This document shows, piece after piece, positions 1-64,000 of a stretch of 64,000 nt of DNA. Under the pieces are notes generated by a model. That model saw only the letters and a list, made by a program, of their open reading frames with translations. It was not told the DNA's origin and made no database searches. A program made the translations under genes and the position numbers. How positions within the stretch are numbered: position 1 is the first letter of the stretch; each line of letters starts with the position of its first letter. The stretch is from Leptolyngbya sp. 'hensonii' (lineage in GTDB: Bacteria; Cyanobacteriota; Cyanobacteriia; GCF-001939115), in assembly GCF_001939115.1 (NCBI RefSeq), contig NZ_MQTZ01000041.1, forward strand, positions 1 to 64,000, in the 5' to 3' direction.

Positions 1-434
1 TGGCGGTAATTCAACGGTTGGACGATGCACTAATCGTAGTTGCGTGCTGTGAGCAACCTTCACCCCAGTCAGTACTTCGATGTCTTCCGCTGCTCGTTCG
101 TACGACGCATTGGCACTCACCAATAAACAACACTGCGCCAGGTAAGGACTCCAGCGCGTGTAGGCTATCACCTCCAGAATTTGTGCCTGCTTCTCACTCA
201 AGCGCAGTCGTCCGATGATACTATCGAGCCTGCGCTTTCGTCCACTCGTGGTGCCGCTGCTTGTTGCAATAAAAAATCCCCGATCTCTGGACCGACGTGT
301 TCCAGCAGATGCCCTCTCACTGCTGCCTCAATCCCTGCCAATGTTTTCACTTGCTCCGGGTCGGTTTCCTCGTATAGCAAGGCGGCAAGGGCACGGGCGT
401 GGGCTTGAATTTGGGCTTTTTTCTCAGGGTCCAT
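1..434 (-). mobile_element. ISKra4-like transposase, N-terminal part, split by a -1 frameshift; runs off the left edge
   Basis: The transposase starts with ATG at 434 and reads leftward. The first frame (78 codons, to 198) carries an N-terminus typical, from memory, of cyanobacterial ISKra4 transposases: MDPEKKAQIQ, then DPEQVKTLAGIE and LLEHVGPEIGDF. After the T run at 276-271 this frame loses family resemblance. The -1 frame instead continues FFIATSSGTTSGRKRR, then CCLLVSANASYERAAEDIEV and LTGVKVAHSTQLRLVH, open to base 1. The shift falls on T TTT TTA (276-270) in the correct phase for ribosomal slippage. It could be programmed frameshifting or loss of one T (pseudogene). The catalytic C-terminal half lies outside the window. 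Confidence 0.8.
270..276 (-). promoter_or_regulatory. Slippery heptamer T TTT TTA in the transposase
   Basis: On the minus strand the zero-frame codons are GAT TTT TTA TTG, so the heptamer fits X XXY YYZ in the correct phase for a -1 slip. The -1 frame downstream is open to the window edge and carries the continuation of the transposase. No pairing structure was computed, so the slippage role is inferred. Confidence 0.5.
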
Positions 435-513
435 AAGCGTGGTTGACCAAAGCAGGAATGCTCAAAGTTTAGCGCGCTCTTTCAAACACAGCTCTAAGCA
501 CTTATACTCATCG

Positions 514-530
514 CAAAAGTGGGATGCACT
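514..530. repeat. Probable right terminal repeat of the IS
   Basis: CAAAAGTGGGATGCA at 514-528 lies 80 bp upstream of the transposase start, where an IS end would be expected. The same 15-mer occurs at 26021-26035 at the end of a MITE-like element. The exact boundary cannot be fixed because the left end of the IS is outside the window. Confidence 0.45.
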
Positions 531-1172
531 CTATCAATGAAACCATAATTCACTGCGATGATTTATTGCAGGAGCAGATTTCAACAATAAAATGATCTTC
601 AAAAAAATAAAAGAAATAATTTAATGTCTCTCAGATCAAACAAAAATCACTATGGGGAACCACTTGTTTAATCTCAAAGCCTGATTAAACAATTTTGAGC
701 TCAGAGCAGGGGAAGTAAACTCTACCAGTAGAGATACTATCACCAGACATTAAAATCATCGTTAACACAACAATAAGATTCAGTGGAATCACGGTAAAGT
801 CAGAAAACTTAAATTTTAAGATTTGCTTGCAATCCTAAATCGTGAATCCAGCGACTACTTCAAAGATTGGACTGGGCAAACTATAATCAGTGATTGTGAT
901 TAACCTTGGGCTAAAATCCTTTTACAACTTACCTCTATAAGCTTTGTTGTCTTTAATAAGTTTTTCTAAAAAATCCAGTTTTGTAATATTGTTATGCATG
1001 TAAGCATGGCTATTTTCTGTACTGTTGAAACTATTCGCTTCGCATCTATGGCCGCAGCCATGTAAAGCATGGCGGAGGTAAGTTAGAAAGCCTCCCTAAA
1101 CTCGGTAATTGATCTGTTGGAATTGTCCTAAGCTTTCTGACCAAAGCTATAAATTCAGGGGACTGATTTTTC
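531..1172. other. AT-rich non-coding stretch beside the IS
   Basis: About 640 bases, clearly richer in A and T than the rest of the window, with no credible ORF. A short inverted sequence (GGCCGCAGCC near 1050 and neighbouring CATG repeats) gave no recognisable RNA gene. The stretch holds the promoter region of the MFS gene. It may be old IS debris, but nothing proves that. Confidence 0.5.
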
Positions 1173-2429
1173 ATGAACTCTCTCCCGGCCCTTTTCAAAA
1201 ACTTATTTGCACCCATTCCCCTTAATGTTTGGATTCTGGGTTTCGTCAGCCTGTTTACTGATATGGGGTCTGGAGTTGTTTATGCTCTGCTGCCTTTTTT
1301 CCTGGTTTCTACCCTGGGCGCAAACCTTTTAACCGTTGGCTTGATTGAAGGAATTGCAGAAGCAACGGCTGCGATCGCCAAGATTTTTTCAGGAACCCTA
1401 AGTGATTTCTGGCAGAACCGCAAAGTTTTGGCCCTGGTCGGCTATAGCCTATCGGCCCTGTCTAAACCGTTGTTTGCCTTGACTATTACCCCTGCAGGGG
1501 TCTTGGGGGTCTTCCTGTGCGATCGGCTGGGGAAGGGCATTCGGGTTGCACCACGGGATGCTCTGATTGCGGACACGACGCCTGCTGAACAACTGGGAGC
1601 TGCCTATGGGTTGCGTCAGTCCCTGGATACGATCGGAGCATTTCTGGGGCCACTGGCAGCTTTTGCTCTGATGGCCCTGACTGCCCAGGATTTTCGCCTG
1701 GTGTTTGAATTGACGTTGGTGCCCGGTATTCTGGCGGTGGGGTTGCTGCTTTGGGGCATTCGGGAGCCCGAAAAACTGTATGTTGCCAAAGCCCGTCCTA
1801 ATCCCTTTAATGGCACTGCCCTGAAGCAATTGGGGCAAAAGTATTGGGTTCTTCTGGTTATCGCCCTGATTGCCAGTTTAGGGAATTCCAGTAATGCCTT
1901 TCTTCTGCTCCGGGCCAGTGAAATTGGGATTGCAACCACCTGGATCCCGCTGGCTTTGGTAATTATGAACATTACCTACTTTCTGAGTGCCTATCCTGCT
2001 GGATTTTTGTCCGATCGGCTGGGGCGCAATGGCGTTTTGCTCAGTGGTTTCCTCTTATTTAGTCTCGTCTATGGGGGGTTTGCCTTTGCCCAAACTCCCT
2101 GGCAGGCTTGGGTTTTGTTCGGTTTCTATGGGGTGCATCTGGGGATGAATAAAGGCATCCTGTCAGCCCTGATTGCAGACACGGTCCCTGCTCCGTTGCG
2201 GGGAACGGCCTTCGGGTTATTTAACTTTGCCATGGGCTTAACCCTGTTTCTGGCCAGTTTTCTGGCTGGGGGATTGTGGCAGTGGCAGGGGTCCCGCGTC
2301 ACGTTCCTGTTGGGGAGTGTCCTGACCGCGATCGCCGCTCTGATGTTTCTGATTCAGGCCAGGTTCCCATTTTGGCAAACCCCTGCCCTATCGGAAATCC
2401 CGGCAACGGAGAGCAATCCTCCGGCCTAG
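1173..2429 (+). CDS. MFS transporter
   Basis: A 418-residue membrane protein of the usual length for a 12-helix major facilitator. The loop between helices 2 and 3 carries a motif A-like stretch, SGTLSDFWQNRKV, near residues 69-81. A weaker copy, AGFLSDRLGRNG, stands at the matching place in the second half, as expected from the internal duplication of the family. It should export or import a small solute across the cytoplasmic membrane. Substrate is not predictable from the sequence; an efflux role is only a guess. The next gene starts 166 bases downstream on the same strand. There is no strong ribosome-binding site before the ATG. Confidence 0.85.
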   Translation: MNSLPALFKNLFAPIPLNVWILGFVSLFTDMGSGVVYALLPFFLVSTLGANLLTVGLIEGIAEATAAIAKIFSGTLSDFWQNRKVLALVGYSLSALSKPLFALTITPAGVLGVFLCDRLGKGIRVAPRDALIADTTPAEQLGAAYGLRQSLDTIGAFLGPLAAFALMALTAQDFRLVFELTLVPGILAVGLLLWGIREPEKLYVAKARPNPFNGTALKQLGQKYWVLLVIALIASLGNSSNAFLLLRASEIGIATTWIPLALVIMNITYFLSAYPAGFLSDRLGRNGVLLSGFLLFSLVYGGFAFAQTPWQAWVLFGFYGVHLGMNKGILSALIADTVPAPLRGTAFGLFNFAMGLTLFLASFLAGGLWQWQGSRVTFLLGSVLTAIAALMFLIQARFPFWQTPALSEIPATESNPPA

Positions 2430-2595
2430 AGAACGGAGAAGACCTTAAAGTCTGGTCCATCAATTGACGGAGAAATCTCCGATCGAATGGCGATTTGCCC
2501 CATGCTTGTTTTCCCTAAAGTGGTCTACAGATTATGCGTCGGGTGCCAGTTTTCAGGCATTCGATTTCTGTAAGTTCCATCGCTGGAGAAAACCT

Positions 2596-3144
2596 GTGAA
2601 TCTAACTTCTCCCCGCTTGAAAGGGTTGCATTCTATTCTGGATCGTCTGCCTCTGTCTGCTTTGCTGACTGGGAGCAGTCTGGCCCTGATTACCTATATT
2701 ACGCGCCACGGACTGATTGGCCCCACGATCGTGATCGGGGCTACCGTTCTGCTGTTCTACCATCGGGATCTGGCCGCTCTGCTACCCCGGAGAAACCAGC
2801 GTCCTCGATCGTCCGGGCTGTTGGCTCAGGGACTTCTGAGTGCGGTTCTGGGGGGGGCCGTTCTGCTGGATGGGGCCGTTCTGCCAGCCCAGGCCCAGTT
2901 CATGAACAAAGCCGAGCAGTTTTTTGACAAATTTACCAGTACCGCCAACATTGATCCAAAGGTGACCGATCTGGTCTTCTCCACCCTGCGCGGGCTATTT
3001 CTGCTGTATCTGAGCATCAGCCTGATTCGAGTGGTGCAGGCAGCTCGCAACGACGAAGACTGGCAAACCCTGGCCCGCACTCCCCTGATCATCGTGATCA
3101 CGATCGTGGTAGCGGACGTTTTGACGGGCCTGGTCACCGGTTAG
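2596..3144 (+). CDS. VirB2-like small membrane protein (putative T4SS pilin-like)
   Basis: Start chosen at GTG 2596, preceded by GGAGAAAACCT. An upstream ATG at 2464 would add 44 residues with no membrane or signal character. The 182-residue product has a hydrophobic N-terminal half, then a signal-like segment ending LPAQAQ near residue 101. What follows is about 80 residues with two hydrophobic helices (LRGLFLLYLSISLIRVV and PLIIVITIVVADVLTGLV) joined by a charged loop. That is the layout of VirB2/TrbC pilins: long leader, AxA-type cleavage, two helices. The two following genes look like VirB3 and VirB4, which supports the call. Sequence identity to VirB2 is not recognisable by eye, so function is inferred from architecture and context. 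Confidence 0.5.
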   Translation: MNLTSPRLKGLHSILDRLPLSALLTGSSLALITYITRHGLIGPTIVIGATVLLFYHRDLAALLPRRNQRPRSSGLLAQGLLSAVLGGAVLLDGAVLPAQAQFMNKAEQFFDKFTSTANIDPKVTDLVFSTLRGLFLLYLSISLIRVVQAARNDEDWQTLARTPLIIVITIVVADVLTGLVTG

Positions 3145-3156
3145 GGCGGAATTCCC

Positions 3157-3543
3157 ATGAACAAGCAACGGGACCGGTTTCGTCCGGTCAACCCCATGCT
3201 GGGGGTGCAACCTCGCCTGGGTCCCTTCCCGGCGGAGCATATCCTGCCCTGGAGCGTGATCGGCTTCGCTGCCTATCTCCTCTGCCAGGTATTTCTCAAC
3301 CTGGGCTGGCTCTGGACTGGCGTGATCGCAGCCTGGGGCATCAGCACCTGGTGGATCTTAACTGGGGATAAACCCTGGCGGTTCCTGTCCAGATTTACTC
3401 GCACCCCCTATTGGGTGCGGGGCTACTGCACCTACCACTCGATTCTGCAAACGCATCGTTCCCACCGTCATGAAAGCAAAGTTAGGCACAAAAACCGTTC
3501 ACACCGGGCAGCAGCAGGTCAAGCTCGTTCCCATAGAAGATAG
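3157..3543 (+). CDS. VirB3-like small membrane protein
   Basis: A 128-residue protein beginning 12 bases after the VirB2-like gene. It has an N-terminal cytoplasmic stretch, a hydrophobic hairpin (WSVIGFAAYLLCQVFLNLGW and a second helix ending WWILTG) at about residues 31-70, and a basic tail rich in H, R and K. Size and topology fit VirB3/TrbD, which anchor the VirB4 ATPase to the membrane. Its last 74 bases overlap the start of the VirB4-like gene in another frame, so the two are probably translationally coupled. VirB3-VirB4 fusions are known in other systems. The real C-terminus may be shorter if a frame error lies in the overlap. Confidence 0.5.
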   Translation: MNKQRDRFRPVNPMLGVQPRLGPFPAEHILPWSVIGFAAYLLCQVFLNLGWLWTGVIAAWGISTWWILTGDKPWRFLSRFTRTPYWVRGYCTYHSILQTHRSHRHESKVRHKNRSHRAAAGQARSHRR

Positions 3544-6223
3544 CCTGAATCTAGTGGCTCCCTTTCGGATGGAAGTTCGAAATCGGAGTATCGCTGGATT
3601 CCTATTGCAGAAGAGTCAGCAAGACTTCTGCTTTCAGTTTGCCTGGGACTGCCAGGGCATCCATCCCACCCCCAGGCTGGAACAAATCCACCCCATTTTT
3701 GAAGCCCTGGAGTCGGGTCTGAAAGACTTGCCCCAGGGAGAACGACTGACGCTTCAGTTAAGTTCATTCTCCTCCGATCGGGAGCGTCAGGAGCAACTCA
3801 AAGCCCTCAGTCGATCGGCTCGAAATCCTCAATTGCAATTCCTGTTGCTGGGAGAACGGCAACGGGTTCAGGAACTGACCCGTCAGGGCCAGCGCAAACC
3901 CAAGCGATTACGGCTATATGCCACCTACACGGTGACTGCTGATAGCCAGGGCGCAACGGATGCGATCGAAAAAGTCTTGCTGAAGCTGGAGAACTGGATC
4001 AACAAGCTCACGGGTGAGTTCTCCCAGGCTGAACAGCAGAAGTTTGAGGCGCTGTTTACGAAAGCATTCACAGATGGCTTCCAGGTGTGGGAGCAACTGC
4101 TCATCCAAAAAATGGGGCTGGACCTGCGACCTCTGGATGAGGCAGAGCTCTGGCAAGATCTCTGGTTTCGTTTCAACACCGCAGAACCCATTCCCATTCC
4201 CCAGCTCTTGATTCTGGATCGTCAGGGGCTCCGGGAGGAAGTCAACAGTCCGGTGCATGCAACCACCTTGCTTCTGGGATCGGAATCCTCGGTTCCGATC
4301 GCCCAGCGTCACTGGGTGAATCTGAAACAGGGGTACATCGCTGCCCTGACATTTTTGGATAAACCAGGGGGCTGGGCCGATCAGTTGAGTCAACTGCGTT
4401 ATCTGTGGGAAGTGCTGGCCAGGGAATCAGTGACGGATGTGGAGGTCTTTTGCCAGCTCAGCCGTGCCAATGAGATGCTGGTCAAAACATCTGTCCAGCG
4501 AGTTACTAAGCAGTCTAATGTGGCAGCATTGGTGGCCCATCAGAAAGCGGCGATCGATGTGGGAGCGCAACTGAAAACTCAGGAGGCTGTTGCTGCCCAG
4601 GAAGAGTTGTATCGGGGAGCCCTGCCCCTCCATACCGCCGTCTCAATGCTGGTCTACCGTCCCCATCTGGATGCCCTGGACGAAGCCTGCCGCTATCTGC
4701 AGGGCTGCTTTCGGCGTCCGGCCTGGGTGTTGCGAGAAACAGAATATGCCTGGCGCATCTGGCTGCAAACCCTGCCGATCGTCTGGGAAGGGCTGCTGAC
4801 TAGTCCATTTAACCGACGTCAGGTCTACCTGAGCAGTGAGGCTCCGGGCCTGCTTCCCTTGATGCGCCCCCAGGATTGCGATCGCACAGGCTTTGAGCTG
4901 ATCACAGAAGAGGGCGGCGTGCCGATTCACCTGGATCTGTTCACGGCCCACAAAAACCTGGGCCTGTTCGCCACTACCCGGGCCGGAAAATCGGTGCTGG
5001 TATCCGGCATCCTGACCCAGGCCCTCAGCCATGGCCTGCCGGTTGTGGCGATGGATTTTCCGAAACCAGATGGTTCTTCCACATTCACCGATTACACGGC
5101 TTTTATGGGAGAACAGGGAGCCTACTTTGATATTGGCAACCAGTCCAACAACCTGTTTGAGATGCCCGACTTGAGAGCTCTCAGCCTATCCGACCAGCGA
5201 GAGCGCTTTGAGGATTACAAGGGCTTTTTAGAATCGGCTTTGATGACGATGATTCTGGGTTCGGGAAGGACGACTTCAGGCCACGATCGACTGCTGGCCC
5301 AAACGATTCGCTCAATTATAGTCCTGGCCCTCAACGGTTTCTTCCAGGATTCGGCGATCGATCAACGCTATCGGTTAGCGATGGAAGGAGGCTTTGCCTC
5401 CGATGCCTGGATCAAAACCCCCACCCTGGCAGATTTCCTGGATTTTTGTACTCCCGAACGCCTTGACCTAGAGCAGATTCAGGGAGAGAACAGCCAGGCC
5501 CTGCAACAGATTCGTCTGCGGCTGCGTTTTTGGCTTAACTCACGGGTGGGTCGATCGATCTCTGCCCCTTCCAGCTTTCGGACGGATGCCCAGTTGCTGG
5601 TCTTTGCCCTGCGGAACCTCTCCTCCGACGAAGATGCAGCCGTATTGTCCCTCTCCGCTTACTCGGCTGCCCTGCGGCGGGCTCTCCAGTCGCCAGCCTC
5701 CATTTTCTTTATTGACGAAGCCCCAATTCTGTTTGAGTTTGACGAAATCAGTGCTCTGGTGGCCCGGCTCTGTGCCAATGGGGCCAAAGCAGGGGTGCGG
5801 GTGATTCTGTCGGGTCAGGATCCGGATACGATCGCCCGATCACCCTCGGCCTCCAAAATTTTGCAGAACCTCACGACTCGCCTAATTGGACGTATTCAGC
5901 CTTCCGCGATCGACAGTTTTGAGCAGATTCTCAAGTATCCTCGCGAAATAATTGCCCGCAACGCTTCCGAGAGCTTCTTTCCTCGCAGGGCCGGAATGTA
6001 TTCCCAATGGCTGCTGGATGATGCGGGACTTTACACCACCGTTCGCTATTACCCCAGCGAAATTCAACTGGCTGCCGTTGCTAACAATCCCCACGAACAG
6101 GCTGCCCGTACTGCCTATCTGCAGGCCTGCACTGATCCCCTGGAAGGACTGGCCAGGTTTGCTAAGGCCTTGGCTCAGGCCATTCGAGAGGACAGGCCAA
6201 TTGCTGGGCCAGAGCCTGAATAA
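3470..6223 (+). CDS. VirB4/TraC-like conjugation-type ATPase
   Basis: A 917-residue P-loop ATPase of the VirB4/TraC/HerA-FtsK group. Walker A is TTRAGKSVLVSG near residue 505 and Walker B is IFFIDEAPILFE near residue 745, followed by VRVILSGQDPDTIARS. This order and the roughly 500-residue N-terminal domain before the P-loop match VirB4 proteins, which power substrate transfer and pilus assembly in type IV secretion systems. No relaxase, VirD4 coupling protein or VirB5-VirB11 gene follows; the next gene is convergent, 9 bases away. The protein may serve a reduced or different export machine. The ATG at 3470 lacks a ribosome-binding site and lies inside the preceding gene. Confidence 0.7.
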   Translation: MKAKLGTKTVHTGQQQVKLVPIEDSLNLVAPFRMEVRNRSIAGFLLQKSQQDFCFQFAWDCQGIHPTPRLEQIHPIFEALESGLKDLPQGERLTLQLSSFSSDRERQEQLKALSRSARNPQLQFLLLGERQRVQELTRQGQRKPKRLRLYATYTVTADSQGATDAIEKVLLKLENWINKLTGEFSQAEQQKFEALFTKAFTDGFQVWEQLLIQKMGLDLRPLDEAELWQDLWFRFNTAEPIPIPQLLILDRQGLREEVNSPVHATTLLLGSESSVPIAQRHWVNLKQGYIAALTFLDKPGGWADQLSQLRYLWEVLARESVTDVEVFCQLSRANEMLVKTSVQRVTKQSNVAALVAHQKAAIDVGAQLKTQEAVAAQEELYRGALPLHTAVSMLVYRPHLDALDEACRYLQGCFRRPAWVLRETEYAWRIWLQTLPIVWEGLLTSPFNRRQVYLSSEAPGLLPLMRPQDCDRTGFELITEEGGVPIHLDLFTAHKNLGLFATTRAGKSVLVSGILTQALSHGLPVVAMDFPKPDGSSTFTDYTAFMGEQGAYFDIGNQSNNLFEMPDLRALSLSDQRERFEDYKGFLESALMTMILGSGRTTSGHDRLLAQTIRSIIVLALNGFFQDSAIDQRYRLAMEGGFASDAWIKTPTLADFLDFCTPERLDLEQIQGENSQALQQIRLRLRFWLNSRVGRSISAPSSFRTDAQLLVFALRNLSSDEDAAVLSLSAYSAALRRALQSPASIFFIDEAPILFEFDEISALVARLCANGAKAGVRVILSGQDPDTIARSPSASKILQNLTTRLIGRIQPSAIDSFEQILKYPREIIARNASESFFPRRAGMYSQWLLDDAGLYTTVRYYPSEIQLAAVANNPHEQAARTAYLQACTDPLEGLARFAKALAQAIREDRPIAGPEPE

Positions 6224-6232
6224 TATCAGCGA

Positions 6233-7024
6233 TCAGGAAGGTAGGCAGGGCTTGTAAATGCTGGTTGTGACGTAATCAGATGCCCAGTTGGTGCTCTGCT
6301 TGGGGCGATCGCTGATGTATCGGACAGTCTTCACTACCCAGCCTGGAATTCCGTCTGGAACAGGAGCCGGAATTTTCTGGAGTACCCTAGATTCCACTTT
6401 AACTTGCCAGGCGCAAAGGGACTGCCCCCATAAACTGGACCTCACCGTACCGGCCTCTGGCAGGACCTCAAAGCGAAGTTGGAGGGGCACAGGACTTGGG
6501 TTGCGAACGATTAAATCTTTATATCCATAGGCCACAGCTGCATCCTGCCCCAATTCATAGAAGCGGCTTTCACCGTAGGCATCAATACTATGGCAATGTC
6601 GTTCCAGAATACTGCATCCTGCCAGCAAAAAAGTTCTGAACGTATTAGTGGCAATTAAACATAATCCACCCCCTACTCCCGTCTCTACCTGCCCTCGAAC
6701 AAAAACGGGACCTTCCCGGAAGCCATTGGCCAGGGTGGGTTCACCCACGCGATCGCAAAAACTAAAAATCTGCCCAGGGTCAAGGCGCAAATAGTGAATT
6801 CTGCTGGCAGCCTGTTTCAAGTTCCAGAGACGGTTCTGGCGAATCTCAGCCGACCCCCGATCGGGGATGGGTGTTACCGACTCGCTCCAGCAATGGGTAT
6901 AGCGATCTACTGCTTCCGGATTTAGCTGGCGGGTGTAGTAGAAGGGATACCCTCTCAACCAGGCTTGCCCAGACTTCAATTGATTGCGAATTGGACGCTT
7001 CCAGCGTTCCCAGTTAGAGTCCAT
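6233..7024 (-). CDS. VanW family protein
   Basis: A 263-residue protein with the VanW-family core: LDPGQIFSFCDRVGEPT, then GFREGPVFVRGQ and GVGGGLCLIATNTF, near residues 95-150. In most family members the glycine motif reads GGGVCQ; here it is GGGLCL. VanW was named from vancomycin-resistance clusters, but its activity is unknown and most bacterial copies have no link to resistance. No VanA/VanB-type ligase is nearby, so antibiotic resistance should not be inferred. No signal peptide is evident. It ends 9 bases from the VirB4-like gene on the opposite strand. Confidence 0.8.
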   Translation of the reverse strand: MDSNWERWKRPIRNQLKSGQAWLRGYPFYYTRQLNPEAVDRYTHCWSESVTPIPDRGSAEIRQNRLWNLKQAASRIHYLRLDPGQIFSFCDRVGEPTLANGFREGPVFVRGQVETGVGGGLCLIATNTFRTFLLAGCSILERHCHSIDAYGESRFYELGQDAAVAYGYKDLIVRNPSPVPLQLRFEVLPEAGTVRSSLWGQSLCAWQVKVESRVLQKIPAPVPDGIPGWVVKTVRYISDRPKQSTNWASDYVTTSIYKPCLPS

Positions 7025-7170
7025 TGGGTAGGAAAATAAGGTGATGGCAGGGAAAAAGATGCCTTCGATCGTAAGGCATAACTATTTCTCGATGGGGGCA
7101 TTTTCTGAACAATCACCACCTCAATCGGGCGGATTCCAGTCTAGGGATCCAAATACTGAATCAGCCTTGG

Positions 7171-8085
7171 TTATTTGACAGCAAACCGCCGCACAGCCAG
7201 TAAACTTCCCAGGACCCCTACCGAAACCCCAAACCCAATCAAAATCAGAGGCAACAGTAACATCCGCATTGCGTCCAATGGCAATCCTGTAACCAGAAAT
7301 TTGATGAAATCAGGTTGACCCACGACTAACCGACTTAGGAACCCCTGCAACATCTGAATCAAAAGCCAGGCGATCGTGGCTCCAGTCAGCCCAAACAGAA
7401 TCCCCTGAAAAATGAATGGCAGGTAGATCCAATCCAATGTTGCCCCCACCAGTTGGGCAATTTCAATCTCTCGCCGACGGGCCATCACAATCAGGCGGAT
7501 TGTTGTAGTGATGACGGCGATCGCCGTCAAGGTCAACATCGTCGTCACTAGCAAGCCAATTCGACTCAACCCCCGATTTAGCTGAGTAATTTGCTGGACG
7601 GCCTCATCCACATACTGAACCTCATCCACTCCCTGGAGTTGCTGTAGTTTTTTAGCCAGCACAGGCAATTCTTTGGAACTGCGGGCCTTTACCTTGAGTT
7701 CATCCACCAGGGGGTTACCATTTAACTGCTGAGTCGCTGCGCGCAAGTCGGAGATTCCCAGTTCTGCAACCAAATTGGCCCAGGCTTCCTCCTTAGAGAC
7801 TACGCGAACCATAGCCGCTTCGGGGATCGCCCCCACGATCGGGCGTAAGCCATTCCCCTCAACCCCTGTCTCCAGATAGACTGAAACTTCCAGTTGGCTG
7901 CCAAATCGGTTTAATAACCCCTCAATTTGCCAGGAGGTTTGTAAGCTGATTCCAAAGAGAAACAGCAATACGGCTACCGTACTAATGGCAGCCCAGTTCA
8001 TCCAGCCCCCCCGACGTAAGCCCAGGAGGGTTTCCTGCAGCAGATAGTCAAACTTTGTTAGAATTTCCAGCACATTCGACTCCAT
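7171..8085 (-). CDS. ftsX: Cell-division ABC transporter permease FtsX
   Basis: Start chosen at ATG 8085 (MESNVLEILTKFDYLLQE), which gives 304 residues, the normal size. The longer frame to 8262 adds 59 residues without family character and invades the promoter of the divergent kinase gene. Helix 1 is WMNWAAISTVAVLLFLFG, followed by a large periplasmic domain. Three C-terminal helices follow, with the cytoplasmic sequence RREIEIAQLVGAT before the second of them, as in FtsX. FtsX works with the ATPase FtsE to control peptidoglycan hydrolysis at division. ftsE is not adjacent, which is common in cyanobacteria. Confidence 0.88.
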   Translation of the reverse strand: MESNVLEILTKFDYLLQETLLGLRRGGWMNWAAISTVAVLLFLFGISLQTSWQIEGLLNRFGSQLEVSVYLETGVEGNGLRPIVGAIPEAAMVRVVSKEEAWANLVAELGISDLRAATQQLNGNPLVDELKVKARSSKELPVLAKKLQQLQGVDEVQYVDEAVQQITQLNRGLSRIGLLVTTMLTLTAIAVITTTIRLIVMARRREIEIAQLVGATLDWIYLPFIFQGILFGLTGATIAWLLIQMLQGFLSRLVVGQPDFIKFLVTGLPLDAMRMLLLPLILIGFGVSVGVLGSLLAVRRFAVK

Positions 8086-8368
8086 CACACCTGTTGCCAG
8101 ATAGGGTATATCAAGTTTTGCAAAATGCCCATCCCTGAATACAGCCCCTGGCAAGTGAGATCTGGGAGGTGGAATCCCCACAGACTCGATTCCAAGGAAA
8201 TTTGTGATCCGGCCATGGTTCGAGCAGATCATCCCCAAAAATTCCAGGCGAGCCCCTATCATTTATCTTCAGGAAAGACTAAATTATGAAGTCGTTATCT
8301 TTTCATCTAGCATCAGACCGATAAAGTGGAAAATAACTGGAGCAAAGCCACTTTTCCTTAGGACAACA

Positions 8369-9976
8369 ATGATTGTGATTCAAGCACCTTCCTCTGATAG
8401 CCGTTCACCTAAAGTTGCTCGCATTTTGATTGTTGAAGATGAACGCATTATTGCTTTGAATTTAAGGGAAAGCTTGGAAGCTTTGGGCTATGAAGTGCCA
8501 GGTATTGTTGCTTCTGCTGAACAGGCCATTCTGATGGCTGGAGATCTGCAACCTGATCTGGTACTGATGGATATTCAACTCAAAAAACAGATGGATGGCA
8601 TTCAGGCGGCTGACCAGATCTGGAATTCGCTTCAGATCCCTGTGATTTATGTCACAGGACATTCCGATCAGAGCACGCTGGATCGGGCAAAAAGCACCGT
8701 TCCATTTGGATATATTTTGAAACCTATCAGGGAGAAAGAGCTTTATGTTGCGATCGAAACAGCCCTCAAACGCTATGAACGGGAACAACTGCTAGCTACA
8801 GTTCTCCGGGGTATGGGAGATGGGGTCATTGTAACGGACACTCACTATTCTGTGCAGTACCTCAACCAGGCGGCCCAGGTCCTCACAGGCTGGGAGGTAG
8901 AAGAAGCTCGCGATCAGCCATTCACAACTGTATTTCGGTTACTGGACGAACGAACCAGAGAACCTATCCACAATCCCCTAATCGAGGTCGTTGAGCACGG
9001 GGAAACGATATACCTGGAAGATTACTTTTTGTTAGTGAATCGCCATGGAGACACGATCCCAATTCTAGATAGTGCAGCTCCCTGGAAAGACAATCGAGGC
9101 AAGATTCTGGGGGCGATTCTGGTATTTCGGGACGATCACCGTCGGCAGTTGGAAAGCGAGCGCAACCTGGCTCTCGACGAGGCCCAAAGGCTGAGCTTCC
9201 AGGCAGAAGAACTGCATCGCCTGAATCAGTTAAAAGATGATTTCCTCGCCAACGTCTCCCACGAGATGCGCACCCCCCTCACCGATCTCAAACTGGCGAT
9301 TCGCATGTTGGAATTGGTTTTAGATCGACAGGGATTACTGGATGCCCAGGCTTCTCCCGCCTCAGCCTCCATTGTGCGCTATCTCAAAATTGTGAATGAA
9401 GGGTGCAATCGGGAAATGGAACTGGTGAACGACCTCCTGGAAATTCGGGCGATCGATGCCAACGCCTACCCTGTTTCTTTGACTGCAGTTAATTTTCAGG
9501 AATGGCTTCCTGCTCTGGTTGAAAACTTTCAGCTACGCACTGAGGCCGTCCAGCACAGGCTGAACGTCAATGTGCTTCCTGATATCCCTCCTATCCTTTT
9601 GGATCAAACCTGTCTGGCTCGCATTCTGACAGAACTCCTCAACAATGCCTGTAAGTACACCCCAGAGGGTGAACAAATCATTGTTTCTGTCAGAGTTATC
9701 CGGACAGAAGGGGGACAAGGCGGAGAACTGCCCACTCCTGACTGTCTCCAGATCCGCATTAGCAATTCTGGCACCGAAATTCCTGAGTCTGAACAGGCTC
9801 GCATTTTTGAGCCTTTCTATCGGATTCCCGGTAGCGATCGCCGACAACAGGGAGGCTCTGGGTTAGGTCTGGCTCTCCTCAAGAAACTGGTCCAACTGCT
9901 GCAGGGCAAGATTACGGTTACCAGCAGCCAGGGATGGACCAATTTTACGATTACCCTGCCCGTATCACTCCCCTGA
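8369..9976 (+). CDS. Hybrid sensor: REC-PAS-histidine kinase
   Basis: Start chosen at ATG 8369 behind AGGACAACA, giving 535 residues. An N-terminal receiver (RILIVEDERII near residue 14; phospho-acceptor Asp in LVLMDIQL near 69; Lys in GYILKPIREK) is followed by a PAS domain at about 145-265 and a HisKA dimerisation domain with FLANVSHEMRTPL (His near 297). The HATPase domain has the N box LLNNACKYTPE, then IFEPFYRI and GGSGLGLALL. A receiver at the N-terminus lets one kinase phosphorylate another, so this protein probably acts inside a phosphorelay. There is no transmembrane segment, so it is cytoplasmic. No partner regulator lies next to it, and the signal is unknown. Confidence 0.92.
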   Translation: MIVIQAPSSDSRSPKVARILIVEDERIIALNLRESLEALGYEVPGIVASAEQAILMAGDLQPDLVLMDIQLKKQMDGIQAADQIWNSLQIPVIYVTGHSDQSTLDRAKSTVPFGYILKPIREKELYVAIETALKRYEREQLLATVLRGMGDGVIVTDTHYSVQYLNQAAQVLTGWEVEEARDQPFTTVFRLLDERTREPIHNPLIEVVEHGETIYLEDYFLLVNRHGDTIPILDSAAPWKDNRGKILGAILVFRDDHRRQLESERNLALDEAQRLSFQAEELHRLNQLKDDFLANVSHEMRTPLTDLKLAIRMLELVLDRQGLLDAQASPASASIVRYLKIVNEGCNREMELVNDLLEIRAIDANAYPVSLTAVNFQEWLPALVENFQLRTEAVQHRLNVNVLPDIPPILLDQTCLARILTELLNNACKYTPEGEQIIVSVRVIRTEGGQGGELPTPDCLQIRISNSGTEIPESEQARIFEPFYRIPGSDRRQQGGSGLGLALLKKLVQLLQGKITVTSSQGWTNFTITLPVSLP

Positions 9977-9984
9977 ACCAATCG

Positions 9985-10221
9985 CTATCGTTCAAAACCA
10001 ATCTGCCCATGGTTCAGCTTCTCACAGATAAATCTCTGCACAAGGTCTAATTCCTGAAATAAGACTTTTCCATCCGCATGGATAGCAACATTAATTTGCT
10101 GTAACTCGTAAGGCGTCACTTTGCCATCGATCACAGCTTGTTTGATGAGATGCTCTAACTTTTCCAGATCCTCAAGTTCTGCCTGAGTCAGAGGCTGGGC
10201 ATTGGGATGTTCAATTTTCAT
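9985..10221 (-). CDS. Small conserved protein of unknown function
   Basis: A 78-residue soluble, acidic protein (MKIEHPNAQPLTQAELEDLE). Start chosen at ATG 10221 because GGAGGTGGCT lies directly upstream; the ATG at 10251 lacks a site. It is mostly predicted helix, with no recognisable domain, cysteine motif or signal peptide. I recall similar short proteins in other cyanobacteria but cannot name a function. It ends 8 bases from the stop of the histidine kinase on the other strand, with which it probably has no functional link. Confidence 0.7.
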   Translation of the reverse strand: MKIEHPNAQPLTQAELEDLEKLEHLIKQAVIDGKVTPYELQQINVAIHADGKVLFQELDLVQRFICEKLNHGQIGFER

Positions 10222-10382
10222 AGCCACCTCCAAAAATGGGGCCAATCCCATGATCGCCTGTCCCCTATCGGAAGGATGATTTTTTTAGATTTATTTTCTT
10301 AAGGGTATAGGAATACGGAATGTCGGAACCGTAGAGACCGGATGGGTCATGTCTCCATTCCCTATGGCCTATGGGGAAGCGG

Positions 10383-10916
10383 CTAGCTGGAGGGAACGAG
10401 GCGTTTTTGGAGAGCCTCCAGACGCCGTTTAGCCACTCCATTCTGAGGTTCCAGGTTCAACACCTGTTCGTAGGTTTCGATCGCAGAGGGGATCAATTGC
10501 TTCCGTTCATAGGCATGCCCCAGATTATTCAAAGCGGTTACATACTCTGGTTTAATCTTCAAGGCTTCTTTATATTGCCGAATGGCGATATCGTACTGCT
10601 CTTGGGCAAAGTAGGCGAATCCCAGGGCATTGTAGATCGGTGCACTTTCAACGGTCTCTAAAGTAGGAGCTTTAAGTGCCCTTTCAAACTGTTTCACCGC
10701 CTGACTGAACAATTTCTTCTGCAGATAGATTCCACCCAGTTCATAGTATTCCTGAGCTGTTCCCTTTTCCTTTGCTAATTTCCCCTCTAAGCGGGAGAGC
10801 GTTCCTTCAATTTTTCGGGTTTGAATCGCCTGCCGCACGATAAAAAAAGCTGCCGCACTGAGCAAAACTAACAAGAGCGAGAGATAGAGAACCGGTAATG
10901 AGCCACCAATGTCCAT
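10383..10916 (-). CDS. Ycf37-like TPR protein
   Basis: A 177-residue protein with an N-terminal membrane anchor (LPVLYLSLLLVLLSAAAFFIV) followed by about three tetratricopeptide repeats. Clear examples are YYELGGIYLQKKLFSQAVK, YNALGFAYFAQEQYDIAI and ALNNLGHAYERKQLIPSAI. Length and layout match cyanobacterial Ycf37, a thylakoid protein that assists photosystem I assembly. That role is known for the Synechocystis protein and is only inferred here. The gene stands alone, with the short stretch 10917-11046 separating it from the next leftward operon. Confidence 0.7.
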   Translation of the reverse strand: MDIGGSLPVLYLSLLLVLLSAAAFFIVRQAIQTRKIEGTLSRLEGKLAKEKGTAQEYYELGGIYLQKKLFSQAVKQFERALKAPTLETVESAPIYNALGFAYFAQEQYDIAIRQYKEALKIKPEYVTALNNLGHAYERKQLIPSAIETYEQVLNLEPQNGVAKRRLEALQKRLVPSS

Positions 10917-11046
10917 ATCTAAACCTTAGCTGACGCTTATATCTTAAAAACTGCAAAACTTCAACTTCAAACGGGTAAAAAATCTTGTCTTATTTCTTAT
11001 TCAAGCAGGGGAGGGACCTGCATCACTGTTTTAGGAATCTTGAGTT

Positions 11047-11892
11047 TCAACGGTGAACGTTCAGGTTTGAATTCCCCTCCTGCATCACCACGACCGGTAA
11101 CCCCCAGAATTCTGCCCGTTCTTGCAGCCAACCTTCTTTGCGCCAGCGATCGAGGGCTCCATTGACTTGCCGTCGCAGGTCATCATACTGCTTCCCCTTA
11201 GGCATGACAACGCAAAGGGGTTCCGCTGAGAGCAATGTTGGCAAAATTTTGTATTGGGAATACTCTTGAGCCCAACCACTCAGGACCGTGACGTCTCCAG
11301 CAAAGGCAACAGCCTGCCCACCTTGCAACAGTTGGAGAGCGCTAGCGTAGGAGTCTACCCCAATCAATTTGGCCGAGGGCAGAAAATACCGAACTGTATC
11401 GATAGTCGTGGAATTTTTCAGCACAGCGATCGGCTGATTCCTTAAATCTTTCAGGTGCCGAATCGAGTGCCGAGCTGTGATCAGGCCCGTTCCATCAATG
11501 TAGTAGGGGGTGCTAAAACTGACAAGGCGGGCTCGGGGTCCGGTAACCGTCAGCCGAGCAATAACCAAATCGACCCGATCCTCCAGCACAGCCGGTAGAC
11601 GATCGCGATTTAAAACAGGGTGCAGGGTAATCGCATCGTCCCGACCCAAAATTTCCAGCGCCAAGCGACGGGCAATATCAATCTCTAAGCCAGTTAGCTG
11701 ACCGGAAGACGTTCTAAATCCCAGAGGTCGAAGATTGTCCTTCACGGCTACAATCAGGCGCTGCCGTTGCCGGATCGTGGCCAGGTCAGCTGTAAACGCC
11801 GGACGAATGATCAGGGGAAAGATGGTCAGGAGAGAAAGCAAGGTCACAGATAAAATCCGCGCCTGTTTCAATCCTGGCCTTCCCTGTCCCAT
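11047..11892 (-). CDS. Periplasmic solute-binding protein, amino-acid (SBP_bac_3) type
   Basis: Start chosen at ATG 11892, directly at the rplT stop, giving 281 residues. A signal peptide (ILSVTLLSLLTIFPLI, cleavage after AFTA) is followed by RLIVAVKDNLRPLGF, QLTGLEIDIARRLA and DLVIARLTVTGPRARLVSFS, the usual landmarks of glutamine/arginine-type binding proteins. It should bind a small polar solute, probably an amino acid, for an ABC importer. No permease or ATPase gene is adjacent. Its position as the last gene of a ribosomal-protein operon, coupled to rplT, is unusual; it could instead have its own promoter inside rplT. Confidence 0.82.
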   Translation of the reverse strand: MGQGRPGLKQARILSVTLLSLLTIFPLIIRPAFTADLATIRQRQRLIVAVKDNLRPLGFRTSSGQLTGLEIDIARRLALEILGRDDAITLHPVLNRDRLPAVLEDRVDLVIARLTVTGPRARLVSFSTPYYIDGTGLITARHSIRHLKDLRNQPIAVLKNSTTIDTVRYFLPSAKLIGVDSYASALQLLQGGQAVAFAGDVTVLSGWAQEYSQYKILPTLLSAEPLCVVMPKGKQYDDLRRQVNGALDRWRKEGWLQERAEFWGLPVVVMQEGNSNLNVHR

Positions 11893-11893
11893 A

Positions 11894-12247
11894 TCACTTT
11901 GCCTGAGCAGCCAGTTGCACAACCTGGCTGAACCCAGATGGGTCCAGCACTGCCATCTGAGCCAGCATTTTACGATTAATCTGCACATCTACTTTCTTGA
12001 GATTGCCGATCAGCTTGCTGTAGCTCATCCCATAGGGTCGAACAGCGGCATTGATACGGGTAATCCAGAGGCGACGAAAATCTCGCTTGCGCTTACGACG
12101 ATCGCGATAGGCATTCCGCAATGCCTTCATCACCTGCTGGTTAGCAGTTCGGAATAGGGTAGAGTGAGATCCACGAAAACCCTGAGCCAGTTTGAGAATT
12201 TTGTCGCGACGCTTACGAGCGACATTACCGCGCTTTACACGAGTCAT
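11894..12247 (-). CDS. rplT: 50S ribosomal protein L20
   Basis: 117 residues, full length for L20. The start [19 protein letters not shown] and the later [16 protein letters not shown] are the most conserved parts of the family. L20 is an early assembly protein binding 23S rRNA. It follows rpmI by 18 bases, the near-universal rpmI-rplT pairing. In many bacteria infC precedes the pair; here pgsA does. In other bacteria L20 represses its own operon by binding a leader RNA, but no such leader was identified here. Confidence 0.98.
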
Positions 12248-12265
12248 AGATTTAACAAATCTGGA

Positions 12266-12463
12266 TTACAAGTAGGGAAGCATGAGACGAACATTTTCTT
12301 CATCCCGCTCATTCACAAGAGCGAAATGGGCCAGACGGTTTTTGCGCGTTGCACCTTTGTGTTGCAACAAGTGATTCCGATTAGTCTGACGGTGGAGGAT
12401 CTTGCCACTGCCAGTCGCTCTAAAGCGCTTGGCGGCAGCCTTGCGAGTCTTCAGTTTAGGCAT
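12266..12463 (-). CDS. rpmI: 50S ribosomal protein L35
   Basis: 65 residues, full length. It begins [20 protein letters not shown] and contains [15 protein letters not shown], both signature stretches of L35. The protein is very basic and is part of the large ribosomal subunit. It is co-directional with pgsA (27 bases upstream) and rplT (18 bases downstream), so the three are probably one transcript. Confidence 0.98.
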
Positions 12464-12490
12464 GGATGGGACTCAATTCGACACAGTCTA

Positions 12491-13039
12491 TTATTCTACT
12501 GCCGAATTCGCCTTGAAGGCAACTGAATTAGACTTTTTTTCAGGCCAGAGGTAGATGGCTCCAGAAATTAGGGTTAGGCTCACCGAAACCCAGAAGGCGA
12601 TCAGGGCAGGTTGTTGCCAAAGTTCAGGTAAGGGCGCAATCAGAAGGGAGACGGCCAGGATTTGACTGACTGTCTTGAGTTTCCCCCAGAGATTTGCCCC
12701 CGTGATGGTTTTGCCAGGATTAACCCGCCACCCTGCGATTCCCAGTTCCCTGGCCAGAATCAAAAAGACACCCCAGGCAGGCACCTGCTCCAATTCGACC
12801 AAAGCCAGTAGGGGAGCTAACACCAGCAATTTATCCACTAAAGGATCTAGAAACTTGCCCAGGTCTGTCACCTGATTCCATTGACGGGCCAGATACCCAT
12901 CTAACCAATCTGTGCTGGCTCCGATCGTAAACAGGATCAAGGCTATCCAACGCTGCTGTGAAGTTGGCTGATGCAACACATAGAGCAGAAAAGGCACGAC
13001 AGCCAGACGAGAAACAGTAATCCAGGTTGGAATATTCAT
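12491..13039 (-). CDS. pgsA: CDP-diacylglycerol-glycerol-3-phosphate 3-phosphatidyltransferase
   Basis: A 182-residue membrane enzyme making phosphatidylglycerol phosphate, the precursor of phosphatidylglycerol, an essential thylakoid lipid. The CDP-alcohol phosphatidyltransferase motif D-G-x2-A-R-x8-G-x3-D-x3-D is intact in DGYLARQWNQVTDLGKFLD near residues 47-65. The N-terminus NIPTWITVSRLAVVPFLL is typical of PgsA. It is the first gene of the leftward run with rpmI and rplT. Lipid and ribosome synthesis may thus be co-expressed, though promoters inside the run cannot be excluded. Confidence 0.93.
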   Translation of the reverse strand: MNIPTWITVSRLAVVPFLLYVLHQPTSQQRWIALILFTIGASTDWLDGYLARQWNQVTDLGKFLDPLVDKLLVLAPLLALVELEQVPAWGVFLILARELGIAGWRVNPGKTITGANLWGKLKTVSQILAVSLLIAPLPELWQQPALIAFWVSVSLTLISGAIYLWPEKKSNSVAFKANSAVE

Positions 13040-13165
13040 ATTCCTCAGCCTTCTCTGACACCGACGGAAACTCTGAATCTGATGGATATGCTCCGCTCAG
13101 CTTTTCCACGGTATGACTTCTTCCATTATCCAGTCTTTCGGGTCTGGTCTTGATCGGGCTTCAAT

Positions 13166-13200
13166 AAAAAAAACCGAGAGCGCAACAATGCGCTCTCGGG
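13166..13200 (-). terminator. Rho-independent terminator after the sugar transferase gene
   Basis: CCGAGAGCGC at 13174-13183 pairs with GCGCTCTCGG at 13190-13199 around a 6-base loop. On the minus strand the stem is followed by eight T. It lies about 120 bases past the stop of the leftward gene at 13318. Confidence 0.9.
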
Positions 13201-13317
13201 AAAAAGTTTACTCCACACCTCTCAAGTCTGCCTTAGGAGTGAATTGCAGCCGTCGCTCATGTTAAAGACATCCTCAGATCGAGCAGACGAGGCAAATCCG
13301 CTTTAGACCAGAGCTGA

Positions 13318-14049
13318 CTAGCAAGCTCCTTCTTTCTTTAAGACCACCCAAAAGGTTTTCAGAATCAGACTTAAGTCATAAGCGAGGGACCACTTACGCT
13401 GGTACAGCAGGTCGAGTCGGATAATATCCTCAAAATCCTTAACAGAAGACCGACCGTTAACCTGCCATTCACCAGTGATGCCAGGCTTGACATCGAGACG
13501 CTTCCAGTGATGCTGCTTGTAGCGTAGAACTTCATCAACAGTCGGGGGACGAGTACCCACCAGGCTCATATCTCCCATGAGAACATTCCAGAATTGGGGG
13601 AGTTCATCCAGACTGGTTTTTCTCAGAAAACGGCCAACCCGGGTGATCCTGGGGTCATTGCGATTCTTAAAAATACTGCCTTTAGCTTCGTTATTAACCA
13701 GATGCTTCAGCTGGTCCGCATCTACTACCATGGAACGAAATTTCCAGATCCGGAAGGGGCGACCTTTCAGGCCACAGCGAATCTGACTATACAGAACCGG
13801 TCCAGGATTATCGAGCTGAACCGCGATGGCCAGGGGAATAAAGATCAGAGCAGTAAACGTCAATCCAACCAGGGCACCCACAACATCGACCAGCCGCTTA
13901 AATTTGCTGACGGTCGAAGGGTGAACATTGGCTGGGGAAGCCAGGGACTTGAACTTTAAGCCAGTCAACACGGGAGTTGAGATGGAGATAGGGATAACGG
14001 TTGGGGTGATGTCAGTCGTAATCACGATATTCAACCTGCTCTTCCGCAA
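13318..14049 (-). CDS. Undecaprenyl-phosphate sugar phosphotransferase (bacterial sugar transferase)
   Basis: A 243-residue monotopic phosphoglycosyl transferase that would load the first sugar phosphate onto undecaprenyl phosphate for polysaccharide synthesis. After a variable N-terminus comes the membrane segment KRLVDVVGALVGLTF, then QIRCGLKGRPF, IWKFRSM, the catalytic Asp-Glu pair in KTSLDELPQFWNVL, SLVGTRPPT and KPGITGEWQVNGRS. It is the short form without the multi-helix N-terminal domain of WbaP. No other sugar gene is adjacent, but an export and polymerisation block lies about 22 kb away at 36441-40184 and may use its product (inference). Confidence 0.92.
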   Translation of the reverse strand: MRKSRLNIVITTDITPTVIPISISTPVLTGLKFKSLASPANVHPSTVSKFKRLVDVVGALVGLTFTALIFIPLAIAVQLDNPGPVLYSQIRCGLKGRPFRIWKFRSMVVDADQLKHLVNNEAKGSIFKNRNDPRITRVGRFLRKTSLDELPQFWNVLMGDMSLVGTRPPTVDEVLRYKQHHWKRLDVKPGITGEWQVNGRSSVKDFEDIIRLDLLYQRKWSLAYDLSLILKTFWVVLKKEGAC

Positions 14050-14438
14050 ACGAGGTGTGTCTTGAGGAAATACTACGAGGTCTTGATTGAGGTTGGGTAG
14101 TAAAAATACAGAGATTTGTCCAATCTTTGAAGTAGAGGATTGTTTTGTGAAATTCTCATAAGGATGGCGTAGATAACGCAGCGCAAGCTGTCCATATCAC
14201 TTTTGCCCCAGAAACAAGGATTTATCGCACCCCTTCTACCTGAAACAGACAGGAACATACTTCTCAGGAATATTTCGTAAGGAGTCTGGGGCCGCAACGG
14301 GAGGACTCTAACCCTGGATGATGAATCATCCTCATCACAGCTTTGTGAAGATTGTGAGAAGCAAGATGCGACCTACCCCAAGGGCGACGCAAAACCTGGA
14401 TCGATGCAGGCATATCCATTTTATCTCTAAAGAGAGAA
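14050..14438. other. Intergenic stretch without a recognised feature
   Basis: 389 bases between the sugar transferase start and the end of the Hsp70-like frame. It holds the promoter region of the transferase. A short perfect stem, GGATGAT/ATCATCC at 14317-14332, has no T tract. Nothing here resembles a tRNA or a coding gene. Confidence 0.4.
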
Positions 14439-16403
14439 TCACCTGGAAAGCTCCTGGAAATTGATCGCAAATGGTTCTTCCAATTTCTGTTGTGCACTGG
14501 CAAGAATGCGCCCCAGATAACGCTGTAGCCGACTACTCTGAACTGGATTTGGCCGATAGAGTGAATGGCCTGCTTGAAAGACTTCTTTATAAAAGAGTGG
14601 TTCTGCAAGGAGAGCCTGATAGTCTGGATTGTGCTGGGACTGGGTAGTCAACAGAACCCTATCCCGCTGGGTAGGAACGAGTCCTGGCGGGAGATGTCCT
14701 TCCAGGAGAGCCAGGATGTGGGTCTGGCAGGCCTGGGTGTTAATCCCTCGCCGCTCCAAACGTTGCATCACGCCCCCCAGGGATGAGGGCTGTTCTGGAA
14801 AGGTGCGGAGCAACTCTAGAAGAAGAAAATAATCGCCATATTGCTGGCGGGGCAAATCAAGTACCTGGGAATAAAACGGCAGCAGGGCCAGACCGTAAGC
14901 AATTCGGCTACAAGCTGAGACTCCTAAAGGCTGCAGCGGATAAGTATCCTGAATAATCACAGCATTGGGTAACTTCTGGCGTAGCCATCGGGTTAGCACG
15001 GCCAGAGAGGCAGTTCCACCTGTACATACCACCTGCTTGATAGCCTGGGCTTCAAAATTAGCCTGACTTAACAGAGTATTAAGCTCTCGATTGAGGCGCT
15101 GGACAAAAGGGAGCAGAATTTGACTTTCATATTGCCGTCGAGTGATCGTCCAGCGATCGCTCCCCCATTCCATGGTCAAGCGTTCCTGATGCTGCAACAC
15201 CAGTTTCAGATGTCGGGCCATGTCTAGCAGATACTGTCCAGTTCCTGAGCTGCGTAAGTGCTGTTGTAGCCGGGATCGGCCTTCGGGGTCTGCTTCTACT
15301 GGTAGGGGCAAAGTCAGTCCTTTGAGATCAAAATCCAACTGCAAATCTCCGACACCATTATGAAGAACTGATGAAGTTTGAACCCAAGAAGGGCGGGGAA
15401 GGGGTGACTCCTGCGGTTCCAACTGTCCCAACGAAGAAACCTCTCCAGATCTGGACTTAGCCAAATGGGGTGCTAAGAGCTGGCAAACAATATCCTGGTC
15501 AATGCCACCACCGGCATAGGCAAAGCTGCGCATGGTGAAATTTTTGTAAGTCAGGAGTTGCAGGTCCTGGGGAATATCTACTGCTGCCAGTTCCGTTGCA
15601 GTGGCTCCCATGCTGAGCACCAGCGTTTTCCCCTTCCAGACCAAATTTGTTTCTTGCTCCCCCTTAATTCGAATATCCCCACGCTCTCCCGCTTGTCGCA
15701 GCCCCGATAACAGGGCTGCAATAGGTTCCTCAATAAAGAAAATCAGATCGGGAGAGGGGACGAGTCCTGCCCCCAAAACAGCTTCTCGCACATTGAAACT
15801 GTAGGTGTCGGGCCAATTGACGGGATACCCAATAATGACCCCTGCGAGCTGGTCGATCGCAGCAGAAAAAGTGCTGGGATCAATTCCTGTGGCGGCACAA
15901 GCTAGTGTTCCATAGCCCACCTGCTCCCCTACAGTCTCGTCCATCTGACGGCCCTCGGCACTGCCTACTGTCAGGGTGGTCAACAGAAGTTGCAGCGCCT
16001 GTTGAATTGCAATCAGGGAAATCTCCTGCTGCTCCGTCCACTGGATCATGGGTTCCCAGTTTGGCTTTTGAATCGAGATAGAGGGAATCCCCACTTTGAG
16101 GTAGGGTTTAAAGTTTTGCAACAAGATCCCAGGAGCCGCTGCTGCTTCTGTGACAGAGGCTGGTAAGCGAAAACAGCGTTCAGGTTCGGCACTGGTCGTT
16201 TCATACCAGTAAATCGGATGGAGCTTACCCGTCAGATAATTCAGGAGTACTGCCGAACATCCTGTCGTCCCGACATCAATACCCAGATACCAGATTGGTG
16301 TGTCATGGATAGACTGGCTCAGAATCGCAGGAGGACGATTACTGGCTACTATCTTCCCGAAGGATTGTGAATCTGAAATATGAAGATCTGGCTCGATTAG
16401 ATT
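14439..16403 (-). CDS. Hsp70-like (DnaK-family) protein lacking its own start codon; probable -1 frameshift product with the upstream gene
   Basis: The frame encodes about 654 residues with an Hsp70/actin ATPase fold: phosphate-1 motif YLGIDVGTTGCSAVLL near 16285 and phosphate-2 motif VVCTGGTASLAVLTRWL. From the point where the frame opens (near 16460) down to 16125, I read no ATG, GTG or TTG. The first possible start, TTG 16124, lies after the phosphate-1 motif and would delete it. The upstream 936-residue gene reaches A10 (16402-16411) in codons AAA AAA AAA ATC TAA. A -1 slip there joins VKKK to NLIEPDLHIS and this protein. Programmed frameshifting, transcriptional slippage, or one missing A in the sequence would all give one fused polypeptide. 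A classical DnaK substrate domain is not evident. Confidence 0.75.
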   Translation of the reverse strand, partial: NLIEPDLHISDSQSFGKIVASNRPPAILSQSIHDTPIWYLGIDVGTTGCSAVLLNYLTGKLHPIYWYETTSAEPERCFRLPASVTEAAAAPGILLQNFKPYLKVGIPSISIQKPNWEPMIQWTEQQEISLIAIQQALQLLLTTLTVGSAEGRQMDETVGEQVGYGTLACAATGIDPSTFSAAIDQLAGVIIGYPVNWPDTYSFNVREAVLGAGLVPSPDLIFFIEEPIAALLSGLRQAGERGDIRIKGEQETNLVWKGKTLVLSMGATATELAAVDIPQDLQLLTYKNFTMRSFAYAGGGIDQDIVCQLLAPHLAKSRSGEVSSLGQLEPQESPLPRPSWVQTSSVLHNGVGDLQLDFDLKGLTLPLPVEADPEGRSRLQQHLRSSGTGQYLLDMARHLKLVLQHQERLTMEWGSDRWTITRRQYESQILLPFVQRLNRELNTLLSQANFEAQAIKQVVCTGGTASLAVLTRWLRQKLPNAVIIQDTYPLQPLGVSACSRIAYGLALLPFYSQVLDLPRQQYGDYFLLLELLRTFPEQPSSLGGVMQRLERRGINTQACQTHILALLEGHLPPGLVPTQRDRVLLTTQSQHNPDYQALLAEPLFYKEVFQAGHSLYRPNPVQSSRLQRYLGRILASAQQKLEEPFAINFQELSR

Positions 16404-19207
16404 TTTTTTTTGACGTTGTCCAATGGATTGTTTGGGTCTGGGAAGTCCTCGTCGAACAGACTTCCCGGAAAGTCAGCGAAAACATCTTCCAGAGTTACCT
16501 CTGAGATCTTCATTGCCATCGAAGCCCCTGATTGATCGCTCCCCTGCGGTTTTAGTGGCAAGGAAGGGTCTGAATCAGAGTCCTCTGAATCAACCGCAGG
16601 CAAATCCCCAAATAAATCATCCAGATTTTCTAGCGTTAGATTGGAAGGTTCTGTTGGAGAGACCGGGTTCGGATCCGGGTCAGCCAATTCACTCGACAAA
16701 GAGGACCCAATTCGGGGAGAAATCACCGATGAAAGATCCTCACTTTCATCGGTAGGCAGGAGATCGGGGAGAGCGAGATCGGGATTGGGATCAGACAGAT
16801 GAGTTGCGAAGTCATCCAGGGTCAGGTCATCCCAGTTGGGGAGAGTGGACGATACTCCTGGAGAACTGGCAGACTTTGGGGTTGGAGAGGAGGGAGGTCT
16901 ACTTTCAATGGCAGCAAGACCCAGGTTTTCAGCCTGCGTTTCTGGCTTCTCTAAACTCTCCAGGTTATACAAATCCTCACTTAACTGCTGCAGGGTATCC
17001 GGATTGATAGAAAGATTAATCTCTGTCTTATCTTCACGATCGTCGGTGGCCAGCAGATTCTCTTCTGGGGCAGCCGGGATATACCCTTCATCCAGAGAGG
17101 CTGCTATCGTAGACTCTCCCTGTCCCAGGGATGGCAGTTGCATATCTCTGTCGGGGGCTCCTGCTGCTGGGCCTGCTAGGGGCCGAGACGGGTCCAGACC
17201 AGGGCCTGTCGCTGGTTCCAAAGGTTCTTCACCCAACAGATTGTAGAGAACTAATTCTGGGGGCTGGGGGCGATCGGCACCCTCAGAGTCAGAAGTCTGC
17301 TCGGACGAAAGTATGGGTGAAATCAGCTCAAACAGTTCATCCATCGAATCTTCTGTCAGGGGTTTGGTGGTTCCTGGAGAAGGCGTGGTAGAGGGATCTG
17401 GGGGGTTGGACTCCTCAAATAGCAATAGATTATCCAGGGTGAGAGAGTCCTCACCTGGAAGAACAGGAAACTCCTCTGTATCATCAAGGAACTCGGTTTT
17501 AGCCGAAGGCTCTAGGGCGCTAACCTTTCCGACATCGCCTGAGGCGCTGGTTGAGATCAGGGGCTGACCAGAATTCGCTGTGGGCTGAGCTACTGTGGGG
17601 GGCGAAGCGGTTGGCTTAGGGATCTCCTGGGTTCCAAACAGGCTGTTATAAAAATCATCTAGTTCGTAGAAAGTTTCGTTGTCAGCCAGTGCTGGTTCCT
17701 CTACTTCCAGGTTGGTAGGGGAGCCAGCACTGGCCAGGGAATCCCCCAAAGAATCTGGAGGGGAAGCCGGTCCCTCCTCCTGCAGAGACGCGCTGAGCTG
17801 TTCCAAAAATTCCAGGGCAGAATCCAGATCATCCGCTTTGGCTTCAGCCAGGGGTTCAATATTGGTCGCTAATCCCGATGGGGGAGGAGCCGTGACATTT
17901 GGGAGTTCCAGATCCTGGGCCATTCTGGTCGGTTGGCCGATCGCGGGTATGCCAGCCTGAGATTCTAGAATGGACAAGTCCTGAACAGCATCCCCACCGT
18001 CAACGGTTGAATCGCCATCCAGATTGTCCAACAGGGACAGGTCCGGCTCACTCAGATTTAAATCGGACAGGTCTAACTCTTCCAGATCAAGATCTTTCAG
18101 GCTGCTATGGTCTTCTCGCCCAAAGGTTGATCCTGACCTGGGTTGGGGGGGAATGGGCGGTAACTCGATACCCGGGTAGGGCAGCTTGAATCCGCCCAGA
18201 ACTTCTTCCGGCTTGCCACCTGGATGGGGAGAAGGAGAGGAGGTTCGGGCAGGGTCTGGAGGGAGGGGAAAGACCAGTGGTGATTTGGTTGGCACTTCAG
18301 TTTGGGATTCTCCGATCGCCGACCCGAGCGGGGGCGCAGAAGACTGCATAAACGAGGATGCCTCCCGGCCCAATTGTTGGGCCAGATGGTTCACCAGTGC
18401 GGTAAACATCACCTCCCCCTGATTGCCCAGACTGTGCATCCGGTCAATCCCTTGAGACAGAGACTCCTGATAGCTCTGAATATTCCGGTTGAGTGCTTCA
18501 AAAATCGTACTTAAGGTCGAGTCCAGGGACATCAATAACTGATCTGATCGGGCCTGCAGAGCCTGGAGATGTTCAACCCGCTGGGCTGGATGCAGCAATG
18601 GGGAAGATTGCATGTCCGGTGGTAGGGCTGCCTGTGGATATCCTTCATAATTGAAAGAACGGCTCTCCATGGCCAGCATTGCTTGGGCAACCTGCTGAGA
18701 TAGGCGCTCTTGCAATTGCCCCATCAGGCCCTGCAGGAACTCTGCAATCATCTGTTGCTGATGGGCAGACGGAAGCGCATTTTGTTCCTGCCGTTTGGCC
18801 TCTAGTTGGCGGATCTCATGGAGCATAATTTCCCGCTGCTGCCGGAGGGCTTCTAGTTCTGCCTGTAACGGCTGGGTCAGACTAGATCGCAGATATCCCA
18901 TCTCCTGGACGACTGCCTGTAAAATCTGCTGGGCCGCATCTGGTTGAGCAGGCCTGGTATAGGGATCTCCATAGCCCTGAGGGGAATAGGCCCCGTAGGA
19001 AGTTCCCTCCGATCGACGCTGAAGAGCCTGCTCCTGTTGCAAAGTTTGCTGTTGTAGAGCAGCCAGATAATTACGAATCCGTTCCAGAAGTTGCCGTTGC
19101 TCGATCGCCTCTCCTGACATTACCCAGGGTAATCGTGGACCTGCCTTACTGAGAACACGATCAATTTCAGCAACTAACGTTTGAATCTGGTCTTTTTGGG
19201 GATTCAC
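16397..19207 (-). CDS. Large acidic repeat protein with coiled-coil N-terminus, function unknown
   Basis: 936 residues from GTG 19207. Residues 1-280 are Gln-rich and helical, likely coiled coil (QQLLERIRN-type heptads, EALRQQREIMLHEIRQLEAK). The rest is low-complexity, rich in D, E, S, P and L, and punctuated by short acidic-hydrophobic motifs: DSLTLDNLLLFEE, DDLTLDDFATHL, SNLTLENLDDLFGDL, SEVTLEDVFADF, ELDDFYNSLFG and ADDLDSALEFLEQLSASL. These look like docking peptides on a disordered chain. It runs by a likely -1 frameshift into the Hsp70-like frame, so it may scaffold or recruit clients for it (inference). I recognise no known family. Confidence 0.8.
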   Translation of the reverse strand: MNPQKDQIQTLVAEIDRVLSKAGPRLPWVMSGEAIEQRQLLERIRNYLAALQQQTLQQEQALQRRSEGTSYGAYSPQGYGDPYTRPAQPDAAQQILQAVVQEMGYLRSSLTQPLQAELEALRQQREIMLHEIRQLEAKRQEQNALPSAHQQQMIAEFLQGLMGQLQERLSQQVAQAMLAMESRSFNYEGYPQAALPPDMQSSPLLHPAQRVEHLQALQARSDQLLMSLDSTLSTIFEALNRNIQSYQESLSQGIDRMHSLGNQGEVMFTALVNHLAQQLGREASSFMQSSAPPLGSAIGESQTEVPTKSPLVFPLPPDPARTSSPSPHPGGKPEEVLGGFKLPYPGIELPPIPPQPRSGSTFGREDHSSLKDLDLEELDLSDLNLSEPDLSLLDNLDGDSTVDGGDAVQDLSILESQAGIPAIGQPTRMAQDLELPNVTAPPPSGLATNIEPLAEAKADDLDSALEFLEQLSASLQEEGPASPPDSLGDSLASAGSPTNLEVEEPALADNETFYELDDFYNSLFGTQEIPKPTASPPTVAQPTANSGQPLISTSASGDVGKVSALEPSAKTEFLDDTEEFPVLPGEDSLTLDNLLLFEESNPPDPSTTPSPGTTKPLTEDSMDELFELISPILSSEQTSDSEGADRPQPPELVLYNLLGEEPLEPATGPGLDPSRPLAGPAAGAPDRDMQLPSLGQGESTIAASLDEGYIPAAPEENLLATDDREDKTEINLSINPDTLQQLSEDLYNLESLEKPETQAENLGLAAIESRPPSSPTPKSASSPGVSSTLPNWDDLTLDDFATHLSDPNPDLALPDLLPTDESEDLSSVISPRIGSSLSSELADPDPNPVSPTEPSNLTLENLDDLFGDLPAVDSEDSDSDPSLPLKPQGSDQSGASMAMKISEVTLEDVFADFPGSLFDEDFPDPNNPLDNVKKKI
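16402..16411 (-). promoter_or_regulatory. A10 slippery run joining two reading frames
   Basis: On the minus strand GTC AAA AAA AAA ATC TAA. A AAA AAA is in phase for -1 slippage, and the zero-frame stop follows one codon later. The -1 frame encodes the Hsp70-like protein. Runs of nine or more A also favour RNA-polymerase slippage. One added A would restore a continuous frame. Confidence 0.55.
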
Positions 19208-19776
19208 AGTGCGACCTTTAGGTAGAACTCTTCACACTTGTAGGAGCTAATATACATCTATTGTTATCGATTACATTGAGATTAAAGCCCTGATCGACTT
19301 TAATTGTCACCAACTGCAGGATGATGTATAGCCGCAAGAATTAGGTTTTCTTTTTCTGAAACCCATCTCTTTTCTACTGTCTTATTTTTCCCTACTGCTG
19401 CAGTTTCAGAACGACCAGATTGAGTGTAATCAGATTCAGCTCAAAGTGGGCAATCCCCAAACCGTTTAGACTAAGGGGAATTCCAAACTTGAGTTAAGCT
19501 ATTGCTATTGATACAAAATTCTGCCTAAAGTGTCGATATAAGTTCTATTTTCGCAATATCACCCCTTTCCCAGCACCTACCGTAATTCCATTAACCTGTG
19601 CGCTTGCTTTTCCTGCCCGTTTTTACTTGACATCCTGGATTCGATATTTAGACAAACTGTGACTTCACGCTGATTCTGTTTTTATCTGCTTTACTGGTAA
19701 CGGTGTGGCCACCCAGTCCCAGTCAGGAGTCATTGTATTATTTAGTTCTCTCAAGATGTATCAGGCTACTGGTCCC
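19208..19776. other. Divergent promoter region
   Basis: About 570 bases between the acidic-repeat gene (leftward) and the Crp-type gene (rightward). A TTGACA box at 19627-19632 may be a -35 element for the regulator, but no good -10 stands at the right spacing. No small RNA was recognised. Confidence 0.35.
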
Positions 19777-20481
19777 ATGGAAGACCGATTCAGCACTCGT
19801 GAATCTAACCCTAACAATGCCCTAATTCGCTCTGCCCCGTTTTTTCAGGGTATTCCGGAGTCTGCTGTGGAGAAGGCCACCTGCCATGTGGTGACTCGCA
19901 GTCATCCTCCTAACCAGGTCATCTTACTGGAGAATGACTGGGGCACTTCCGTGTACTTTATTCTGGACGGTTGGGTCAAAATTCGAACCTATAATCTGGA
20001 TGGTAAGGAGATCACACTTAATATTCTGGGAAAAGGGGAACTGTTTGGAGAGATGGCTCCTCTGGATGAAGTTCCCCGATCGACAGATGTGATTACTGTT
20101 GCCCAAACCGTGATTGGCAATATGCCAGCCCAGGACTTTGTTCAACTCATCCATACTGAACCCCTGGCCGGGATTCGACTGGCTCAGTTGATGGCCCGCC
20201 GCTTACGTCAGGTGAATCGCCGGTTGCGCCTGCGAGAGACCGACAGTACGTCTCGGGTTGCTGATATTCTGCTGTTTCTGGCTGAAGGCCAGGGCAGACG
20301 GACTGCGGAAGGTGTAGAAATCCCGAATCTGCCTCATCGGGAGTTGAGCAGTCTCAGTGGTCTGGCCCGCGAAACAGTCACCCGAGTTTTAAATAAGTTG
20401 GAGAAGAAGGGGCTGATTCTGCGCGATCGAGATACCCTCTGTATTCCAGATGTCCATGCGGTAGAACGGATGCTCGTATAA
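19777..20481 (+). CDS. Crp/Fnr family transcriptional regulator
   Basis: 234 residues from ATG 19777 (MEDRFSTRESN). An in-frame GTG at 19705 or ATG at 19756 would lengthen the N-terminus, so the start is uncertain. The cyclic-nucleotide-binding beta roll includes VYFILDGWVKIRTYNLDGKE and LGKGELFGEMAPLDE. A long helix and a winged HTH follow, LSSLSGLARETVTRVLNKLE near residues 188-207. The pocket lacks the full cAMP-binding Arg/Ser signature I would expect in a cAMP receptor, so the ligand is uncertain. A cAMP-making enzyme is encoded at 29867. DUF2232 follows at 20610 on the same strand. Confidence 0.9.
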   Translation: MEDRFSTRESNPNNALIRSAPFFQGIPESAVEKATCHVVTRSHPPNQVILLENDWGTSVYFILDGWVKIRTYNLDGKEITLNILGKGELFGEMAPLDEVPRSTDVITVAQTVIGNMPAQDFVQLIHTEPLAGIRLAQLMARRLRQVNRRLRLRETDSTSRVADILLFLAEGQGRRTAEGVEIPNLPHRELSSLSGLARETVTRVLNKLEKKGLILRDRDTLCIPDVHAVERMLV

Positions 20482-20609
20482 GTTTACCTTTCCCTGTGAT
20501 GGGCCTGACTTACAGGGAGTAGGACTGTGTTTCATCCCCTGCAATTTCAGTTTCTCATTGCATTGGGGGAGAGAAATACAAGCTGGTTGTCAGTTTTGCC
20601 TGAATTTGC

Positions 20610-21302
20610 ATGAATGACTTTATCGAAGACAGTTCTCCAGTCCCCCTTACAGCTAGAAACAAGAAAACCCAGCCAGTGGTCAGGGGTCCCCTGGCTATGG
20701 TAGAGACGGCCTTTCTGTCCAGTACTTCCAGCCTGATCTGGCTCGTTAACTATTACTTTCCCCTGGGGCCACTGTTGCGGATTTTCTTTCCGACACCGAT
20801 CGCCCTGTTGTATCTGCGTTGGGGAGGACGAGCAGCCTGGATGGGTACCCTGGTTTCCGGCCTGCTGCTGGCAGTGTTGATGGGGCCACTGCGAAGCCTG
20901 CTTTTCGTCATGCCCTTTGGGCTGATGGGTATCCAACTGGGCGCGATGTGGCGACGGGGTTCTGGCTGGCCCTTAACAATTGCTGTAGGTACCCTGATTG
21001 GTAGTTTTGGGTTTTTCTTCCGGATCTGGCTGGTTTCCCTGATGCTGGGGGATGATCTGTGGCTCTATCTAATGATGCAGATTACCAAACTGGCTGAGTG
21101 GCTGTTTGTAAAACTAGGGCTTCTGATTCAGCCCAGCCTCTCGATCGTGCAAATCATCGCGATCGCAATGATCATCCTGAATAATCTAATCTATGTCTTT
21201 GTGGTTCATCTGGTTGCCTGGATGCTGCTGGATCGCCTCGGCAACCCCATTCCCAAACCACCCCGATGGGTCGAAGTGCTGATGGACTATGAGGCAGATT
21301 AG
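20610..21302 (+). CDS. DUF2232 membrane protein
   Basis: A 230-residue integral membrane protein with about six or seven hydrophobic helices, for example MGTLVSGLLLAVLMGPL, LLFVMPFGLMGIQLGAM and IVQIIAIAMIILNNLIYVFV. Layout and length fit the DUF2232 (YybS-like) family, which may be related to ECF-transporter S components; its substrate is unknown. The next gene begins 2 bases after its stop, so they are probably translated from one message. The neighbour's link to cobamide chemistry hints at, but does not show, a vitamin-related role. Confidence 0.8.
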   Translation: MNDFIEDSSPVPLTARNKKTQPVVRGPLAMVETAFLSSTSSLIWLVNYYFPLGPLLRIFFPTPIALLYLRWGGRAAWMGTLVSGLLLAVLMGPLRSLLFVMPFGLMGIQLGAMWRRGSGWPLTIAVGTLIGSFGFFFRIWLVSLMLGDDLWLYLMMQITKLAEWLFVKLGLLIQPSLSIVQIIAIAMIILNNLIYVFVVHLVAWMLLDRLGNPIPKPPRWVEVLMDYEAD

Positions 21303-21304
21303 CG

Positions 21305-22423
21305 GTGTTAACCGTTTACACCCAGTCTCAGCAGGGATGGCAATGGCTGGAGTGCTATCGCAACCAGAAGCCCCTGTTTGCTTGTATTTTAGGGTTTACG
21401 GAAACGGGCCTGATTCCAGGAATTTCTGCTGCCGGAGCCACTCCAGACGATCGCCGTTACACTGCGATCGCTGATGCTGAATTTCTCTACCATGGTCCCC
21501 AGCTTCAGCCGCAACATGCCCTACCACCCCTTCAGGCTGGAGCGACCCCGGCTCTGATCTCCCGCGCTGTCCTTGCCGCCCAACAGATTCCCATCTCCCT
21601 GTTCAATGCGGGCCTTCCCCAACCCCCAACTGTGCCCTGCATTGACCTAGAGGGAAGCCCAGCCGCCTGTGTCAGCACAGGCAAGGCTCTGGATATTGCC
21701 ATTGTGCATCATTTGCTGCAGCAAGGTCTGGATTGGGGGGCCAGATTGGCCGACTCTGTTCCTGGACGCTATTTGATTTTGGGAGAATGTGTAGTGGGGG
21801 GGACTACTACCGCCCTGGCACTTTTAACAGGCCTAGGGTACGAGGCTACAACCAAGGTCAACAGCAGCCACCCAGCCTGCAATCACCGCCAAAAGTGGGC
21901 CGTAGTCCGGCAGGGGATACAGGCTATGGTAGCCAGTGGCACCCCCCTGCCGGACAAAAGTCAACCACTGGAATGGGTGGCTGCTGTGGGTGACCCGATG
22001 CAGGTGGTGGTTGCTGGCATGGCAATCGCTGCCAGTCGGACTTGTGGTGTCCTGCTGGCTGGTGGCACTCAGATGCTGGCTGTTTACGCCCTGGCCCGAA
22101 CAATCACCGAAGCCTATGGGTTGAGCTGGAAACCACAACAGGTAATCGTGGGGACGACCCGCTGGGTAGCAGAAGACCCCACCGGGGATACGATTGGCTT
22201 AGCTGTCATGATTGGAGGCGTCTCCTTAATTGCAACTCAATTGAGCTTTGCAACCTCCAGTTATCCTCAATTGCGGGCCTATGAGCAGGGCTATGTGAAA
22301 GAAGGGGTTGGGGCAGGTGGCTGCGCGATCGCAGCTCACCTCTATCAAGCATGGGGGCAGTCAGAACTGTTACAAACTATCGACGCTTTACTAGCGGAAT
22401 CGGGCACCACCGGCATTGTGTAG
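21305..22423 (+). CDS. CobT-like nicotinate-nucleotide phosphoribosyltransferase family protein (UPF0284)
   Basis: 372 residues from GTG 21305. It resembles the TIGR00303/UPF0284 family, distant relatives of CobT, which activates dimethylbenzimidazole for the lower ligand of cobalamin. Visible landmarks are YLILGECVVGGTTTALALL, GDPMQVVVAGMAIAAS and GVLLAGGTQMLAVYALAR, glycine-rich turns that would hold the nucleotide. Many cyanobacteria make pseudocobalamin, so the base used may be adenine rather than dimethylbenzimidazole. No cobalamin riboswitch or other cob gene lies nearby. It is coupled to the DUF2232 gene and convergent with the next gene, 1 base apart. Confidence 0.8.
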   Translation: MLTVYTQSQQGWQWLECYRNQKPLFACILGFTETGLIPGISAAGATPDDRRYTAIADAEFLYHGPQLQPQHALPPLQAGATPALISRAVLAAQQIPISLFNAGLPQPPTVPCIDLEGSPAACVSTGKALDIAIVHHLLQQGLDWGARLADSVPGRYLILGECVVGGTTTALALLTGLGYEATTKVNSSHPACNHRQKWAVVRQGIQAMVASGTPLPDKSQPLEWVAAVGDPMQVVVAGMAIAASRTCGVLLAGGTQMLAVYALARTITEAYGLSWKPQQVIVGTTRWVAEDPTGDTIGLAVMIGGVSLIATQLSFATSSYPQLRAYEQGYVKEGVGAGGCAIAAHLYQAWGQSELLQTIDALLAESGTTGIV

Positions 22424-22424
22424 C

Positions 22425-22799
22425 CTAGTGAACTCTGTGGGCCAGCAGTTGTTCTTCTAAGGCAGCGATGCGATTATAAGCTGCGGTCAACTGAGCGGTC
22501 AGCCGACGAATCTGAATCTCTGGGGCCAGCTCTTGCTCACCCGTTGGCTCCTCTGGCGTCATGTAGCCATGATCCACGATGACATCCTTGTGGGATTCCA
22601 TTGCTGCATCTAGCCCTACGGGGCGCTGATAGGCATAGTTAAACAGGCCAGACCCTGATTGGGAATGACCAGAACCTGAATTCTGGGATTTGCATTCCGC
22701 CATTGTCTGGGAAAGTTTACCATTCATCTGTTCAATTAATTGGTACAGTGCTTCAACCCTGGTTGTCAGTGTACCGATCTGCTTTTGTAAGGAGTCCAT
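22425..22799 (-). CDS. Coiled-coil protein of unknown function
   Basis: A 124-residue soluble protein. The N-terminus (LQKQIGTLTTRVEALYQLIEQ) and C-terminus (IRRLTAQLTAAYNRIAALEEQ) are both heptad-like coiled-coil segments. They are joined by a Gly/Ser-rich linker and an acidic middle containing GLDAAMESHKDVIVDHGYM. This suggests an oligomeric protein, but I do not recognise the family. It ends 1 base from the CobT-like stop on the opposite strand. Start at ATG 22799; no strong ribosome-binding site is seen. Confidence 0.65.
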   Translation of the reverse strand: MDSLQKQIGTLTTRVEALYQLIEQMNGKLSQTMAECKSQNSGSGHSQSGSGLFNYAYQRPVGLDAAMESHKDVIVDHGYMTPEEPTGEQELAPEIQIRRLTAQLTAAYNRIAALEEQLLAHRVH

Positions 22800-23287
22800 G
22801 CGATCGCCCTATATGCCCTAATTTATTCCCTTTCATCCTAAATAGGGAGTTGCTAAAATCACGATTTAGTGCTGAATAATTTAACTTTTCGATAAAAGTC
22901 ATCATAATTGGTGAGAGTATAGACCCTATTTTGTTACCACCTGCCTCTATCCCAGATTAAAAATGACCCACCTGAACCCGTTTTCTTGATGTAAGCAGAA
23001 TTTTTTCCCTTGGCAGAATGAGGTTGAGCAGGCCCATTCGAGGATTGGCAAGGAACGCAGGGTACCTTTTATTTGGGTTGATTTTCCTCTTCAATTTGAA
23101 CAACTCGCTGATGTAGAAATACTTTCCTGTAAACTTCCAAGAGGACTTCGATTGTTGTCAGAAATGTTAAGTTTTCAAGAATTTTTTCCCTTCAGATTGA
23201 CTCCAAGGAAATTAACTAAATGTCTTTCCTGTCAATGCTGGATTAGCTTGACTAGAGGACTTCTGGAACCGAATTTTAGCGACCTCT
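22800..23287. other. Divergent intergenic region
   Basis: 488 bases between the coiled-coil gene and the lipoprotein gene, moderately AT-rich. It must hold promoters for both. I see no clear hairpin, repeat or RNA gene. Confidence 0.35.
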
Positions 23288-24496
23288 ATGCCCATCATGG
23301 ATAGACGTTTATTTCTGATTGGAACAGGTGCTCTGGCTCTGGGGCCGCTTCTGGCAGCTTGTGGGGCTCAAGAGGCCAATGGGCTAAAAATCCGCCTGTT
23401 AAAAAATGCAATTCCACCCCAGTTACCTGGTAAGTTTCGCCAGAGTCTGCAGGGAACTCCCCTGGCAAACCCCCAGTTGGATCTAATCCCTGAAATTCAG
23501 ATGAGGACACTTTTCTCCCTGCTGGAAATCTGGCAAAAAAATGCGGCCACGCCGAATCAGTCAGGCCAGGGTTTTTCCCTGCCCTTTACTCGCAGCAGAG
23601 TCCCCACCAGGGCTGATCTAGTGACTTTGGGAGATTACTGGCTGGCGGCAGCGATCCAGAAGCAGTTCATTCAACCCCTGAATCCCCAACATCTGACGGG
23701 TTGGGAGAAATTACCCAAACGCTGGCAAATGCTGGTTACCCGCGATCTCCAAGGCAATCTGGATCCCCAGGGCCAGGTCTGGGGGGCTCCCTACCGATGG
23801 GGCAGTACCCTCATCGCTTACCGGGTCGATAAATTCAAGGAAAAGGGCTGGGCTCCTCCATCGGATTGGGCAGATCTCTGGCGACCAGAATTTCGCGGTC
23901 TGATCTCTCTGCTAGATCAGCCCCGGGAAGTGATTGGCCTGACTTTGAAGAAATTGGGTCAGTCATACAACACCAGGGATCTGGGAGCAATCCTGCAGTT
24001 GAAGCAGGAACTGCAGAATTTGCATCGCCAGACTTTGTTTTACAGTTCAAATCATTACTTGCAACCCCTCCTTTTAGGGGACACCTACGTGGCTGTTGGC
24101 TGGTCAACAGATATTTTGCCGATCGTCCAAACTGATCCCAAGATCGCAGCGATCGTTCCGGCTGCAGGAACAGCACTCTGGTCTGAAGTGTGGGTTCGTC
24201 CAGTAGCTTCATCCTCTGCTGCATTTTCTCAAACAGCAGAAGCACTGGCGGAAAAATGGATTGGGTTTTGCTGGCAACCTGAAATTGCCCAAACCCTATC
24301 TACCTTAAGTGATGCTGTTTCTCCCCTGTTGGCGGAGGTCGATCGGGCTACCTTGCCAGAGGACTTACAGAACCGTCCTTCCTTATTGCCAGATCCAGAG
24401 GTTTTACGGCGCAGCGATTTTCTGGAACCCTTGCCAGAAGAGACTCTAAAACAATATCGCCAGCTTTGGACTGAGATTCGGCAGATGAACGGTTAG
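23288..24496 (+). CDS. Tat-type lipoprotein, spermidine/iron-like solute-binding protein
   Basis: 402 residues. The N-terminus has a twin-arginine-like MDRRLFLIGTGALALGP followed by the lipobox LLAAC, so the mature protein should be lipid-anchored and possibly exported folded. The body has the type-2 periplasmic binding fold of PotD-like proteins: GAPYRWGSTLIAYRVDKF, WADLWRPEFRGLISLLDQP and YVAVGWSTDI. Substrate could be a polyamine or a metal complex. No permease or ATPase is adjacent. A second ATG at 23297 is an equally good start. The gene is convergent with the next, 1 base apart. Confidence 0.8.
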   Translation: MPIMDRRLFLIGTGALALGPLLAACGAQEANGLKIRLLKNAIPPQLPGKFRQSLQGTPLANPQLDLIPEIQMRTLFSLLEIWQKNAATPNQSGQGFSLPFTRSRVPTRADLVTLGDYWLAAAIQKQFIQPLNPQHLTGWEKLPKRWQMLVTRDLQGNLDPQGQVWGAPYRWGSTLIAYRVDKFKEKGWAPPSDWADLWRPEFRGLISLLDQPREVIGLTLKKLGQSYNTRDLGAILQLKQELQNLHRQTLFYSSNHYLQPLLLGDTYVAVGWSTDILPIVQTDPKIAAIVPAAGTALWSEVWVRPVASSSAAFSQTAEALAEKWIGFCWQPEIAQTLSTLSDAVSPLLAEVDRATLPEDLQNRPSLLPDPEVLRRSDFLEPLPEETLKQYRQLWTEIRQMNG

Positions 24497-24497
24497 C

Positions 24498-25151
24498 TCA
24501 GGGTAAGCTACTGGGCTTAGTTTGCAGCAACCCCCGCCGACTTGACGAAACCAGAATAAGATTGCACCGGATTTCGTTTTGCAGTTCCGGGGTCAGGGGT
24601 TCTGACCGCGCACCCTCCTGCAGCGGGGATACAGGACTGAAATCACAGACATAACTGGCCAGAGGAGCCCCCTGGCGATTAAAGACCCGAATGTTGTATC
24701 CATAGCTGCGGGCAATGTTGCCAAACTTATGGACAAAAGCATACCGATCCAGGTCATTCAAGAGGCTCCAGACCTGGGCATTGACTACCAGGTCAATGCG
24801 GGAAGTCATATTGCCATCTCCCCGATAAGCCAGCCAATTTTCAAGCAGCCTGCCGCCAAATTGCTCTTTACCACTGAATTGCTCTTTAGCCCACCACAGA
24901 CTGGGAATCGTCAACCTGAGTTGACAGATGGTGTTAATGGTTACGATGGAGGAGCCAGTAGGACACAAGCCAGGTTGCTTCTGCAGCAATGTATCTGTTT
25001 GCAGTGCCACTACATCCAGGGGGGGCTGGAAGGGATTTCCAGGGATTTCATTGGGCTCAGAACTGGTTTGAGCCATTCCTACCCCAGCAGAGCTAACAGT
25101 CAGCCAGAGCAACCCGACCAGAAAACTGGCGCAGTATTTTGCTGAACCCAT
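24498..25151 (-). CDS. Secreted protein of unknown function
   Basis: 217 residues from ATG 25151, chosen because GAGGCTGAG stands directly before it and the signal peptide then begins at the N-terminus (MGSAKYCASFLVGLLWLTV, cleavage near GMAQ). The mature part contains LTIPSLWWAKEQFSGKEQFG, an in-protein repeat of KEQF-G, and two or three cysteines that could form disulfides. It is probably periplasmic or on the outer face of a membrane. I do not recognise the family. It starts 32 bases after the ComFB stop on the same strand and may share its transcript. Confidence 0.7.
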   Translation of the reverse strand: MGSAKYCASFLVGLLWLTVSSAGVGMAQTSSEPNEIPGNPFQPPLDVVALQTDTLLQKQPGLCPTGSSIVTINTICQLRLTIPSLWWAKEQFSGKEQFGGRLLENWLAYRGDGNMTSRIDLVVNAQVWSLLNDLDRYAFVHKFGNIARSYGYNIRVFNRQGAPLASYVCDFSPVSPLQEGARSEPLTPELQNEIRCNLILVSSSRRGLLQTKPSSLP

Positions 25152-25183
25152 CTCAGCCTCCAATCGAGGGGGATGCTTCAATT

Positions 25184-25720
25184 CTACTGCTTATAAAGAT
25201 CGCTGTTCCAGCCCGGATGGCGAGGAGTCCATCCGGGGGGACGAGGAGCCCCGGGGCGACTAGGAGGATGAACACTGGAACGGAGTTGCCAGGTAATTTC
25301 TCCCCGCGCTGTTTTAACCAGAGCCTGTTCCACAACTTCTGGAAGATTGCGCCAGGTGATGTCCTCTCGCTTCAAGATCACTTTGAGTTCCCGTAAGGCA
25401 GCCTGGGCCTCAGAATCTTCCGCAGGAGCCAGAGGGGATTCCATCCGCAGTGGATCTCGCTGCACGGCCACGATCGCCTGCCGAACCACATTGGCAATCT
25501 GGGTACCACAATCTCTCCGGCCTCGGATTGACTGTTGCCGCCAACCCTTTTCACTGGTTGCATACAGGGCCGGAAGACGGTTAAGTGCAAAAGCTGTTAC
25601 TTCTTCTTTGCTTAAGTAACGGGCCAGTTTAGGCTGAAGTTGCTGAAATTGCCGTTCAACTTCTTCCGCGACCAGCGCTTCCATAACATTTCGATAGGTT
25701 AGATTACGATCGGACGGCAT
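25184..25720 (-). CDS. ComFB-domain protein
   Basis: 178 residues. The N-terminal 100 carry the late-competence ComFB domain: YRNVMEALVAEEVERQFQQL and YLSKEEVTAFALNRLPALYA. In cyanobacteria ComFB proteins have been reported as c-di-GMP or c-di-AMP binders affecting motility and competence, which is established for relatives only. The C-terminus is a Pro/Arg/Trp-rich tail (residues 153-172) not part of the domain. The product lacks a signal peptide and is cytoplasmic. It is followed by the secreted-protein gene. Confidence 0.88.
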   Translation of the reverse strand: MPSDRNLTYRNVMEALVAEEVERQFQQLQPKLARYLSKEEVTAFALNRLPALYATSEKGWRQQSIRGRRDCGTQIANVVRQAIVAVQRDPLRMESPLAPAEDSEAQAALRELKVILKREDITWRNLPEVVEQALVKTARGEITWQLRSSVHPPSRPGAPRPPGWTPRHPGWNSDLYKQ

Positions 25721-25879
25721 AGAACTCCGGCAAATGTTGAGAATGGTTTGAGGAGATAGTTGAGCCGGTTAATGGATAAACTCCAGGTAGATGCAACAAC
25801 AACCTGGCCGAATCTCTCAATGGATGGACTTTTCAAGTTATAGCTTGCCCATCTTTAGGTCCTCTGCTTACTCCTGATG

Positions 25880-26039
25880 GGATACATCCCAGCTTTGCAA
25901 GGTTGCCCTCATCCTCCAGCCCCTTCTCCTAAAAAGGGAGAAGGGGAGCCAGATTCAAAGTCCCTCTCCCGGAGCAGGAGAGGGATTTAGGGTGTAGCTT
26001 GCTTCCCGTAGAATGAACTACAAAAGTGGGATGCAATCC
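25880..26039. mobile_element. Probable MITE, about 160 bp, with IS-like ends
   Basis: Left end GGATACATCCCAGCTTTGC (25880-25898) and right end CAAAAGTGGGATGCAATCC (26021-26039) are imperfect inverted repeats: read as complements, both give GGAT..CATCCCA.CTTT.G. The right end shares 15 bases with the IS end at 514-528. Inside are two strong hairpins and no ORF. This fits a non-autonomous element mobilised by an ISKra4-like transposase (inference). Confidence 0.55.
25905..25999. repeat. Intergenic palindromic repeat of cyanobacterial type
   Basis: Two stems: CCCCTTCTCC (25920-25929) with GGAGAAGGGG (25937-25946), and CCCTCTCC (25962-25969) with GGAGAGGG (25977-25984). The CCTCATCC..CCAGCCCCTTCTCC wording resembles repeats I recall scattered through filamentous cyanobacterial genomes. 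It is non-coding. Confidence 0.65.
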
Positions 26040-26342
26040 TCCTAATGTGCGTTCCTGATGGTTGATTTTAATACCAACTTGGCATTGCAGCTCCAACTTG
26101 GGCGTCCTAAATAAACGTGACAAACAATGCCTTGAATGGGGCATTATGACGATGCTCGTAAATTGATATAGGTTGATTTTTGACTATAACAAAAACCTAT
26201 GAGCTTCAGGGAAAACGACTCATCAACCAACAGGTGATCCTGTAAACGAGCAGATCTAGACAGCAAGTTTAAGAAATGACTAAATAAAGTAATTATAAGC
26301 AGAAAAGAGTGGCAAGGTCGGGGTCTAATTACATTATTGTAA

Positions 26343-27473
26343 TCATTCCCAGAGTCGGCGACCTGACCTACCTTGAAGACGATCATGGGTTTCCTGCAAC
26401 AAAGCAGGAATGTTAAGATTTTCCGGACAACGGGGTAAGCAGTCGCCACAGTTTGTACAGCGATCGCCCCGAGTTCCGGGAAACCAGTGCCCTGCATTTT
26501 CAAACATTCCATAGCGGTAACGGCCAAACTCAGTCATTTCATAGGCCAGGGCTAGATTCCGCAGCCGCAGCACCTCTGGAATCTGGATTTCTGCCGGACA
26601 GGGGAGGCAGGCATAGCATTGGCGGCAATGGTCAAAACCCAGAGCGACTTCCTGATGGGCCTGTAAACTGGTAAGCACCCGTTGTTCTTCCTGAGAGAGC
26701 GGACCCACTCGATCGGCCATCTCTTGAACTGGAGCCAGTTCTTCTGGCTTGGCTGGCCCAATGCTGAGGGTCGAAATCCGCTGATCGCTCAACAAGAATC
26801 GGTAATTCAGCTCCAACGGGGAGCAAGGTTGGCATAACGCTTGCAAGAGAGGTGGCGGCGTGTAGAGCATCCCCCCCTTATCAGCGGGAGAAATGATGAA
26901 GACGCCCATATCTTTTTGAGCGGCCAGATCCAGTAGGGGCGCATGGCGCTGAAAGAAATAGTAGTAATGCAGGTTGACAAACTCGAATTGATCCGTGGAC
27001 ATAGCTGCCTGAATCAGTTCTCGTGAGCCATGGGAGGAAAACCCCAGATGCCGAATCTGACCAGATGCCATCGCCTGTTTCACAGCAGTCAGACAGCCTC
27101 CTGGAGCCAAGACCCAATTCAGATGTTCCCAGGTATTTAGCCCATGGATGGCCAGGCAGTCCAGGTAGGACGTATTCAACCGCTCCAGGGAGTCTGCAAT
27201 CCCTCGCGCCATCAGGTCTGGGTCAGCAGTTGGGGGAATTTTGCTTGAGAGATAGATTTGTGATCGAGACACCCCCAGGGTTTTCAAAGCCTGTCCCAGA
27301 TAGGATTCACTTTTGCCATATCCTCTGGCCGTTTCCAGGTGGTTAATCCCCAGTTCCAGGGCGGTTCGAACCGTTGCCGTGGCCTCCTCTGGGTGAGCCA
27401 GGTAGCGCATGGTCCCCAGAGAAAAAACTGAAATTGACAATTCCGTCTTACCGAAGCGGCGATATTGCATCAC
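26343..27473 (-). CDS. Aldo/keto reductase with two C-terminal 4Fe-4S motifs
   Basis: 376 residues. The N-terminal 270 form an aldo/keto reductase barrel (MQYRRFGKTELSISVFSLG, HLETARGYGKSESYLG, LSSKIPP, LDCLAIHG). The usual Asp of the catalytic tetrad is Glu here (LETARGYG), as I recall for this subfamily; Tyr, Lys and His are kept. The C-terminus holds cysteine motifs CRQCYACLPCP and CTNCGDCLPRCP, the second a classical ferredoxin 4Fe-4S motif. It probably passes electrons between iron-sulfur clusters and an NADPH-type active site. Substrate is unknown. It follows the bifunctional nuclease gene by 13 bases. Confidence 0.88.
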   Translation of the reverse strand: MMQYRRFGKTELSISVFSLGTMRYLAHPEEATATVRTALELGINHLETARGYGKSESYLGQALKTLGVSRSQIYLSSKIPPTADPDLMARGIADSLERLNTSYLDCLAIHGLNTWEHLNWVLAPGGCLTAVKQAMASGQIRHLGFSSHGSRELIQAAMSTDQFEFVNLHYYYFFQRHAPLLDLAAQKDMGVFIISPADKGGMLYTPPPLLQALCQPCSPLELNYRFLLSDQRISTLSIGPAKPEELAPVQEMADRVGPLSQEEQRVLTSLQAHQEVALGFDHCRQCYACLPCPAEIQIPEVLRLRNLALAYEMTEFGRYRYGMFENAGHWFPGTRGDRCTNCGDCLPRCPENLNIPALLQETHDRLQGRSGRRLWE

Positions 27474-27486
27474 TCAGGACGTCAGC

Positions 27487-27993
27487 TCATGAAGTCTCAC
27501 TATTACTAGAAGGCCCGCGCTGCACGAAGTCTTGAGGCCGTAAGTTGGAAATAAAGTCTCGGAAAGCCTGCCGTTCTGCTTCATCCGCATCTCGATCAAC
27601 AGGAATTGATGCATCTGCAATCACTTCTTCCATCACCCAGATGGGGGTATTCGTTCGGAGGGCAATGGCGATTGCATCACTGGGGCGGGCATCAATTTCC
27701 TTTTTGACTTCACCCTGGCGGACTGTCAGCACTGCATAAAAGGTATTGTCTTGTAAAGAATGGATAATAACTCGATCCAGAGTCATATTCCATTCCTGCA
27801 TAAAATTCACAAACAGGTCATGGGTCAGGGGGCGAGGGGGCGTTTGGTTTTCCAGTGCGTTCATGATAGATTTGGCCTGATCCTGACCAATATAGATGGG
27901 TAGAGCTCGTCGTTCCGAGGCATCTCTCAAAAGCACAATCGGGTGACGAGTTCCTGCATCCAGCGCAATTCCAGCGACTTTCATCTCAATCAT
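27487..27993 (-). CDS. Bifunctional nuclease family protein (BFN/DUF151)
   Basis: 168 residues matching PF02577: MIEMKVAGIALDAGTRHPIV, LPIYIGQDQAKSIMNALE and EIDARPSDAIAIALRTNTPI. Plant members are described as having RNase and DNase activity; the bacterial role is unclear. Cytoplasmic, no signal peptide. The aldo/keto reductase follows 13 bases later, so both are probably on one transcript. The promoter region is shared with ribE, in the direction opposite to it. Confidence 0.92.
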   Translation of the reverse strand: MIEMKVAGIALDAGTRHPIVLLRDASERRALPIYIGQDQAKSIMNALENQTPPRPLTHDLFVNFMQEWNMTLDRVIIHSLQDNTFYAVLTVRQGEVKKEIDARPSDAIAIALRTNTPIWVMEEVIADASIPVDRDADEAERQAFRDFISNLRPQDFVQRGPSSNSETS

Positions 27994-28045
27994 TAGCTTA
28001 GCCTCTAGAATCCTTTGGGAGAGAGGGAGACACAGGGTAAGGTAT

Positions 28046-28061
28046 GTACTGAGGTCAGTAC
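28046..28061. promoter_or_regulatory. Perfect palindrome in a divergent promoter region
   Basis: GTACTGA (28046-28052) and TCAGTAC (28055-28061) separated by GG. It lies between the leftward nuclease gene and rightward ribE, where an operator would sit. No known regulator matches this half-site; function is a guess. Confidence 0.35.
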
Positions 28062-28080
28062 GTCATTTAACGACTACGTT

Positions 28081-28118
28081 TAGTACTTCATATAACCAGT
28101 AGTACTTCATATAACCAG
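28081..28118. repeat. Two tandem copies of a 19-bp unit
   Basis: TAGTACTTCATATAACCAG occurs at 28081-28099 and again, identical, at 28100-28118. It may be a duplicated regulatory site or simple replication slippage. It stands 173 bases upstream of ribE. Confidence 0.8.
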
Positions 28119-28290
28119 TCAGTCGATAGAACCAGCAGGCAAAACTGCTATCAATGGTCTAGGAGACTACTGACTTACAGTATGCCCTGAACTTGGTCTT
28201 AGTCCATACTTCCTCCCCAATGATTTTGACGAAAATAACGGGGAATGTCTGCAAACGTTCAGTAAAGTTTTTTTATCGCCCTAAGAGCAA

Positions 28291-28986
28291 ATGTTTACCG
28301 GACTCATTAACGCTGTGGGTACCCTGCAGCCCTACGGCACCGAACAACTCCGAATTATCTGCCTGCCGGAGCAGGCCCACCTCCTCCTACCGGAGCTTGA
28401 AATTGGAGACAGTGTGGCTGTCGATGGGGTTTGCCTCACAGTGACGCAGATTTTGCCCCAGGGGTTCCTGGCTGATGCCTCCCCTGAGACGCTGAGCCGC
28501 TCTACCCTAGGGCTAATCTCTGAACCGGAAACTGTCAACCTTGAGCCAGCCCTAAAGTTAGGGAGCAAACTGGGAGGCCATTTTGTCACAGGGCATGTGG
28601 ATGGTATCGGTTCCCTACAGGAGGTGGTAGAGATTGACGGTTCCTGGGAGATGAGCTTCTCCGCTACCCTCTCGATCGCACGGTACATCGTGCACAAAGG
28701 CAGTATTGCGGTTAATGGCGTTAGCCTGACTGTGGCCGATTGCAATTCTGCGGGCACCTGGTTCAAGGTGGCAGTGATTCCTCACACTTATGGCAAAACC
28801 ACCCTGCACCGACTGCAACCGGGCAGTCGGGTTAATCTAGAGGGCGACATCCTGGGCAAATATGTGGAGAAGTTTCTGCGCCTTGGGGACGATCGGGCTG
28901 CGGGGCAGCCCCCTCAAATTCGAGAAGAAGACGGCCCTTTTGAGTCGATCGGACCGGCCTTTCTAACCGAACATGGCTATCTGTAA
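28291..28986 (+). CDS. ribE: Riboflavin synthase alpha chain
   Basis: 231 residues. It begins MFTGLINAVGTLQ, the invariant FTG(L/I) N-terminus, and contains the two homologous barrels of the family: VAVDGVCLTVTQ and GHFVTGHVDGIG in the first, IAVNGVSLTVAD and TLHRLQPGSRVNLEGDILGKYVE in parts. It dismutates two lumazine molecules to riboflavin. No FMN riboswitch is visible upstream, and other rib genes are not adjacent. The next gene starts 5 bases after its stop. Confidence 0.96.
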   Translation: MFTGLINAVGTLQPYGTEQLRIICLPEQAHLLLPELEIGDSVAVDGVCLTVTQILPQGFLADASPETLSRSTLGLISEPETVNLEPALKLGSKLGGHFVTGHVDGIGSLQEVVEIDGSWEMSFSATLSIARYIVHKGSIAVNGVSLTVADCNSAGTWFKVAVIPHTYGKTTLHRLQPGSRVNLEGDILGKYVEKFLRLGDDRAAGQPPQIREEDGPFESIGPAFLTEHGYL

Positions 28987-28991
28987 CACTG

Positions 28992-29870
28992 ATGAGTCGA
29001 AGACGGTTGTTGATTACAGGCGCAAGTGGATTTCTGGGCTGGCATCTCTGCCAGGTTGCCCAGGATGGCTGGGAAGTCTATGGCACGAGCTTTTCTAGGC
29101 CCCTGACCATCCCAGGTGTGAAGCGACTACAGGTAGACCTGCGGGACTGGCAGCAACTCCGGCAACTTTTTGCGGATGTGCAGCCTGCAGCAGTTGTTCA
29201 TGCCGCAGCTCAATCGAACCCCAATCTCTGCCAGGCTGAGCCAGAAGCAGCAGCCCAGATTAATGTGGCTGTTTCCTGGGCGATCGCAGATCTCTGTGCC
29301 GAAAGTCAAATTCTCTGTGCCTTTACCTCTACTGATCTGGTCTTTGACGGACAGCATCCCCCCTATCGAGAAACCGATCCAGTCTGTCCCCTCAGCCACT
29401 ATGGGGAGCAGAAAGTGCAGGCCGAAGAGGGCATACGGCAGCGGTATCCCCAGAGTGCAATCTGCCGTATGCCCCTGATGTTTGGGTCTGCCAACCAGGC
29501 TAAAAGCTTCATCCAGCCGTTTATTCAAACCCTGAGGGCAGGAGGGAACCTGCGCCTGTTTACGGATGAATACCGAACCCCGGCCAGTGGGACAACGGCA
29601 GCAAGGGGAATTCTGCTGGCTCTAGAGAAGGTGCAGGGGCGTATCCACTTGGGAGGACGGGAACGGATCTCTCGCTATGCATTCGGACAGTTGATGGCAG
29701 AGGTCCTAGATTTGCCCGCAGACCAATTGCAGGGTTGTCTGCAGGCAGAGGTGCCCATGGCAGCCCCCCGACCACGGGATGTCTCCCTGGACAGTTCCCT
29801 GGCCTTTGCCCTCGGCTATCATCCCCTGTCCCTGCGAGATGAATTAACCGCATTGCGAGGAAAGGTTTAG
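28992..29870 (+). CDS. RmlD-like sugar-nucleotide reductase (SDR superfamily)
   Basis: 292 residues, extended short-chain dehydrogenase with the NAD(P)-binding TGASGFLGWH at residue 9 and the catalytic YGEQK (Tyr-x3-Lys) near residue 137. HAAAQSNPNLCQAEP, FTSTDLVFDG and PLSHYGEQKVQAEE follow the pattern of dTDP-4-dehydrorhamnose reductase. It may make a deoxysugar nucleotide, but no other rml gene is near, so the substrate is open. It is probably co-transcribed with ribE. Its last 4 bases overlap the stop of the convergent cyclase gene. Confidence 0.85.
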   Translation: MSRRRLLITGASGFLGWHLCQVAQDGWEVYGTSFSRPLTIPGVKRLQVDLRDWQQLRQLFADVQPAAVVHAAAQSNPNLCQAEPEAAAQINVAVSWAIADLCAESQILCAFTSTDLVFDGQHPPYRETDPVCPLSHYGEQKVQAEEGIRQRYPQSAICRMPLMFGSANQAKSFIQPFIQTLRAGGNLRLFTDEYRTPASGTTAARGILLALEKVQGRIHLGGRERISRYAFGQLMAEVLDLPADQLQGCLQAEVPMAAPRPRDVSLDSSLAFALGYHPLSLRDELTALRGKV

Positions 29871-31510
29871 ACCATCTCCACCTGAGCGGACGGAACCTCT
29901 TCCCAGAGGACCTGGTAAAGCTGCAGGGGTTCTGCCTTGCCTTTGACGGTAACCAAGGACATGGGATTTACTGGAGGACACCGATCGCCCAATCGATCCA
30001 GCGTGGTTTGAGCAATTAAAATTTGACCAGCGGTGGCCGTGCTACAAATGCGACTGGCAACATTCATCGCATCTCCGATGTTGGTGTACTGAATCAGCTC
30101 AGACCCAATGTTACCGGCGGCTACCCGACCGGTGTTCAGGCCAATGTGAATCTGCACTTCCCGATCGCGGCCCTCCTGGGCCCAGCGCTGATTCAATCGC
30201 CGCATAGCCCATTGCATCTCGATCGCGGCCTGCATTGCCAACTGAGCATCATCTAGCCGACTATAGGGAGAACCCCAAACCGCCAGCAGGGCATCGGCAA
30301 TATACTTCTCCAGCGTGCCCTCATAGCGGAAGACAATGTCCTCCACCATGATTTTGAAGTACTCATTCAACATTCCCAGCACCTGACGCGGTTCCATCTG
30401 CGAGGACATCTCTGTAAAACCTGTGATATCAGAAAACAGGGCTGTGACTTCTGTTTCGACAATCTTCAGTTCTCCTTCTTCCCGAATCTTCTGACTGACG
30501 GCTTTAGGGAAAAAGCGTTCCAGTTTGGCCCGCATCTCTGCTTCAGCCTGCATTTTCTGGTACAGATGGGCATTTTCGATCGCCACTGCCGCCTGACTGG
30601 CCAGCCCCGCCAGAAACTCCAGATCTTCCTGGGAGTAGGCATTGGAGAGGGACAGGTTATCGGCATAGAGAACACCAATCACCTGATCCTTCGGTTTCAG
30701 GGGAACCCCAATCGACGCATGAATGGCCTGGTGCAAAATCGAGGGAGAATCGCTAAACCGCTCATCATCTCTGGCATCTGCAATCAGAATTGCATCCCCG
30801 TTCTCACAGACAAAGTTAACAATGCGGCTACTGTAAAATTCCTGGTCCACGGTCATTCCCAATCGGGCTTTCAATGCCTTCAATTCCAACTGCTGGGTTT
30901 GTTCATGTCGCAGGAGAATTGCAGCCCGGTCCACATCCATAATCGTGAATAGCAGGTCCAGAATCTTATTCAGCAGGGCATCCAGAGTCTGGGGAATTGA
31001 AAGCTGCTTGCTGACTTCCAGCAGAATCCTCAGCTTATCGGCACTACGCTGCTGAGTATCCTGCTGGCGCAGTTTGAGGATAGATCCGGCATAGCGGGTT
31101 GGCTCTGGATGCAACAGCTCTTCAAAATCGATCTGGGTTTGCCCCACAGAGGAGAGGCGGCGGACGATCGAGAGGCTGGAGATGTCCGAGCTGACTGCAT
31201 CCTGTAGAGAACTGGCTGGAGCCTGGACAAACTTGAACGCTACCTTGCCTAAATGAAGCAGGTCTCCATCTAGGAGTTCCTGCTGGGTCACCTTTTTGTG
31301 ATTGACAAAGGTGCCGTTGCGACTGTTCAAATCCTGCAACAGGATGCGATCGGCCATTACCTGGATCTCGGCATGATGTCGAGAGAGACCCCTGGCCTCG
31401 TTCTCCAGCACAATGTCATTATCCAGTTCTCGCCCGATCCGATTGGTTCCGGGCATCAATTGGTAGATCGTCTCATTGAAGGTATCTGGATCACGGATCA
31501 GATAAGGCAA
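29867..31510 (-). CDS. FHA-GAF adenylate cyclase
   Basis: 547 residues. The N-terminal FHA domain (NRIGRELDNDIVLE, LSRHHAEIQ and LNSRNGTFVNHK, residues 20-75) reads phosphothreonine. A GAF domain occupies about 155-320, and a class III cyclase domain about 345-540. The two metal Asp are in LFSDITGF and ADALLAVWG. Lys in LEKYIAD and the YTNIGDAMN segment point to ATP rather than GTP, and Arg in NVASRI completes the site. It should make cAMP. The FHA domain suggests control by a Ser/Thr kinase such as the one encoded at 33009, two genes upstream on the same strand (inference). Confidence 0.92.
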   Translation of the reverse strand: MPYLIRDPDTFNETIYQLMPGTNRIGRELDNDIVLENEARGLSRHHAEIQVMADRILLQDLNSRNGTFVNHKKVTQQELLDGDLLHLGKVAFKFVQAPASSLQDAVSSDISSLSIVRRLSSVGQTQIDFEELLHPEPTRYAGSILKLRQQDTQQRSADKLRILLEVSKQLSIPQTLDALLNKILDLLFTIMDVDRAAILLRHEQTQQLELKALKARLGMTVDQEFYSSRIVNFVCENGDAILIADARDDERFSDSPSILHQAIHASIGVPLKPKDQVIGVLYADNLSLSNAYSQEDLEFLAGLASQAAVAIENAHLYQKMQAEAEMRAKLERFFPKAVSQKIREEGELKIVETEVTALFSDITGFTEMSSQMEPRQVLGMLNEYFKIMVEDIVFRYEGTLEKYIADALLAVWGSPYSRLDDAQLAMQAAIEMQWAMRRLNQRWAQEGRDREVQIHIGLNTGRVAAGNIGSELIQYTNIGDAMNVASRICSTATAGQILIAQTTLDRLGDRCPPVNPMSLVTVKGKAEPLQLYQVLWEEVPSAQVEMV

Positions 31511-31539
31511 GTGAAGTTCCCCTTCCCTTTCGGTTTATC

Positions 31540-32955
31540 TCATTGCAGGGCCTGAATCTGAGGGAGATCAGCCATGCTCGGACCACCAGGCAGGGTCTTC
31601 TCACACTCCCACTTTTCCAGATTTTCGATCAAATTGGGCGTCAACTGGGGGGAAGCCTGAGTCGCATAGACCGGATACAGCTCTGCCGTTCCCTTATCTC
31701 GGCCCGCAACGATGTTCTCCTTATCCACCCAGAAGAAACTGCCTTCGGCAAATTGCATTTCCCGCCCAGGTGCCAGGGTAGTGCCAATTTGGAACTTCAG
31801 GGTTTCGCCCGTTTGGGTGATGACGCAGGTGCGGGCTTTCACCTTAGAGGGATAGACATAGTAGAGACGATCGCGGCTGTACCAGGCCCCCAGAAAGCGA
31901 GCTGTAAACTTGTTGGTTTTGGCCCAGGCATTTTGAAAAGCCTGCCGGACTTTTTTCTCAGATGGTGTCAGTTTTACCCCTGTCCCAGAATTGGCACTGG
32001 CCAGGTACTGGCTTTTAAAGGCATTGAACTGATCATTGGTGGGATACTCTGAAACAGGCCCCTTAAAGACTGGCTTCAAGGGCTCTACCGGCTGAGTAGC
32101 CTGGGTAGGTTGAGTGGGCGCGTCAGCTGGTTGTTGAGGGGCAGGGACGGAAGCGGTGCCCGGATTAGGAGTCGTAGCTACAGACCCTGGTTTGCCAGCA
32201 CCTCCTGGTTTGCAGGAGGGATTGTAGCTGAACACCTCCTTCCAGCGGTTGACGGTTCCCTCACCAATCTCAAACTGGTAGGGAGAGGTTTCAGCCCGGA
32301 ACCAGATTTGAGCTTTGGCTATGCCTGGTTGGGCACTGACCAGTTTAGCCGCATCCTCAGCGCTGATTCTGTAAATGTTGCGGCCCATATACCAGTACAG
32401 GTTGTAATTTTTATTCTTCGTCGGATCGTAGTAGGAGTAAGTTCCACGAAAAGGCTTACCATACTTTTCCTCCCCCTCTTTGGTCTGAGGTTTAAGAGTA
32501 ACAATCCGCTGATACCCCACGGCAATGTCAACCTGTCGAGGCACCAGATAGCTTTCCGCCTGTTCCCGGCTCATGGATTCATAAGGGGCAATCTGAACCA
32601 CCATATCCATAGAACACCCTTCGTTCCGGCTGGTCCAGGAGGTTACCACTACAATCTTGCCAGGGGAAATTGTGAAGGGGTCATTGAAAATCACTTTATA
32701 AATATCAGCGGCCCGCACCTGAATTCCCCCCCGATCGAGCACCACTCGACCGACTACCCCTCCTCCAAAGGCTTCAATATTGGCAGTGGCATTATAAATC
32801 CAGCTTGGGGCACCCCAAGCCAGACCATCCAGAGTATTCAGCTTATTCACCTCGATGAAGGGGATCTGGGCACTGGCTGGGGCAGTGCTAAAAGCTAGGG
32901 CCAGAACAGCCAGACCGGAGAGAGCGATGGGTAGATTCATGAAGGGTTTTAGCAT
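31540..32955 (-). CDS. Secreted protein of unknown function between kinase and cyclase
   Basis: 471 residues with a signal peptide (LPIALSGLAVLALAFSTAP, cleavage near ASAQ). The first 230 residues are a beta-rich region ending in QFEIGEGTVNRWKEVF. A Pro/Thr/Gln-rich linker (about 260-290, APQQPADAPTQPTQ) follows, then a C-terminal domain containing LGAWYSRDRLYYVYPSK and a few cysteines. It is probably periplasmic or surface-exposed. I do not recognise the family. It sits 53 bases after the kinase stop and 29 before the cyclase start, all leftward, so the three probably form one operon. A second ATG at 32940 is also possible. Confidence 0.75.
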   Translation of the reverse strand: MLKPFMNLPIALSGLAVLALAFSTAPASAQIPFIEVNKLNTLDGLAWGAPSWIYNATANIEAFGGGVVGRVVLDRGGIQVRAADIYKVIFNDPFTISPGKIVVVTSWTSRNEGCSMDMVVQIAPYESMSREQAESYLVPRQVDIAVGYQRIVTLKPQTKEGEEKYGKPFRGTYSYYDPTKNKNYNLYWYMGRNIYRISAEDAAKLVSAQPGIAKAQIWFRAETSPYQFEIGEGTVNRWKEVFSYNPSCKPGGAGKPGSVATTPNPGTASVPAPQQPADAPTQPTQATQPVEPLKPVFKGPVSEYPTNDQFNAFKSQYLASANSGTGVKLTPSEKKVRQAFQNAWAKTNKFTARFLGAWYSRDRLYYVYPSKVKARTCVITQTGETLKFQIGTTLAPGREMQFAEGSFFWVDKENIVAGRDKGTAELYPVYATQASPQLTPNLIENLEKWECEKTLPGGPSMADLPQIQALQ

Positions 32956-33008
32956 TGCCAGGATGATCTAAAACGTTGGGTGGAAGTGAGCTAGCACTGG
33001 CAAGTGAA

Positions 33009-34937
33009 TCAGCATTTACTGCCAGAACAGACGGGATCTGGTTCCGGTTCGGGGGCTGTATAGGCAGGAGGGGTATAGGCTGGGGGAACATAAACGGGCT
33101 CAGGGGGAGGGACGTAAGCAGGTTCAGGTGGTGTATAGGTCTGAGTTGTTGGAGGGGTATACCCTTGATTGCCACTGGAGTAGCTGGCCGGCGTCGGTTC
33201 ATAACCAGAACCAGAGGTGTCGTTGGGGTAGGAGGGCGTGGCTGTGCTACTGCCAGAGGTACTGGCGGGAATAGCTACAGCTAACTTGTCCTGAGCTTTC
33301 TGCACAATAACCGCCATTTTCTTCTCCCAGAAGGGGGTTTTGGCGATCTTGGCTGTTTCATCCAGTGCTTTTTGAGGCTCTCCTGCATCCAGCGCTTTCT
33401 GAGCCGCCTTTAGACGGCTTTCATTCTCTGTCCATTCCTTTTTCCAGCGGGTAACATTGCCCTGAGCCGTTTTACCTGTAGTCAAACGAGTAGGAATTAC
33501 CTGAGCCAAGGCAACTGCATTCTCCAGCTTACCCGCCCGATATTGTTCCGTTGCCTGCTTGAGCAAAGCTGTGGCCCATTCCTCCAGGGATTTTGTCGCT
33601 GCCTGTCCCATAGCGCTGGCGGCGGGAATCTGAACAGCCGCCGCGATCGCATCTTTTAACTTCCCGTTGGAGGCCAGTTGCTTGGCCTGGAAAAACAGAC
33701 ACTCATGGAGCAAGGTTTGGGCTTGCGCGTGCAGATAGGACCCTGTCGGTACCAATTTCGCCTGATTCACGCAATCCTGGTATTTTGCAGCAGTTTTGGC
33801 ACTCCGGGACTGATTCAAGGTGGTTTGCAGGCGCTGTTGCTCCTGCCACTGGGTATGGCCATAGACCCCTGTGGCACCGATCGCGACCACTGCGGAAGCC
33901 GCGATCGCCATTCCCATTCGGCGGCGCAACTTCTGGCCCGGTGTGGTTTGAGGTTCTGGAACCGGCTGAGTTTCCTGCTGACTTAAGGGTGGAATTGAGG
34001 GCAACTCACTACCGGACAGAGCCGCCGTGGCTTCCCGCTGAGGGGGAGCCTCAGAGGGGGGCGGGAGGGTCTGCTCGGCTGCTGGGTAGGCGATCGTCGA
34101 GGAACAAGCAGGCGCTACCGATTTCAGGGCCTGCAACACTTCTTTCACCGTCTGATAGCGTTGCCGGAAATCGTAGCAAACCATTTTGTCTAGAATTGCG
34201 GCCAGACTGGGGCTGATGGGTGTTTGCAGTTGATCTCGCCAAAGAATTTCACCAGTTAGAACATCTTCTGGGAGTTTACCCGGAGAAATGCCGGTCAGAG
34301 CCTGGATACCAATCATCCCGACAGCATAGATATCGCTGCAAAAGCGAGGCTTGCCACTGTATTGTTCGTTAGGCATGTAACCAGGGGAGCCGATGGCGAC
34401 AGTCAGGCTGGTTTGGCCCATGGGATTGATCGTCTGGGCGCTGATCTGCTTCACTGCCCCGAAATCAATCATGACAACTTTGCTGTCTCGCTTCCGTCGA
34501 ATCAGATTGGAAGGCTTGATGTCCCGGTGAATTACGTCCTGTTGGTGGACGTAATCAAGAATCTCCAGAATCCCCTGGAGCAACTCCATCACCTGGGGTT
34601 GGGAAAACTGTTTACCAGGAAGCAATTCCCGGCTTAGATCCTCCCCTTCGATAAATTCCTGAACCAGGTAAAATTCCTGATTTTCCTCAAAGTGGGCATA
34701 CAGGCGAGGAATCAGATCATAGTCACCCAATCGGTGTAATACCAGGGCTTCCCTATCAAACAATGTCCTTGCCACTTCCAGGGCTCCCGGATTGCTCATC
34801 TGGGGCTTGAGCTGTTTGACTACACAATGGAAATTACCTGGAAGGTGGAGATCTTCTGCCAAAAAAGTTTGACCAAACCCGCCGGACCCCAGGGGGCGGA
34901 GAATCTTATAGCGACCACTCAGTATTGTCTCTAGCAT
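33009..34937 (-). CDS. Membrane-anchored Ser/Thr protein kinase
   Basis: 642 residues. The kinase domain (1-270) has the glycine loop LGSGGFGQTFLAE, the catalytic loop VIHRDIKPSNLI and the metal site MIDFGAVKQI. One transmembrane helix follows near residue 345 (MAIAASAVVAIGATGVYG). The outer part is a helical domain of repeated Ala/Lys-rich segments, then a Pro-rich tail of YTPP/YVPP repeats ending CSGSKC. The design is that of a receptor kinase with an extracytoplasmic sensor. Pro-rich repeats and the terminal cysteines could touch the cell wall (inference). It lies upstream of the secreted protein and the FHA-cyclase. Confidence 0.93.
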   Translation of the reverse strand: MLETILSGRYKILRPLGSGGFGQTFLAEDLHLPGNFHCVVKQLKPQMSNPGALEVARTLFDREALVLHRLGDYDLIPRLYAHFEENQEFYLVQEFIEGEDLSRELLPGKQFSQPQVMELLQGILEILDYVHQQDVIHRDIKPSNLIRRKRDSKVVMIDFGAVKQISAQTINPMGQTSLTVAIGSPGYMPNEQYSGKPRFCSDIYAVGMIGIQALTGISPGKLPEDVLTGEILWRDQLQTPISPSLAAILDKMVCYDFRQRYQTVKEVLQALKSVAPACSSTIAYPAAEQTLPPPSEAPPQREATAALSGSELPSIPPLSQQETQPVPEPQTTPGQKLRRRMGMAIAASAVVAIGATGVYGHTQWQEQQRLQTTLNQSRSAKTAAKYQDCVNQAKLVPTGSYLHAQAQTLLHECLFFQAKQLASNGKLKDAIAAAVQIPAASAMGQAATKSLEEWATALLKQATEQYRAGKLENAVALAQVIPTRLTTGKTAQGNVTRWKKEWTENESRLKAAQKALDAGEPQKALDETAKIAKTPFWEKKMAVIVQKAQDKLAVAIPASTSGSSTATPSYPNDTSGSGYEPTPASYSSGNQGYTPPTTQTYTPPEPAYVPPPEPVYVPPAYTPPAYTAPEPEPDPVCSGSKC

Positions 34938-35315
34938 TGCTCTCAGTTATCTGTGTGGTGCAATGGCAAGCAATAGCAATTTTACTGGAATCAGCAAAAG
35001 TCAAAATTAAAGATTCTTTAATTTATGGCCTTCTGAACAGCTTTACCAAGGCACAGAAAAATTTTGCACCTGGATGTTTAGATCCAAAGTTCTTGTCCAG
35101 ATTCCGTATTTCAACTGAATATATCCACAAAAAAGCCCCAGAATGGGGCTTTGGGAGTTAGAAGCTAAATATCCCATACCCCTATTTTACCTAGCCTTTA
35201 CCAGCTAACCGGATAAAAACCGTGAATTTTCTGTTGCAACAGAAGAATTTTGTTCTCCTCAGGAGCCGATCGATGCAAATTTCCGACACAGCCCTCCATC
35301 GATCCTGGGTACCCC
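34938..35315. other. Intergenic stretch with a terminator
   Basis: 378 bases. It holds the kinase promoter region and the terminator of the HD-GYP gene. The rest is AT-rich with no gene. Confidence 0.5.
35126..35152 (-). terminator. Rho-independent terminator of the HD-GYP gene
   Basis: AAAGCCCCA (35132-35140) pairs perfectly with TGGGGCTTT (35144-35152) around a 3-base loop. On the minus strand six T include the stem end, followed by GTGG. It lies 164 bases past the leftward stop at 35316. Confidence 0.88.
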
Positions 35316-36311
35316 TCAGGCAATCTGGGCCATTTCCTCAGCTAATTCTGTAAGTTGAATAAATTCTGTAAATTTCTCAACTAGCCAGGGATTACGCCAT
35401 CCTCTTGAGGTTTCCTCAGAGAGGATTCTCAGGGCTTCCTGGGGGGTAAAAGCAGCCTTATAAGGCCGTTCATGGGTCAGGGCATCGTAGATATCGATGA
35501 CCTGAAAGACTTGAGCCAAATAGGGAATCTCTTCTCCTTGCAACCCATCGGGGTAGCCGGAACCATTCCAGCGTTCGTGGTGATGGCGAATGATGGGCAG
35601 TACTCCCCGCATCGTTCGCAATGGTTGGCAAATTCTTTCCCCGATTAAGACATGCTGCTTCATGACAACCCATTCATCAGGGGTAAATCCTGCGGTTTTG
35701 AGTAGGACTGCATCGGGGATGCCGACTTTACCAATGTCATGCAAGTAGCCACCCCACATTAGATCTCGGACTTCGGTCCGGGACAGCCCCAGGTACTCAC
35801 CAAAGGCTTTGGCCCGCATGACCAGACGATCGCAATGGTCTCCCGTATTCGGATCTCGGCTCTCGATCGTGCGGGCAATGGAGAAAAGTACCTTTTCAGC
35901 GTGATCGAGATCCTCATTCAGACGCTTCTGATGAACCAGAGACTTGACCCTGGCTGAGAGTTCTAGTTGGTCGAAGGGCTTGGTCAGGAAATCATCTCCT
36001 CCGGCCTCAATTCCCTTTAACCTGGCCCGTCGGTCATTCAGAGCCGTGATGAAGATCACAGGAATCAAACGGGTTTGCTCATCCTGCTTCAAGCATCGAC
36101 AGACCTCAAATCCATCCATTCCTGGCATCATGACATCCAGTAAGATCAGATCAGGGTCATTTTCAACGACACACTTCAGCGCAGCAGGGCCACTATCCGC
36201 TTCCAGAACTTCATAGCCCTCAACTGATAGCAGTGCAACTGCAGTCATACGACTGGCTGGATGATCATCGACAACAAGAACTTTAGGTCGGTCTGCTTCC
36301 GGATATTTCAT
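35316..36311 (-). CDS. Response regulator with HD-GYP domain (putative c-di-GMP phosphodiesterase)
   Basis: 331 residues. The receiver (PKVLVVDDHPASR; phospho-Asp in LILLDVMMPGMDGFEV near residue 57; Lys in FLTKPFDQ) is joined by a helical linker to an HD-GYP domain. The latter has DHCDRLV, YLHDIGKVGIPDAVL and HHERWNGSGYPDGLQG, so the HD and GYP motifs are intact. It should degrade c-di-GMP when phosphorylated. It stands alone, with its own terminator, next to the polysaccharide block, whose output c-di-GMP often controls (inference). No cognate kinase is adjacent. Confidence 0.93.
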   Translation of the reverse strand: MKYPEADRPKVLVVDDHPASRMTAVALLSVEGYEVLEADSGPAALKCVVENDPDLILLDVMMPGMDGFEVCRCLKQDEQTRLIPVIFITALNDRRARLKGIEAGGDDFLTKPFDQLELSARVKSLVHQKRLNEDLDHAEKVLFSIARTIESRDPNTGDHCDRLVMRAKAFGEYLGLSRTEVRDLMWGGYLHDIGKVGIPDAVLLKTAGFTPDEWVVMKQHVLIGERICQPLRTMRGVLPIIRHHHERWNGSGYPDGLQGEEIPYLAQVFQVIDIYDALTHERPYKAAFTPQEALRILSEETSRGWRNPWLVEKFTEFIQLTELAEEMAQIA

Positions 36312-36440
36312 ACCAAGTCTGGCCCTTGGGTTCCCATACTAGCAAACGTGCTCAGGTGTAAACAGGTGTCTTGTCAAGAGCAAGCTTATTCTTCAGTATG
36401 GTAAATGTTCCTACTTGAAGAATCGGTTTTTATACGGAAT

Positions 36441-38639
36441 CTAGGTTTCCTTCACCCCAGTCGGCACTCTGGGAATTTCCTCATAAAGTTCCTCTGGTTC
36501 AGTTACAGGTTCTAACTCTTCTTCTTCATTCAGGAAGCGGATAGAGACATCGGCCCCATTAATCACAGCACCAATCAACTGGAATTCCCCATTGTTTAAT
36601 TGGTCTGTCACTTCAGTTAGCAAGCTACTTTCGGTATAACCTGGCCGGGTTAACAGAACAATACCATCTGTTAGGGGCTCCAACAATAAGGCATCGTTAC
36701 AACGGCTGAGGGGGGGAGCATCCACGAGAACCAAGTCAAATCGCCCTCGAACATCCTCCAGTAACCGCCGGATTTCGCTGGACTCCAGGATTGCTGCTGC
36801 TCGTCTTTGAGGACCAGGACTGGGCAGAATATACAGGTTTTCAATCTGTGGTACGAGACGAATACAATCGCTGGTATGACCAAAATAGCGTAGCGGTTCA
36901 GTCAAACTATCTGGGTCGATCGCAATATTCAGGGCCTTAATGTGAGACGCTGATCTCAAATCTGCCTCTAGAACTAGGGTTCGCATACCTGCCCGGGCAG
37001 CCGCGATCGCCAGATTATAGGCTGTCGTTGTTTTCCCTTCGCTGGCCAGGGCACTGGTAAACAGCAACACTTTGATCTTCCTCCCTTCAACCCGACGCAG
37101 ATTGGTACGCAGCCGTTCATAGAAGTCGATATAGGGGGAATCCGCTTCGGTAATCACGGGAATTTCATCGTCCAGGTCCAGGCCAGAGAGCTGAGGTAAG
37201 ACCCCCAGCAGTGGAACGTCTTGATTTTGCAGTGCTTCCCGCACTTCTTCCAGGGTGTAGAACTTGCCTTCCAGTAAACTGAGGAGCAAGATAATCCCAC
37301 CGCCACCGACAAAGCCAAGCAAGACCCCCACACCAAGAATGAGGGGAATATTTTTAGAGGGCTTAATGTCAACTGTGTACTGGGCTGACTTTGTCGCGGT
37401 TAAACTACTGACCGTTTCCGCCTCAGCCGCTCTGGCGTCCACCAGGGCACTTTGGATCTTATCGTAAAGGGCTCGCTTCAACAGCACCTGTTGCTCCAGG
37501 CGGGTTCGTTCCAACTGTTTGTTAGGAATCGTGGCATAGGCTGTCCTCAGTTGCTGTTCCGAGTTCTTGAGGGTAACCATCTGTTGCTGGAGTGCTTCTC
37601 GCTGGGTGTGCAGTTCAACCAGGGTATTGGCCAGTTGCTGACGGGCGGGATCCAGACTGCTATCGCGCCGAATCTGGTCTCCACCCGAAAGAGGGGCTGC
37701 CATATTGTTCCCGCCAATCACCTCATTGGCTCGTTGCTGTAGCATTTGCTCTAAAGCCTGCCGCCTTTTGCCCAGCTCGATCAGGGTAGGATGCTCTGAC
37801 CTGAGATCTTTAGAGAGAATCTCAATTTGAGATTCAATTTGATAGATTTGAGTTCGTAAATTGGCGATGATCGGGTCAGCACTGAGGGCTGAGGCTGCAT
37901 AGGCTTGATTGGGATTCAGCCCCAGACGCTGTTGCAGACTACTCAATTGGGTATCAACCCCCTGTAAAGTCAGCTCCAGTTGCCGCTGCTGTTGTTCACT
38001 ACTTGTAATAGCACTCAGCAAATTGCCATTTTGAGCAGCCAGTAAAGCAGGCCCTTCAGTCCGATCGTATTGCTCTAAATTACCTTCAGCCGCTCTCAGT
38101 TCCTGGGTGGCCTTTGGTAACCGCTGGTTGAGAGCGGAAATTGTAGCCTGTAATCGGCCCACATTCACCTTTCGGCTCTGCTCTATCATGGCTTCCATGA
38201 GGAAGTTGACAATGTTAACAGCCTGGCGAGGGTCATCTGCCTGATACCGAATGATCACCTGGAAAGGGGTTTCAGCCCCTGTTTTTGAATCTTTTTTCGG
38301 TTCCTGAATTTTGACTTTCAAGAACTTCAGCATCTGTTGTCTCGTGGTTTTTGCCTTTTGGGCCACTGGATCAAGGACGCTACTTGCCAGAAGGATATCG
38401 GGAGATAGCTCCTGGCCTTGCTGGACGATTTGTGTTCCTGTTGTGGAGAAGGAAACCGTTGCCCGGTTGCCGAACAAAATACCCTCAGCAATGTAAACAG
38501 CTGCCTCTCGAGGTTGTAGTGCCACAATCCCCGAAACACCGATGGCAGTGGTGACGGTGATCAGACCAACCCACTTATATTTATCGAGAGCAATTAGAAA
38601 CCGTTTTAAGAGAGGCAGGCTCATAGCTTTAGAGAACAA
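36441..38639 (-). CDS. Wzc-like polysaccharide chain-length and tyrosine kinase protein
   Basis: 732 residues. An N-terminal Wzz domain between two membrane helices (WVGLITVTTAIGVSGIVAL and IPLILGVGVLLGFVGGGGI) carries long coiled coil. A BY-kinase domain with Walker A FTSALASEGKTTTAYN near residue 530 and Walker B LVLVDAPPLSR follows. It should control polymerisation and export of an extracellular polysaccharide together with the Wza-like protein at 38784. The C-terminal tail has only one tyrosine (EELYEEIP), not the tyrosine cluster that classical Wzc proteins phosphorylate. Its kinase output may therefore differ. Confidence 0.92.
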   Translation of the reverse strand: MFSKAMSLPLLKRFLIALDKYKWVGLITVTTAIGVSGIVALQPREAAVYIAEGILFGNRATVSFSTTGTQIVQQGQELSPDILLASSVLDPVAQKAKTTRQQMLKFLKVKIQEPKKDSKTGAETPFQVIIRYQADDPRQAVNIVNFLMEAMIEQSRKVNVGRLQATISALNQRLPKATQELRAAEGNLEQYDRTEGPALLAAQNGNLLSAITSSEQQQRQLELTLQGVDTQLSSLQQRLGLNPNQAYAASALSADPIIANLRTQIYQIESQIEILSKDLRSEHPTLIELGKRRQALEQMLQQRANEVIGGNNMAAPLSGGDQIRRDSSLDPARQQLANTLVELHTQREALQQQMVTLKNSEQQLRTAYATIPNKQLERTRLEQQVLLKRALYDKIQSALVDARAAEAETVSSLTATKSAQYTVDIKPSKNIPLILGVGVLLGFVGGGGIILLLSLLEGKFYTLEEVREALQNQDVPLLGVLPQLSGLDLDDEIPVITEADSPYIDFYERLRTNLRRVEGRKIKVLLFTSALASEGKTTTAYNLAIAAARAGMRTLVLEADLRSASHIKALNIAIDPDSLTEPLRYFGHTSDCIRLVPQIENLYILPSPGPQRRAAAILESSEIRRLLEDVRGRFDLVLVDAPPLSRCNDALLLEPLTDGIVLLTRPGYTESSLLTEVTDQLNNGEFQLIGAVINGADVSIRFLNEEEELEPVTEPEELYEEIPRVPTGVKET

Positions 38640-38783
38640 AATTCAACGTTCAAAATGCAAGACAAGGATCAATTTGGCATAGAGACTTAATTTCTAATTT
38701 TTATTTCTAATTTTTAATTTTGAATTTCTCTTTAAGGTATCCCAGACTTGACAAATAATCAGCCATTTGGCAAGGGTTCTTCA
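38640..38783. repeat. AT-rich spacer with short direct repeats
   Basis: 144 bases between the leftward Wzc-like and Wza-like genes. ATTTCTAATTTTT occurs at about 38690 and again at 38703, with further variants. It resembles simple low-complexity DNA; a promoter for the Wzc-like gene could lie here. Confidence 0.5.
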
Positions 38784-40184
38784 TCATCGGTTTGTACCTG
38801 TGGGTCGGAACAGATTACCTGCACTATTAGCCAGGGAATCAAAGAAGAGGAGGAATCCCAGAATATCCCGGAACGGTTGAGTGAAAACCCCTAATGCATA
38901 GGTAATCTGGGCCACCAGATTTCGACCAATGATAATCACATCGTTATTCTGGAGGGGGACATTCTGGCTGATATCTCCCCGTAACAGGCTTTCCCCGTTA
39001 ATTTGTCGAGTGACCGCTTTCCCCTGTTCCGGGTCAAATCGCACCAGCGCAATACTGCCCAGATCGGCTACGTCAGGATTTGGCCCAATTGCAGTCAGAG
39101 CATCCAGAAAAGTACTTCCATTATTCAGACGCAAGACTCCTACCGTACTACCGGGGTAACTCAGGATGCGAATGCTGATCAGGGGTTGAGCCAGGGTAGA
39201 TCGGGAAACCAGATCCCGATCGTAATCCTGAATTGCGCCTGCGGTCAGCCTGGGAACGACGACGACATCCCGATCTTGCAGATTTAGATCGGGCATGGCA
39301 TCCCCGTTTTTCAGGGGGGTGAATAAGTCAATTGTTTGTTCCACAAAACTGCCATCCAACAGGGGACGCCGAATCTTCACAGCCCGTAGATCAGCTTGGT
39401 CTGTCGTGCCTCCGGCGGCCAGCAGGGCGGTAGAGATCCGCAGAAATCCAACTCCTCTTCCTGCCCCACTCAGGGCATAAAAACCGGGCTCACTCACTTC
39501 CCCCACGATCGTCACCTGCACAGGTCGCGGTCCAGCCAGGGCAACAGTTACGATCGGATCAATGATGTAGCGGTCCAGATCGGTTCGGATCCGCTCCCTG
39601 GCTTCCTCCAGGCTGAGTCCTTCCAATGGAACTCGCCCCAGGAGCGGCATGGTGATTTTGCCTTCCGGATCAATGATGGATTGGGTGGACAAGTCAGTAA
39701 ATCGCTGGACCGTAACAGTAACCGTGTCCCCAATGCCCAAACGATAAATCGCTAATGGGGTTTTGGGCTTTTCCACCGGTAATTGGGATGGCCCTGTTGG
39801 GGTTTGGGAGGAACCTGGTGTGGGAAGTTCTCCCCGCTCTCGCAATCGCTGTCTGGCCTCTTCCAGTAACTCCAGGGTGGTGGGGCGGCGGGAGGGCACA
39901 GGTGGGCGATCGCCGGTTGAAGGTTTGGCCGGAACTGGGGCTGGAGAGGGGGGAGCCACCTCAACCGGTTTAGGCCCAGGCGTGGGTGACGGATTTGGGG
40001 GCAGGGGTGTAGAACGCTGATTCAAATTAGGGAGCTGCCCCAAAGCTGGAGATGAAAATAGTCGGAAATTAACCCCCCAAAAAGCAGTTCCCCAGCAGAT
40101 CACTGTGACTCCTGTATGTAAACTAGTCAGGAGAGCAGCTTGAGCGCGACGCAACAGGAAAACAGGCACACCAGGCATAGGCAA
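38784..40184 (-). CDS. Wza-like polysaccharide export protein
   Basis: 466 residues. After a hydrophobic N-terminal segment comes a Pro-rich stretch (about residues 55-105), then the export domain YRLGIGDTVTVTVQRFTDLS and ITMPLLGRVPLEGLSLEEA. Two SLBB repeats follow (VQVTIVGEVSEPGFYAL and a later copy near LNNGSTFLDALTAIG). Such proteins form the outer-membrane channel through which capsule or slime leaves the cell. No lipobox Cys is seen, in contrast to E. coli Wza. It is the partner of the Wzc-like protein encoded next to it. Confidence 0.93.
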   Translation of the reverse strand: MPMPGVPVFLLRRAQAALLTSLHTGVTVICWGTAFWGVNFRLFSSPALGQLPNLNQRSTPLPPNPSPTPGPKPVEVAPPSPAPVPAKPSTGDRPPVPSRRPTTLELLEEARQRLRERGELPTPGSSQTPTGPSQLPVEKPKTPLAIYRLGIGDTVTVTVQRFTDLSTQSIIDPEGKITMPLLGRVPLEGLSLEEARERIRTDLDRYIIDPIVTVALAGPRPVQVTIVGEVSEPGFYALSGAGRGVGFLRISTALLAAGGTTDQADLRAVKIRRPLLDGSFVEQTIDLFTPLKNGDAMPDLNLQDRDVVVVPRLTAGAIQDYDRDLVSRSTLAQPLISIRILSYPGSTVGVLRLNNGSTFLDALTAIGPNPDVADLGSIALVRFDPEQGKAVTRQINGESLLRGDISQNVPLQNNDVIIIGRNLVAQITYALGVFTQPFRDILGFLLFFDSLANSAGNLFRPTGTNR

Positions 40185-40258
40185 GAAGGGGCTAAGGATT
40201 GAATTTTGGATTTGAATTCAGTTCAGTTATAAACTCAAACTTCAAAATTCCATCCATC

Positions 40259-40972
40259 TTATTTCAAAGGTCCTGACATCAGGGCAGACTGAACAGCTTG
40301 TCCTAAAGACTGAGCTGTCGGAAGAACCTGATCGATGTTTCCCAGCGGTTCGATCGGAATCAGGATAGAAACAGCAACCCAGGGAAGCCGAACACCCCGA
40401 AGTTGGGCGGCCTGATCAGTCCAAAACCACTGGCTGGGGGAGGGACTTCCCCCACCAGGCCAGGCATACCACTGGCTCAGGGCATAGGTCTGACGATCGT
40501 TCCAGGCTCGCAGAAAACGAAACTCCACCTGTTTGTCTGAGGATGCCGCCAGGGAAAAAGAAGATTTTTTGAGGGAATCTGTTTCCCACCGTTGAGATCC
40601 AATGATATCTGTCCACTCAACCTGCGGCTGGCTCACAGTTCCTTCCTGGGGCAGCAAAAGCAGGTCGATTTTGTCCCCTTCCAGTCCAGGCCGCTTGGCA
40701 GAAGCTGGAATTCCAACCTCCTGTAAGATCCACTTATGCCCTCCCAACTTGATGACCTGATAGTTTAGGGTAGGCCATCCCACAAGGGTGAGCCCCTGTT
40801 TTCGCAGGTTCTGCAATTCCTTCAGGGCAGTAACTTGGGGGACACGCTGCCAGGGCCATTTGCCTCCCAGATACCCCGGAACAGCACCGATCCCAACCAG
40901 AAGGACTAGGAGCAATAGGATGACCGATCGGGACAGGGGAAGGTTCTGAAGGCGTTTGGGCAGGGACATCAT
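40259..40972 (-). CDS. Cyanoexosortase A system-associated protein
   Basis: 237 residues with one N-terminal membrane helix (SVILLLLVLLVGIGAVPGYL) and an extracytoplasmic domain containing NYQVIKLGGHKWILQEV and FLRAWNDRQTYALSQWYAW. It follows the cyanoexosortase gene by 29 bases, the conserved arrangement for the partner protein of the system (EpsI-like role). Its task is not proven; it may help the protease or act in polysaccharide synthesis. It lies between the sorting enzyme and the exporter genes. Confidence 0.8.
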   Translation of the reverse strand: MMSLPKRLQNLPLSRSVILLLLVLLVGIGAVPGYLGGKWPWQRVPQVTALKELQNLRKQGLTLVGWPTLNYQVIKLGGHKWILQEVGIPASAKRPGLEGDKIDLLLLPQEGTVSQPQVEWTDIIGSQRWETDSLKKSSFSLAASSDKQVEFRFLRAWNDRQTYALSQWYAWPGGGSPSPSQWFWTDQAAQLRGVRLPWVAVSILIPIEPLGNIDQVLPTAQSLGQAVQSALMSGPLK

Positions 40973-41001
40973 CGCTTACTTCGTATATCACACCATTAGT
41001 T

Positions 41002-41883
41002 TTAACTCTGATCCGGTACAGGATCAGGAAATAGCCGTTCAATCCCGATCAGAATTGGAATCAGCAGGAGCAGCATACAGGCTGAATACAGATCACCGCC
41101 CCAACTGTCATGGAACCAGGCAAACAGGCTATCCCGACCTGTACCATGCATAAAGGTGAGCAGGGTATTGCGAATGATGTTAGCCAAGACACTCATCAGG
41201 GCTGTGCTAACCAGGAACAGGGTCACCCGGGCTCGGGAATGTAAATCCTCCCGCCAGAAGAGTAACATTAGCCCGACATAGAGACTGGTAAATAGCATTT
41301 TGAGGCCAGCACAGTGGGGAGCCACTTCAACAATGCGATCACCCACATAGAGCGCGATATCCCTGACTGTGACATCCAGTCGCAACTGATGCAAAATAAA
41401 GCCAGCCATGCCAGCAATAAATCGTTGCAAAGGAAAGGTATAAGGCTCAATTAAATAGGGCATAGAAGTTGGCGTAGCCAGGAACACCAACAGCAGGGAA
41501 AAAGCCTGTAACTTCAGCCCTGACAAGCCTTTCAACCAGAGACAGAGCCCTGCCAGGACAATGGGCAGAGACAGGTTGACCAGGTTAGACAGGCTACTCA
41601 GGTAGAAAACAGCCCCCAGAGCCATTAAGCCCAGCCCTATGGGAGAGGATCTCTGGGGGAGAGCTTGCCAACGATCGCGATTCAGCCAGCAGATATAAGC
41701 TGCAAAGGGAAACCCGATAATGCCATGGCTGAAATACTCATGTTCCAGACTGATACTTTTGTTCAGCCACCCATCGTACCAGTGGATAATCAGGGGCGCA
41801 TACAAAAGCAACAACAGAGCCACGATCGCGCCATCCATCAGATAGCGTTCAATCGAGATCGGAATCTTTCGTCCAACATGCAT
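41002..41883 (-). CDS. crtA: Cyanoexosortase A
   Basis: 293 residues with about eight membrane helices. The predicted catalytic triad of exosortases is present: Cys in EVAPHCAGLKMLFTSLYV, Arg in VLANIIRNTLLTF and His in FAWFHDSWGGDLYS. The enzyme should cleave a C-terminal PEP-CTERM-type signal from secreted proteins and hand them to the cell surface, in bacteria that also make extracellular polysaccharide. No protein in this window shows a clear PEP-CTERM tail, so substrates lie elsewhere. The symbol follows the family's name for cyanoexosortase A and must not be confused with carotenoid crtA. Confidence 0.88.
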   Translation of the reverse strand: MHVGRKIPISIERYLMDGAIVALLLLLYAPLIIHWYDGWLNKSISLEHEYFSHGIIGFPFAAYICWLNRDRWQALPQRSSPIGLGLMALGAVFYLSSLSNLVNLSLPIVLAGLCLWLKGLSGLKLQAFSLLLVFLATPTSMPYLIEPYTFPLQRFIAGMAGFILHQLRLDVTVRDIALYVGDRIVEVAPHCAGLKMLFTSLYVGLMLLFWREDLHSRARVTLFLVSTALMSVLANIIRNTLLTFMHGTGRDSLFAWFHDSWGGDLYSACMLLLLIPILIGIERLFPDPVPDQS

Positions 41884-41938
41884 AGGTGTTCCTCAATAGG
41901 GTCTGCTTAAAGGAATCGCTCAATAAGCCTGACTGAGA

Positions 41939-43123
41939 TTAAACCGGACTGGTGGTATAAACACTCCGACGGGAAGTTTCGGCTGGATAGAGGGCAGAGT
42001 CGATCGCTGTCACCACCCGCTCTACCTGCTCCCCGGTCATGCCGGGATACATGGGCAGGGAAAGGATTTCATGACTGAGGGCTTCTGCCTTAGGAAAATC
42101 TCCGACGCCGTAGCCCAGATCATGGTAAGCCGGTTGCAAGTGACAGGGAATGGGGTAATGAATGCCTGTTTGAATCCCTGCGGCTGAAAGCGCCTCTTGT
42201 AGAATAGTTCGATCGATCAGACAGGATGCCCCAATCCGAATCACATATAAATGATAGACGTGACCTGTGCCACTTTGGTTTTGTATGGGCTCAAGCCCAC
42301 TGGCCTGCAAAGGTTGGAGCAGGGCATCATATTGCTGAGCAATCTCATTGCGAGCCTGGTTCCAGCCAGCCAGGTAGGGCAGCTTGAGCTTAAGCACTGC
42401 CGCCTGCAAAGTATCCAGACGACTATTAATGCCGTAGTCGGTATGGATATATTTACGGGGTGATCCGTAATTTCGCAGCGATCGCACGGTCTGGGCAATG
42501 ATTTCATCTTGAGTTACGACCATGCCACCATCTCCGATCGCCCCCAGGTTCTTACTGGGATAGAAGCTAAAGGCAGCTGCAACCCCGATCGCCCCGGCCC
42601 GATATCCTTCCCGCTCTGCCATATGGGCCTGTGCTGCATCTTCAAAAATCAGCAGATCGTAAGAACTGGCCAGATCTAGCAACTGTCGGGGGGAAACCAT
42701 CTGACCATAGAGATGGACGGGAACGATCGCTCGGGTTTTGGGGGTAATCCGTTTTTCAGCAGCGACCAGATCAATCAGTGCGGTGGTTGGGTCACAGTCA
42801 ACCAGAATGGGGGTTGCACCGGTCTGTAGCACCCCGATCAGGGTGGCAATAAACGTGTTTGTGGGCAAGAGAACCTCATCACCTGGGCCAATGCCACAGG
42901 CCCTCAATCCCAGAGCAATAGCTTCCGTTCCTGAAGCAACACCAATCCCATAAGGAACATTACAGGCAGCCGCGAAAGCAACCTCAAAATCAGAGACAGC
43001 CTGCCCCAAAATAAAATCTCCTCGTTCGAGAAGAGCCTGAACCTGTTGGGTAATTTCGGCCTGAATCGGGTCATGCTGGAAGGACAGGTCCACGAATGGA
43101 ACAATGGCTGCGCTGTTACTCAT
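41939..43123 (-). CDS. DegT/DnrJ/EryC1/StrS-type sugar aminotransferase
   Basis: 394 residues of the PLP-dependent aminotransferase family. PLP-lysine is in FSFYPSKNLGAIGDGGM near residue 190. FVDLSFQHDPIQAEI at the start, GSGT-type turn GVASGTEAIALGLRA and IFEDAAQAHMAE are further landmarks. Such enzymes transfer an amino group to a keto-sugar nucleotide. It is the first gene of the leftward block before the cyanoexosortase (55 bases apart) and probably supplies an aminosugar for the polysaccharide or a glycoprotein (inference). Confidence 0.93.
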   Translation of the reverse strand: MSNSAAIVPFVDLSFQHDPIQAEITQQVQALLERGDFILGQAVSDFEVAFAAACNVPYGIGVASGTEAIALGLRACGIGPGDEVLLPTNTFIATLIGVLQTGATPILVDCDPTTALIDLVAAEKRITPKTRAIVPVHLYGQMVSPRQLLDLASSYDLLIFEDAAQAHMAEREGYRAGAIGVAAAFSFYPSKNLGAIGDGGMVVTQDEIIAQTVRSLRNYGSPRKYIHTDYGINSRLDTLQAAVLKLKLPYLAGWNQARNEIAQQYDALLQPLQASGLEPIQNQSGTGHVYHLYVIRIGASCLIDRTILQEALSAAGIQTGIHYPIPCHLQPAYHDLGYGVGDFPKAEALSHEILSLPMYPGMTGEQVERVVTAIDSALYPAETSRRSVYTTSPV

Positions 43124-43284
43124 AGGAAAAAATCAAAGAAGGGGAAAAATTGACAAAGGAGCCACACTACATCTATTCCAGTTTTAACTGGTCTATCATG
43201 AGTAACTTACACTGACCGAGCAGGGTCCGTATTAAAGTATTGATGAATTTATGCGGAAAGTAATCTTCAATTAATTTGCATCCT

Positions 43285-43617
43285 ATGGATTACGAAACGG
43301 CCCGGAGTCTTTTGATGCGTGAGGGAACTGTAACGGAAGCAAACCCTAATTCCTTCCTGGCTCGACTGCAGCAGGGGCAGCCTCCTATCCCTGGCCAGGT
43401 CACTTCAATTTTGCTGGCTCTGAAAGTTCTGGTGGATGCATTGCAGGGCAAGACACAGATTGAACGGGAATTAGCCTACTGTCTGTATCTTCTGGCCTGG
43501 GATAGTCGGCGACAATTTGAGGCTAAACGAAGGGACGGACTGGGCTGGCCACCGCTTTTGGATGAAGACCTGAGCCGTATTGCTACTGCGGTAGAAAGCA
43601 TTTTTGCTGGCAGATAA
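43285..43617 (+). CDS. Conserved cyanobacterial protein of unknown function
   Basis: 110 residues from ATG 43285 (MDYETARSLLMREGT); the TTG at 43276 is less likely. Characteristic stretches are FLARLQQGQPPIPGQVTSIL, IERELAYCLYLLAWDSRR and WPPLLDEDLSRIATAVESIF. I recall near-identical proteins throughout cyanobacteria, sometimes labelled dethiobiotin synthetase. That label cannot be right in the biochemical sense, since the P-loop of BioD is absent. Soluble, mainly helical. Convergent with the next gene, 4 bases apart. Confidence 0.8.
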   Translation: MDYETARSLLMREGTVTEANPNSFLARLQQGQPPIPGQVTSILLALKVLVDALQGKTQIERELAYCLYLLAWDSRRQFEAKRRDGLGWPPLLDEDLSRIATAVESIFAGR

Positions 43618-43621
43618 CGTC

Positions 43622-44212
43622 TTAAAGACGGCGCTCTCGCAGTTCGGCCTCCAGAACCCCTGCATCTTCCTTCAGCAACACGGTAATTTGTCCGGTGTAG
43701 GAATATCCTTTGGGACTCTTGGCAATTTCTGTCCAATAGGCATATCGTTCACCCACTCGCAGTTCTCCTTGCAACGCCGCAATCAGGGGCCGCACCTGAT
43801 TCACTGACTGACTCAGGGCTGCCGGATTCGGGTAGGTGAGAACGGGTCTGGCCCGATTGTAATCTTGATAAATGTCCAAGCCATAAAGGATGCGGAGGGA
43901 TTCCTCCAGACGATCGGTAGTAACCTTATTGACCATATCGAACAGCGAGAATTGCTCAGTTCGAATAATCTCTGAATTAGGAGTGGGTCTGATTCTGCCA
44001 GGGGGAAGAACGGATGCCTGGAAAATATAGCGCCGGGCTGGTGTATCGCTGCGCCGGACAACCAGCACCTCTCCAGTTGCCCCCTGTAAGGTCGGATTGC
44101 CCTTGATCCAGGCTGCGACTTCATCGGCTGTCTGACCTGGGAGGGCCAGAGCCCGCCCACTCAGCAGAGGCAGCATCCCTAAAGAGAGACCCATTGACAA
44201 CCACCTGATCAT
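43622..44212 (-). CDS. Secreted protein of unknown function
   Basis: 196 residues from ATG 44212, which puts the signal peptide at the N-terminus (MIRWLSMGLSLGMLPLLSG, cleavage near ALA-LPG). The mature part contains DEVAAWIKGNPTLQ and YIFQASVLPPGRI. Most of it is mixed alpha/beta with no recognised domain. It would act outside the cytoplasm. The ATG at 44248 would bury the signal peptide and was rejected. Nothing in the neighbourhood suggests a role. Confidence 0.72.
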   Translation of the reverse strand: MIRWLSMGLSLGMLPLLSGRALALPGQTADEVAAWIKGNPTLQGATGEVLVVRRSDTPARRYIFQASVLPPGRIRPTPNSEIIRTEQFSLFDMVNKVTTDRLEESLRILYGLDIYQDYNRARPVLTYPNPAALSQSVNQVRPLIAALQGELRVGERYAYWTEIAKSPKGYSYTGQITVLLKEDAGVLEAELRERRL

Positions 44213-44323
44213 AGTAAACCTCCCGACGTAAGCCTGTTTTGTCCACAAACTATAGCCTTTGACTCAGGAAATTGACTACTATGGAAGGCTTTAAATTGCC
44301 AATCTGTGGAGATGCCATCGATA

Positions 44324-45370
44324 TTATGGGAATGGATGGATGGCCACTTTAACCACCCGTCGCTGGGCCATGTCCTGAAATACTTGCTCCAAGTCTTGCA
44401 GGGGACGATGCTCCGTAATCAGCAAGTCAAAGGGAAGGGCACGACTGGCCAGGAGAGCCAGAGCGGCCCGGACATGGGTGGGGGTGTTGTGGAAGACCCC
44501 TTTGAGAGTCAGCTCACTATAATGTAACTGTTCCGTGCTCACCGTAATGCAGGTATCGCGGGGACAACCGCCAAACAGATTAACTGTAGCTCCCGGACGG
44601 CCACAGGCGATCGCCGTTTCCCAGACACTGGGCACCCCAGTTGCTTCAATCACCACATCGGCTCCCCAGCCTTCCGTGAATGCTTTAACCGTCGCTGGGA
44701 TATCAGTTACCTGTCGATGGTTGAACGTTTGTGCTGCCCCGAATTGACGGCCAATCTCTAGGCGTTGATCACTCCCCCCAAACAGGAACACCTGCGGACG
44801 GGGAACAGAATTGGAACCAGAGACTAGAGCTGCCACGAACATGAGCCCGATCGCCCCGTCTCCCAAAACCACCACCCGATCGCCCGGTCGCACATTGGAG
44901 CGGGCCACTCCATGCAGCACACAGGCCAGTGGTTCTGTCAGGGCGGCCAGGGCCTCCGATAATCCGGCTGGAATGGGTAACAGGTTCTGTTCCACGATCG
45001 GAGCCGGGATGTTCAGATATTCCGCAAAGGTGCCGTTATTAAAGACCAGGTTGGGGCAGAGGGAATATTCCTGACGGTGGCAAAAAAAGCAGTGCAGACA
45101 GGGGGCAGAGTTATTGGCGACCACCCGATCGCCCACCTGCCAGCCTGCTACCCCCTCTCCCAGGGCTACAATCTCACCAGCAGCTTCATGGCCAAACAGG
45201 GTGGGGGGTCGGAGCATACGGGCATGTCCTCCCCGTCGCCAGACTTTTAAATCGGTGCCGCAGGTCGTCGCTGCCACCACCCGGATGACCACTTCTCCCG
45301 GTCCTGGTGTTGGATCGGGAACCGTTTCCAGACGTAGATTGGTTTGACCGTAAAGCAGAGCTGCTAACAT
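44324..45370 (-). CDS. Zinc-dependent alcohol dehydrogenase
   Basis: 348 residues from ATG 45370. The longer frame to GTG 45400 would start inside the ftsH terminator and was rejected. It is a medium-chain dehydrogenase: catalytic zinc ligands in TTCGTDLKVW and GHEAAGEIV, the four structural cysteines in PCLHCFFCHRQEYSLCPN, and the NAD-binding VVLGDGAIGLMFVAAL. It resembles sorbitol/threonine dehydrogenases; substrate is not predictable. It probably uses its own promoter, because a strong terminator separates it from ftsH. Confidence 0.92.
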   Translation of the reverse strand: MLAALLYGQTNLRLETVPDPTPGPGEVVIRVVAATTCGTDLKVWRRGGHARMLRPPTLFGHEAAGEIVALGEGVAGWQVGDRVVANNSAPCLHCFFCHRQEYSLCPNLVFNNGTFAEYLNIPAPIVEQNLLPIPAGLSEALAALTEPLACVLHGVARSNVRPGDRVVVLGDGAIGLMFVAALVSGSNSVPRPQVFLFGGSDQRLEIGRQFGAAQTFNHRQVTDIPATVKAFTEGWGADVVIEATGVPSVWETAIACGRPGATVNLFGGCPRDTCITVSTEQLHYSELTLKGVFHNTPTHVRAALALLASRALPFDLLITEHRPLQDLEQVFQDMAQRRVVKVAIHPFP

Positions 45371-45384
45371 TGCTATCCATTCCA

Positions 45385-45414
45385 CAAAAAATAGGTCCAC
45401 GATCGTGGACCTAT
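45385..45414 (-). terminator. Rho-independent terminator of ftsH
   Basis: ATAGGTCCAC (45391-45400) pairs perfectly with GTGGACCTAT (45405-45414) around GATC. On the minus strand the stem is followed by six T, giving an ideal terminator 46 bases after the ftsH stop. The alcohol dehydrogenase ATG lies only 15 bases beyond it. Confidence 0.93.
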
Positions 45415-45459
45415 TTCAGATTAAATGAATTTGTATGCCCCTCAGGGAATCCAGTTGAT

Positions 45460-47322
45460 TTAACCTGCTGCTGCCGGTTGCTTCACCTGACTCAGGAGTT
45501 GATGCAGGGTTTCTCCTTCAATGACCTCCGTTTCCAGAAGCTTGACCGAAATCTGCTCCAGCAAGTCCCGGTTGGTCTCCAGGATATCGAGAGCCCGCTG
45601 ATGGGCTTGCTCGACGATTTCCTTCACTTCCTGGTCGATCGCCTCAGCGGTGCGATCGCTGACTGAGCGCCGGGGGTTAGACATCCCATCCCCCAAAAAC
45701 ATCGCCTGCTGACCTTTCTCATAGGCCAGGGGACCCAGCACCTTGCTCATGCCGTAGGTTGTGACCATGCGCTCGGCCAGATCGGTGGCCCGTTGCAGGT
45801 CATTCGAGGCTCCAGTGGTGATACTGCCAAAGACAATCTCCTCCGCCGATCGGCCCCCCAGGAGGGTAGCAATCTGGCCCCGAATCTCAGCCTCATCCAT
45901 AAGAAAGCGGTCCTCCGTAGGCAACTGCAGGGTATAGCCCAGGGCGGCCATGCCGCGCGGAATAATGGAAATCTTTTCCACCTTGCCACTTCCTGGAGTC
46001 AGGTATCCGACTAGGGCATGACCCACTTCGTGGTAAGCGACGATCTTCTTCTCTTTATCATTGAGAACCCGGCTCTTCTTCTCCAGCCCTGCGACCACCC
46101 GTTCGATCGCCTCATTCAAATCAGCCTGACTCACAGCTTCCCGCCGGAACCGGGCCGCCAGGAGTGCGGCTTCATTCACCAGATTGGCCAAGTCTGCGCC
46201 AGCAAAGCCAGGGGTACGGGTTGCGATCGCCTTCAGATTGACATCTGCGCCCAACTTCACCTTCTGGGCATGGATCTTGAGGATAGCCTCCCGACCTGCT
46301 AAATCCGGTCGATCGACCAGCACCTGGCGATCGAACCGCCCAGGACGCAACAGCGCAGGGTCGAGAGTTTCAGGCCGGTTGGTGGCCGCCAGCACAATCA
46401 CTGTCTGCTGTCCGGCAGCAAACCCATCCATTTCCGTCAGCAACTGGTTCAGGGTCTGTTCCCGCTCGTCATTGCCCCCGTAGAAGCCGCTGCTGCTACG
46501 GGACTTACCGATCGCATCCAATTCATCAATGAAGACGATGCAGGGAGCCTGTTTCTTCGCCTGTTCAAACAGATCTCGGACTCGGGACGATCCGACACCG
46601 ACAAATAATTCCACAAACTCAGAGCCAGAAATGCTGAAGAAGGGGACTCCGGCTTCCCCAGCCACCGCCTTCGCCAACAGAGTTTTCCCGGTGCCCGGAG
46701 GACCTACCAGCAGCACCCCCTTGGGAATGCGGGCTCCAATCTGGGTAAACCGACCGGGAGTCTTGAGGAAGTCTACAATCTCCACCAATTCCGTCTTGGC
46801 TTCTTCGACGCCAGCCACATCATTGAACGTGGTGCGAGCCGATTCCCCTTCAACATAGACTTTGGCCTTGCTTTTCCCGATCGACAGTGCACCCTGAGGA
46901 CCACCCCCGCGTCCAGCAAAAAACTGCAGGATTCCAACAAAAATTAAGGGGGGAATCACCCAACCCAACACGCTGGTGAACCAACCATTCCTAGCCGGTG
47001 GAGGAGCCCCAAACTCAACCCCCTTTTCTTCCAACAATTTGGGCAATTGCAAGTCGAAAATGGGCGTGGTGGCAAAAACCTGACCGGCTTGGTCGTTCTC
47101 TCCCTTCAACTGATAACGAATCTCATTCTGCCCCACAGAGGCCCGTGAGACTTGCTGTTCCTGCACCTGATGGATAAACAGGCTGTAGGGAACCCGGGGA
47201 ATCTGGGGCCCAAACAGATTGGGTAGGAAGAGATTGACCAGCAAAAAGATGCCTGAAAGGAGCAGTAGCACGTTGCCAATCAGACGGGCACGGGGAGGTC
47301 GATCCTGATTTTTAATGGGCAT
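45460..47322 (-). CDS. ftsH: ATP-dependent zinc metalloprotease FtsH
   Basis: 620 residues with two N-terminal membrane helices ([20 protein letters not shown] and [20 protein letters not shown]). The AAA domain follows: Walker [14 protein letters not shown], Walker [37 protein letters not shown]. The protease has HEVGH zinc ligands in [14 protein letters not shown] and the third ligand Asp in [11 protein letters not shown]. FtsH removes damaged membrane proteins, notably photosystem II D1, in cyanobacteria. Cyanobacteria have several paralogues; which one this is cannot be settled here. Its terminator is immediately downstream. Confidence 0.97.
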
Positions 47323-47444
47323 GGTTGTTTTAATCCTTGGATGTCAAGAGCATCATTTTAGAGACGTTGCCTGCAGTGCCTGTGCGGGTTCATCCCCATT
47401 TGGGAGGGGTGAAGTTAGTAGCAGGATAAGTTGCGCCCATACTC

Positions 47445-47648
47445 CTAACTTAAGGGGGGCACAGCAGCCAACCAGTCAAAAATCCGGTCTAATTCCTCCA
47501 GTCTAACCAGCCCATACTGCCAAAGTGAGATCGGGAGCAGGCTGGCACCGTCTTCACAATGCTTGAGGGCAAGGGCGATCGCCGCTGCTGGAATGGACAG
47601 TTCCTCCTGTAGAAAAGTAATTAAGCGATCGGTCCTGGAGGCATTCAT
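47445..47648 (-). CDS. DUF2949 small protein
   Basis: 67 residues: LITFLQEELSIPAAAIALAL, then LLPISLWQYGLVRLEELDRI. These match the short cyanobacterial DUF2949 family as I recall it. Helical, cytoplasmic, no catalytic motif. It lies between ftsH and the divergent SH3b gene. Function is unknown. Confidence 0.82.
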   Translation of the reverse strand: MNASRTDRLITFLQEELSIPAAAIALALKHCEDGASLLPISLWQYGLVRLEELDRIFDWLAAVPPLS

Positions 47649-47966
47649 AGTAAATCCATACTAATCAGGGTAAGGAGTGTTCTGGAAAAAGACCCAATTA
47701 AACGACGAAGGGCACTGCGGGCTAAGCTGGGAGTTATCAGCCTGTCATAATTTAGGGCCAACAGATCGGAAAGGTCATCAGACTATGGACTTGTGATCTA
47801 ATATTAATTTTTGCAACTTTCTCTCAGAAAGACATCCTGGCCAGGGTGGTGAAAACCGTAACAGCGGGCTCCAGATTATTACGGATTTCTGATCAGTCCA
47901 GGGAGCAGCGGGGTTTTGCGGCTAAGCTATCGGCAGGATTTGAGCAATATCAGGAGGAATTCCAGC
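47649..47966. other. Divergent promoter region without further features
   Basis: 318 bases upstream of the SH3b gene and of the DUF2949 gene. No hairpin with a T tract, repeat or RNA gene was found. The ribosome-binding site AGGAGGAAT of the SH3b gene is at 47952-47960. Confidence 0.4.
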
Positions 47967-48512
47967 ATGTCTAAAACTCTGACTATGATGAAGCGGCTCA
48001 CTGGCAAGTTCGTTTTGGCTGTTGCAGCTACTGCTGTTGTTTTAGTTGGTTCTGTCTTTCCGGCTCTGGCTGGAGAGGGAATTCTGAAGGCGGATGATCC
48101 GAAAGCCCAAATCAATTTGAGAGAAAGTGCCAGCACCAGTTCTCGTAGTCTGGGTTATGGGCTGGTGGGCGATCGGGTCACCACTCTAGACCAGGTGAAG
48201 GGCACAGATGGCTATGTTTGGTATAAGGTGAAATTTCCCAAATCAGGGTCTGTGGGCTGGGTTCGAGGGGATTTTGTCCAGGTTGTGACCCCAGAAGGAA
48301 TCCTGCAGGCCGAAGATCCACAGGCGCAAATCAACCTGCGACAGGATGCTAACCCCAACTCTACCAAGCTGGGGTATGGGGTCGTGGGCGATCGGGTGCT
48401 CATTCTGGGATCAAAGAAAGGGACAGATAACTACACCTGGTATAAGGTGAAATTTCCCAAGTCAGGGGCTGTGGGCTGGATTCGGGGCACATTTTTGCGA
48501 GTTACTCAATAA
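47967..48512 (+). CDS. Secreted protein with two SH3b domains
   Basis: 181 residues from ATG 47967, behind the strong AGGAGGAAT. A signal peptide (FVLAVAATAVVLVGSVFP, cleavage near ALAG) is followed by two tandem SH3b modules. They are nearly copies: AQINLRESAS..LGYGLVGDRV and AQINLRQDAN..LGYGVVGDRV, each ending WYKVKFPKSG.VGW. Bacterial SH3 domains bind cell-wall components, so the protein is likely periplasmic or wall-associated. The module similarity extends to DNA level, suggesting a recent duplication. It is followed 20 bases later by the TPR-type gene, probably the same transcript. Confidence 0.88.
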   Translation: MSKTLTMMKRLTGKFVLAVAATAVVLVGSVFPALAGEGILKADDPKAQINLRESASTSSRSLGYGLVGDRVTTLDQVKGTDGYVWYKVKFPKSGSVGWVRGDFVQVVTPEGILQAEDPQAQINLRQDANPNSTKLGYGVVGDRVLILGSKKGTDNYTWYKVKFPKSGAVGWIRGTFLRVTQ

Positions 48513-48532
48513 CGTGATGATTGGAGTTTCCT

Positions 48533-49555
48533 ATGACTGCGGTACCTTCTCCCCAGCCCCCTACGCCTAAGCGTCGTTCCTTTCCCTGGTGGGCCTACAT
48601 CTTACTCTTTTTGGGCGGATGTACGGGCTTCGGCATGCTTCTAAATGCTCAGGAGGAACAACAGTATGACAAGGCCCTCAAAGCCTACCAAGCTGGAGAT
48701 TGTGAAACAGCACTGAAGGAATTCAATCAGCTCCTGAAAGGCAAATCAGCCGGGAATAAGTCCGATCGGGTCACCAGTGCACGGGCCAAGAAAGCTGAGT
48801 GTGATGCCCTGGGCCTGGGCGAAGTTCAACAAAAAGCGGGTAAGCCCGATCAGGCGATCGTCCGTTACACTAACTTCGCAGCCAGCTACCCCAGCAGTCC
48901 CTTGCGGGGAAAGGTTCAACAGAGCATGACTGAACTGTTCCAGAAAGGGGATCTGAAAAAACTGGCCCAACCAGGAGTATGCAACAAACTGAAGGTGCTC
49001 ATCGATCAGAAACTCGTTCCTGACCCCCAGAAAAACGGACCTCCTTTTTATCAAGCCTGCGGCCAGCAATTGGAGGCCAAAAAGCAGTACACCGATGCCG
49101 TCAAGATTTACGAGATGTTTCTGGCCCAATATCCCAAGCATGCGCTGGAACCTCAGATTAAGGCAGCCCTGGCCCGATCGCTGGTGGCAGAAGCCAGGGC
49201 TGCAGGGGCGGGAAATATTCCAGCACCGGGAGTCAGCGGTTACTCGGGTTCTGGTGCCACCACAGTCGTGATCCAGAATGAGACTCCCAACAAGTTGCGT
49301 ATCGTTTTCAGCGGTCCCCAGCCAAGATTTGAGGAATTGGCCCCCTGCCCCAATTGTGTCAAGTTTAAGGGCCGGGGTCCAAGCGGTTGTCCCAATAAAG
49401 GACCCGTGGGGACCTATACCCTCAAGCCGGGGAACTACGATGTGGTGGTGAAAACCGAGGGTGGCAATGCCCTTCCCTTTACGGGGAAATGGGCTTTGGG
49501 AGACGGCAGCGAGTACAACAGTTGTTTCTTTATTGTGCAGCGATCGAGCTCGTAG
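48533..49555 (+). CDS. Membrane-anchored TPR-like protein
   Basis: 340 residues from ATG 48533, with a Pro-rich N-terminus, one membrane helix (WWAYILLFLGGCTGFGML) and TPR-like helical pairs: YDKALKAYQAGDCETALKEF, VRYTNFAASYPSSPLRGKVQ and YTDAVKIYEMFLAQYPKHAL. After a Gly/Ala linker comes a C-terminal beta-domain containing APCPNCVKFKGRGPSGCPNK, with a CxxC pair that could bind metal or form disulfides. The order suggests an envelope protein acting through protein contacts. Its function is unknown. It lies between the SH3b gene and a 36-residue membrane protein. Confidence 0.78.
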   Translation: MTAVPSPQPPTPKRRSFPWWAYILLFLGGCTGFGMLLNAQEEQQYDKALKAYQAGDCETALKEFNQLLKGKSAGNKSDRVTSARAKKAECDALGLGEVQQKAGKPDQAIVRYTNFAASYPSSPLRGKVQQSMTELFQKGDLKKLAQPGVCNKLKVLIDQKLVPDPQKNGPPFYQACGQQLEAKKQYTDAVKIYEMFLAQYPKHALEPQIKAALARSLVAEARAAGAGNIPAPGVSGYSGSGATTVVIQNETPNKLRIVFSGPQPRFEELAPCPNCVKFKGRGPSGCPNKGPVGTYTLKPGNYDVVVKTEGGNALPFTGKWALGDGSEYNSCFFIVQRSSS

Positions 49556-49563
49556 GAGAACCG

Positions 49564-49674
49564 ATGGAAAATGTGAACTGGATGGATCTGCTTCCGGCGG
49601 GGCTGGCGATTGCCATTCTGCTCGGTGGGATGCTGATGATGTTTACCGGTATCTGGACGGCCCGGAACAAGTAG
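49564..49674 (+). CDS. 36-residue single-helix membrane protein
   Basis: ATG 49564 follows GTAGGAGAACCG, a good ribosome-binding site, 8 bases after the TPR-like stop. The product MENVNWMDLLPAGLAIAI.. has one hydrophobic helix (LLPAGLAIAILLGGMLMMF), then GIWTARNK with a positive C-terminus. That is the form of small photosynthetic or secretion-complex subunits, but it does not match PsbM, PsbN, PetM, PsaM or Psb30 as I know them. It could instead be a small accessory protein of the neighbouring TPR-like protein. It ends 3 bases from the convergent dnaX stop. Confidence 0.6.
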   Translation: MENVNWMDLLPAGLAIAILLGGMLMMFTGIWTARNK

Positions 49675-49677
49675 TCC

Positions 49678-51519
49678 CTAAAAGGGAACGTCATCCTCGT
49701 CATCCTCAACTGTACCGTCTGCACCCGCTGCGAGGGGATTGGACGTGGAGCGATCGCTGTCCTTGCTCATCGGGCTGATATCCCCATCCAGATCCACAAT
49801 CTGGCCGTTGAACAGATAAGCCAGGTTCTTGGCTGCCCGTGTTACTTCATCTTCCTCCCACGATGGAGGGGGTGGGGAAGTATCGGTTGGGATTTGGGGC
49901 GGCGGAGTCGGAGCAGGAGACTGGCGGAGCTTTGGAGGAGTTGGGTCTGAAGATACGATTGGACCCACCATGGATGCAGTCGGAGCCCCGTTGCCTGGGG
50001 ATTGGGCCTCTTCTGGGACATACACTTCCAGCTTGACCTTAATCGGGCGGTTCAGGACTTCAGCGAACCCCTTTTCAATCCGTTCCTGCTGTTTCTGGGC
50101 TTTTGTCATCAGGGTCTGGGGCACTCCAATGCGGGCCTCATTGCCCGTGACAGCCAGGAGGTGACCATGCCCTTTGAGCAAGCCCTTGGTGATGGGCGGG
50201 ATCCGATCCAGCACTCCCTGCCAAATCTGGAGCAGATCACCGGACTGAGGGGGTATAGCTGGTTGGCCGGTGGCAGTTGCTGGCGTCGATCGAGCAGCCA
50301 CGGGAGAACTGACCACCGGCGGCTTTTCTACTGGGGTCGAAGGCACCGGCGTTGATGAAGGAGCAGAACGGACTTCCGGGGGAGGACTCTGACGCAGATT
50401 GACGGATTGGGGGGCAGGGGCCGATCGGGCTTCGAGGGATAATGCCCCCACCAGAATCACCTCTAGCCAGAGCCGGGGCTGGGTGGAGTGTTTCAACTGC
50501 CCTTCATTGGTCCGCAGATGCTCCTGGGTGGCCAGAATCGTCGAGAGATCAAGGGCCTGAGCCAGGTGCCCCATCTGCTCCCAGGTGGGATCGGTAACCG
50601 CAACCAAATCTTTGCGATCAGGGGCGGTTTTGGCAATCATCAAATCCCGATAAAAACTCACCAGATTCTGCAAGACAATGATTGGTTCTCGACCACAGTC
50701 CAGCAGGTGACGGGTGTGTTCCAGGACAGGGATGGGGTCATGGTGGGCGATCGCAATGGCTAGGGCCAGCAAATCCCGTTCGGGCACGGCCCCGACCAGA
50801 TCCCAGACCCGCTCCACCGTCACCTGACCGGCCAGCAAACTGAGCTGATCCAGCAGACTCTCCGCATCCCGTAAGCCCCCCTGAGCCACTTGGGCCACCA
50901 GTTGTAAGGCATCGGGATGAATGTCGATTGACTCTTGGGTGGCAATCTCCGTCAGATGGTTAACCATTGCCTGCAACTCAATCCGCCGGAAGTCGAAGCG
51001 CTGACAGCGGGAGATAATCGTGGGCAGTACCCGCTGGGGGTCAGTGGTAGCCAGCACGAACACGACCCGATCGGGTGGCTCCTCCAGGGTCTTCAAGAGA
51101 GCATTGAAAGAGGCATTGCTGAGCATATGACACTCATCAATCGCGTAGACCTTGTAGCGACATTGCACCGGGGCAAACTGAGCCCGTTCGATCAGTTCCC
51201 GAATGTTGTCTACACCAGTATTACTGGCGGCATCAATCTCGATCACGTCCAGGGCATTGCCCTTCGTGATCGCCAGACAGACCTCACAGACCCCGCAGGG
51301 CTGTTCTGTGGGCACTGGACTGGCCAGACAGTTGAGGGACTTGGCCAGAATGCGGGCACTGGAGGTTTTGCCGGTGCCTCTAGCTCCAGTGAACAGATAG
51401 GCAGGGGCGATTTTCTGCTGTCGCAGAGCATTGGTGAGGGTGGCCGCGATCGCTTCCTGCCCCACTAATTCAGCAAAAGTCTGGGGGCGATATTTATGGT
51501 GGAGCGGTTCGTAGGTCAC
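49678..51519 (-). CDS. dnaX: DNA polymerase III subunit gamma/tau
   Basis: 613 residues from GTG 51519 (V-TYEPLHHKYRPQTFAELVG); the longer start at 51576 adds non-conserved residues. Clamp-loader motifs are complete: Walker A FTGARGTGKTSSARI, zinc-site cysteines in PCGVCEVCL, DEXX in YAIDECHMLSN and SRC in PTIISRCQRFDF. The C-terminal third is Pro/Ser-rich and ends with the acidic DEDDVPF, fitting tau. No slippery heptamer was noticed for a gamma form and no intein interrupts it. It loads the sliding clamp during replication. Confidence 0.95.
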   Translation of the reverse strand: MTYEPLHHKYRPQTFAELVGQEAIAATLTNALRQQKIAPAYLFTGARGTGKTSSARILAKSLNCLASPVPTEQPCGVCEVCLAITKGNALDVIEIDAASNTGVDNIRELIERAQFAPVQCRYKVYAIDECHMLSNASFNALLKTLEEPPDRVVFVLATTDPQRVLPTIISRCQRFDFRRIELQAMVNHLTEIATQESIDIHPDALQLVAQVAQGGLRDAESLLDQLSLLAGQVTVERVWDLVGAVPERDLLALAIAIAHHDPIPVLEHTRHLLDCGREPIIVLQNLVSFYRDLMIAKTAPDRKDLVAVTDPTWEQMGHLAQALDLSTILATQEHLRTNEGQLKHSTQPRLWLEVILVGALSLEARSAPAPQSVNLRQSPPPEVRSAPSSTPVPSTPVEKPPVVSSPVAARSTPATATGQPAIPPQSGDLLQIWQGVLDRIPPITKGLLKGHGHLLAVTGNEARIGVPQTLMTKAQKQQERIEKGFAEVLNRPIKVKLEVYVPEEAQSPGNGAPTASMVGPIVSSDPTPPKLRQSPAPTPPPQIPTDTSPPPPSWEEDEVTRAAKNLAYLFNGQIVDLDGDISPMSKDSDRSTSNPLAAGADGTVEDDEDDVPF

Positions 51520-51661
51520 AATGCTGGAGAGCAAATGGTTTTCTGTGGCTCGATCGTAGCACCTGGGATCTGGCAAATTTTTAGGATGTGTGGACCCAGA
51601 GTGTAGTGGAACCGAGAAAAATTTGCTGTAATTTTGATACAGTTCTATTCCGCTTCCGGCT

Positions 51662-52114
51662 TTGGCTCGCTTGTTTCAGCGTCATCCGAAGGGTTTACTG
51701 ATTCTGATTGCCTACAAAGGGGGAACAGCCCTGTTCCTCTCGATCGTGTCGATCGCCCTTAACTTTGCCTGGATTCGCCATGCGGCTCTGTCGCAATACA
51801 CCCTGACCAGCCATCGGTTCATCGTCACCTGGGTGCTGGAGCATCTGACGGAAATTCCCAACCACACCCTGCAGTACGGAGCGATCGCGGCTCTGTTGTA
51901 CAGCGCTATTTCCGCGATCGAGGCGATCGGCCTCTGGTATGAGTGGGATTGGGCCCGCTGGCTGTTACTGCTGGGGGTGGGATTAAGCCTGCCCTTTGAG
52001 CTACTGGAAGTGGTGCGAAAGGTATCTGGGTTGAGGGTGCTGTTACTGGTGGCCAACAGTCTGGCCTTCTGGTACGTGCTGCGGCGGTTTCCCAAGCACA
52101 GCGAAAAGGAGTAG
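51662..52114 (+). CDS. DUF2127 membrane protein
   Basis: 150 residues from TTG 51662 (no ATG fits upstream). About four membrane helices are seen: GLLILIAYKGGTALFLSIVS, YGAIAALLYSAISAIEAIGL, LLLLGVGLSLPFELLEVVRK and VLLLVANSLAFWYVL. Pattern and length match the DUF2127 family, function unknown. It is divergent from dnaX; the intergenic space of about 140 bases must hold both promoters. It ends 69 bases before the Uma2-family gene. Confidence 0.85.
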   Translation: MARLFQRHPKGLLILIAYKGGTALFLSIVSIALNFAWIRHAALSQYTLTSHRFIVTWVLEHLTEIPNHTLQYGAIAALLYSAISAIEAIGLWYEWDWARWLLLLGVGLSLPFELLEVVRKVSGLRVLLLVANSLAFWYVLRRFPKHSEKE

Positions 52115-52182
52115 CAGCCACAAATCGGGTCTTGATCCAGTCTTGATACAATAGACGCAGGCATTCTGGAGGAGCAGACACA

Positions 52183-52749
52183 ATGACAGTGGCAAAATCT
52201 GCATCTCTGACGCTGGAAGAGTTTCTCAAGCTCCCTGAAACCAAACCGGCCAGCGAATATGTCGAGGGTGAGATCATCCAGAAGCCCATGCCCAAAACTC
52301 GCCACTCCCGACTGCAAGGAAAGCTGATTGAGACCATTAATCGAGTTGTGGAAGTTGGTCAAATTGCCTATGCGTTTCCGGAGTTGCGCTGTACTTTTGG
52401 GGGGCAGTCCATTATTCCGGATATCGCAGTTCTGCGCTGGTCCCGGCTGGTGTTTGATGCTCAGGGGGAACCGATCGAGGATATGCAGATGGCACCGGAC
52501 TGGACGATCGAAATCCTCTCCCCGAATCAGCGCAGCAATCGAGTCACCCGTAACATCCTGCATTGCCTGAATCACGGTTGTCAGATGGGTTGGTTGATTG
52601 ACCCAGACGACTACTCTGTGCTGGTGTTTCAGCCCCAGCAGCAACCGAAATTTTGCCACCGCAGCGATGTCCTCACGGTTCTGGAGGGAATTGATCTGAA
52701 CCTGACCGGAGAGCAGGTTTTTGCTTGGCTCAAGATGGGACCACCGTGA
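52183..52749 (+). CDS. Uma2 family (DUF820) endonuclease-like protein
   Basis: 188 residues, a restriction-endonuclease-like fold common in many copies in cyanobacteria. SLTLEEFLKLPETKPASEYV, ELRCTFGGQSIIPDIAVLRW and DWTIEILSPNQRSNRV carry the PD-(D/E)xK-type core (Asp in IIPDIAVL, Glu in TIEILSP). Whether it cuts DNA in the cell is not known. ATG 52183 follows GGAGGAGCAGACACA. No methylase gene is adjacent, so it is not a restriction-modification pair. Confidence 0.9.
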   Translation: MTVAKSASLTLEEFLKLPETKPASEYVEGEIIQKPMPKTRHSRLQGKLIETINRVVEVGQIAYAFPELRCTFGGQSIIPDIAVLRWSRLVFDAQGEPIEDMQMAPDWTIEILSPNQRSNRVTRNILHCLNHGCQMGWLIDPDDYSVLVFQPQQQPKFCHRSDVLTVLEGIDLNLTGEQVFAWLKMGPP

Positions 52750-52871
52750 GAAATGCCTGCAAAATCCCCAGAAATGGGTAAAGTTTCCCTTAAATCTGGA
52801 TTGTAAAATGCTTTTTCTGTAGTAAATTCACCCATAGGATTGACTATTCTACCAGGGGAACTTTACTTGCT

Positions 52872-54821
52872 ATGCTGCACTACCAAAGACTTTTGGCAAC
52901 CTCGCTACTGACCCTGCTGCTACCCAGTATCACGCTTCGATCGGCCAGTGCTGCAGATTTGCTGCAGATTGCTCCTCCTCAGACCCTGATCGCACAGCTC
53001 ACCCTCCCCCTCGACCCCAGGTTCACGATCGTCCCCAACGATCCGCGTAAACGGCCCCTGGAAGACGTGCGCTATGAGGACTACCAGAGCCATTACACCC
53101 TCAATCCTGACTATACCTACACCCAGATCATCAGCACCCGCACCACCTTACTCACACCCAGCAGTCTGGAAGACTGGCAGCAGGAGAGCCGCTCCTACTA
53201 TCCGGATACTCAAGATCTGGAACTGGTGGAAGCCTATGTCATCCAGCCAGATGGCAGGCGCATTGTCGTCACCCCAGACAATATTTTCACTCGCTCCGGT
53301 CAGACTTCCGAGGAGGCACCTGGGTTTGACAACAGCCTGACCACCACGGTGGTCTTTCCCAAATTACAGGTTGGTAGTCAGACCTATGTGAAATGGAAGT
53401 TTACCCAGAAAAAACCCTCGGTGGTCGGCTTCCACGACATTGATATGCCTGACTTCAGCTACAACAGTCGTCAGGAAGTCATTACAGTGACGATGCCAGC
53501 CAATCTGAAGCTGCGCTGGGCCAAGCAGGGAGACTATGTGGTGACGGATGAAATCAAAGGCAAGCAGCGGGTGTTAAAAGCAGTTCTAAAAAACTATCGG
53601 GGACGGCAACCTGAGCCGGGAATGACCAGTCCTATCGATGTCAGTCCTTTCTTTCTGGTCACCAATTTGGATCGGTGGGAAGATCTGGGGGCAATTTACT
53701 GGCGGCAGTCCCATGACAAGGTTCAGGTCACCCCTGAAATCAAAGTCCTGGCCGATCGGATCGTCGGGTCTAAAACAGGCATCGAAGCCGCACGGGCCAT
53801 CTATAACTGGGTCACCCAGAACATTCAGTACACAGCGGTTTATCTGGATGAGGATGCCGGATGGGTGCCTCACCCGGTATCGGAGATCCTCAAAAATGGC
53901 TATGGGGACTGCAAAGATCATGTGGCCTTGATGCAGGCTCTGCTCCAGGCGAAGGGGATGGAAGCAGTGCCCGTCCTTATCGATCTGGGCAATCAGTACA
54001 GTATTCCCCCACTCCCCATCAGTCAGTTTAATCATGCGATCATTTATCTGCCCCAATTCCAGCTCTTTGCCGATCCGACCGATCGGTATGCCGCCTTTGG
54101 AGAATTGAGTCAGCCTCTGAGGAGCAAATTTGTCGTCCTGGCTACAGAGAAAGGCGCAACAGCCTTTACCCCTGCCTCCCAACCGCAACAGAACCGATAT
54201 TTGTTCAATGGTATTGTCACCCTGAATCCAGATGGCACGATTCTGGGGCAGGCCCAGATTCAGGTTGTGGGTCAGGAGAGCAGCGATACCCGTGAATTGT
54301 TGACCAGCGATACCCCAGAACAACTAGCAGATGACATCCTGGCAGCTACCCCAGAAGGGGGCTACGGTTCCCTCCAGGCCAGTGACCTGAATAACTTGAA
54401 TCAACCGATCCAGATTCGGGCCAACTGGACCAGCCCCTTAGCCATTGAGCTGGGTCCGCAGATCTACTTCCCAGTGCCAGAAGGATTAAATATCTCCCTA
54501 CCTCAGGGATTCCGCAATTACATCAGTTACAGCGATCGACTCTATTCCCTGATGGTGGGCGCAGCCACAATGGAGTGGAATTACAGGATTCGTCTGCCTC
54601 AGGGCTATCAAGTGGGGCGACTGCCCACGGAGGTGAATTTCCAAAATGGGGCGGGAACCTACCAAAGTCGCTACCAGTGGGATGGAGAGGCGATCGTCGT
54701 GCAGCGGCAGTTAATCCTGAACAAGGATGTCTACCCAGCACAGGAATATCCAGAGTTTAAGGCATTGATTTATAAACCAATCAATGATTTTCGATCGGTC
54801 ATTGTGCTGGACCGGCGGTAA
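52872..54821 (+). CDS. Secreted DUF3857 transglutaminase-like protein
   Basis: 649 residues with a signal peptide (LLATSLLTLLLPSITL, cleavage near ASAAD). A DUF3857 beta-domain precedes a transglutaminase-like core with Cys in NGYGDCKDHVALMQALLQ, His in SQFNHAIIYL and Asp in QLFADPTDRY, a complete Cys-His-Asp triad. It is followed by a C-terminal beta-region. Such proteins are periplasmic or surface peptidases or cross-linking enzymes of unknown target. No DUF2569 or DUF3858 partner is adjacent. The next gene (recJ) starts 77 bases later. Confidence 0.9.
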   Translation: MLHYQRLLATSLLTLLLPSITLRSASAADLLQIAPPQTLIAQLTLPLDPRFTIVPNDPRKRPLEDVRYEDYQSHYTLNPDYTYTQIISTRTTLLTPSSLEDWQQESRSYYPDTQDLELVEAYVIQPDGRRIVVTPDNIFTRSGQTSEEAPGFDNSLTTTVVFPKLQVGSQTYVKWKFTQKKPSVVGFHDIDMPDFSYNSRQEVITVTMPANLKLRWAKQGDYVVTDEIKGKQRVLKAVLKNYRGRQPEPGMTSPIDVSPFFLVTNLDRWEDLGAIYWRQSHDKVQVTPEIKVLADRIVGSKTGIEAARAIYNWVTQNIQYTAVYLDEDAGWVPHPVSEILKNGYGDCKDHVALMQALLQAKGMEAVPVLIDLGNQYSIPPLPISQFNHAIIYLPQFQLFADPTDRYAAFGELSQPLRSKFVVLATEKGATAFTPASQPQQNRYLFNGIVTLNPDGTILGQAQIQVVGQESSDTRELLTSDTPEQLADDILAATPEGGYGSLQASDLNNLNQPIQIRANWTSPLAIELGPQIYFPVPEGLNISLPQGFRNYISYSDRLYSLMVGAATMEWNYRIRLPQGYQVGRLPTEVNFQNGAGTYQSRYQWDGEAIVVQRQLILNKDVYPAQEYPEFKALIYKPINDFRSVIVLDRR

Positions 54822-54898
54822 AATCTGCCCAGCAGCTATCCCTGTCAGAAGCCGGGACGATCGGCCATGATGGAGGATGACGAGCGGAGACAGAGCCA

Positions 54899-57310
54899 GT
54901 GGTTGAGTTGGGAGAGGAAGGTGCGGCGACGATCGAAGAGCAGGAACCAGAACTGGGACCAACCTGGCGGGTTCTGGCCGATGAGCCGCCGGATTGGCTG
55001 GTTCAGACCGTGCGGGATTATCTGACGGGCGATCGAACCCCGACTCTGGCCCGTCCCGGCTATTATGCCGCCCAGCTACTGCAACAACGAGGTATTACCG
55101 ACCCTACCACCCTGCAAGGCTTCCTCAACCCCGATCGATATCAGCCCACCAGTCCCTTTGCCTTCGGGTCAGAAATGGATCGGGCCATAGCTCGGTTACA
55201 GCAGGCGCGGGAGCACCAGGAACGGGTGGTCATCTGGGGCGATTTTGACGCCGATGGGGTGACGGCAACAGCAGTGCTCTGGGAAGGGCTGGGCCAGTTC
55301 TTCGAGCCCTACCAGCACCTGATTTACTTTATTCCCAATCGCCTGACGGAATCCCATGGGTTATCCCGATCGGGCCTTGATCGCCTCGCCGCCCAGGGCT
55401 GTCGCCTGATCGTTACCTGCGACACGGGTAGTACCAACCAGGACGAACTGGACTACGCGGCCAGTCTGGGTCTGGATGTGATCGTGACCGATCACCACAC
55501 CCTACCGGTAGAACGTCCGCCGGTGGTGGCGATCGTCAATCCCCGTGCCCTCCCTGCCGATCATCCCCTGGCTCACCTGTCTGGGGTGGCGGTTGCCTAC
55601 AAGCTGGTGGAGGCCCTTTACCAGACTCTCCCCACCGTGCCCCAGCAATCCCTGGAGGCCCTGCTAGATCTGGTGGCGATCGGGCTGATTGCGGATCTGG
55701 TGCAGTTGACTGGGGATTGCCGTTACCTGGCCCAACGGGGGATTGAACGGCTGCAGGTCCAGGCTAATCCAGATACGGCCACCCGCCCCGGTCTGACCCG
55801 TCTGTTGGAATTGTGCAAACGCAGTGGCGATCGGCCCACGGATATTTCCTTTGGCCTCGGACCCCGGATCAATGCGGTCAGTCGTATCTACGGGGATGCC
55901 CATTTCTGCGTGGAGCTACTCACCAGTCGTGACCAGCGTCGTTGTGTGGAACTGGCTGGAGCGGCTGAACTGGCCAATGCCCGCCGTAAGGCCCTGCAGC
56001 GGGATGTGGCAGACCAGGTGCGGCAGAAGCTGGCTCAGATGGATCTCTCCACCCTGGGGGCGATCGTTCTGGTGGATACCCAGTGGCCCGTAGGCGTGCT
56101 GGGTCTGGTGGCTGGCCAGATTGCCCAGGACTATGGCCGCCCCACAATTCTCCTGAATGCCGATGTGGAGCGGGAGGGCCAGGTCCCGATCGCCCGTGGA
56201 TCAGCCCGATCGGTCCACCAGATTGACCTCTACCGGCTGGTTCACCAGCAAGCCCATCTCTTGCATCGGTTTGGGGGCCATCCCTTCGCCGCTGGGTTAA
56301 GCTTACCCGTCGAGAACATTCCCCTGTTCACCGATGCGATTAATCAGGAACTACGTCAGCAGAATTTCCCGATCACGGACTCAGATGGGCAGGCCAGTGC
56401 CACCCCAGCCATCCGGGCAGATTTGACGGTGACGGTGGCTGAACTGGGGCGCGAATTGTTTCGAGAACTCAGGCTGCTGGAACCTTACGGTATTGGTAAT
56501 CCAGTGCCCCGACTTTTGCTTCGCGATTGCTGGTTTGAGCGGGTACGCCATTTCAACATTAAGGATTGGAAAGGTCAGAAGCTGCGCTATATCAGGACAG
56601 ACTTTGAACTATGGGACCGTTCCACCGATCGGGGCTGTGCCGGGGTGTGGTGGGAGCATTATCAGGATGACATTCCGACAGGGCGCTGTGATGCGATCGT
56701 CGAGTTGAATTACAATGCCTCCCGTAAGACCTACGATCTGCGGCTGATTGCGGTGCGGGTCTGCCAGTCCCAAATGGATGTGCGGCAGGCGTACCAGCAG
56801 GACTGGATTCTGGATTGGCGATCCATCCGGGGGGAGCCATCCCCAGACATTCTGGAGGTGACGCAATCTCCAACGAGTTGGGCCGACCTGCAGGGGTGGT
56901 TGCGGCGGGCAAGGCAGAGCGGCAAATCACTAGCGATCGCCTATCCTCCTCCCAGGGAGGAGACGCCCCTACAGGTCTGGCAGCGTCTAGTTGGAATTGC
57001 CAAGTACCTGAGTCGCACTGAACAGACTGCATCGAGGTTGCAGCTTTATGAGAAGCTGGGGGTGAGCGATCGGGTGTTGCAACTGGGCTTCCAGATTCTG
57101 AGTGCAATGGGGTTTCAGATTCGCTACCAGGATGGTGCGTTTCAGGTTACTCGGTCCACTCTAGCCCCATCTGCTCCAGATGCCTCTATCCCCCGTCACC
57201 GGGAACGCTTCCTGACCACGCTGCAGGAGGAACAATTCCGGCAACAGTACTTTTATCGGGTGTCGATCGAAGTGATTCGGGCAATGGTCGGTCAGATGAT
57301 ATCGATTTAA
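54899..57310 (+). CDS. recJ: Single-stranded-DNA-specific exonuclease RecJ
   Basis: 803 residues from GTG 54899. DHH-phosphoesterase motifs are intact: WGDFDADGVTATA, CDTGSTN, VTDHHTLP, VNPRALP and the DHHA1 motif FGGHPFAAGLSL. RecJ degrades 5' ssDNA in recombination and mismatch repair. The C-terminal quarter beyond the OB fold is longer than E. coli RecJ (about 577) and carries LQLYEKLGVSDRVLQLGF, a helical extension seen in cyanobacteria and Firmicutes. The start is uncertain by some residues. The next gene begins 116 bases later. Confidence 0.92.
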   Translation: MVELGEEGAATIEEQEPELGPTWRVLADEPPDWLVQTVRDYLTGDRTPTLARPGYYAAQLLQQRGITDPTTLQGFLNPDRYQPTSPFAFGSEMDRAIARLQQAREHQERVVIWGDFDADGVTATAVLWEGLGQFFEPYQHLIYFIPNRLTESHGLSRSGLDRLAAQGCRLIVTCDTGSTNQDELDYAASLGLDVIVTDHHTLPVERPPVVAIVNPRALPADHPLAHLSGVAVAYKLVEALYQTLPTVPQQSLEALLDLVAIGLIADLVQLTGDCRYLAQRGIERLQVQANPDTATRPGLTRLLELCKRSGDRPTDISFGLGPRINAVSRIYGDAHFCVELLTSRDQRRCVELAGAAELANARRKALQRDVADQVRQKLAQMDLSTLGAIVLVDTQWPVGVLGLVAGQIAQDYGRPTILLNADVEREGQVPIARGSARSVHQIDLYRLVHQQAHLLHRFGGHPFAAGLSLPVENIPLFTDAINQELRQQNFPITDSDGQASATPAIRADLTVTVAELGRELFRELRLLEPYGIGNPVPRLLLRDCWFERVRHFNIKDWKGQKLRYIRTDFELWDRSTDRGCAGVWWEHYQDDIPTGRCDAIVELNYNASRKTYDLRLIAVRVCQSQMDVRQAYQQDWILDWRSIRGEPSPDILEVTQSPTSWADLQGWLRRARQSGKSLAIAYPPPREETPLQVWQRLVGIAKYLSRTEQTASRLQLYEKLGVSDRVLQLGFQILSAMGFQIRYQDGAFQVTRSTLAPSAPDASIPRHRERFLTTLQEEQFRQQYFYRVSIEVIRAMVGQMISI

Positions 57311-57426
57311 GGGGATTTTCCATCGGATGTGTGGTTGAAGGCGTTGCATGGAACGCCTGTTCGGAAAGGATATGTTGCAATCACAATACAAGTTGATAGT
57401 TCGATAGTAGAGTTCAAAGTTGATTG

Positions 57427-58497
57427 ATGATCACCCTGCATACTCCCTTACCCATTCTGACGGCTCTGGTGCTGATGAGTCAGCCTGCGATCGCGGCCCC
57501 GGCTGAGTTGGTGGCGGGTCTCACTGATAGTCAGATCGAAACCCGCATTCAGCAGGTGATGCCCAAAATTCGCAAGACCCTCCAGAGCGTCCAACAGTAT
57601 CAGCAGGAGGCCCAGCAACAGCCTGGTTATGCCAGCCGCCAACAGGCTCTCCAAGCCTATCGCAATTTTTGGAAGCAGCGATTGAATAATGCCACTGTGG
57701 GGGACATGTTGGGGAACTGGCAGGGACCCTTCGGCTATGCCATCACCATTTTTCCGACAGCAAAGCCCGATCGGGTCTGTATCCAGTATGCCGATGAAGA
57801 AGATACTGGCGTTTACCTGGCCCAGGTGCGGGGAAATCGCCTGCAGTCAGACAACGGCCAGACCACCAGCATTTACCTGCGGGATGGCAATGCCCTGACG
57901 GAGGTTTACCTGGGGGACGAAACTAATTTCACGATCTGGCCGTCAGCTCGATTGCCTCGCCGATACCGACTGCATCAATTTGAATTCGCCAAGTTGGGGT
58001 GTATCACCGAAACCGACATCCAGATTCTGAAGTCCCAATCTCTGGAACAACTGACGATCCGGAATCGGGTGTGTGTCTCGAACTTTCGGACGTTGCGAAA
58101 CCCAACTGGAAAACCAGTGCCCGTCAGATCGGAAGCTGCTTCCAATGCTGCCATCACGGACACCCTACCTTCTGGGACGCTTGTCCAGGCCGATGAGGGG
58201 GAACCCCAGGCTGCCTGGATCAGTATCACTGGCCCCAAACAGGTTTCTGGCTGGGTCCAGGCCCAGTTTGTGCTCAACCCCCGGAAGACGCCCCTGCAGG
58301 ACCAGATGCGAGTTCGTACCCTGGATGGAGATGCATTGAATGTGCGGGTGTCCGCTAATCCTGGCGATCGCATCATTGGTACAGTGCCCAACGGGACGGT
58401 GGTGACGGTGCTGGACCATGAAGGCTACCGGGCTAAAATTAAAACACCGCAAGGATTAACGGGCTTTGTAGTGGATCAGTATCTGGATTGTCTGTGA
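57427..58497 (+). CDS. Secreted protein with C-terminal SH3b domains
   Basis: 356 residues from ATG 57427. A signal peptide (LPILTALVLMSQPAIAAPAE) is followed by a helical Gln-rich part, a beta-rich middle domain with YGYAITIF-like VCIQYADEEDTGVYL, and two C-terminal SH3b domains (PVPVRSEAASN..SGWVQAQFV and ALNVRVSANPGDRIIGTVPN). It is probably bound to the cell wall. SH3b proteins occur twice in this window, here and at 47967. The middle domain is not recognised. Confidence 0.8.
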   Translation: MITLHTPLPILTALVLMSQPAIAAPAELVAGLTDSQIETRIQQVMPKIRKTLQSVQQYQQEAQQQPGYASRQQALQAYRNFWKQRLNNATVGDMLGNWQGPFGYAITIFPTAKPDRVCIQYADEEDTGVYLAQVRGNRLQSDNGQTTSIYLRDGNALTEVYLGDETNFTIWPSARLPRRYRLHQFEFAKLGCITETDIQILKSQSLEQLTIRNRVCVSNFRTLRNPTGKPVPVRSEAASNAAITDTLPSGTLVQADEGEPQAAWISITGPKQVSGWVQAQFVLNPRKTPLQDQMRVRTLDGDALNVRVSANPGDRIIGTVPNGTVVTVLDHEGYRAKIKTPQGLTGFVVDQYLDCL

Positions 58498-58623
58498 TGA
58501 TTTGATCTTTAGACTTCTAAGGATCCTGGAGTTCTGTCTTGTAAAACTGCAAGTAGGATGATCGGAAATTGTCAGAAGTGATAGGGTGATAAGAAATTTC
58601 TGGAGTTAAGGGTAGAAATTGTC

Positions 58624-59697
58624 GTGAATCCCCCTGTAAATTCATCGATCGCCCCATCAAACCTGAATCAGGCAAAGGCAACACAGGCTCGCAAAGCCGA
58701 TCATCTCAGAATTTGTCTGGATGAAGATGTCCAGTTTCGCCAGACCACAAACGGTCTGGATCGCTATCGATTTATCCACTGTTGTCTGCCAGAACTCGAT
58801 CGCACGGAGATTGACCTCAGTACCCTATTTCTGGGCAAACGTCTGGGATCTCCTCTGCTGATCTCCTCGATGACCGGGGGCACCCAACTGGCAAAGACAG
58901 TCAACTACCGCCTGGCAGAGGTGGCTCAACACTACCGCCTCGCGATGGGTGTGGGGTCGCAACGGGTTGCCGTAGAAAATCCCCAGGTGGTGGATACTTT
59001 TGCGGTCCGGCGGGTGGCCCCTGATATTCCCCTGTTTGCTAATCTGGGAGCCGTGCAGTTGAATTATGACTATGGTCTGGAGCAATGTCTGCAGGCAGTG
59101 GATTCCCTGGAGGCCGATGCCCTGATCCTGCACCTGAATCCCCTGCAGGAATGTGTGCAGTCCAGGGGAGACACCAATTTCCGAGGTTTGCTGGCTAAGA
59201 TAGCGACCCTCTGTCAGTGCCTGCCTGTGCCTGTGATCGCGAAGGAAGTTGGGAATGGAATTTCTGGAGCCATGGCCCAGAAGCTGATAGAGTCTGGGGT
59301 CAGCGCGATCGATGTTGCTGGGGCCGGAGGCACTTCCTGGGCTAAGGTAGAAAGTGAACGGGCAGAGGATGAACTCCAGCGACGGCTGGGTGCTACTTTT
59401 GGAGACTGGGGCATCCCTACATCTGATTGCCTGGTTTCGGTGCGATCGGTGGCTCCAACCATTCCCCTGATTGCTTCTGGAGGATTACGCAATGGTCTGG
59501 AGGCTGCTAAGGCAATCGCCCTGGGTGCGGATCTCGTGGGGATGGCCCTGCCGTTCCTGCAGGCAGCCTGTGAGTCAGAAGCGGCCCTCCATGGCCTCAC
59601 CAGCCTATTAATTGCTGAGATGACCACAACCCTGTTTTGCACCGGCTGTCGAGATCTGGGGATCCTGAGATCGGCGGGTGTTCTGCAGCGATTGTAA
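58624..59697 (+). CDS. fni: Type 2 isopentenyl-diphosphate delta-isomerase
   Basis: 357 residues from GTG 58624. The FMN and NADPH-dependent isomerase of the family: [70 protein letters not shown] and [14 protein letters not shown]. It interconverts IPP and DMAPP, feeding carotenoid, phytol and quinone synthesis from the MEP pathway. Full length and motifs are intact. It stands alone, with sppA 33 bases after its stop on the same strand. Confidence 0.96.
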
Positions 59698-59730
59698 TAG
59701 AATTGAGCTTTAATCCTCTTGCCAGTTCCC

Positions 59731-61578
59731 ATGCGCGACTTCCTGAAATACACACTTGCCAGCCTGACTGCCCTGGTTCTCTTTTCTGGGTTAAGTGTGG
59801 TCGGCCTTGCCTTCCTGCTGATCGCGATCGTCTCCAGTGTCGATACGGGTCCCCAGGTGAAGAATAAATCAGTTCTCACCTTTGACCTGTCCACCAGTAT
59901 CACCGATACAGGGCCTGTCGCCACGCGAAGTGAGGTTTTGGAGGAGGCCTTCTCCGATCGGCCCAGCACGTCTCTCTCTCTCCGCGCCGTGTTGGAGACT
60001 CTGGATCGGGCTGCCAAGGACGATCGGATTGTTGCCCTGTATCTCTTCGGCAATCTGGAGTCCAATGGAGGGACGAGCTTTGCCAGCCTGCAGGAAGTAC
60101 GTCAGGCACTGGAACGCTTTCGTGGGAGTGGGAAAAAGATTATTGCCTATGACACCAACTGGCGTGAACGGGAGTATTACTTGGGGTCCGTGGCCAACAC
60201 GGTGATCCTGAACCCCTCCGGCCTGATGGAAATGAATGGCTTTCGATCGGAGAACCTGTTTCTAGCGGGGGCTCTGCGGAAGTATGGCATTGATGTGCAG
60301 GTGACGCGGGTAGGCAAGTATAAGTCTGCGGTAGAGCCATTTCTCCAGACGAAAAGCAGCCCCGAAAACAAAGAGCAGACCCAGAAGCTCTTGGATACCT
60401 TTTGGAGTGAATTTCAAAAGCATGTTGCCAAAAGCCGAGAGATTAGACCAGAACTGATCCAGAAGATTGCTGACAGTAAAGGCATACTTCTCCCGGATGA
60501 AGCCCTCAAAAGCCGCTTCATCGATCAGGTGGCCCATCTGGATGAGGTCGTCACCGATCTGAAGGTCCTGACGGGAAATAAGCCGAAGGATAAAAGCTTT
60601 CGTCAGATCAGTCTCCCTACCTATGCTGGTGCTATAGGGGAAAGTTTGCAGAAGTCTTCCCGCAGCCAGATTGCAGTAGTTTATGCTGAAGGGGAGATTG
60701 TTAACGGTATTGGGGGAGTGCGGGAAGTTGGTGGTGAGCGCTTTGCGCGCCAACTGCGAACCCTGCGCTTAGACGATAAGGTCAAGGCGATTGTCCTGCG
60801 GATCAATAGTCCTGGTGGGAGTGCCCAGGCATCTGACATCATTCAGCGAGAAATTATCCTGACCAGCAAAGTGAAGCCTGTGATTGTCTCGATGGGAGGG
60901 GTGGCTGCTTCTGGGGGATACTGGATTGCCACCTATGCCACCCGCATCTATGCGGAACCGACCACGATCACCGGTTCGATCGGGGTGTTTGGCCTCTTCC
61001 CCAACATTCAGAAAATTGGCAATAATAATGGACTCACCTGGGATACGGTGAAAACTGGGCGATATGCCGATATGGAAACCCTGGTCCGCCCCAAAACACC
61101 GGAGGAATTAGCCAATTACCAGCGCATCGTTGATAAGATTTACGACGACTTTATTGCTAAGGTGGCTGAATCCCGCAAATTGCCCAGGCAAAAGGTGGCG
61201 GAAATTGCCCAGGGCCGGGTCTGGTCTGGTCAAACAGCCAAACAGTTGGGTCTGGTAGATGAAATTGGGGGCATCAAAGACGCGATTCAGGATGCAGCAA
61301 AGCGGGCTAACCTGGGAGAAGACTGGCAGGTGGTGGAATATCCCAAAAACCGCAGCCTGGAGGAACGGATTCTGCAGCGACTGGCCAGTGATCCGAATAC
61401 GGAAAGCAGCCCTCAACACCCCCCTGATTTTCCGACCATGACCAAACTGTTGAGCGATCGCAATGACCCGATGACCCTGGCAGTAGGTCGTCTCTGGAAC
61501 GAACTTCAGGTGATTCGGTCCCTGAACGACCCCACCGGGGTTTACATGCGGATGCCTTACACGATCAAGATCGATTAA
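59731..61578 (+). CDS. sppA: Signal peptide peptidase SppA, 67K type
   Basis: 615 residues from ATG 59731; TTG 59719 would add four residues. One N-terminal helix (YTLASLTALVLFSGLSVV) anchors two homologous Clp-like domains. The catalytic Ser is in MGGVAASGGYWIATYA near residue 395 and the Lys in RVGKYKSAVEPF near 195, as in E. coli SppA. It degrades signal peptides in the membrane; cyanobacterial homologues are linked to high-light acclimation and phycobilisome changes (known for relatives). A terminator follows. Confidence 0.95.
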   Translation: MRDFLKYTLASLTALVLFSGLSVVGLAFLLIAIVSSVDTGPQVKNKSVLTFDLSTSITDTGPVATRSEVLEEAFSDRPSTSLSLRAVLETLDRAAKDDRIVALYLFGNLESNGGTSFASLQEVRQALERFRGSGKKIIAYDTNWREREYYLGSVANTVILNPSGLMEMNGFRSENLFLAGALRKYGIDVQVTRVGKYKSAVEPFLQTKSSPENKEQTQKLLDTFWSEFQKHVAKSREIRPELIQKIADSKGILLPDEALKSRFIDQVAHLDEVVTDLKVLTGNKPKDKSFRQISLPTYAGAIGESLQKSSRSQIAVVYAEGEIVNGIGGVREVGGERFARQLRTLRLDDKVKAIVLRINSPGGSAQASDIIQREIILTSKVKPVIVSMGGVAASGGYWIATYATRIYAEPTTITGSIGVFGLFPNIQKIGNNNGLTWDTVKTGRYADMETLVRPKTPEELANYQRIVDKIYDDFIAKVAESRKLPRQKVAEIAQGRVWSGQTAKQLGLVDEIGGIKDAIQDAAKRANLGEDWQVVEYPKNRSLEERILQRLASDPNTESSPQHPPDFPTMTKLLSDRNDPMTLAVGRLWNELQVIRSLNDPTGVYMRMPYTIKID

Positions 61579-61608
61579 CACGATCGGGCAGGACAACGAA
61601 ATTCGGAG

Positions 61609-61644
61609 ATGCGGGGAAAGATCATTGCTTTTCCCGCATTTTTT
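61609..61644 (+). terminator. Rho-independent terminator of sppA
   Basis: ATGCGGG (61609-61615) pairs with CCCGCAT (61633-61639); GAAA and TTTT extend the stem inwards. Five T follow at 61640-61644. It lies 30 bases after the sppA stop. Confidence 0.88.
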
Positions 61645-61773
61645 CATGCAAACGCATACACAAAACAGGGCATTACGAGAACGCGATCACACACATCGAA
61701 CTTCGATCCTGGAATTGTCAGCAAATTGTAAGCACCTGCGCAGTCTCTGAACCTTATTCCAGCCATAACCCCT

Positions 61774-62718
61774 ATGAAACCTCAGATTAGCGTCATCATT
61801 TGCACCCACAATCCCTGGTTGGCCTATCTCAATCAGGTTTTATCAGCTCTTCAGGGGCAAACGTTGCCCGTTCAGCAATGGGAACTGATTGTTGTCGATA
61901 ATGCCAGTGCTCAATCCCTGGCCTCCCGAATCGATCTGAGCTGGCATCCCGCTGCCCGTCTGGTGCGGGAAGAGCGCCTGGGACTCACTGCAGCCCGCTT
62001 GAGCGGATTCCAGGCAGCCAGGGGTGACCTGTTGGTCTATGTAGATGACGACAACGTGTTGGACGCAAACTATCTGACCCAGGTGTTGCAAATTTTCACT
62101 GAATTTGAGGGACTGGGAGCGATCGGGGGCAAATCCTTACCCGAATTTGAAGTGGCCCCCAAACCCTGGGTCTCAGAATTCTATAAAGTTCTGGCCTTGC
62201 GAGATTTTGGGGATGAACCCTTGGTTCATATGGGTAGCTTTGGGACTTTGTCCCAGAATACCTATCCTGATTTTGCCCCGGCTGGCATTGGGCTGGCGGT
62301 GAGACGGCAGGCTTTTCTCTCCTACACCCAATGGGTGACAGCCGATTGCCGTCGCCTCGCCCTGGGTCGCACTGGCAACCAGCTCACTTCTGGGGAAGAC
62401 AACGACATTATTCTGACCTTGTTGAATGCGGGTTGGGGGGTGGGCTATTTTCCCCAACTGCAGCTCAAGCATCTGATTCCCGCCCGCCGATTGCAGCGAG
62501 ACTACCTGGGACAACTGAATCGGGCAGCCTGCCGTTCCTGGGTTCGGGTTATGGATATTCATGGCATTCGCGTCTGGCAGAAAATCCCTTCCTCCACCCT
62601 CGTTCTGCGGAAAGCGAAGGCATTTTTTGCGTATCGGGCCTGGCAGGATGCTGCTGCCTATGTTCACTGGCAGGGTGCCTGCGGCACCTTTGAAGGATTG
62701 GCCAGTTTGTCGAATTAG
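61774..62718 (+). CDS. Family 2 glycosyltransferase, HpsE-like
   Basis: 314 residues. GT-A fold: ISVIICTHNPWLAYLNQVL, IVVDNASAQSL, GLTAARLSGFQAARGDLLVY and VDDDNVLDANYL (metal-binding DxD). GKSLPEFEVAPKPWV and the TSGEDNDIILTLLNAGWGVG segment resemble the hormogonium-polysaccharide enzyme HpsE of filamentous cyanobacteria. That similarity is from memory. Cytoplasmic, possibly peripheral. The next two genes are also glycosyltransferase-like, so this is the start of a polysaccharide locus that continues past the window. Confidence 0.78.
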   Translation: MKPQISVIICTHNPWLAYLNQVLSALQGQTLPVQQWELIVVDNASAQSLASRIDLSWHPAARLVREERLGLTAARLSGFQAARGDLLVYVDDDNVLDANYLTQVLQIFTEFEGLGAIGGKSLPEFEVAPKPWVSEFYKVLALRDFGDEPLVHMGSFGTLSQNTYPDFAPAGIGLAVRRQAFLSYTQWVTADCRRLALGRTGNQLTSGEDNDIILTLLNAGWGVGYFPQLQLKHLIPARRLQRDYLGQLNRAACRSWVRVMDIHGIRVWQKIPSSTLVLRKAKAFFAYRAWQDAAAYVHWQGACGTFEGLASLSN

Positions 62719-62750
62719 TCATTGCCCACTTGTCATCAGCAGGAATTCCT

Positions 62751-63707
62751 ATGTACGCAGTCGCAAAACAATTTCATCTCGGTCGGGTGGCTTACTGGTC
62801 TTTCCACTATCCCAAAGGGGTCATCCAGCGCACCTTTCGTCGTGACCCCATTCGCAGATCGTTCGATGAAAAGGCCCGCCAGCAAATGGAAGCCACCGCC
62901 TATTCTCTGACTCCCATTACGCTGGCGTCTGGTCCCGATACTCCCGAAATCCATTTCCTCACCGGCGCTGGTTTCTGGTATCAAACCTGCTTCTGTGCTT
63001 ATTCCATGATGCAGCAGGCCGATCGGTATTTGCGTCCGGTGATTTACGATGACGGTTCCCTGGAACAGGTCCATCAGGCGGCGATCCAGCGTCTGTTTCC
63101 GGATGTCAGAATCCTGCAACGGCGGGAAATTGAGGCCCGCCTGAATCAGTGGCTACCGTTGCAAAAATTTCCCTGGCTGCGATCACGCCGATTAGCCTAT
63201 CCCCAACTGCGGAAGCTGACGGACATCCATGTGGGTTCCCAGGGCTGGAAGCTAGTGCTGGACTCGGACATGCTCTTCTTCCAGCCTCCTACGCTCCTGC
63301 TGGATTGGTTAGAATCCCCGCAACACCCCTGCCATATGGTTGATGTGGAAAATGCCTATGGCTACTCCGAGCAACTGATGACCGCTCTGGCCGGTAGTCC
63401 CATTCCTGATTTGGTCAATGTGGGGGTCTGCGGCTTGCAGAGCGAGGCGATCGATTGGGAAGAAATGGAATTCTGGTGCAAAACCCTGATCGAGCAAGAA
63501 GGCTCCCATTATTACCAGGAGCAGGCACTTACAGCCATGTTGATGGCCCGTTATCCCCGTAAGGTTGCCCCGGCTGCTCAGTACCAGGTGCTTCCGAGTC
63601 GTCGAGAGGTAATGCGCCCTACTGCAACCCTGCATCACTACGTGGCTGATTCCAAACCCTGGTATTTCCGGTATGGCTGGCGTCATGCCGTGGGGATGCC
63701 TGTGTAG
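62751..63707 (+). CDS. Glycosyltransferase-like protein, hps-locus type
   Basis: 318 residues from ATG 62751, behind AGGAATTCCT. A GT-A-like core is suggested by WYQTCFCAYSMMQQADRYLR, GWKLVLDSDMLFFQPPTLLL (a DSD metal motif near residue 175) and DLVNVGVCGLQSEAIDWEEM. I recall a family of this form standing beside hps genes in Nostoc (named after loci Npun_R2821/R2822). Sugar and acceptor are unknown. It follows the HpsE-like gene by 32 bases and precedes another GT2 gene by 51. Confidence 0.68.
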   Translation: MYAVAKQFHLGRVAYWSFHYPKGVIQRTFRRDPIRRSFDEKARQQMEATAYSLTPITLASGPDTPEIHFLTGAGFWYQTCFCAYSMMQQADRYLRPVIYDDGSLEQVHQAAIQRLFPDVRILQRREIEARLNQWLPLQKFPWLRSRRLAYPQLRKLTDIHVGSQGWKLVLDSDMLFFQPPTLLLDWLESPQHPCHMVDVENAYGYSEQLMTALAGSPIPDLVNVGVCGLQSEAIDWEEMEFWCKTLIEQEGSHYYQEQALTAMLMARYPRKVAPAAQYQVLPSRREVMRPTATLHHYVADSKPWYFRYGWRHAVGMPV

Positions 63708-63758
63708 AACCTCTTCTCTTTGTACACCGTTACAAACTTGCTTCTCTGGAGAGTTGGT

Positions 63759-64000
63759 ATGCGTCCTCTCGTTTCTGTCCTGATTCCCTGCTATAACGCC
63801 GATCGCTGGTTAGCCCGCACCCTGAAGTCGGTCCTGGCCCAGTCCTGGAACAAACTCGAAATCATCGTCGTGGATGATGGCTCGACAGATAACAGTTTGA
63901 CGATCGCCCGATCCTTTGCGTCCTCATCGGTTGCTGTTCTCTCCCAGGTCAATCAAGGGGCCAGCGCAGCTCGTAATCGGGCCTTGCAAGTAGCTCAGGG
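63759..64000 (+). CDS. Family 2 glycosyltransferase, partial (cut by window end)
   Basis: ATG 63759 follows TGGAGAGT. The visible 80 residues begin MRPLVSVLIPCYNADRWLAR and continue IIVVDDGSTDNSLTIA and NQGASAARNRALQVAQ, the classical GT2 opening with the nucleotide-sugar DDGSTD motif. The acceptor domain is outside the window. It is the third glycosyltransferase in the rightward cluster. Confidence 0.92.
   Translation, partial: MRPLVSVLIPCYNADRWLARTLKSVLAQSWNKLEIIVVDDGSTDNSLTIARSFASSSVAVLSQVNQGASAARNRALQVAQ

Follow-up and report, generated by a model that had tools for sequence, protein, structure and literature searches.

The window, the whole 64-kb stretch of DNA analysed here, starts at the end of a contig (C41), and 2.5 kb from that left contig end begins a group of three closely spaced or overlapping genes whose products resemble VirB2, VirB3 and VirB4 of T4SSs. 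The three ORFs, with the parts of them considered below, are as follows:

2596..3144, plus strand: VirB2-like pilin precursor, 182 aa from a GTG start, or 226 aa from the TTG at 2464.

2896..3141, plus strand: predicted mature pilin following AQA cleavage, as read from the sequence, with two hydrophobic segments seen in the alignment.

3157..3543, plus strand: VirB3-like small membrane protein, 128 aa, a helical hairpin with homologues on 71 plasmids.

3470..6223, plus strand: VirB4/TraC-type ATPase, 917 aa, matched by the TraC and VirB4 models, with homologues on 114 plasmids and intact motifs.

4970..4993, plus strand: Walker A region of VirB4, ATTRAGKS, residues 501-508, from the alignment.

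5702..5719, plus strand: Walker B region of VirB4, IFFIDE, residues 745-750, from the alignment.

The virB2-like ORF has a GGAG 8 bases 5' of the GTG at 2596, and starting there gives a pilin closer in length to most homologues than does the in-frame TTG at 2464, which is a possible alternative. Its product carries an AQA/QF cleavage motif, of which the AxA is kept in nearly all of 16 aligned homologues, followed by two hydrophobic stretches that flank a conserved RNDEDW loop; 54 cyanobacterial plasmids carry its conserved C-terminal half, up to 65% identical. PF04956 does not match the pilin significantly (best E 4.7), and its identity as VirB2 rests on the motif and on homologues that occupy the virB2 position on plasmids. 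The VirB3-like protein is predicted to contain two adjacent membrane helices, at residues 26-47 and 51-69 (AlphaFold2, with pLDDT of about 80 there, hence moderate confidence). It has no Pfam match and no meaningful PDB match in a fold search, and is named for its topology and its position before virB4, whose start overlaps virB3 by 74 bases; L022 and L023 are among the relatives that share this overlap. Two models, TIGR02746 (TraC, E=4.7e-9) and TIGR00929 (VirB4, 2.6e-5), match the ATPase, the TraC model matches all members of a 12-sequence alignment of the family, and both TTRAGKS and IFFIDE are retained. Neither as a single sequence nor as a profile does it match PDB sequences, and a PF19044 search of its own genome was uninformative for so divergent a VirB4 family.

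On cyanobacterial plasmids, tblastn finds homologues of the ATPase (114 plasmids), the pilin (54) and the small protein (71), which in annotated plasmids head a conjugation or T4SS locus with the order B2-B3-B4-B5-B6-B8-B10-B9-g470-(g475)-D4. Dozens of plasmids carry homologues of all three in this order, so the trio is not a chance grouping. An earlier note on this DNA had proposed the VirB2-, VirB3- and VirB4-like identities, and these are borne out by the plasmid homologues, the TraC/VirB4 models, the motifs and the topology; the features that it had read from the sequence (an AQAQ-type site in a two-helix pilin, a hairpin protein and a 917-residue ATPase, closely spaced or overlapping) are all found in the ORFs. 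The profile search that it recommended gave a divided answer: TraC and VirB4 models match the ATPase, PF04956 does not significantly match the pilin, and no Pfam model matches the VirB3-like protein.

An MFS transporter gene lies on one side of the trio and a VanW gene on the other, the latter convergent with virB4 and nine bases beyond it, and then come FtsX and further chromosomal genes. The presence of cell-division and ribosomal protein genes in the window led us to reject C41 as a plasmid contig, and the chromosomal setting named in the earlier note is supported. A prophage origin was also considered and rejected, the ATPase having no match in 50,697 phage records. At the contig end itself, two overlapping ORFs on the minus strand of positions 1-434 look like a frameshifted, IS-like transposase, and a Kovacikia minuta plasmid carries related DNA at four positions. 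When the other T4SS proteins of the plasmid relatives were compared with the whole 64-kb window by tblastn, nothing but the trio was matched. The absence of any other VirB gene or coupling protein therefore holds for the window; it does not hold for the contig, which carries these genes, VirD4 included.

Profiles of VirB8, VirB6 and VirB10 each gave exactly two matches in the genome, one set on contig C43 and the other at C41:193.6-197.1 kb, which belongs to a second locus:

C41:192,748-201,490, plus strand: eight consecutive intact genes.

These encode, in order, VirB5-like, VirB6, VirB8, VirB10 and VirB9 proteins, two accessory proteins (g470-like and g475-like) and VirD4, and are followed by tpiA. 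The names of VirB10 (TrbI/VirB10, PF03743, 1.2e-11) and VirD4 (PF10412, 4e-28) are supported by Pfam, and those of VirB5, VirB6, VirB8 and VirB9 by position and general features. The channel and core genes (B6, B8, B9, B10) and the VirD4 coupling protein are thus present in the genome, on the same contig and strand as the trio and 186.5 kb (about 187 kb) from it. The gene sets of the two loci are exactly complementary and, given the gene order of the plasmid relatives, the break falls exactly after virB4 and before virB5. Every part is there and intact, the two sets complete each other and together are homologous to a single operon, and they do not form one cluster. The earlier note had called the trio an orphan, a view that it would have given up for a T4SS locus outside the window; such a locus is on the same contig, and because it supplies the complementary genes intact, VirD4 among them, the trio is not an orphan.

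Among the ORFs beside either C41 locus we saw no integrase, integration or replication genes, and in neither locus did we see a VirB11-like gene. The second locus shares no 16-base repeat with the window's first 8 kb, and there is therefore no sign of repeat-driven misassembly or of what caused the break. About 3.4 kb upstream of the second cluster lies a DNA/RNA non-specific endonuclease gene (PF01223, 2.5e-58; L121:5252-6304, corresponding to C41 at about 188.3-189.3 kb).

We consider it probable, with good confidence, that the trio is one half of a chromosomal MPF_C-type T4SS broken between virB4 and virB5, the rest of which is on the same strand of C41, 187 kb downstream. PLSDB labels two of the relative plasmids MPF_T; the reference plasmid pCC7120alpha, with virB4 (alr7206) and virD4 (alr7213), has been placed in MPF_C (PMC8600333). 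Conjugative MPF_C plasmids of the pCC7120alpha type (NZ_CP040299, NC_007410, NC_019739) carry the same genes as C41, in the same order allowing for the break, with VirB4 proteins 50-62% identical to that of C41. On these plasmids the genes form an uninterrupted run, often together with a MOBV or MOBP relaxase, whereas in C41 they are chromosomal and split, and no relaxase of the system's own was detected. In a T4SS locus of a Pseudanabaena plasmid (L021:20632-25782), the place of VirB9 and VirD4 after the VirB10-like gene is taken by genes for a CBASS cyclase, a 7-cyano-7-deazaguanine synthase and a PDDEXK nuclease, which gives the impression of a defence cassette inside the transfer locus.

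From this gene content we infer that the two C41 halves work together. VirB2 would be cleaved at AQA and retained in the inner membrane, and VirB3 and VirB4 would then draw it out of the membrane and pass it on to a growing fibre. An inner-membrane channel (B6, B8), an envelope-spanning core (B9, B10) and a substrate-loading motor (VirD4) would come from the second locus. As to the substrate, export of protein and transfer of DNA by means of a relaxase acting in trans appear about equally likely, because VirD4 is present and no relaxase belonging to the system was detected; T4SSs without a relaxase have been treated as putative protein exporters by Guglielmini et al. (PMC3158045). The sole MOBP relaxase detected in the genome lies at C43:257.4 kb, just beside a second T4SS on that contig, and a MOBV search of the genome matched nothing, as did the control for that search. 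It is likely, if not proven, that the C41 system has no relaxase of its own.

The T4SS on C43 is complete and unsplit, which raises the question of whether the trio serves as a spare pilus and motor set for it, and not for the C41 channel genes. The VirB4 tree places the C41 protein as sister to a group made up of the C43 protein and one from a Pseudanabaena plasmid (98/97), as such a role might lead one to expect. The C43 system, however, already has its own B2, B3 and B4, the two VirB4 proteins are only 58% identical, and the C41 channel genes would be left without a motor, so that we regard service to C43 as unlikely.

We also weighed whether both C41 loci are the remains of an integrated conjugative element that has been decaying since it lost its relaxase. 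The confinement of MOBP relaxase to C43, the lack of visible replication or integration genes beside either locus and the IS-like element at the contig end are in keeping with such a relic, but the state of the genes makes it improbable: the eleven T4SS ORFs are all full length, the ATPase motifs are intact and the codon usage of most of the genes falls inside the chromosomal range. Branch lengths agree, being shorter for C41 than for C43 in all three trees (VirB4, 0.41 v 0.59; VirB8, 0.46 v 1.39; VirD4, 0.62 v 1.12), and thus show no sign of decay. The best single trees place C41 VirB4, VirB8 and VirD4 beside different neighbours, and for that reason the system may be of mosaic origin. Placement with the C43 system is the best tree for VirB4 (98/97) and is not rejected for VirB8 or VirD4 (AU p 0.24 and 0.25, respectively); one shared history for the three proteins is accordingly allowed by these sequences, not demonstrated.

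Among 390 genomes of the class, VirB4 occurs in 117 and VirB8 in 109, normally 3-6 kb apart, and in a comparison by eye nearly all VirB4 genes among the matches listed have a VirB8 within a few kb. In the places checked, the two are really separated only in C41 and in four genomes of the Gloeobacter family (G012, G046, G032, G060). Contig ends account for the apparent orphans in G163, G325 and G078, and a local rearrangement over about 14 kb for the case of G070. These figures bear on the proposal of the earlier note that the three proteins form a reduced fibre or secretion machine of their own. The isolation of the trio in the window speaks for a stand-alone device, but the channel, core and VirD4 genes that it would do without are intact on the same contig, nearly every VirB4 among the matches listed has a VirB8 close by, and the other exceptions checked have the remaining genes nearby or a match that runs into a contig end; we consider it highly improbable. 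What takes its place is a testable chromosomal T4SS with its motor genes far from its channel genes.

The closest published parallel for the split reading is the rvh T4SS of Rickettsiales, in which virB3-virB4-virB6 and virB8-virB9-virB10-virB11-virD4 occupy separate islets and are inherited vertically (PMC2653234). As in C41, a chromosomal T4SS has virB3-virB4(-virB6) apart from a virB8-virB9-virB10-virD4 block; unlike C41, rvh belongs to another lineage and class and has duplicated genes and VirB11, and the likeness of C41 to this vertically inherited system is one of gene layout. Clustering at one locus is a matter of organisation, not of mechanism, and the rvh system shows that function does not depend on it. 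Annotation tools that work by locus and rely on neighbouring genes would rate the C41 system as incomplete.

A further comparison is with the chromosomal T4SSs of Nostocales (e.g., L044, L069, L093), which resemble C41 in lying on chromosomes or large contigs, in a VirB4 about 62% identical and in having the genes B2 to B9, and differ in being contiguous (B2-B3-B4-B5-B6-B8-B10-B9). In this T4SS family of Nostocales (L036-L114), VirD4 is absent within 10 kb, the neighbourhood considered, in about 48 of 57 long loci.

In the Gloeobacter family, B2-B3-B4 stand at one locus and B8-B10-B9-g470-D4 at a second, as in C41, while B6, unlike in C41, is at a third; in G060, which belongs to another genus, B4, B8 and B6 are on three contigs. 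A further difference is seen in G012, where a peptidoglycan-binding/muramidase gene (L027:12302-13576; PF01471, PF11860) directly precedes virB2, in the place of VirB1. Between two close genomes of the Gloeobacter genus, dN/dS is about 0.08 for VirB4, 0.10 for VirD4 and 0.27 for VirB10, and the values range from about 0.04 to 0.27 where both dN and dS were computable; being well below 1 where measured, it indicates that the scattered genes are under purifying selection. This parallel, in which separation goes with conservation, supports the reading of C41 as a split T4SS, and the persistence of a comparable scattered set in four genomes argues against a decaying relic. VirB4 of the Gloeobacter family is only 43% identical to that of C41, so the two splits probably arose separately.

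That the Gloeobacter family shows the same separation with conserved, selected genes suggests that some cyanobacterial T4SSs are domesticated cell functions, a wider question that we consider worth following. The one paper found that names both Gloeobacter and VirB reports that mobile plasmids are absent there, Guglielmini et al. in 2011 found cyanobacterial ICEs only in Cyanothece (PMC3158045), and we found no description of a scattered cyanobacterial T4SS in the open-licence literature. Tentatively, and with rather less than even confidence, we propose that cyanobacteria, including the early-branching Gloeobacter family and the C41 lineage, may independently have made plasmid-type T4SSs into vertically kept, scattered, relaxase-less chromosomal machines that serve protein delivery or DNA exchange and not the transfer of plasmids. 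One Gloeobacter-family genome, G032, also contains a more distant VirB4-like family, 26-27% identical, which occurs twice (L016, L017).

Follow-up and report, generated by a model that had tools for sequence, protein, structure and literature searches.

What does a locus produce when its ATPase frame has no start codon and the gene before it ends at a run of ten A residues? We examined such a locus on the minus strand of the window (the whole stretch of DNA analysed, 64,000 nucleotides), where the gene for a large acidic protein, referred to here as the scaffold, reaches its stop codon directly after the run, and an open frame for a DnaK-like ATPase overlaps the run in another phase. The features of the locus are the following:

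16402-16411, minus strand: A10 run, the putative slip tract (letter count; homologous tracts in relatives)
16397..19207, minus strand: scaffold gene, 936 aa, GTG start (assigned mechanically), ending VKKKI-stop (ORF list)
16397..16399, minus strand: zero-frame stop codon TAA, separated from A10 by 2 nt, inferred to terminate the free scaffold (frame reading and stop-position enrichment)
18308..19207, minus strand: conserved N-terminal domain of the scaffold, residues 1-300 (44-50% identity to six relatives; low-confidence model)
16400..18307, minus strand: acidic, Pro/Leu/Ser-rich region of the scaffold, residues 301-936, net charge -98 (composition)
14439..16472, minus strand: open frame of the DnaK-like ATPase, stop to stop, 677 aa, with no start codon before TTG 16124
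16281..16401, minus strand: linker from the run to the phosphate-1 motif in the ATPase frame, ~40 aa, without ATG, GTG or TTG
14442..16292, minus strand: DnaK-like ATPase domain, 617 aa, with the phosphate-1 motif at ~16280-16248 (alignment, model and fold matches)
13318-14049, minus strand: sugar transferase (Bac_transf), downstream
19705-20481, plus strand: Crp-like regulator, upstream

The zero-frame codons at the 3' end of the scaffold ORF read GTC AAA AAA AAA ATC TAA, in agreement with the first-pass annotation of this DNA, which had described a 936-residue gene ending VKKKI-stop after three AAA codons. Two further claims of that annotation were borne out. Reading the frames across the tract confirmed that the -1 frame is the frame it called Hsp70: the ATPase frame is the one entered with one extra A (a -1 shift) at the window A10. 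A frame scan confirmed that this frame has no start codon ahead of its phosphate-1 motif, since its earliest ATG, GTG or TTG is TTG 16124, downstream of the motif. The A10 contains a slippery heptamer; A AAA AAG is the slippery heptamer of genes with dnaX-type -1 ribosomal frameshifts. Across the junction the predicted scaffold-ATPase fusion reads VKKKNLIEPDLH..., which is a translation only, without peptide data.

The ATPase domain was modeled from a nine-sequence alignment with a pLDDT of 66. The best Foldseek match of the model is 6ha7_B (E 1.6e-11), and a second look at the fold gave 9a5j_A, an integrative model (Z 23.7, rmsd 3.4, 327 aligned), and 7kru_B (Z 22.8, rmsd 3.6, 339 aligned), with MreB (1jcf) close behind at Z 21.5. 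As modeled, the domain has the DnaK-type nucleotide-binding (actin-type ATPase) fold. It is like the nucleotide-binding domain of DnaK and BiP in fold and differs from it in sequence, with 14-19% identity to the DnaK rows listed and a score for Pfam PF00012 (HSP70) of 12 bits, below the cut-off of 20.6. The earlier description of this frame as Hsp70-like is therefore apt for the fold and is not supported at the level of the family score. The scores against PilM_2 (18.1, cut-off 27) and the best NCBIfam match (19.7, cut-off 708.55) also fell short. Few fold matches cover the part after approximately residue 490, which bears on the question of a substrate-binding domain. Residues of the phosphate-1 motif (D, G, S and A among them) are conserved in at least 95% of 120 loci, from which we infer that the ATPase probably binds ATP.

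Less can be said of the scaffold, for which no Pfam family scored above its cut-off. The model of residues 1-300 is mostly helical at low confidence (pLDDT 56, pTM 0.20), and on this model the N-terminal 300 residues are probably helical. The acidic stretch that follows is of very variable length among homologues, and the linker from the run to the phosphate-1 motif spans 29-482 aa in loci with the run (median 62, n=55). The first-pass annotation had called the scaffold an acidic repeat protein; the acidic, Leu/Pro/Ser-rich character stands, and the repeat is weak, with four copies of an LDDLF-like motif, where 500 shuffles average 0.66 and likewise reach 4 at most. Vinculin and Max, matched by the scaffold in a PDB sequence comparison, were set aside as apparent coiled-coil similarity.

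Among six loci with long flanks (the window and L005-L009), the sugar transferase lies downstream in three (window, L005, L007) and the Crp-like regulator upstream in two (window, L005). The remaining long-flank loci differ, and no role follows from the neighbors.

Apart from the junction A10, no A or T run in the 64-kb window reaches nine. The 5.94 Mb genome, in which the locus is single copy, contains eight sites with A9 or longer on its two strands and two exact A10 runs, the junction being one of them. The other A10 (on contig C62) falls on the strand opposite to a 513-aa open frame, and its own strand shows no split gene. Only the junction and an A9 on contig C53, among the eight sites, sit in long sense frames; this A9 (L239, G000:C53:52802) is in frame within a 698-aa open frame, in a stretch cut at its end, and is possibly a second slip site. 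We also examined 18 other genomes that had been selected for carrying the run, comparing the positions of their A10 runs with those of the class-wide matches described below. Sixteen of the 18 have exactly A10 at the junction, and nine have no exact A10 elsewhere in the genome. In 701 kb of homologous genes, A runs of at least eight comprise one A8, ten A9, 50 A10 and six A11, and the same 701 kb contains no T run of at least eight.

A class-wide search gave a match in 212 of 388 genomes, our own included; the set comprises one genome per species, and ours is the sole member of its order. For 140 of the remaining 211 matching genomes, those at the top of the ranking, we analysed the best row, so that lower-ranked genomes, including most of family code f23, lie outside the sample. 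With the window this gave 141 loci, to which we added 20 loci picked by hand for spread, weak matches included. Family and genus codes for the per-genus counts were entered by hand. A run of A9-A11 is present at the junction in 66 of the 141 loci. Three of these (L090, L172, L174) carry the run with a broken ATPase frame and were excluded, leaving 63 run loci with an intact ATPase frame, in which the run is A9 (9 loci), A10 (48) or A11 (6).

Both the scaffold N-terminus and the ATPase fall within the stretch in 117 of the 141 loci; they are fused in one frame in 71 and split in 46. A run of A9 or longer is found in 42 of the 46 split loci, in 17 of the 71 fused loci and in 7 of the 24 loci without a visible scaffold start. 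Among the 20 distant loci, some at ~30% identity, ten have A9 or A10 at the junction, including members of family codes f3, f8, f10 and f19, and for main and distant loci combined the run is found in 16 family codes of one class. The junction lacks a run in the other ten distant loci. Six of these are either fused, or carry the two parts in a common frame, or are split with no run; for two, no scaffold was found. Nine named relatives belong to the cyanobacteria, on which grounds the window is assigned there too. These nine, partly on the same contigs as loci from the class-wide set, include four with the run: Okeania sp. SIO2C9 (A11), and filamentous cyanobacterium CCP2, Oculatella sp. LEGE 06141 and filamentous cyanobacterium LEGE 07170 (A10 each).

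The encoded lysines do not account for the run. KKK occurs anywhere in the linker in only one of 54 fused genes without the run, which argues that the lysines follow from the A's and not the reverse. AAA makes up 61% of the lysine codons in run-bearing genes (707/1155), so the recurrent, unbroken AAA AAA AAA cannot be put down to codon bias alone.

The phase of the ATPase frame relative to the scaffold frame is known for 53 run loci. The number of A's to be added (mod 3) to pass from scaffold to ATPase is none in 17 loci, one in 28, the window among them, and two (or minus one) in eight. On a tree of the ATPase domain we counted at least 11 phase changes among 44 run loci and at least eight changes of tract length among 53, indicating that phase often shifts through the flanking bases and not through the length of the tract. 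The tree was made with FastTree only, is quick and has many weak forks, and related genomes are not independent. Close relatives provide examples. L152 and L155 have the same genus code and both carry A10, and they need one and two A's, respectively; L169 (A11) and L170 (A10), again of one genus code, are in different phases and have a one-base change just before the run. Tract length is the same in 11 of the 14 genus codes that hold at least two run loci and differs by one A in the other three; in genus code g54 it is the same in all seven loci. As far as the sequences allow, what is conserved is the tract, not the reading frame.

A second feature accompanies the tract. Of the two alternative frames, the one with an A fewer than the ATPase frame has a stop codon at most 11 nt from the run in 52 of 63 loci, against 14.1 expected (sd 3.3) from same-phase positions of the same genes; the other has one in 17 of 63 (12.8 expected). 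Counted with one locus per genus, the near stop is present in 31 of 40 (9.1 expected). It is found in 27 of the 28 one-A loci, all eight two-A loci and nine of the 17 in-phase loci. Family code f32 is the exception, with a near stop in one of nine loci (2.6 expected) although the run is present. In the in-frame loci outside f32, the stop is placed within 11 nt in eight of eight in the frame that a -1 shift cannot reach, and in one of eight in the frame that it can. The enrichment implies that in loci of the window class the free scaffold terminates directly after the run, and that, outside f32, slippage in the in-phase loci would likewise terminate the scaffold at once.

Of the 71 fused loci, 54 are run-less, so that not every lineage requires the two products, a point against the slippage reading. 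Most of the 54 fall in one tree clade of 51 rows and the others in f32. A few run-less loci of f32 retain what may be relics, a KKED stretch containing AAAAAA. The linkers of L063 and L078, two run-less fused genes, contain such a stretch, which may be what is left of a slip site. L161 and L173 show a third arrangement: the run is lost, the two genes are separate, and that of the ATPase has an ATG of its own a short distance ahead of the phosphate-1 motif. In Symplocastrum torsivum (L007:1060-7944) the scaffold and ATPase genes stand apart, with an alpha/beta-hydrolase gene on the opposite strand between them. L059 and L135, which are split without a run, resemble assembly frameshifts, an inference; L059 sits among fused relatives on the tree. 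The losses suggest that fusion alone, or two genes, can serve, and that the gain from two products is perhaps modest or bound to certain lineages.

How, then, would the ATPase frame be reached where it is out of phase? We give a probability of roughly 85% to programmed transcriptional slippage as the source of two products, the scaffold alone and a scaffold-ATPase fusion; its occurrence in vivo, the polymerase as its agent and joint action of the two products are inferences, made without RNA or protein data. Slippage of RNA polymerase on A10 would make the mRNA pool heterogeneous, individual molecules carrying 10, 11, 12 or some other number of A's. Those with 10 would encode the 936-residue scaffold ending VKKKI, and those with one extra A (or an equal number mod 3) would encode a fusion of ~1,590 residues. 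The likely purpose, again inferred, would be a fixed ratio of free to ATPase-bearing scaffold in one assembly. The RNA-DNA hybrid of bacterial RNA polymerase is given as 9-10 bp in the available part of one source, which also reports efficient slippage on nine A's (PMC5009743), and a run length of 9-11 fits slippage by such a polymerase. Transcripts of E. coli and Buchnera mainly gain bases at A/T runs, according to an excerpt of PMC5574713, consistent with the one-extra-A phase being the commonest.

A shift by the ribosome would need no such mixture. In a programmed -1 frameshift on A AAA AAA or A AAA AAG, like that of E. coli dnaX, the mRNA is uniform and some ribosomes slip back one base; the heptamer within the tract and the exact -1 relation of the frames in 28 of the 53 loci, the window included, would suit it. 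SD-like motifs upstream of the run (7/63 against 1.7 expected) could aid a ribosomal shift, or internal initiation, and recoding at oligoA stretches in chloroplasts was ascribed by its authors to the ribosome, as far as the accessible portion of PMC8254509 goes. The same shift would nevertheless lead into the near stop and not into the ATPase at eight of the 53 loci, and at 17 the ATPase is already in frame. L155 belongs to the group of eight, and its ATPase frame, like that of the window, has no ATG, GTG or TTG from where it opens to the motif. In the in-frame loci outside f32, a -1 shift would miss the near stop. No conserved downstream hairpin was found: over the 63 loci, the 60 nt downstream of the run are no more folded than the rest of the same genes (mean z 0.01), and those of the window are at -5.9 kcal/mol (z +1.23). 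The occurrence of the ATPase frame in all three phases and the lack of a conserved hairpin lead us to favor transcriptional slippage over the -1 ribosomal shift, which we consider unlikely. The first-pass annotation had left ribosomal shift, transcriptional slippage and a missing A side by side; slippage has gained from the comparison, and the missing A is strongly opposed by it.

That last option, in which the length of the run is wrong in the assembly and the locus is really a plain fusion, draws on the proneness of homopolymers to sequencing and assembly error and on the plain fusions seen in 71 of the 141 homologous loci. The tract is, however, kept at 9-11 A in 66 of the 141 loci, and run length and near stop recur in unrelated assemblies, including the single-contig G017, G023, G024, G134, G189 and G276; nor can error place and keep the A's themselves. 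We regard it as having next to no chance of being right. A contingency locus, in which cells differ in the length of the DNA tract and the fusion is turned on or off accordingly, would also account for a homopolymer inside a gene with lengths of 9-11 and three phases among species. Against this, tract length is steady within genus codes (11 of 14, from between-species data only), it changes on the tree at least eight times in 53 loci compared with at least 11 phase changes, and the near stop is kept in a fixed frame, so phase variation appears very improbable. If instead the two were separate genes, with the ATPase made from its own start and the run incidental, the A run would not be kept. 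L161 and L173, with an ATG shortly ahead of the phosphate-1 motif, could be cited in support, as could the in-frame ATG in the linker of 10 of the 30 out-of-frame run loci; the other 20 have none, and only the window and L155 lack ATG, GTG and TTG altogether up to the motif. Homologues in which the ATPase has its own start, which the first-pass annotation had named as grounds for abandoning a fusion, were seen only in the run-less lineages of L161 and L173. We see hardly any room for the two-gene explanation.

Returning to transcriptional slippage, we lean, with less assurance, towards the broader proposal that this is an ancient cyanobacterial slippage site, with selection acting on the tract and not on the frame. 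Polymerase stutter on approximately ten A's would co-produce both proteins whatever the frame in the DNA, across the 16 family codes and all phases, and its losses would lead to a permanent fusion or to two genes. Conditions that affect slippage, for example temperature or nucleotide levels, could conceivably shift the ratio as well.

To our knowledge, few cases of programmed slippage in chromosomal genes are known. A site that spans much of a class and is free of phase offers a natural experiment, in that sister species with the same A10 in different frames predict opposite main products. Annotation of these genes as fused, split or frameshifted would misstate the proteins made. The locus also draws attention to two unstudied proteins, the large acidic scaffold and the DnaK-like ATPase; their stoichiometry is seemingly worth keeping.

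Programmed transcriptional slippage is a known kind of mechanism. In the open-licence literature of PubMed Central, we found no description of a class-wide, phase-free site in a cyanobacterial chromosomal gene pair. The available portions of PMC3711429 (the GeneTack survey), PMC5009743 and PMC1088944 do not mention the site; the supplementary files of GeneTack, where it could possibly be listed, were outside our scope.

The comparisons that follow rest on partial texts of the sources. Thermus thermophilus dnaX gives tau and gamma through transcriptional slippage at a run of nine (PMC5009743), and the cyanobacterial locus resembles it in having two products that share an N-terminus, a homopolymer of ~9-10 and stops near the tract in other frames. 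In Thermus dnaX it is the short product that depends on slippage, the long one being encoded in frame, whereas the window needs slippage for the long one; the cyanobacterial locus differs further in that three phases (17, 28 and 8 of 53) occur within one family. E. coli dnaX, with its -1 ribosomal frameshift (PMC5009743), shares an A-rich slippery site and two products, but the cyanobacterial site has no conserved downstream hairpin and its frame relation is not fixed. In Nostoc sp. PCC 7120, poly-A slippage was proposed for IS elements with 8-10 A's (PMC1088944), as it is here; those elements are mobile, whereas the scaffold and ATPase are a chromosomal gene pair. In tssM1 of Citrobacter rodentium, with A11 and transcriptional frameshifting, both forms and their ratio are needed (PMC4256274). 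There, as at the window, the A run lies just ahead of a stop and extra A's give the full-length protein; tssM1 is described for C. rodentium and Yersinia pseudotuberculosis, and the cyanobacterial tract extends over 16 family codes of one class in another kind of protein.
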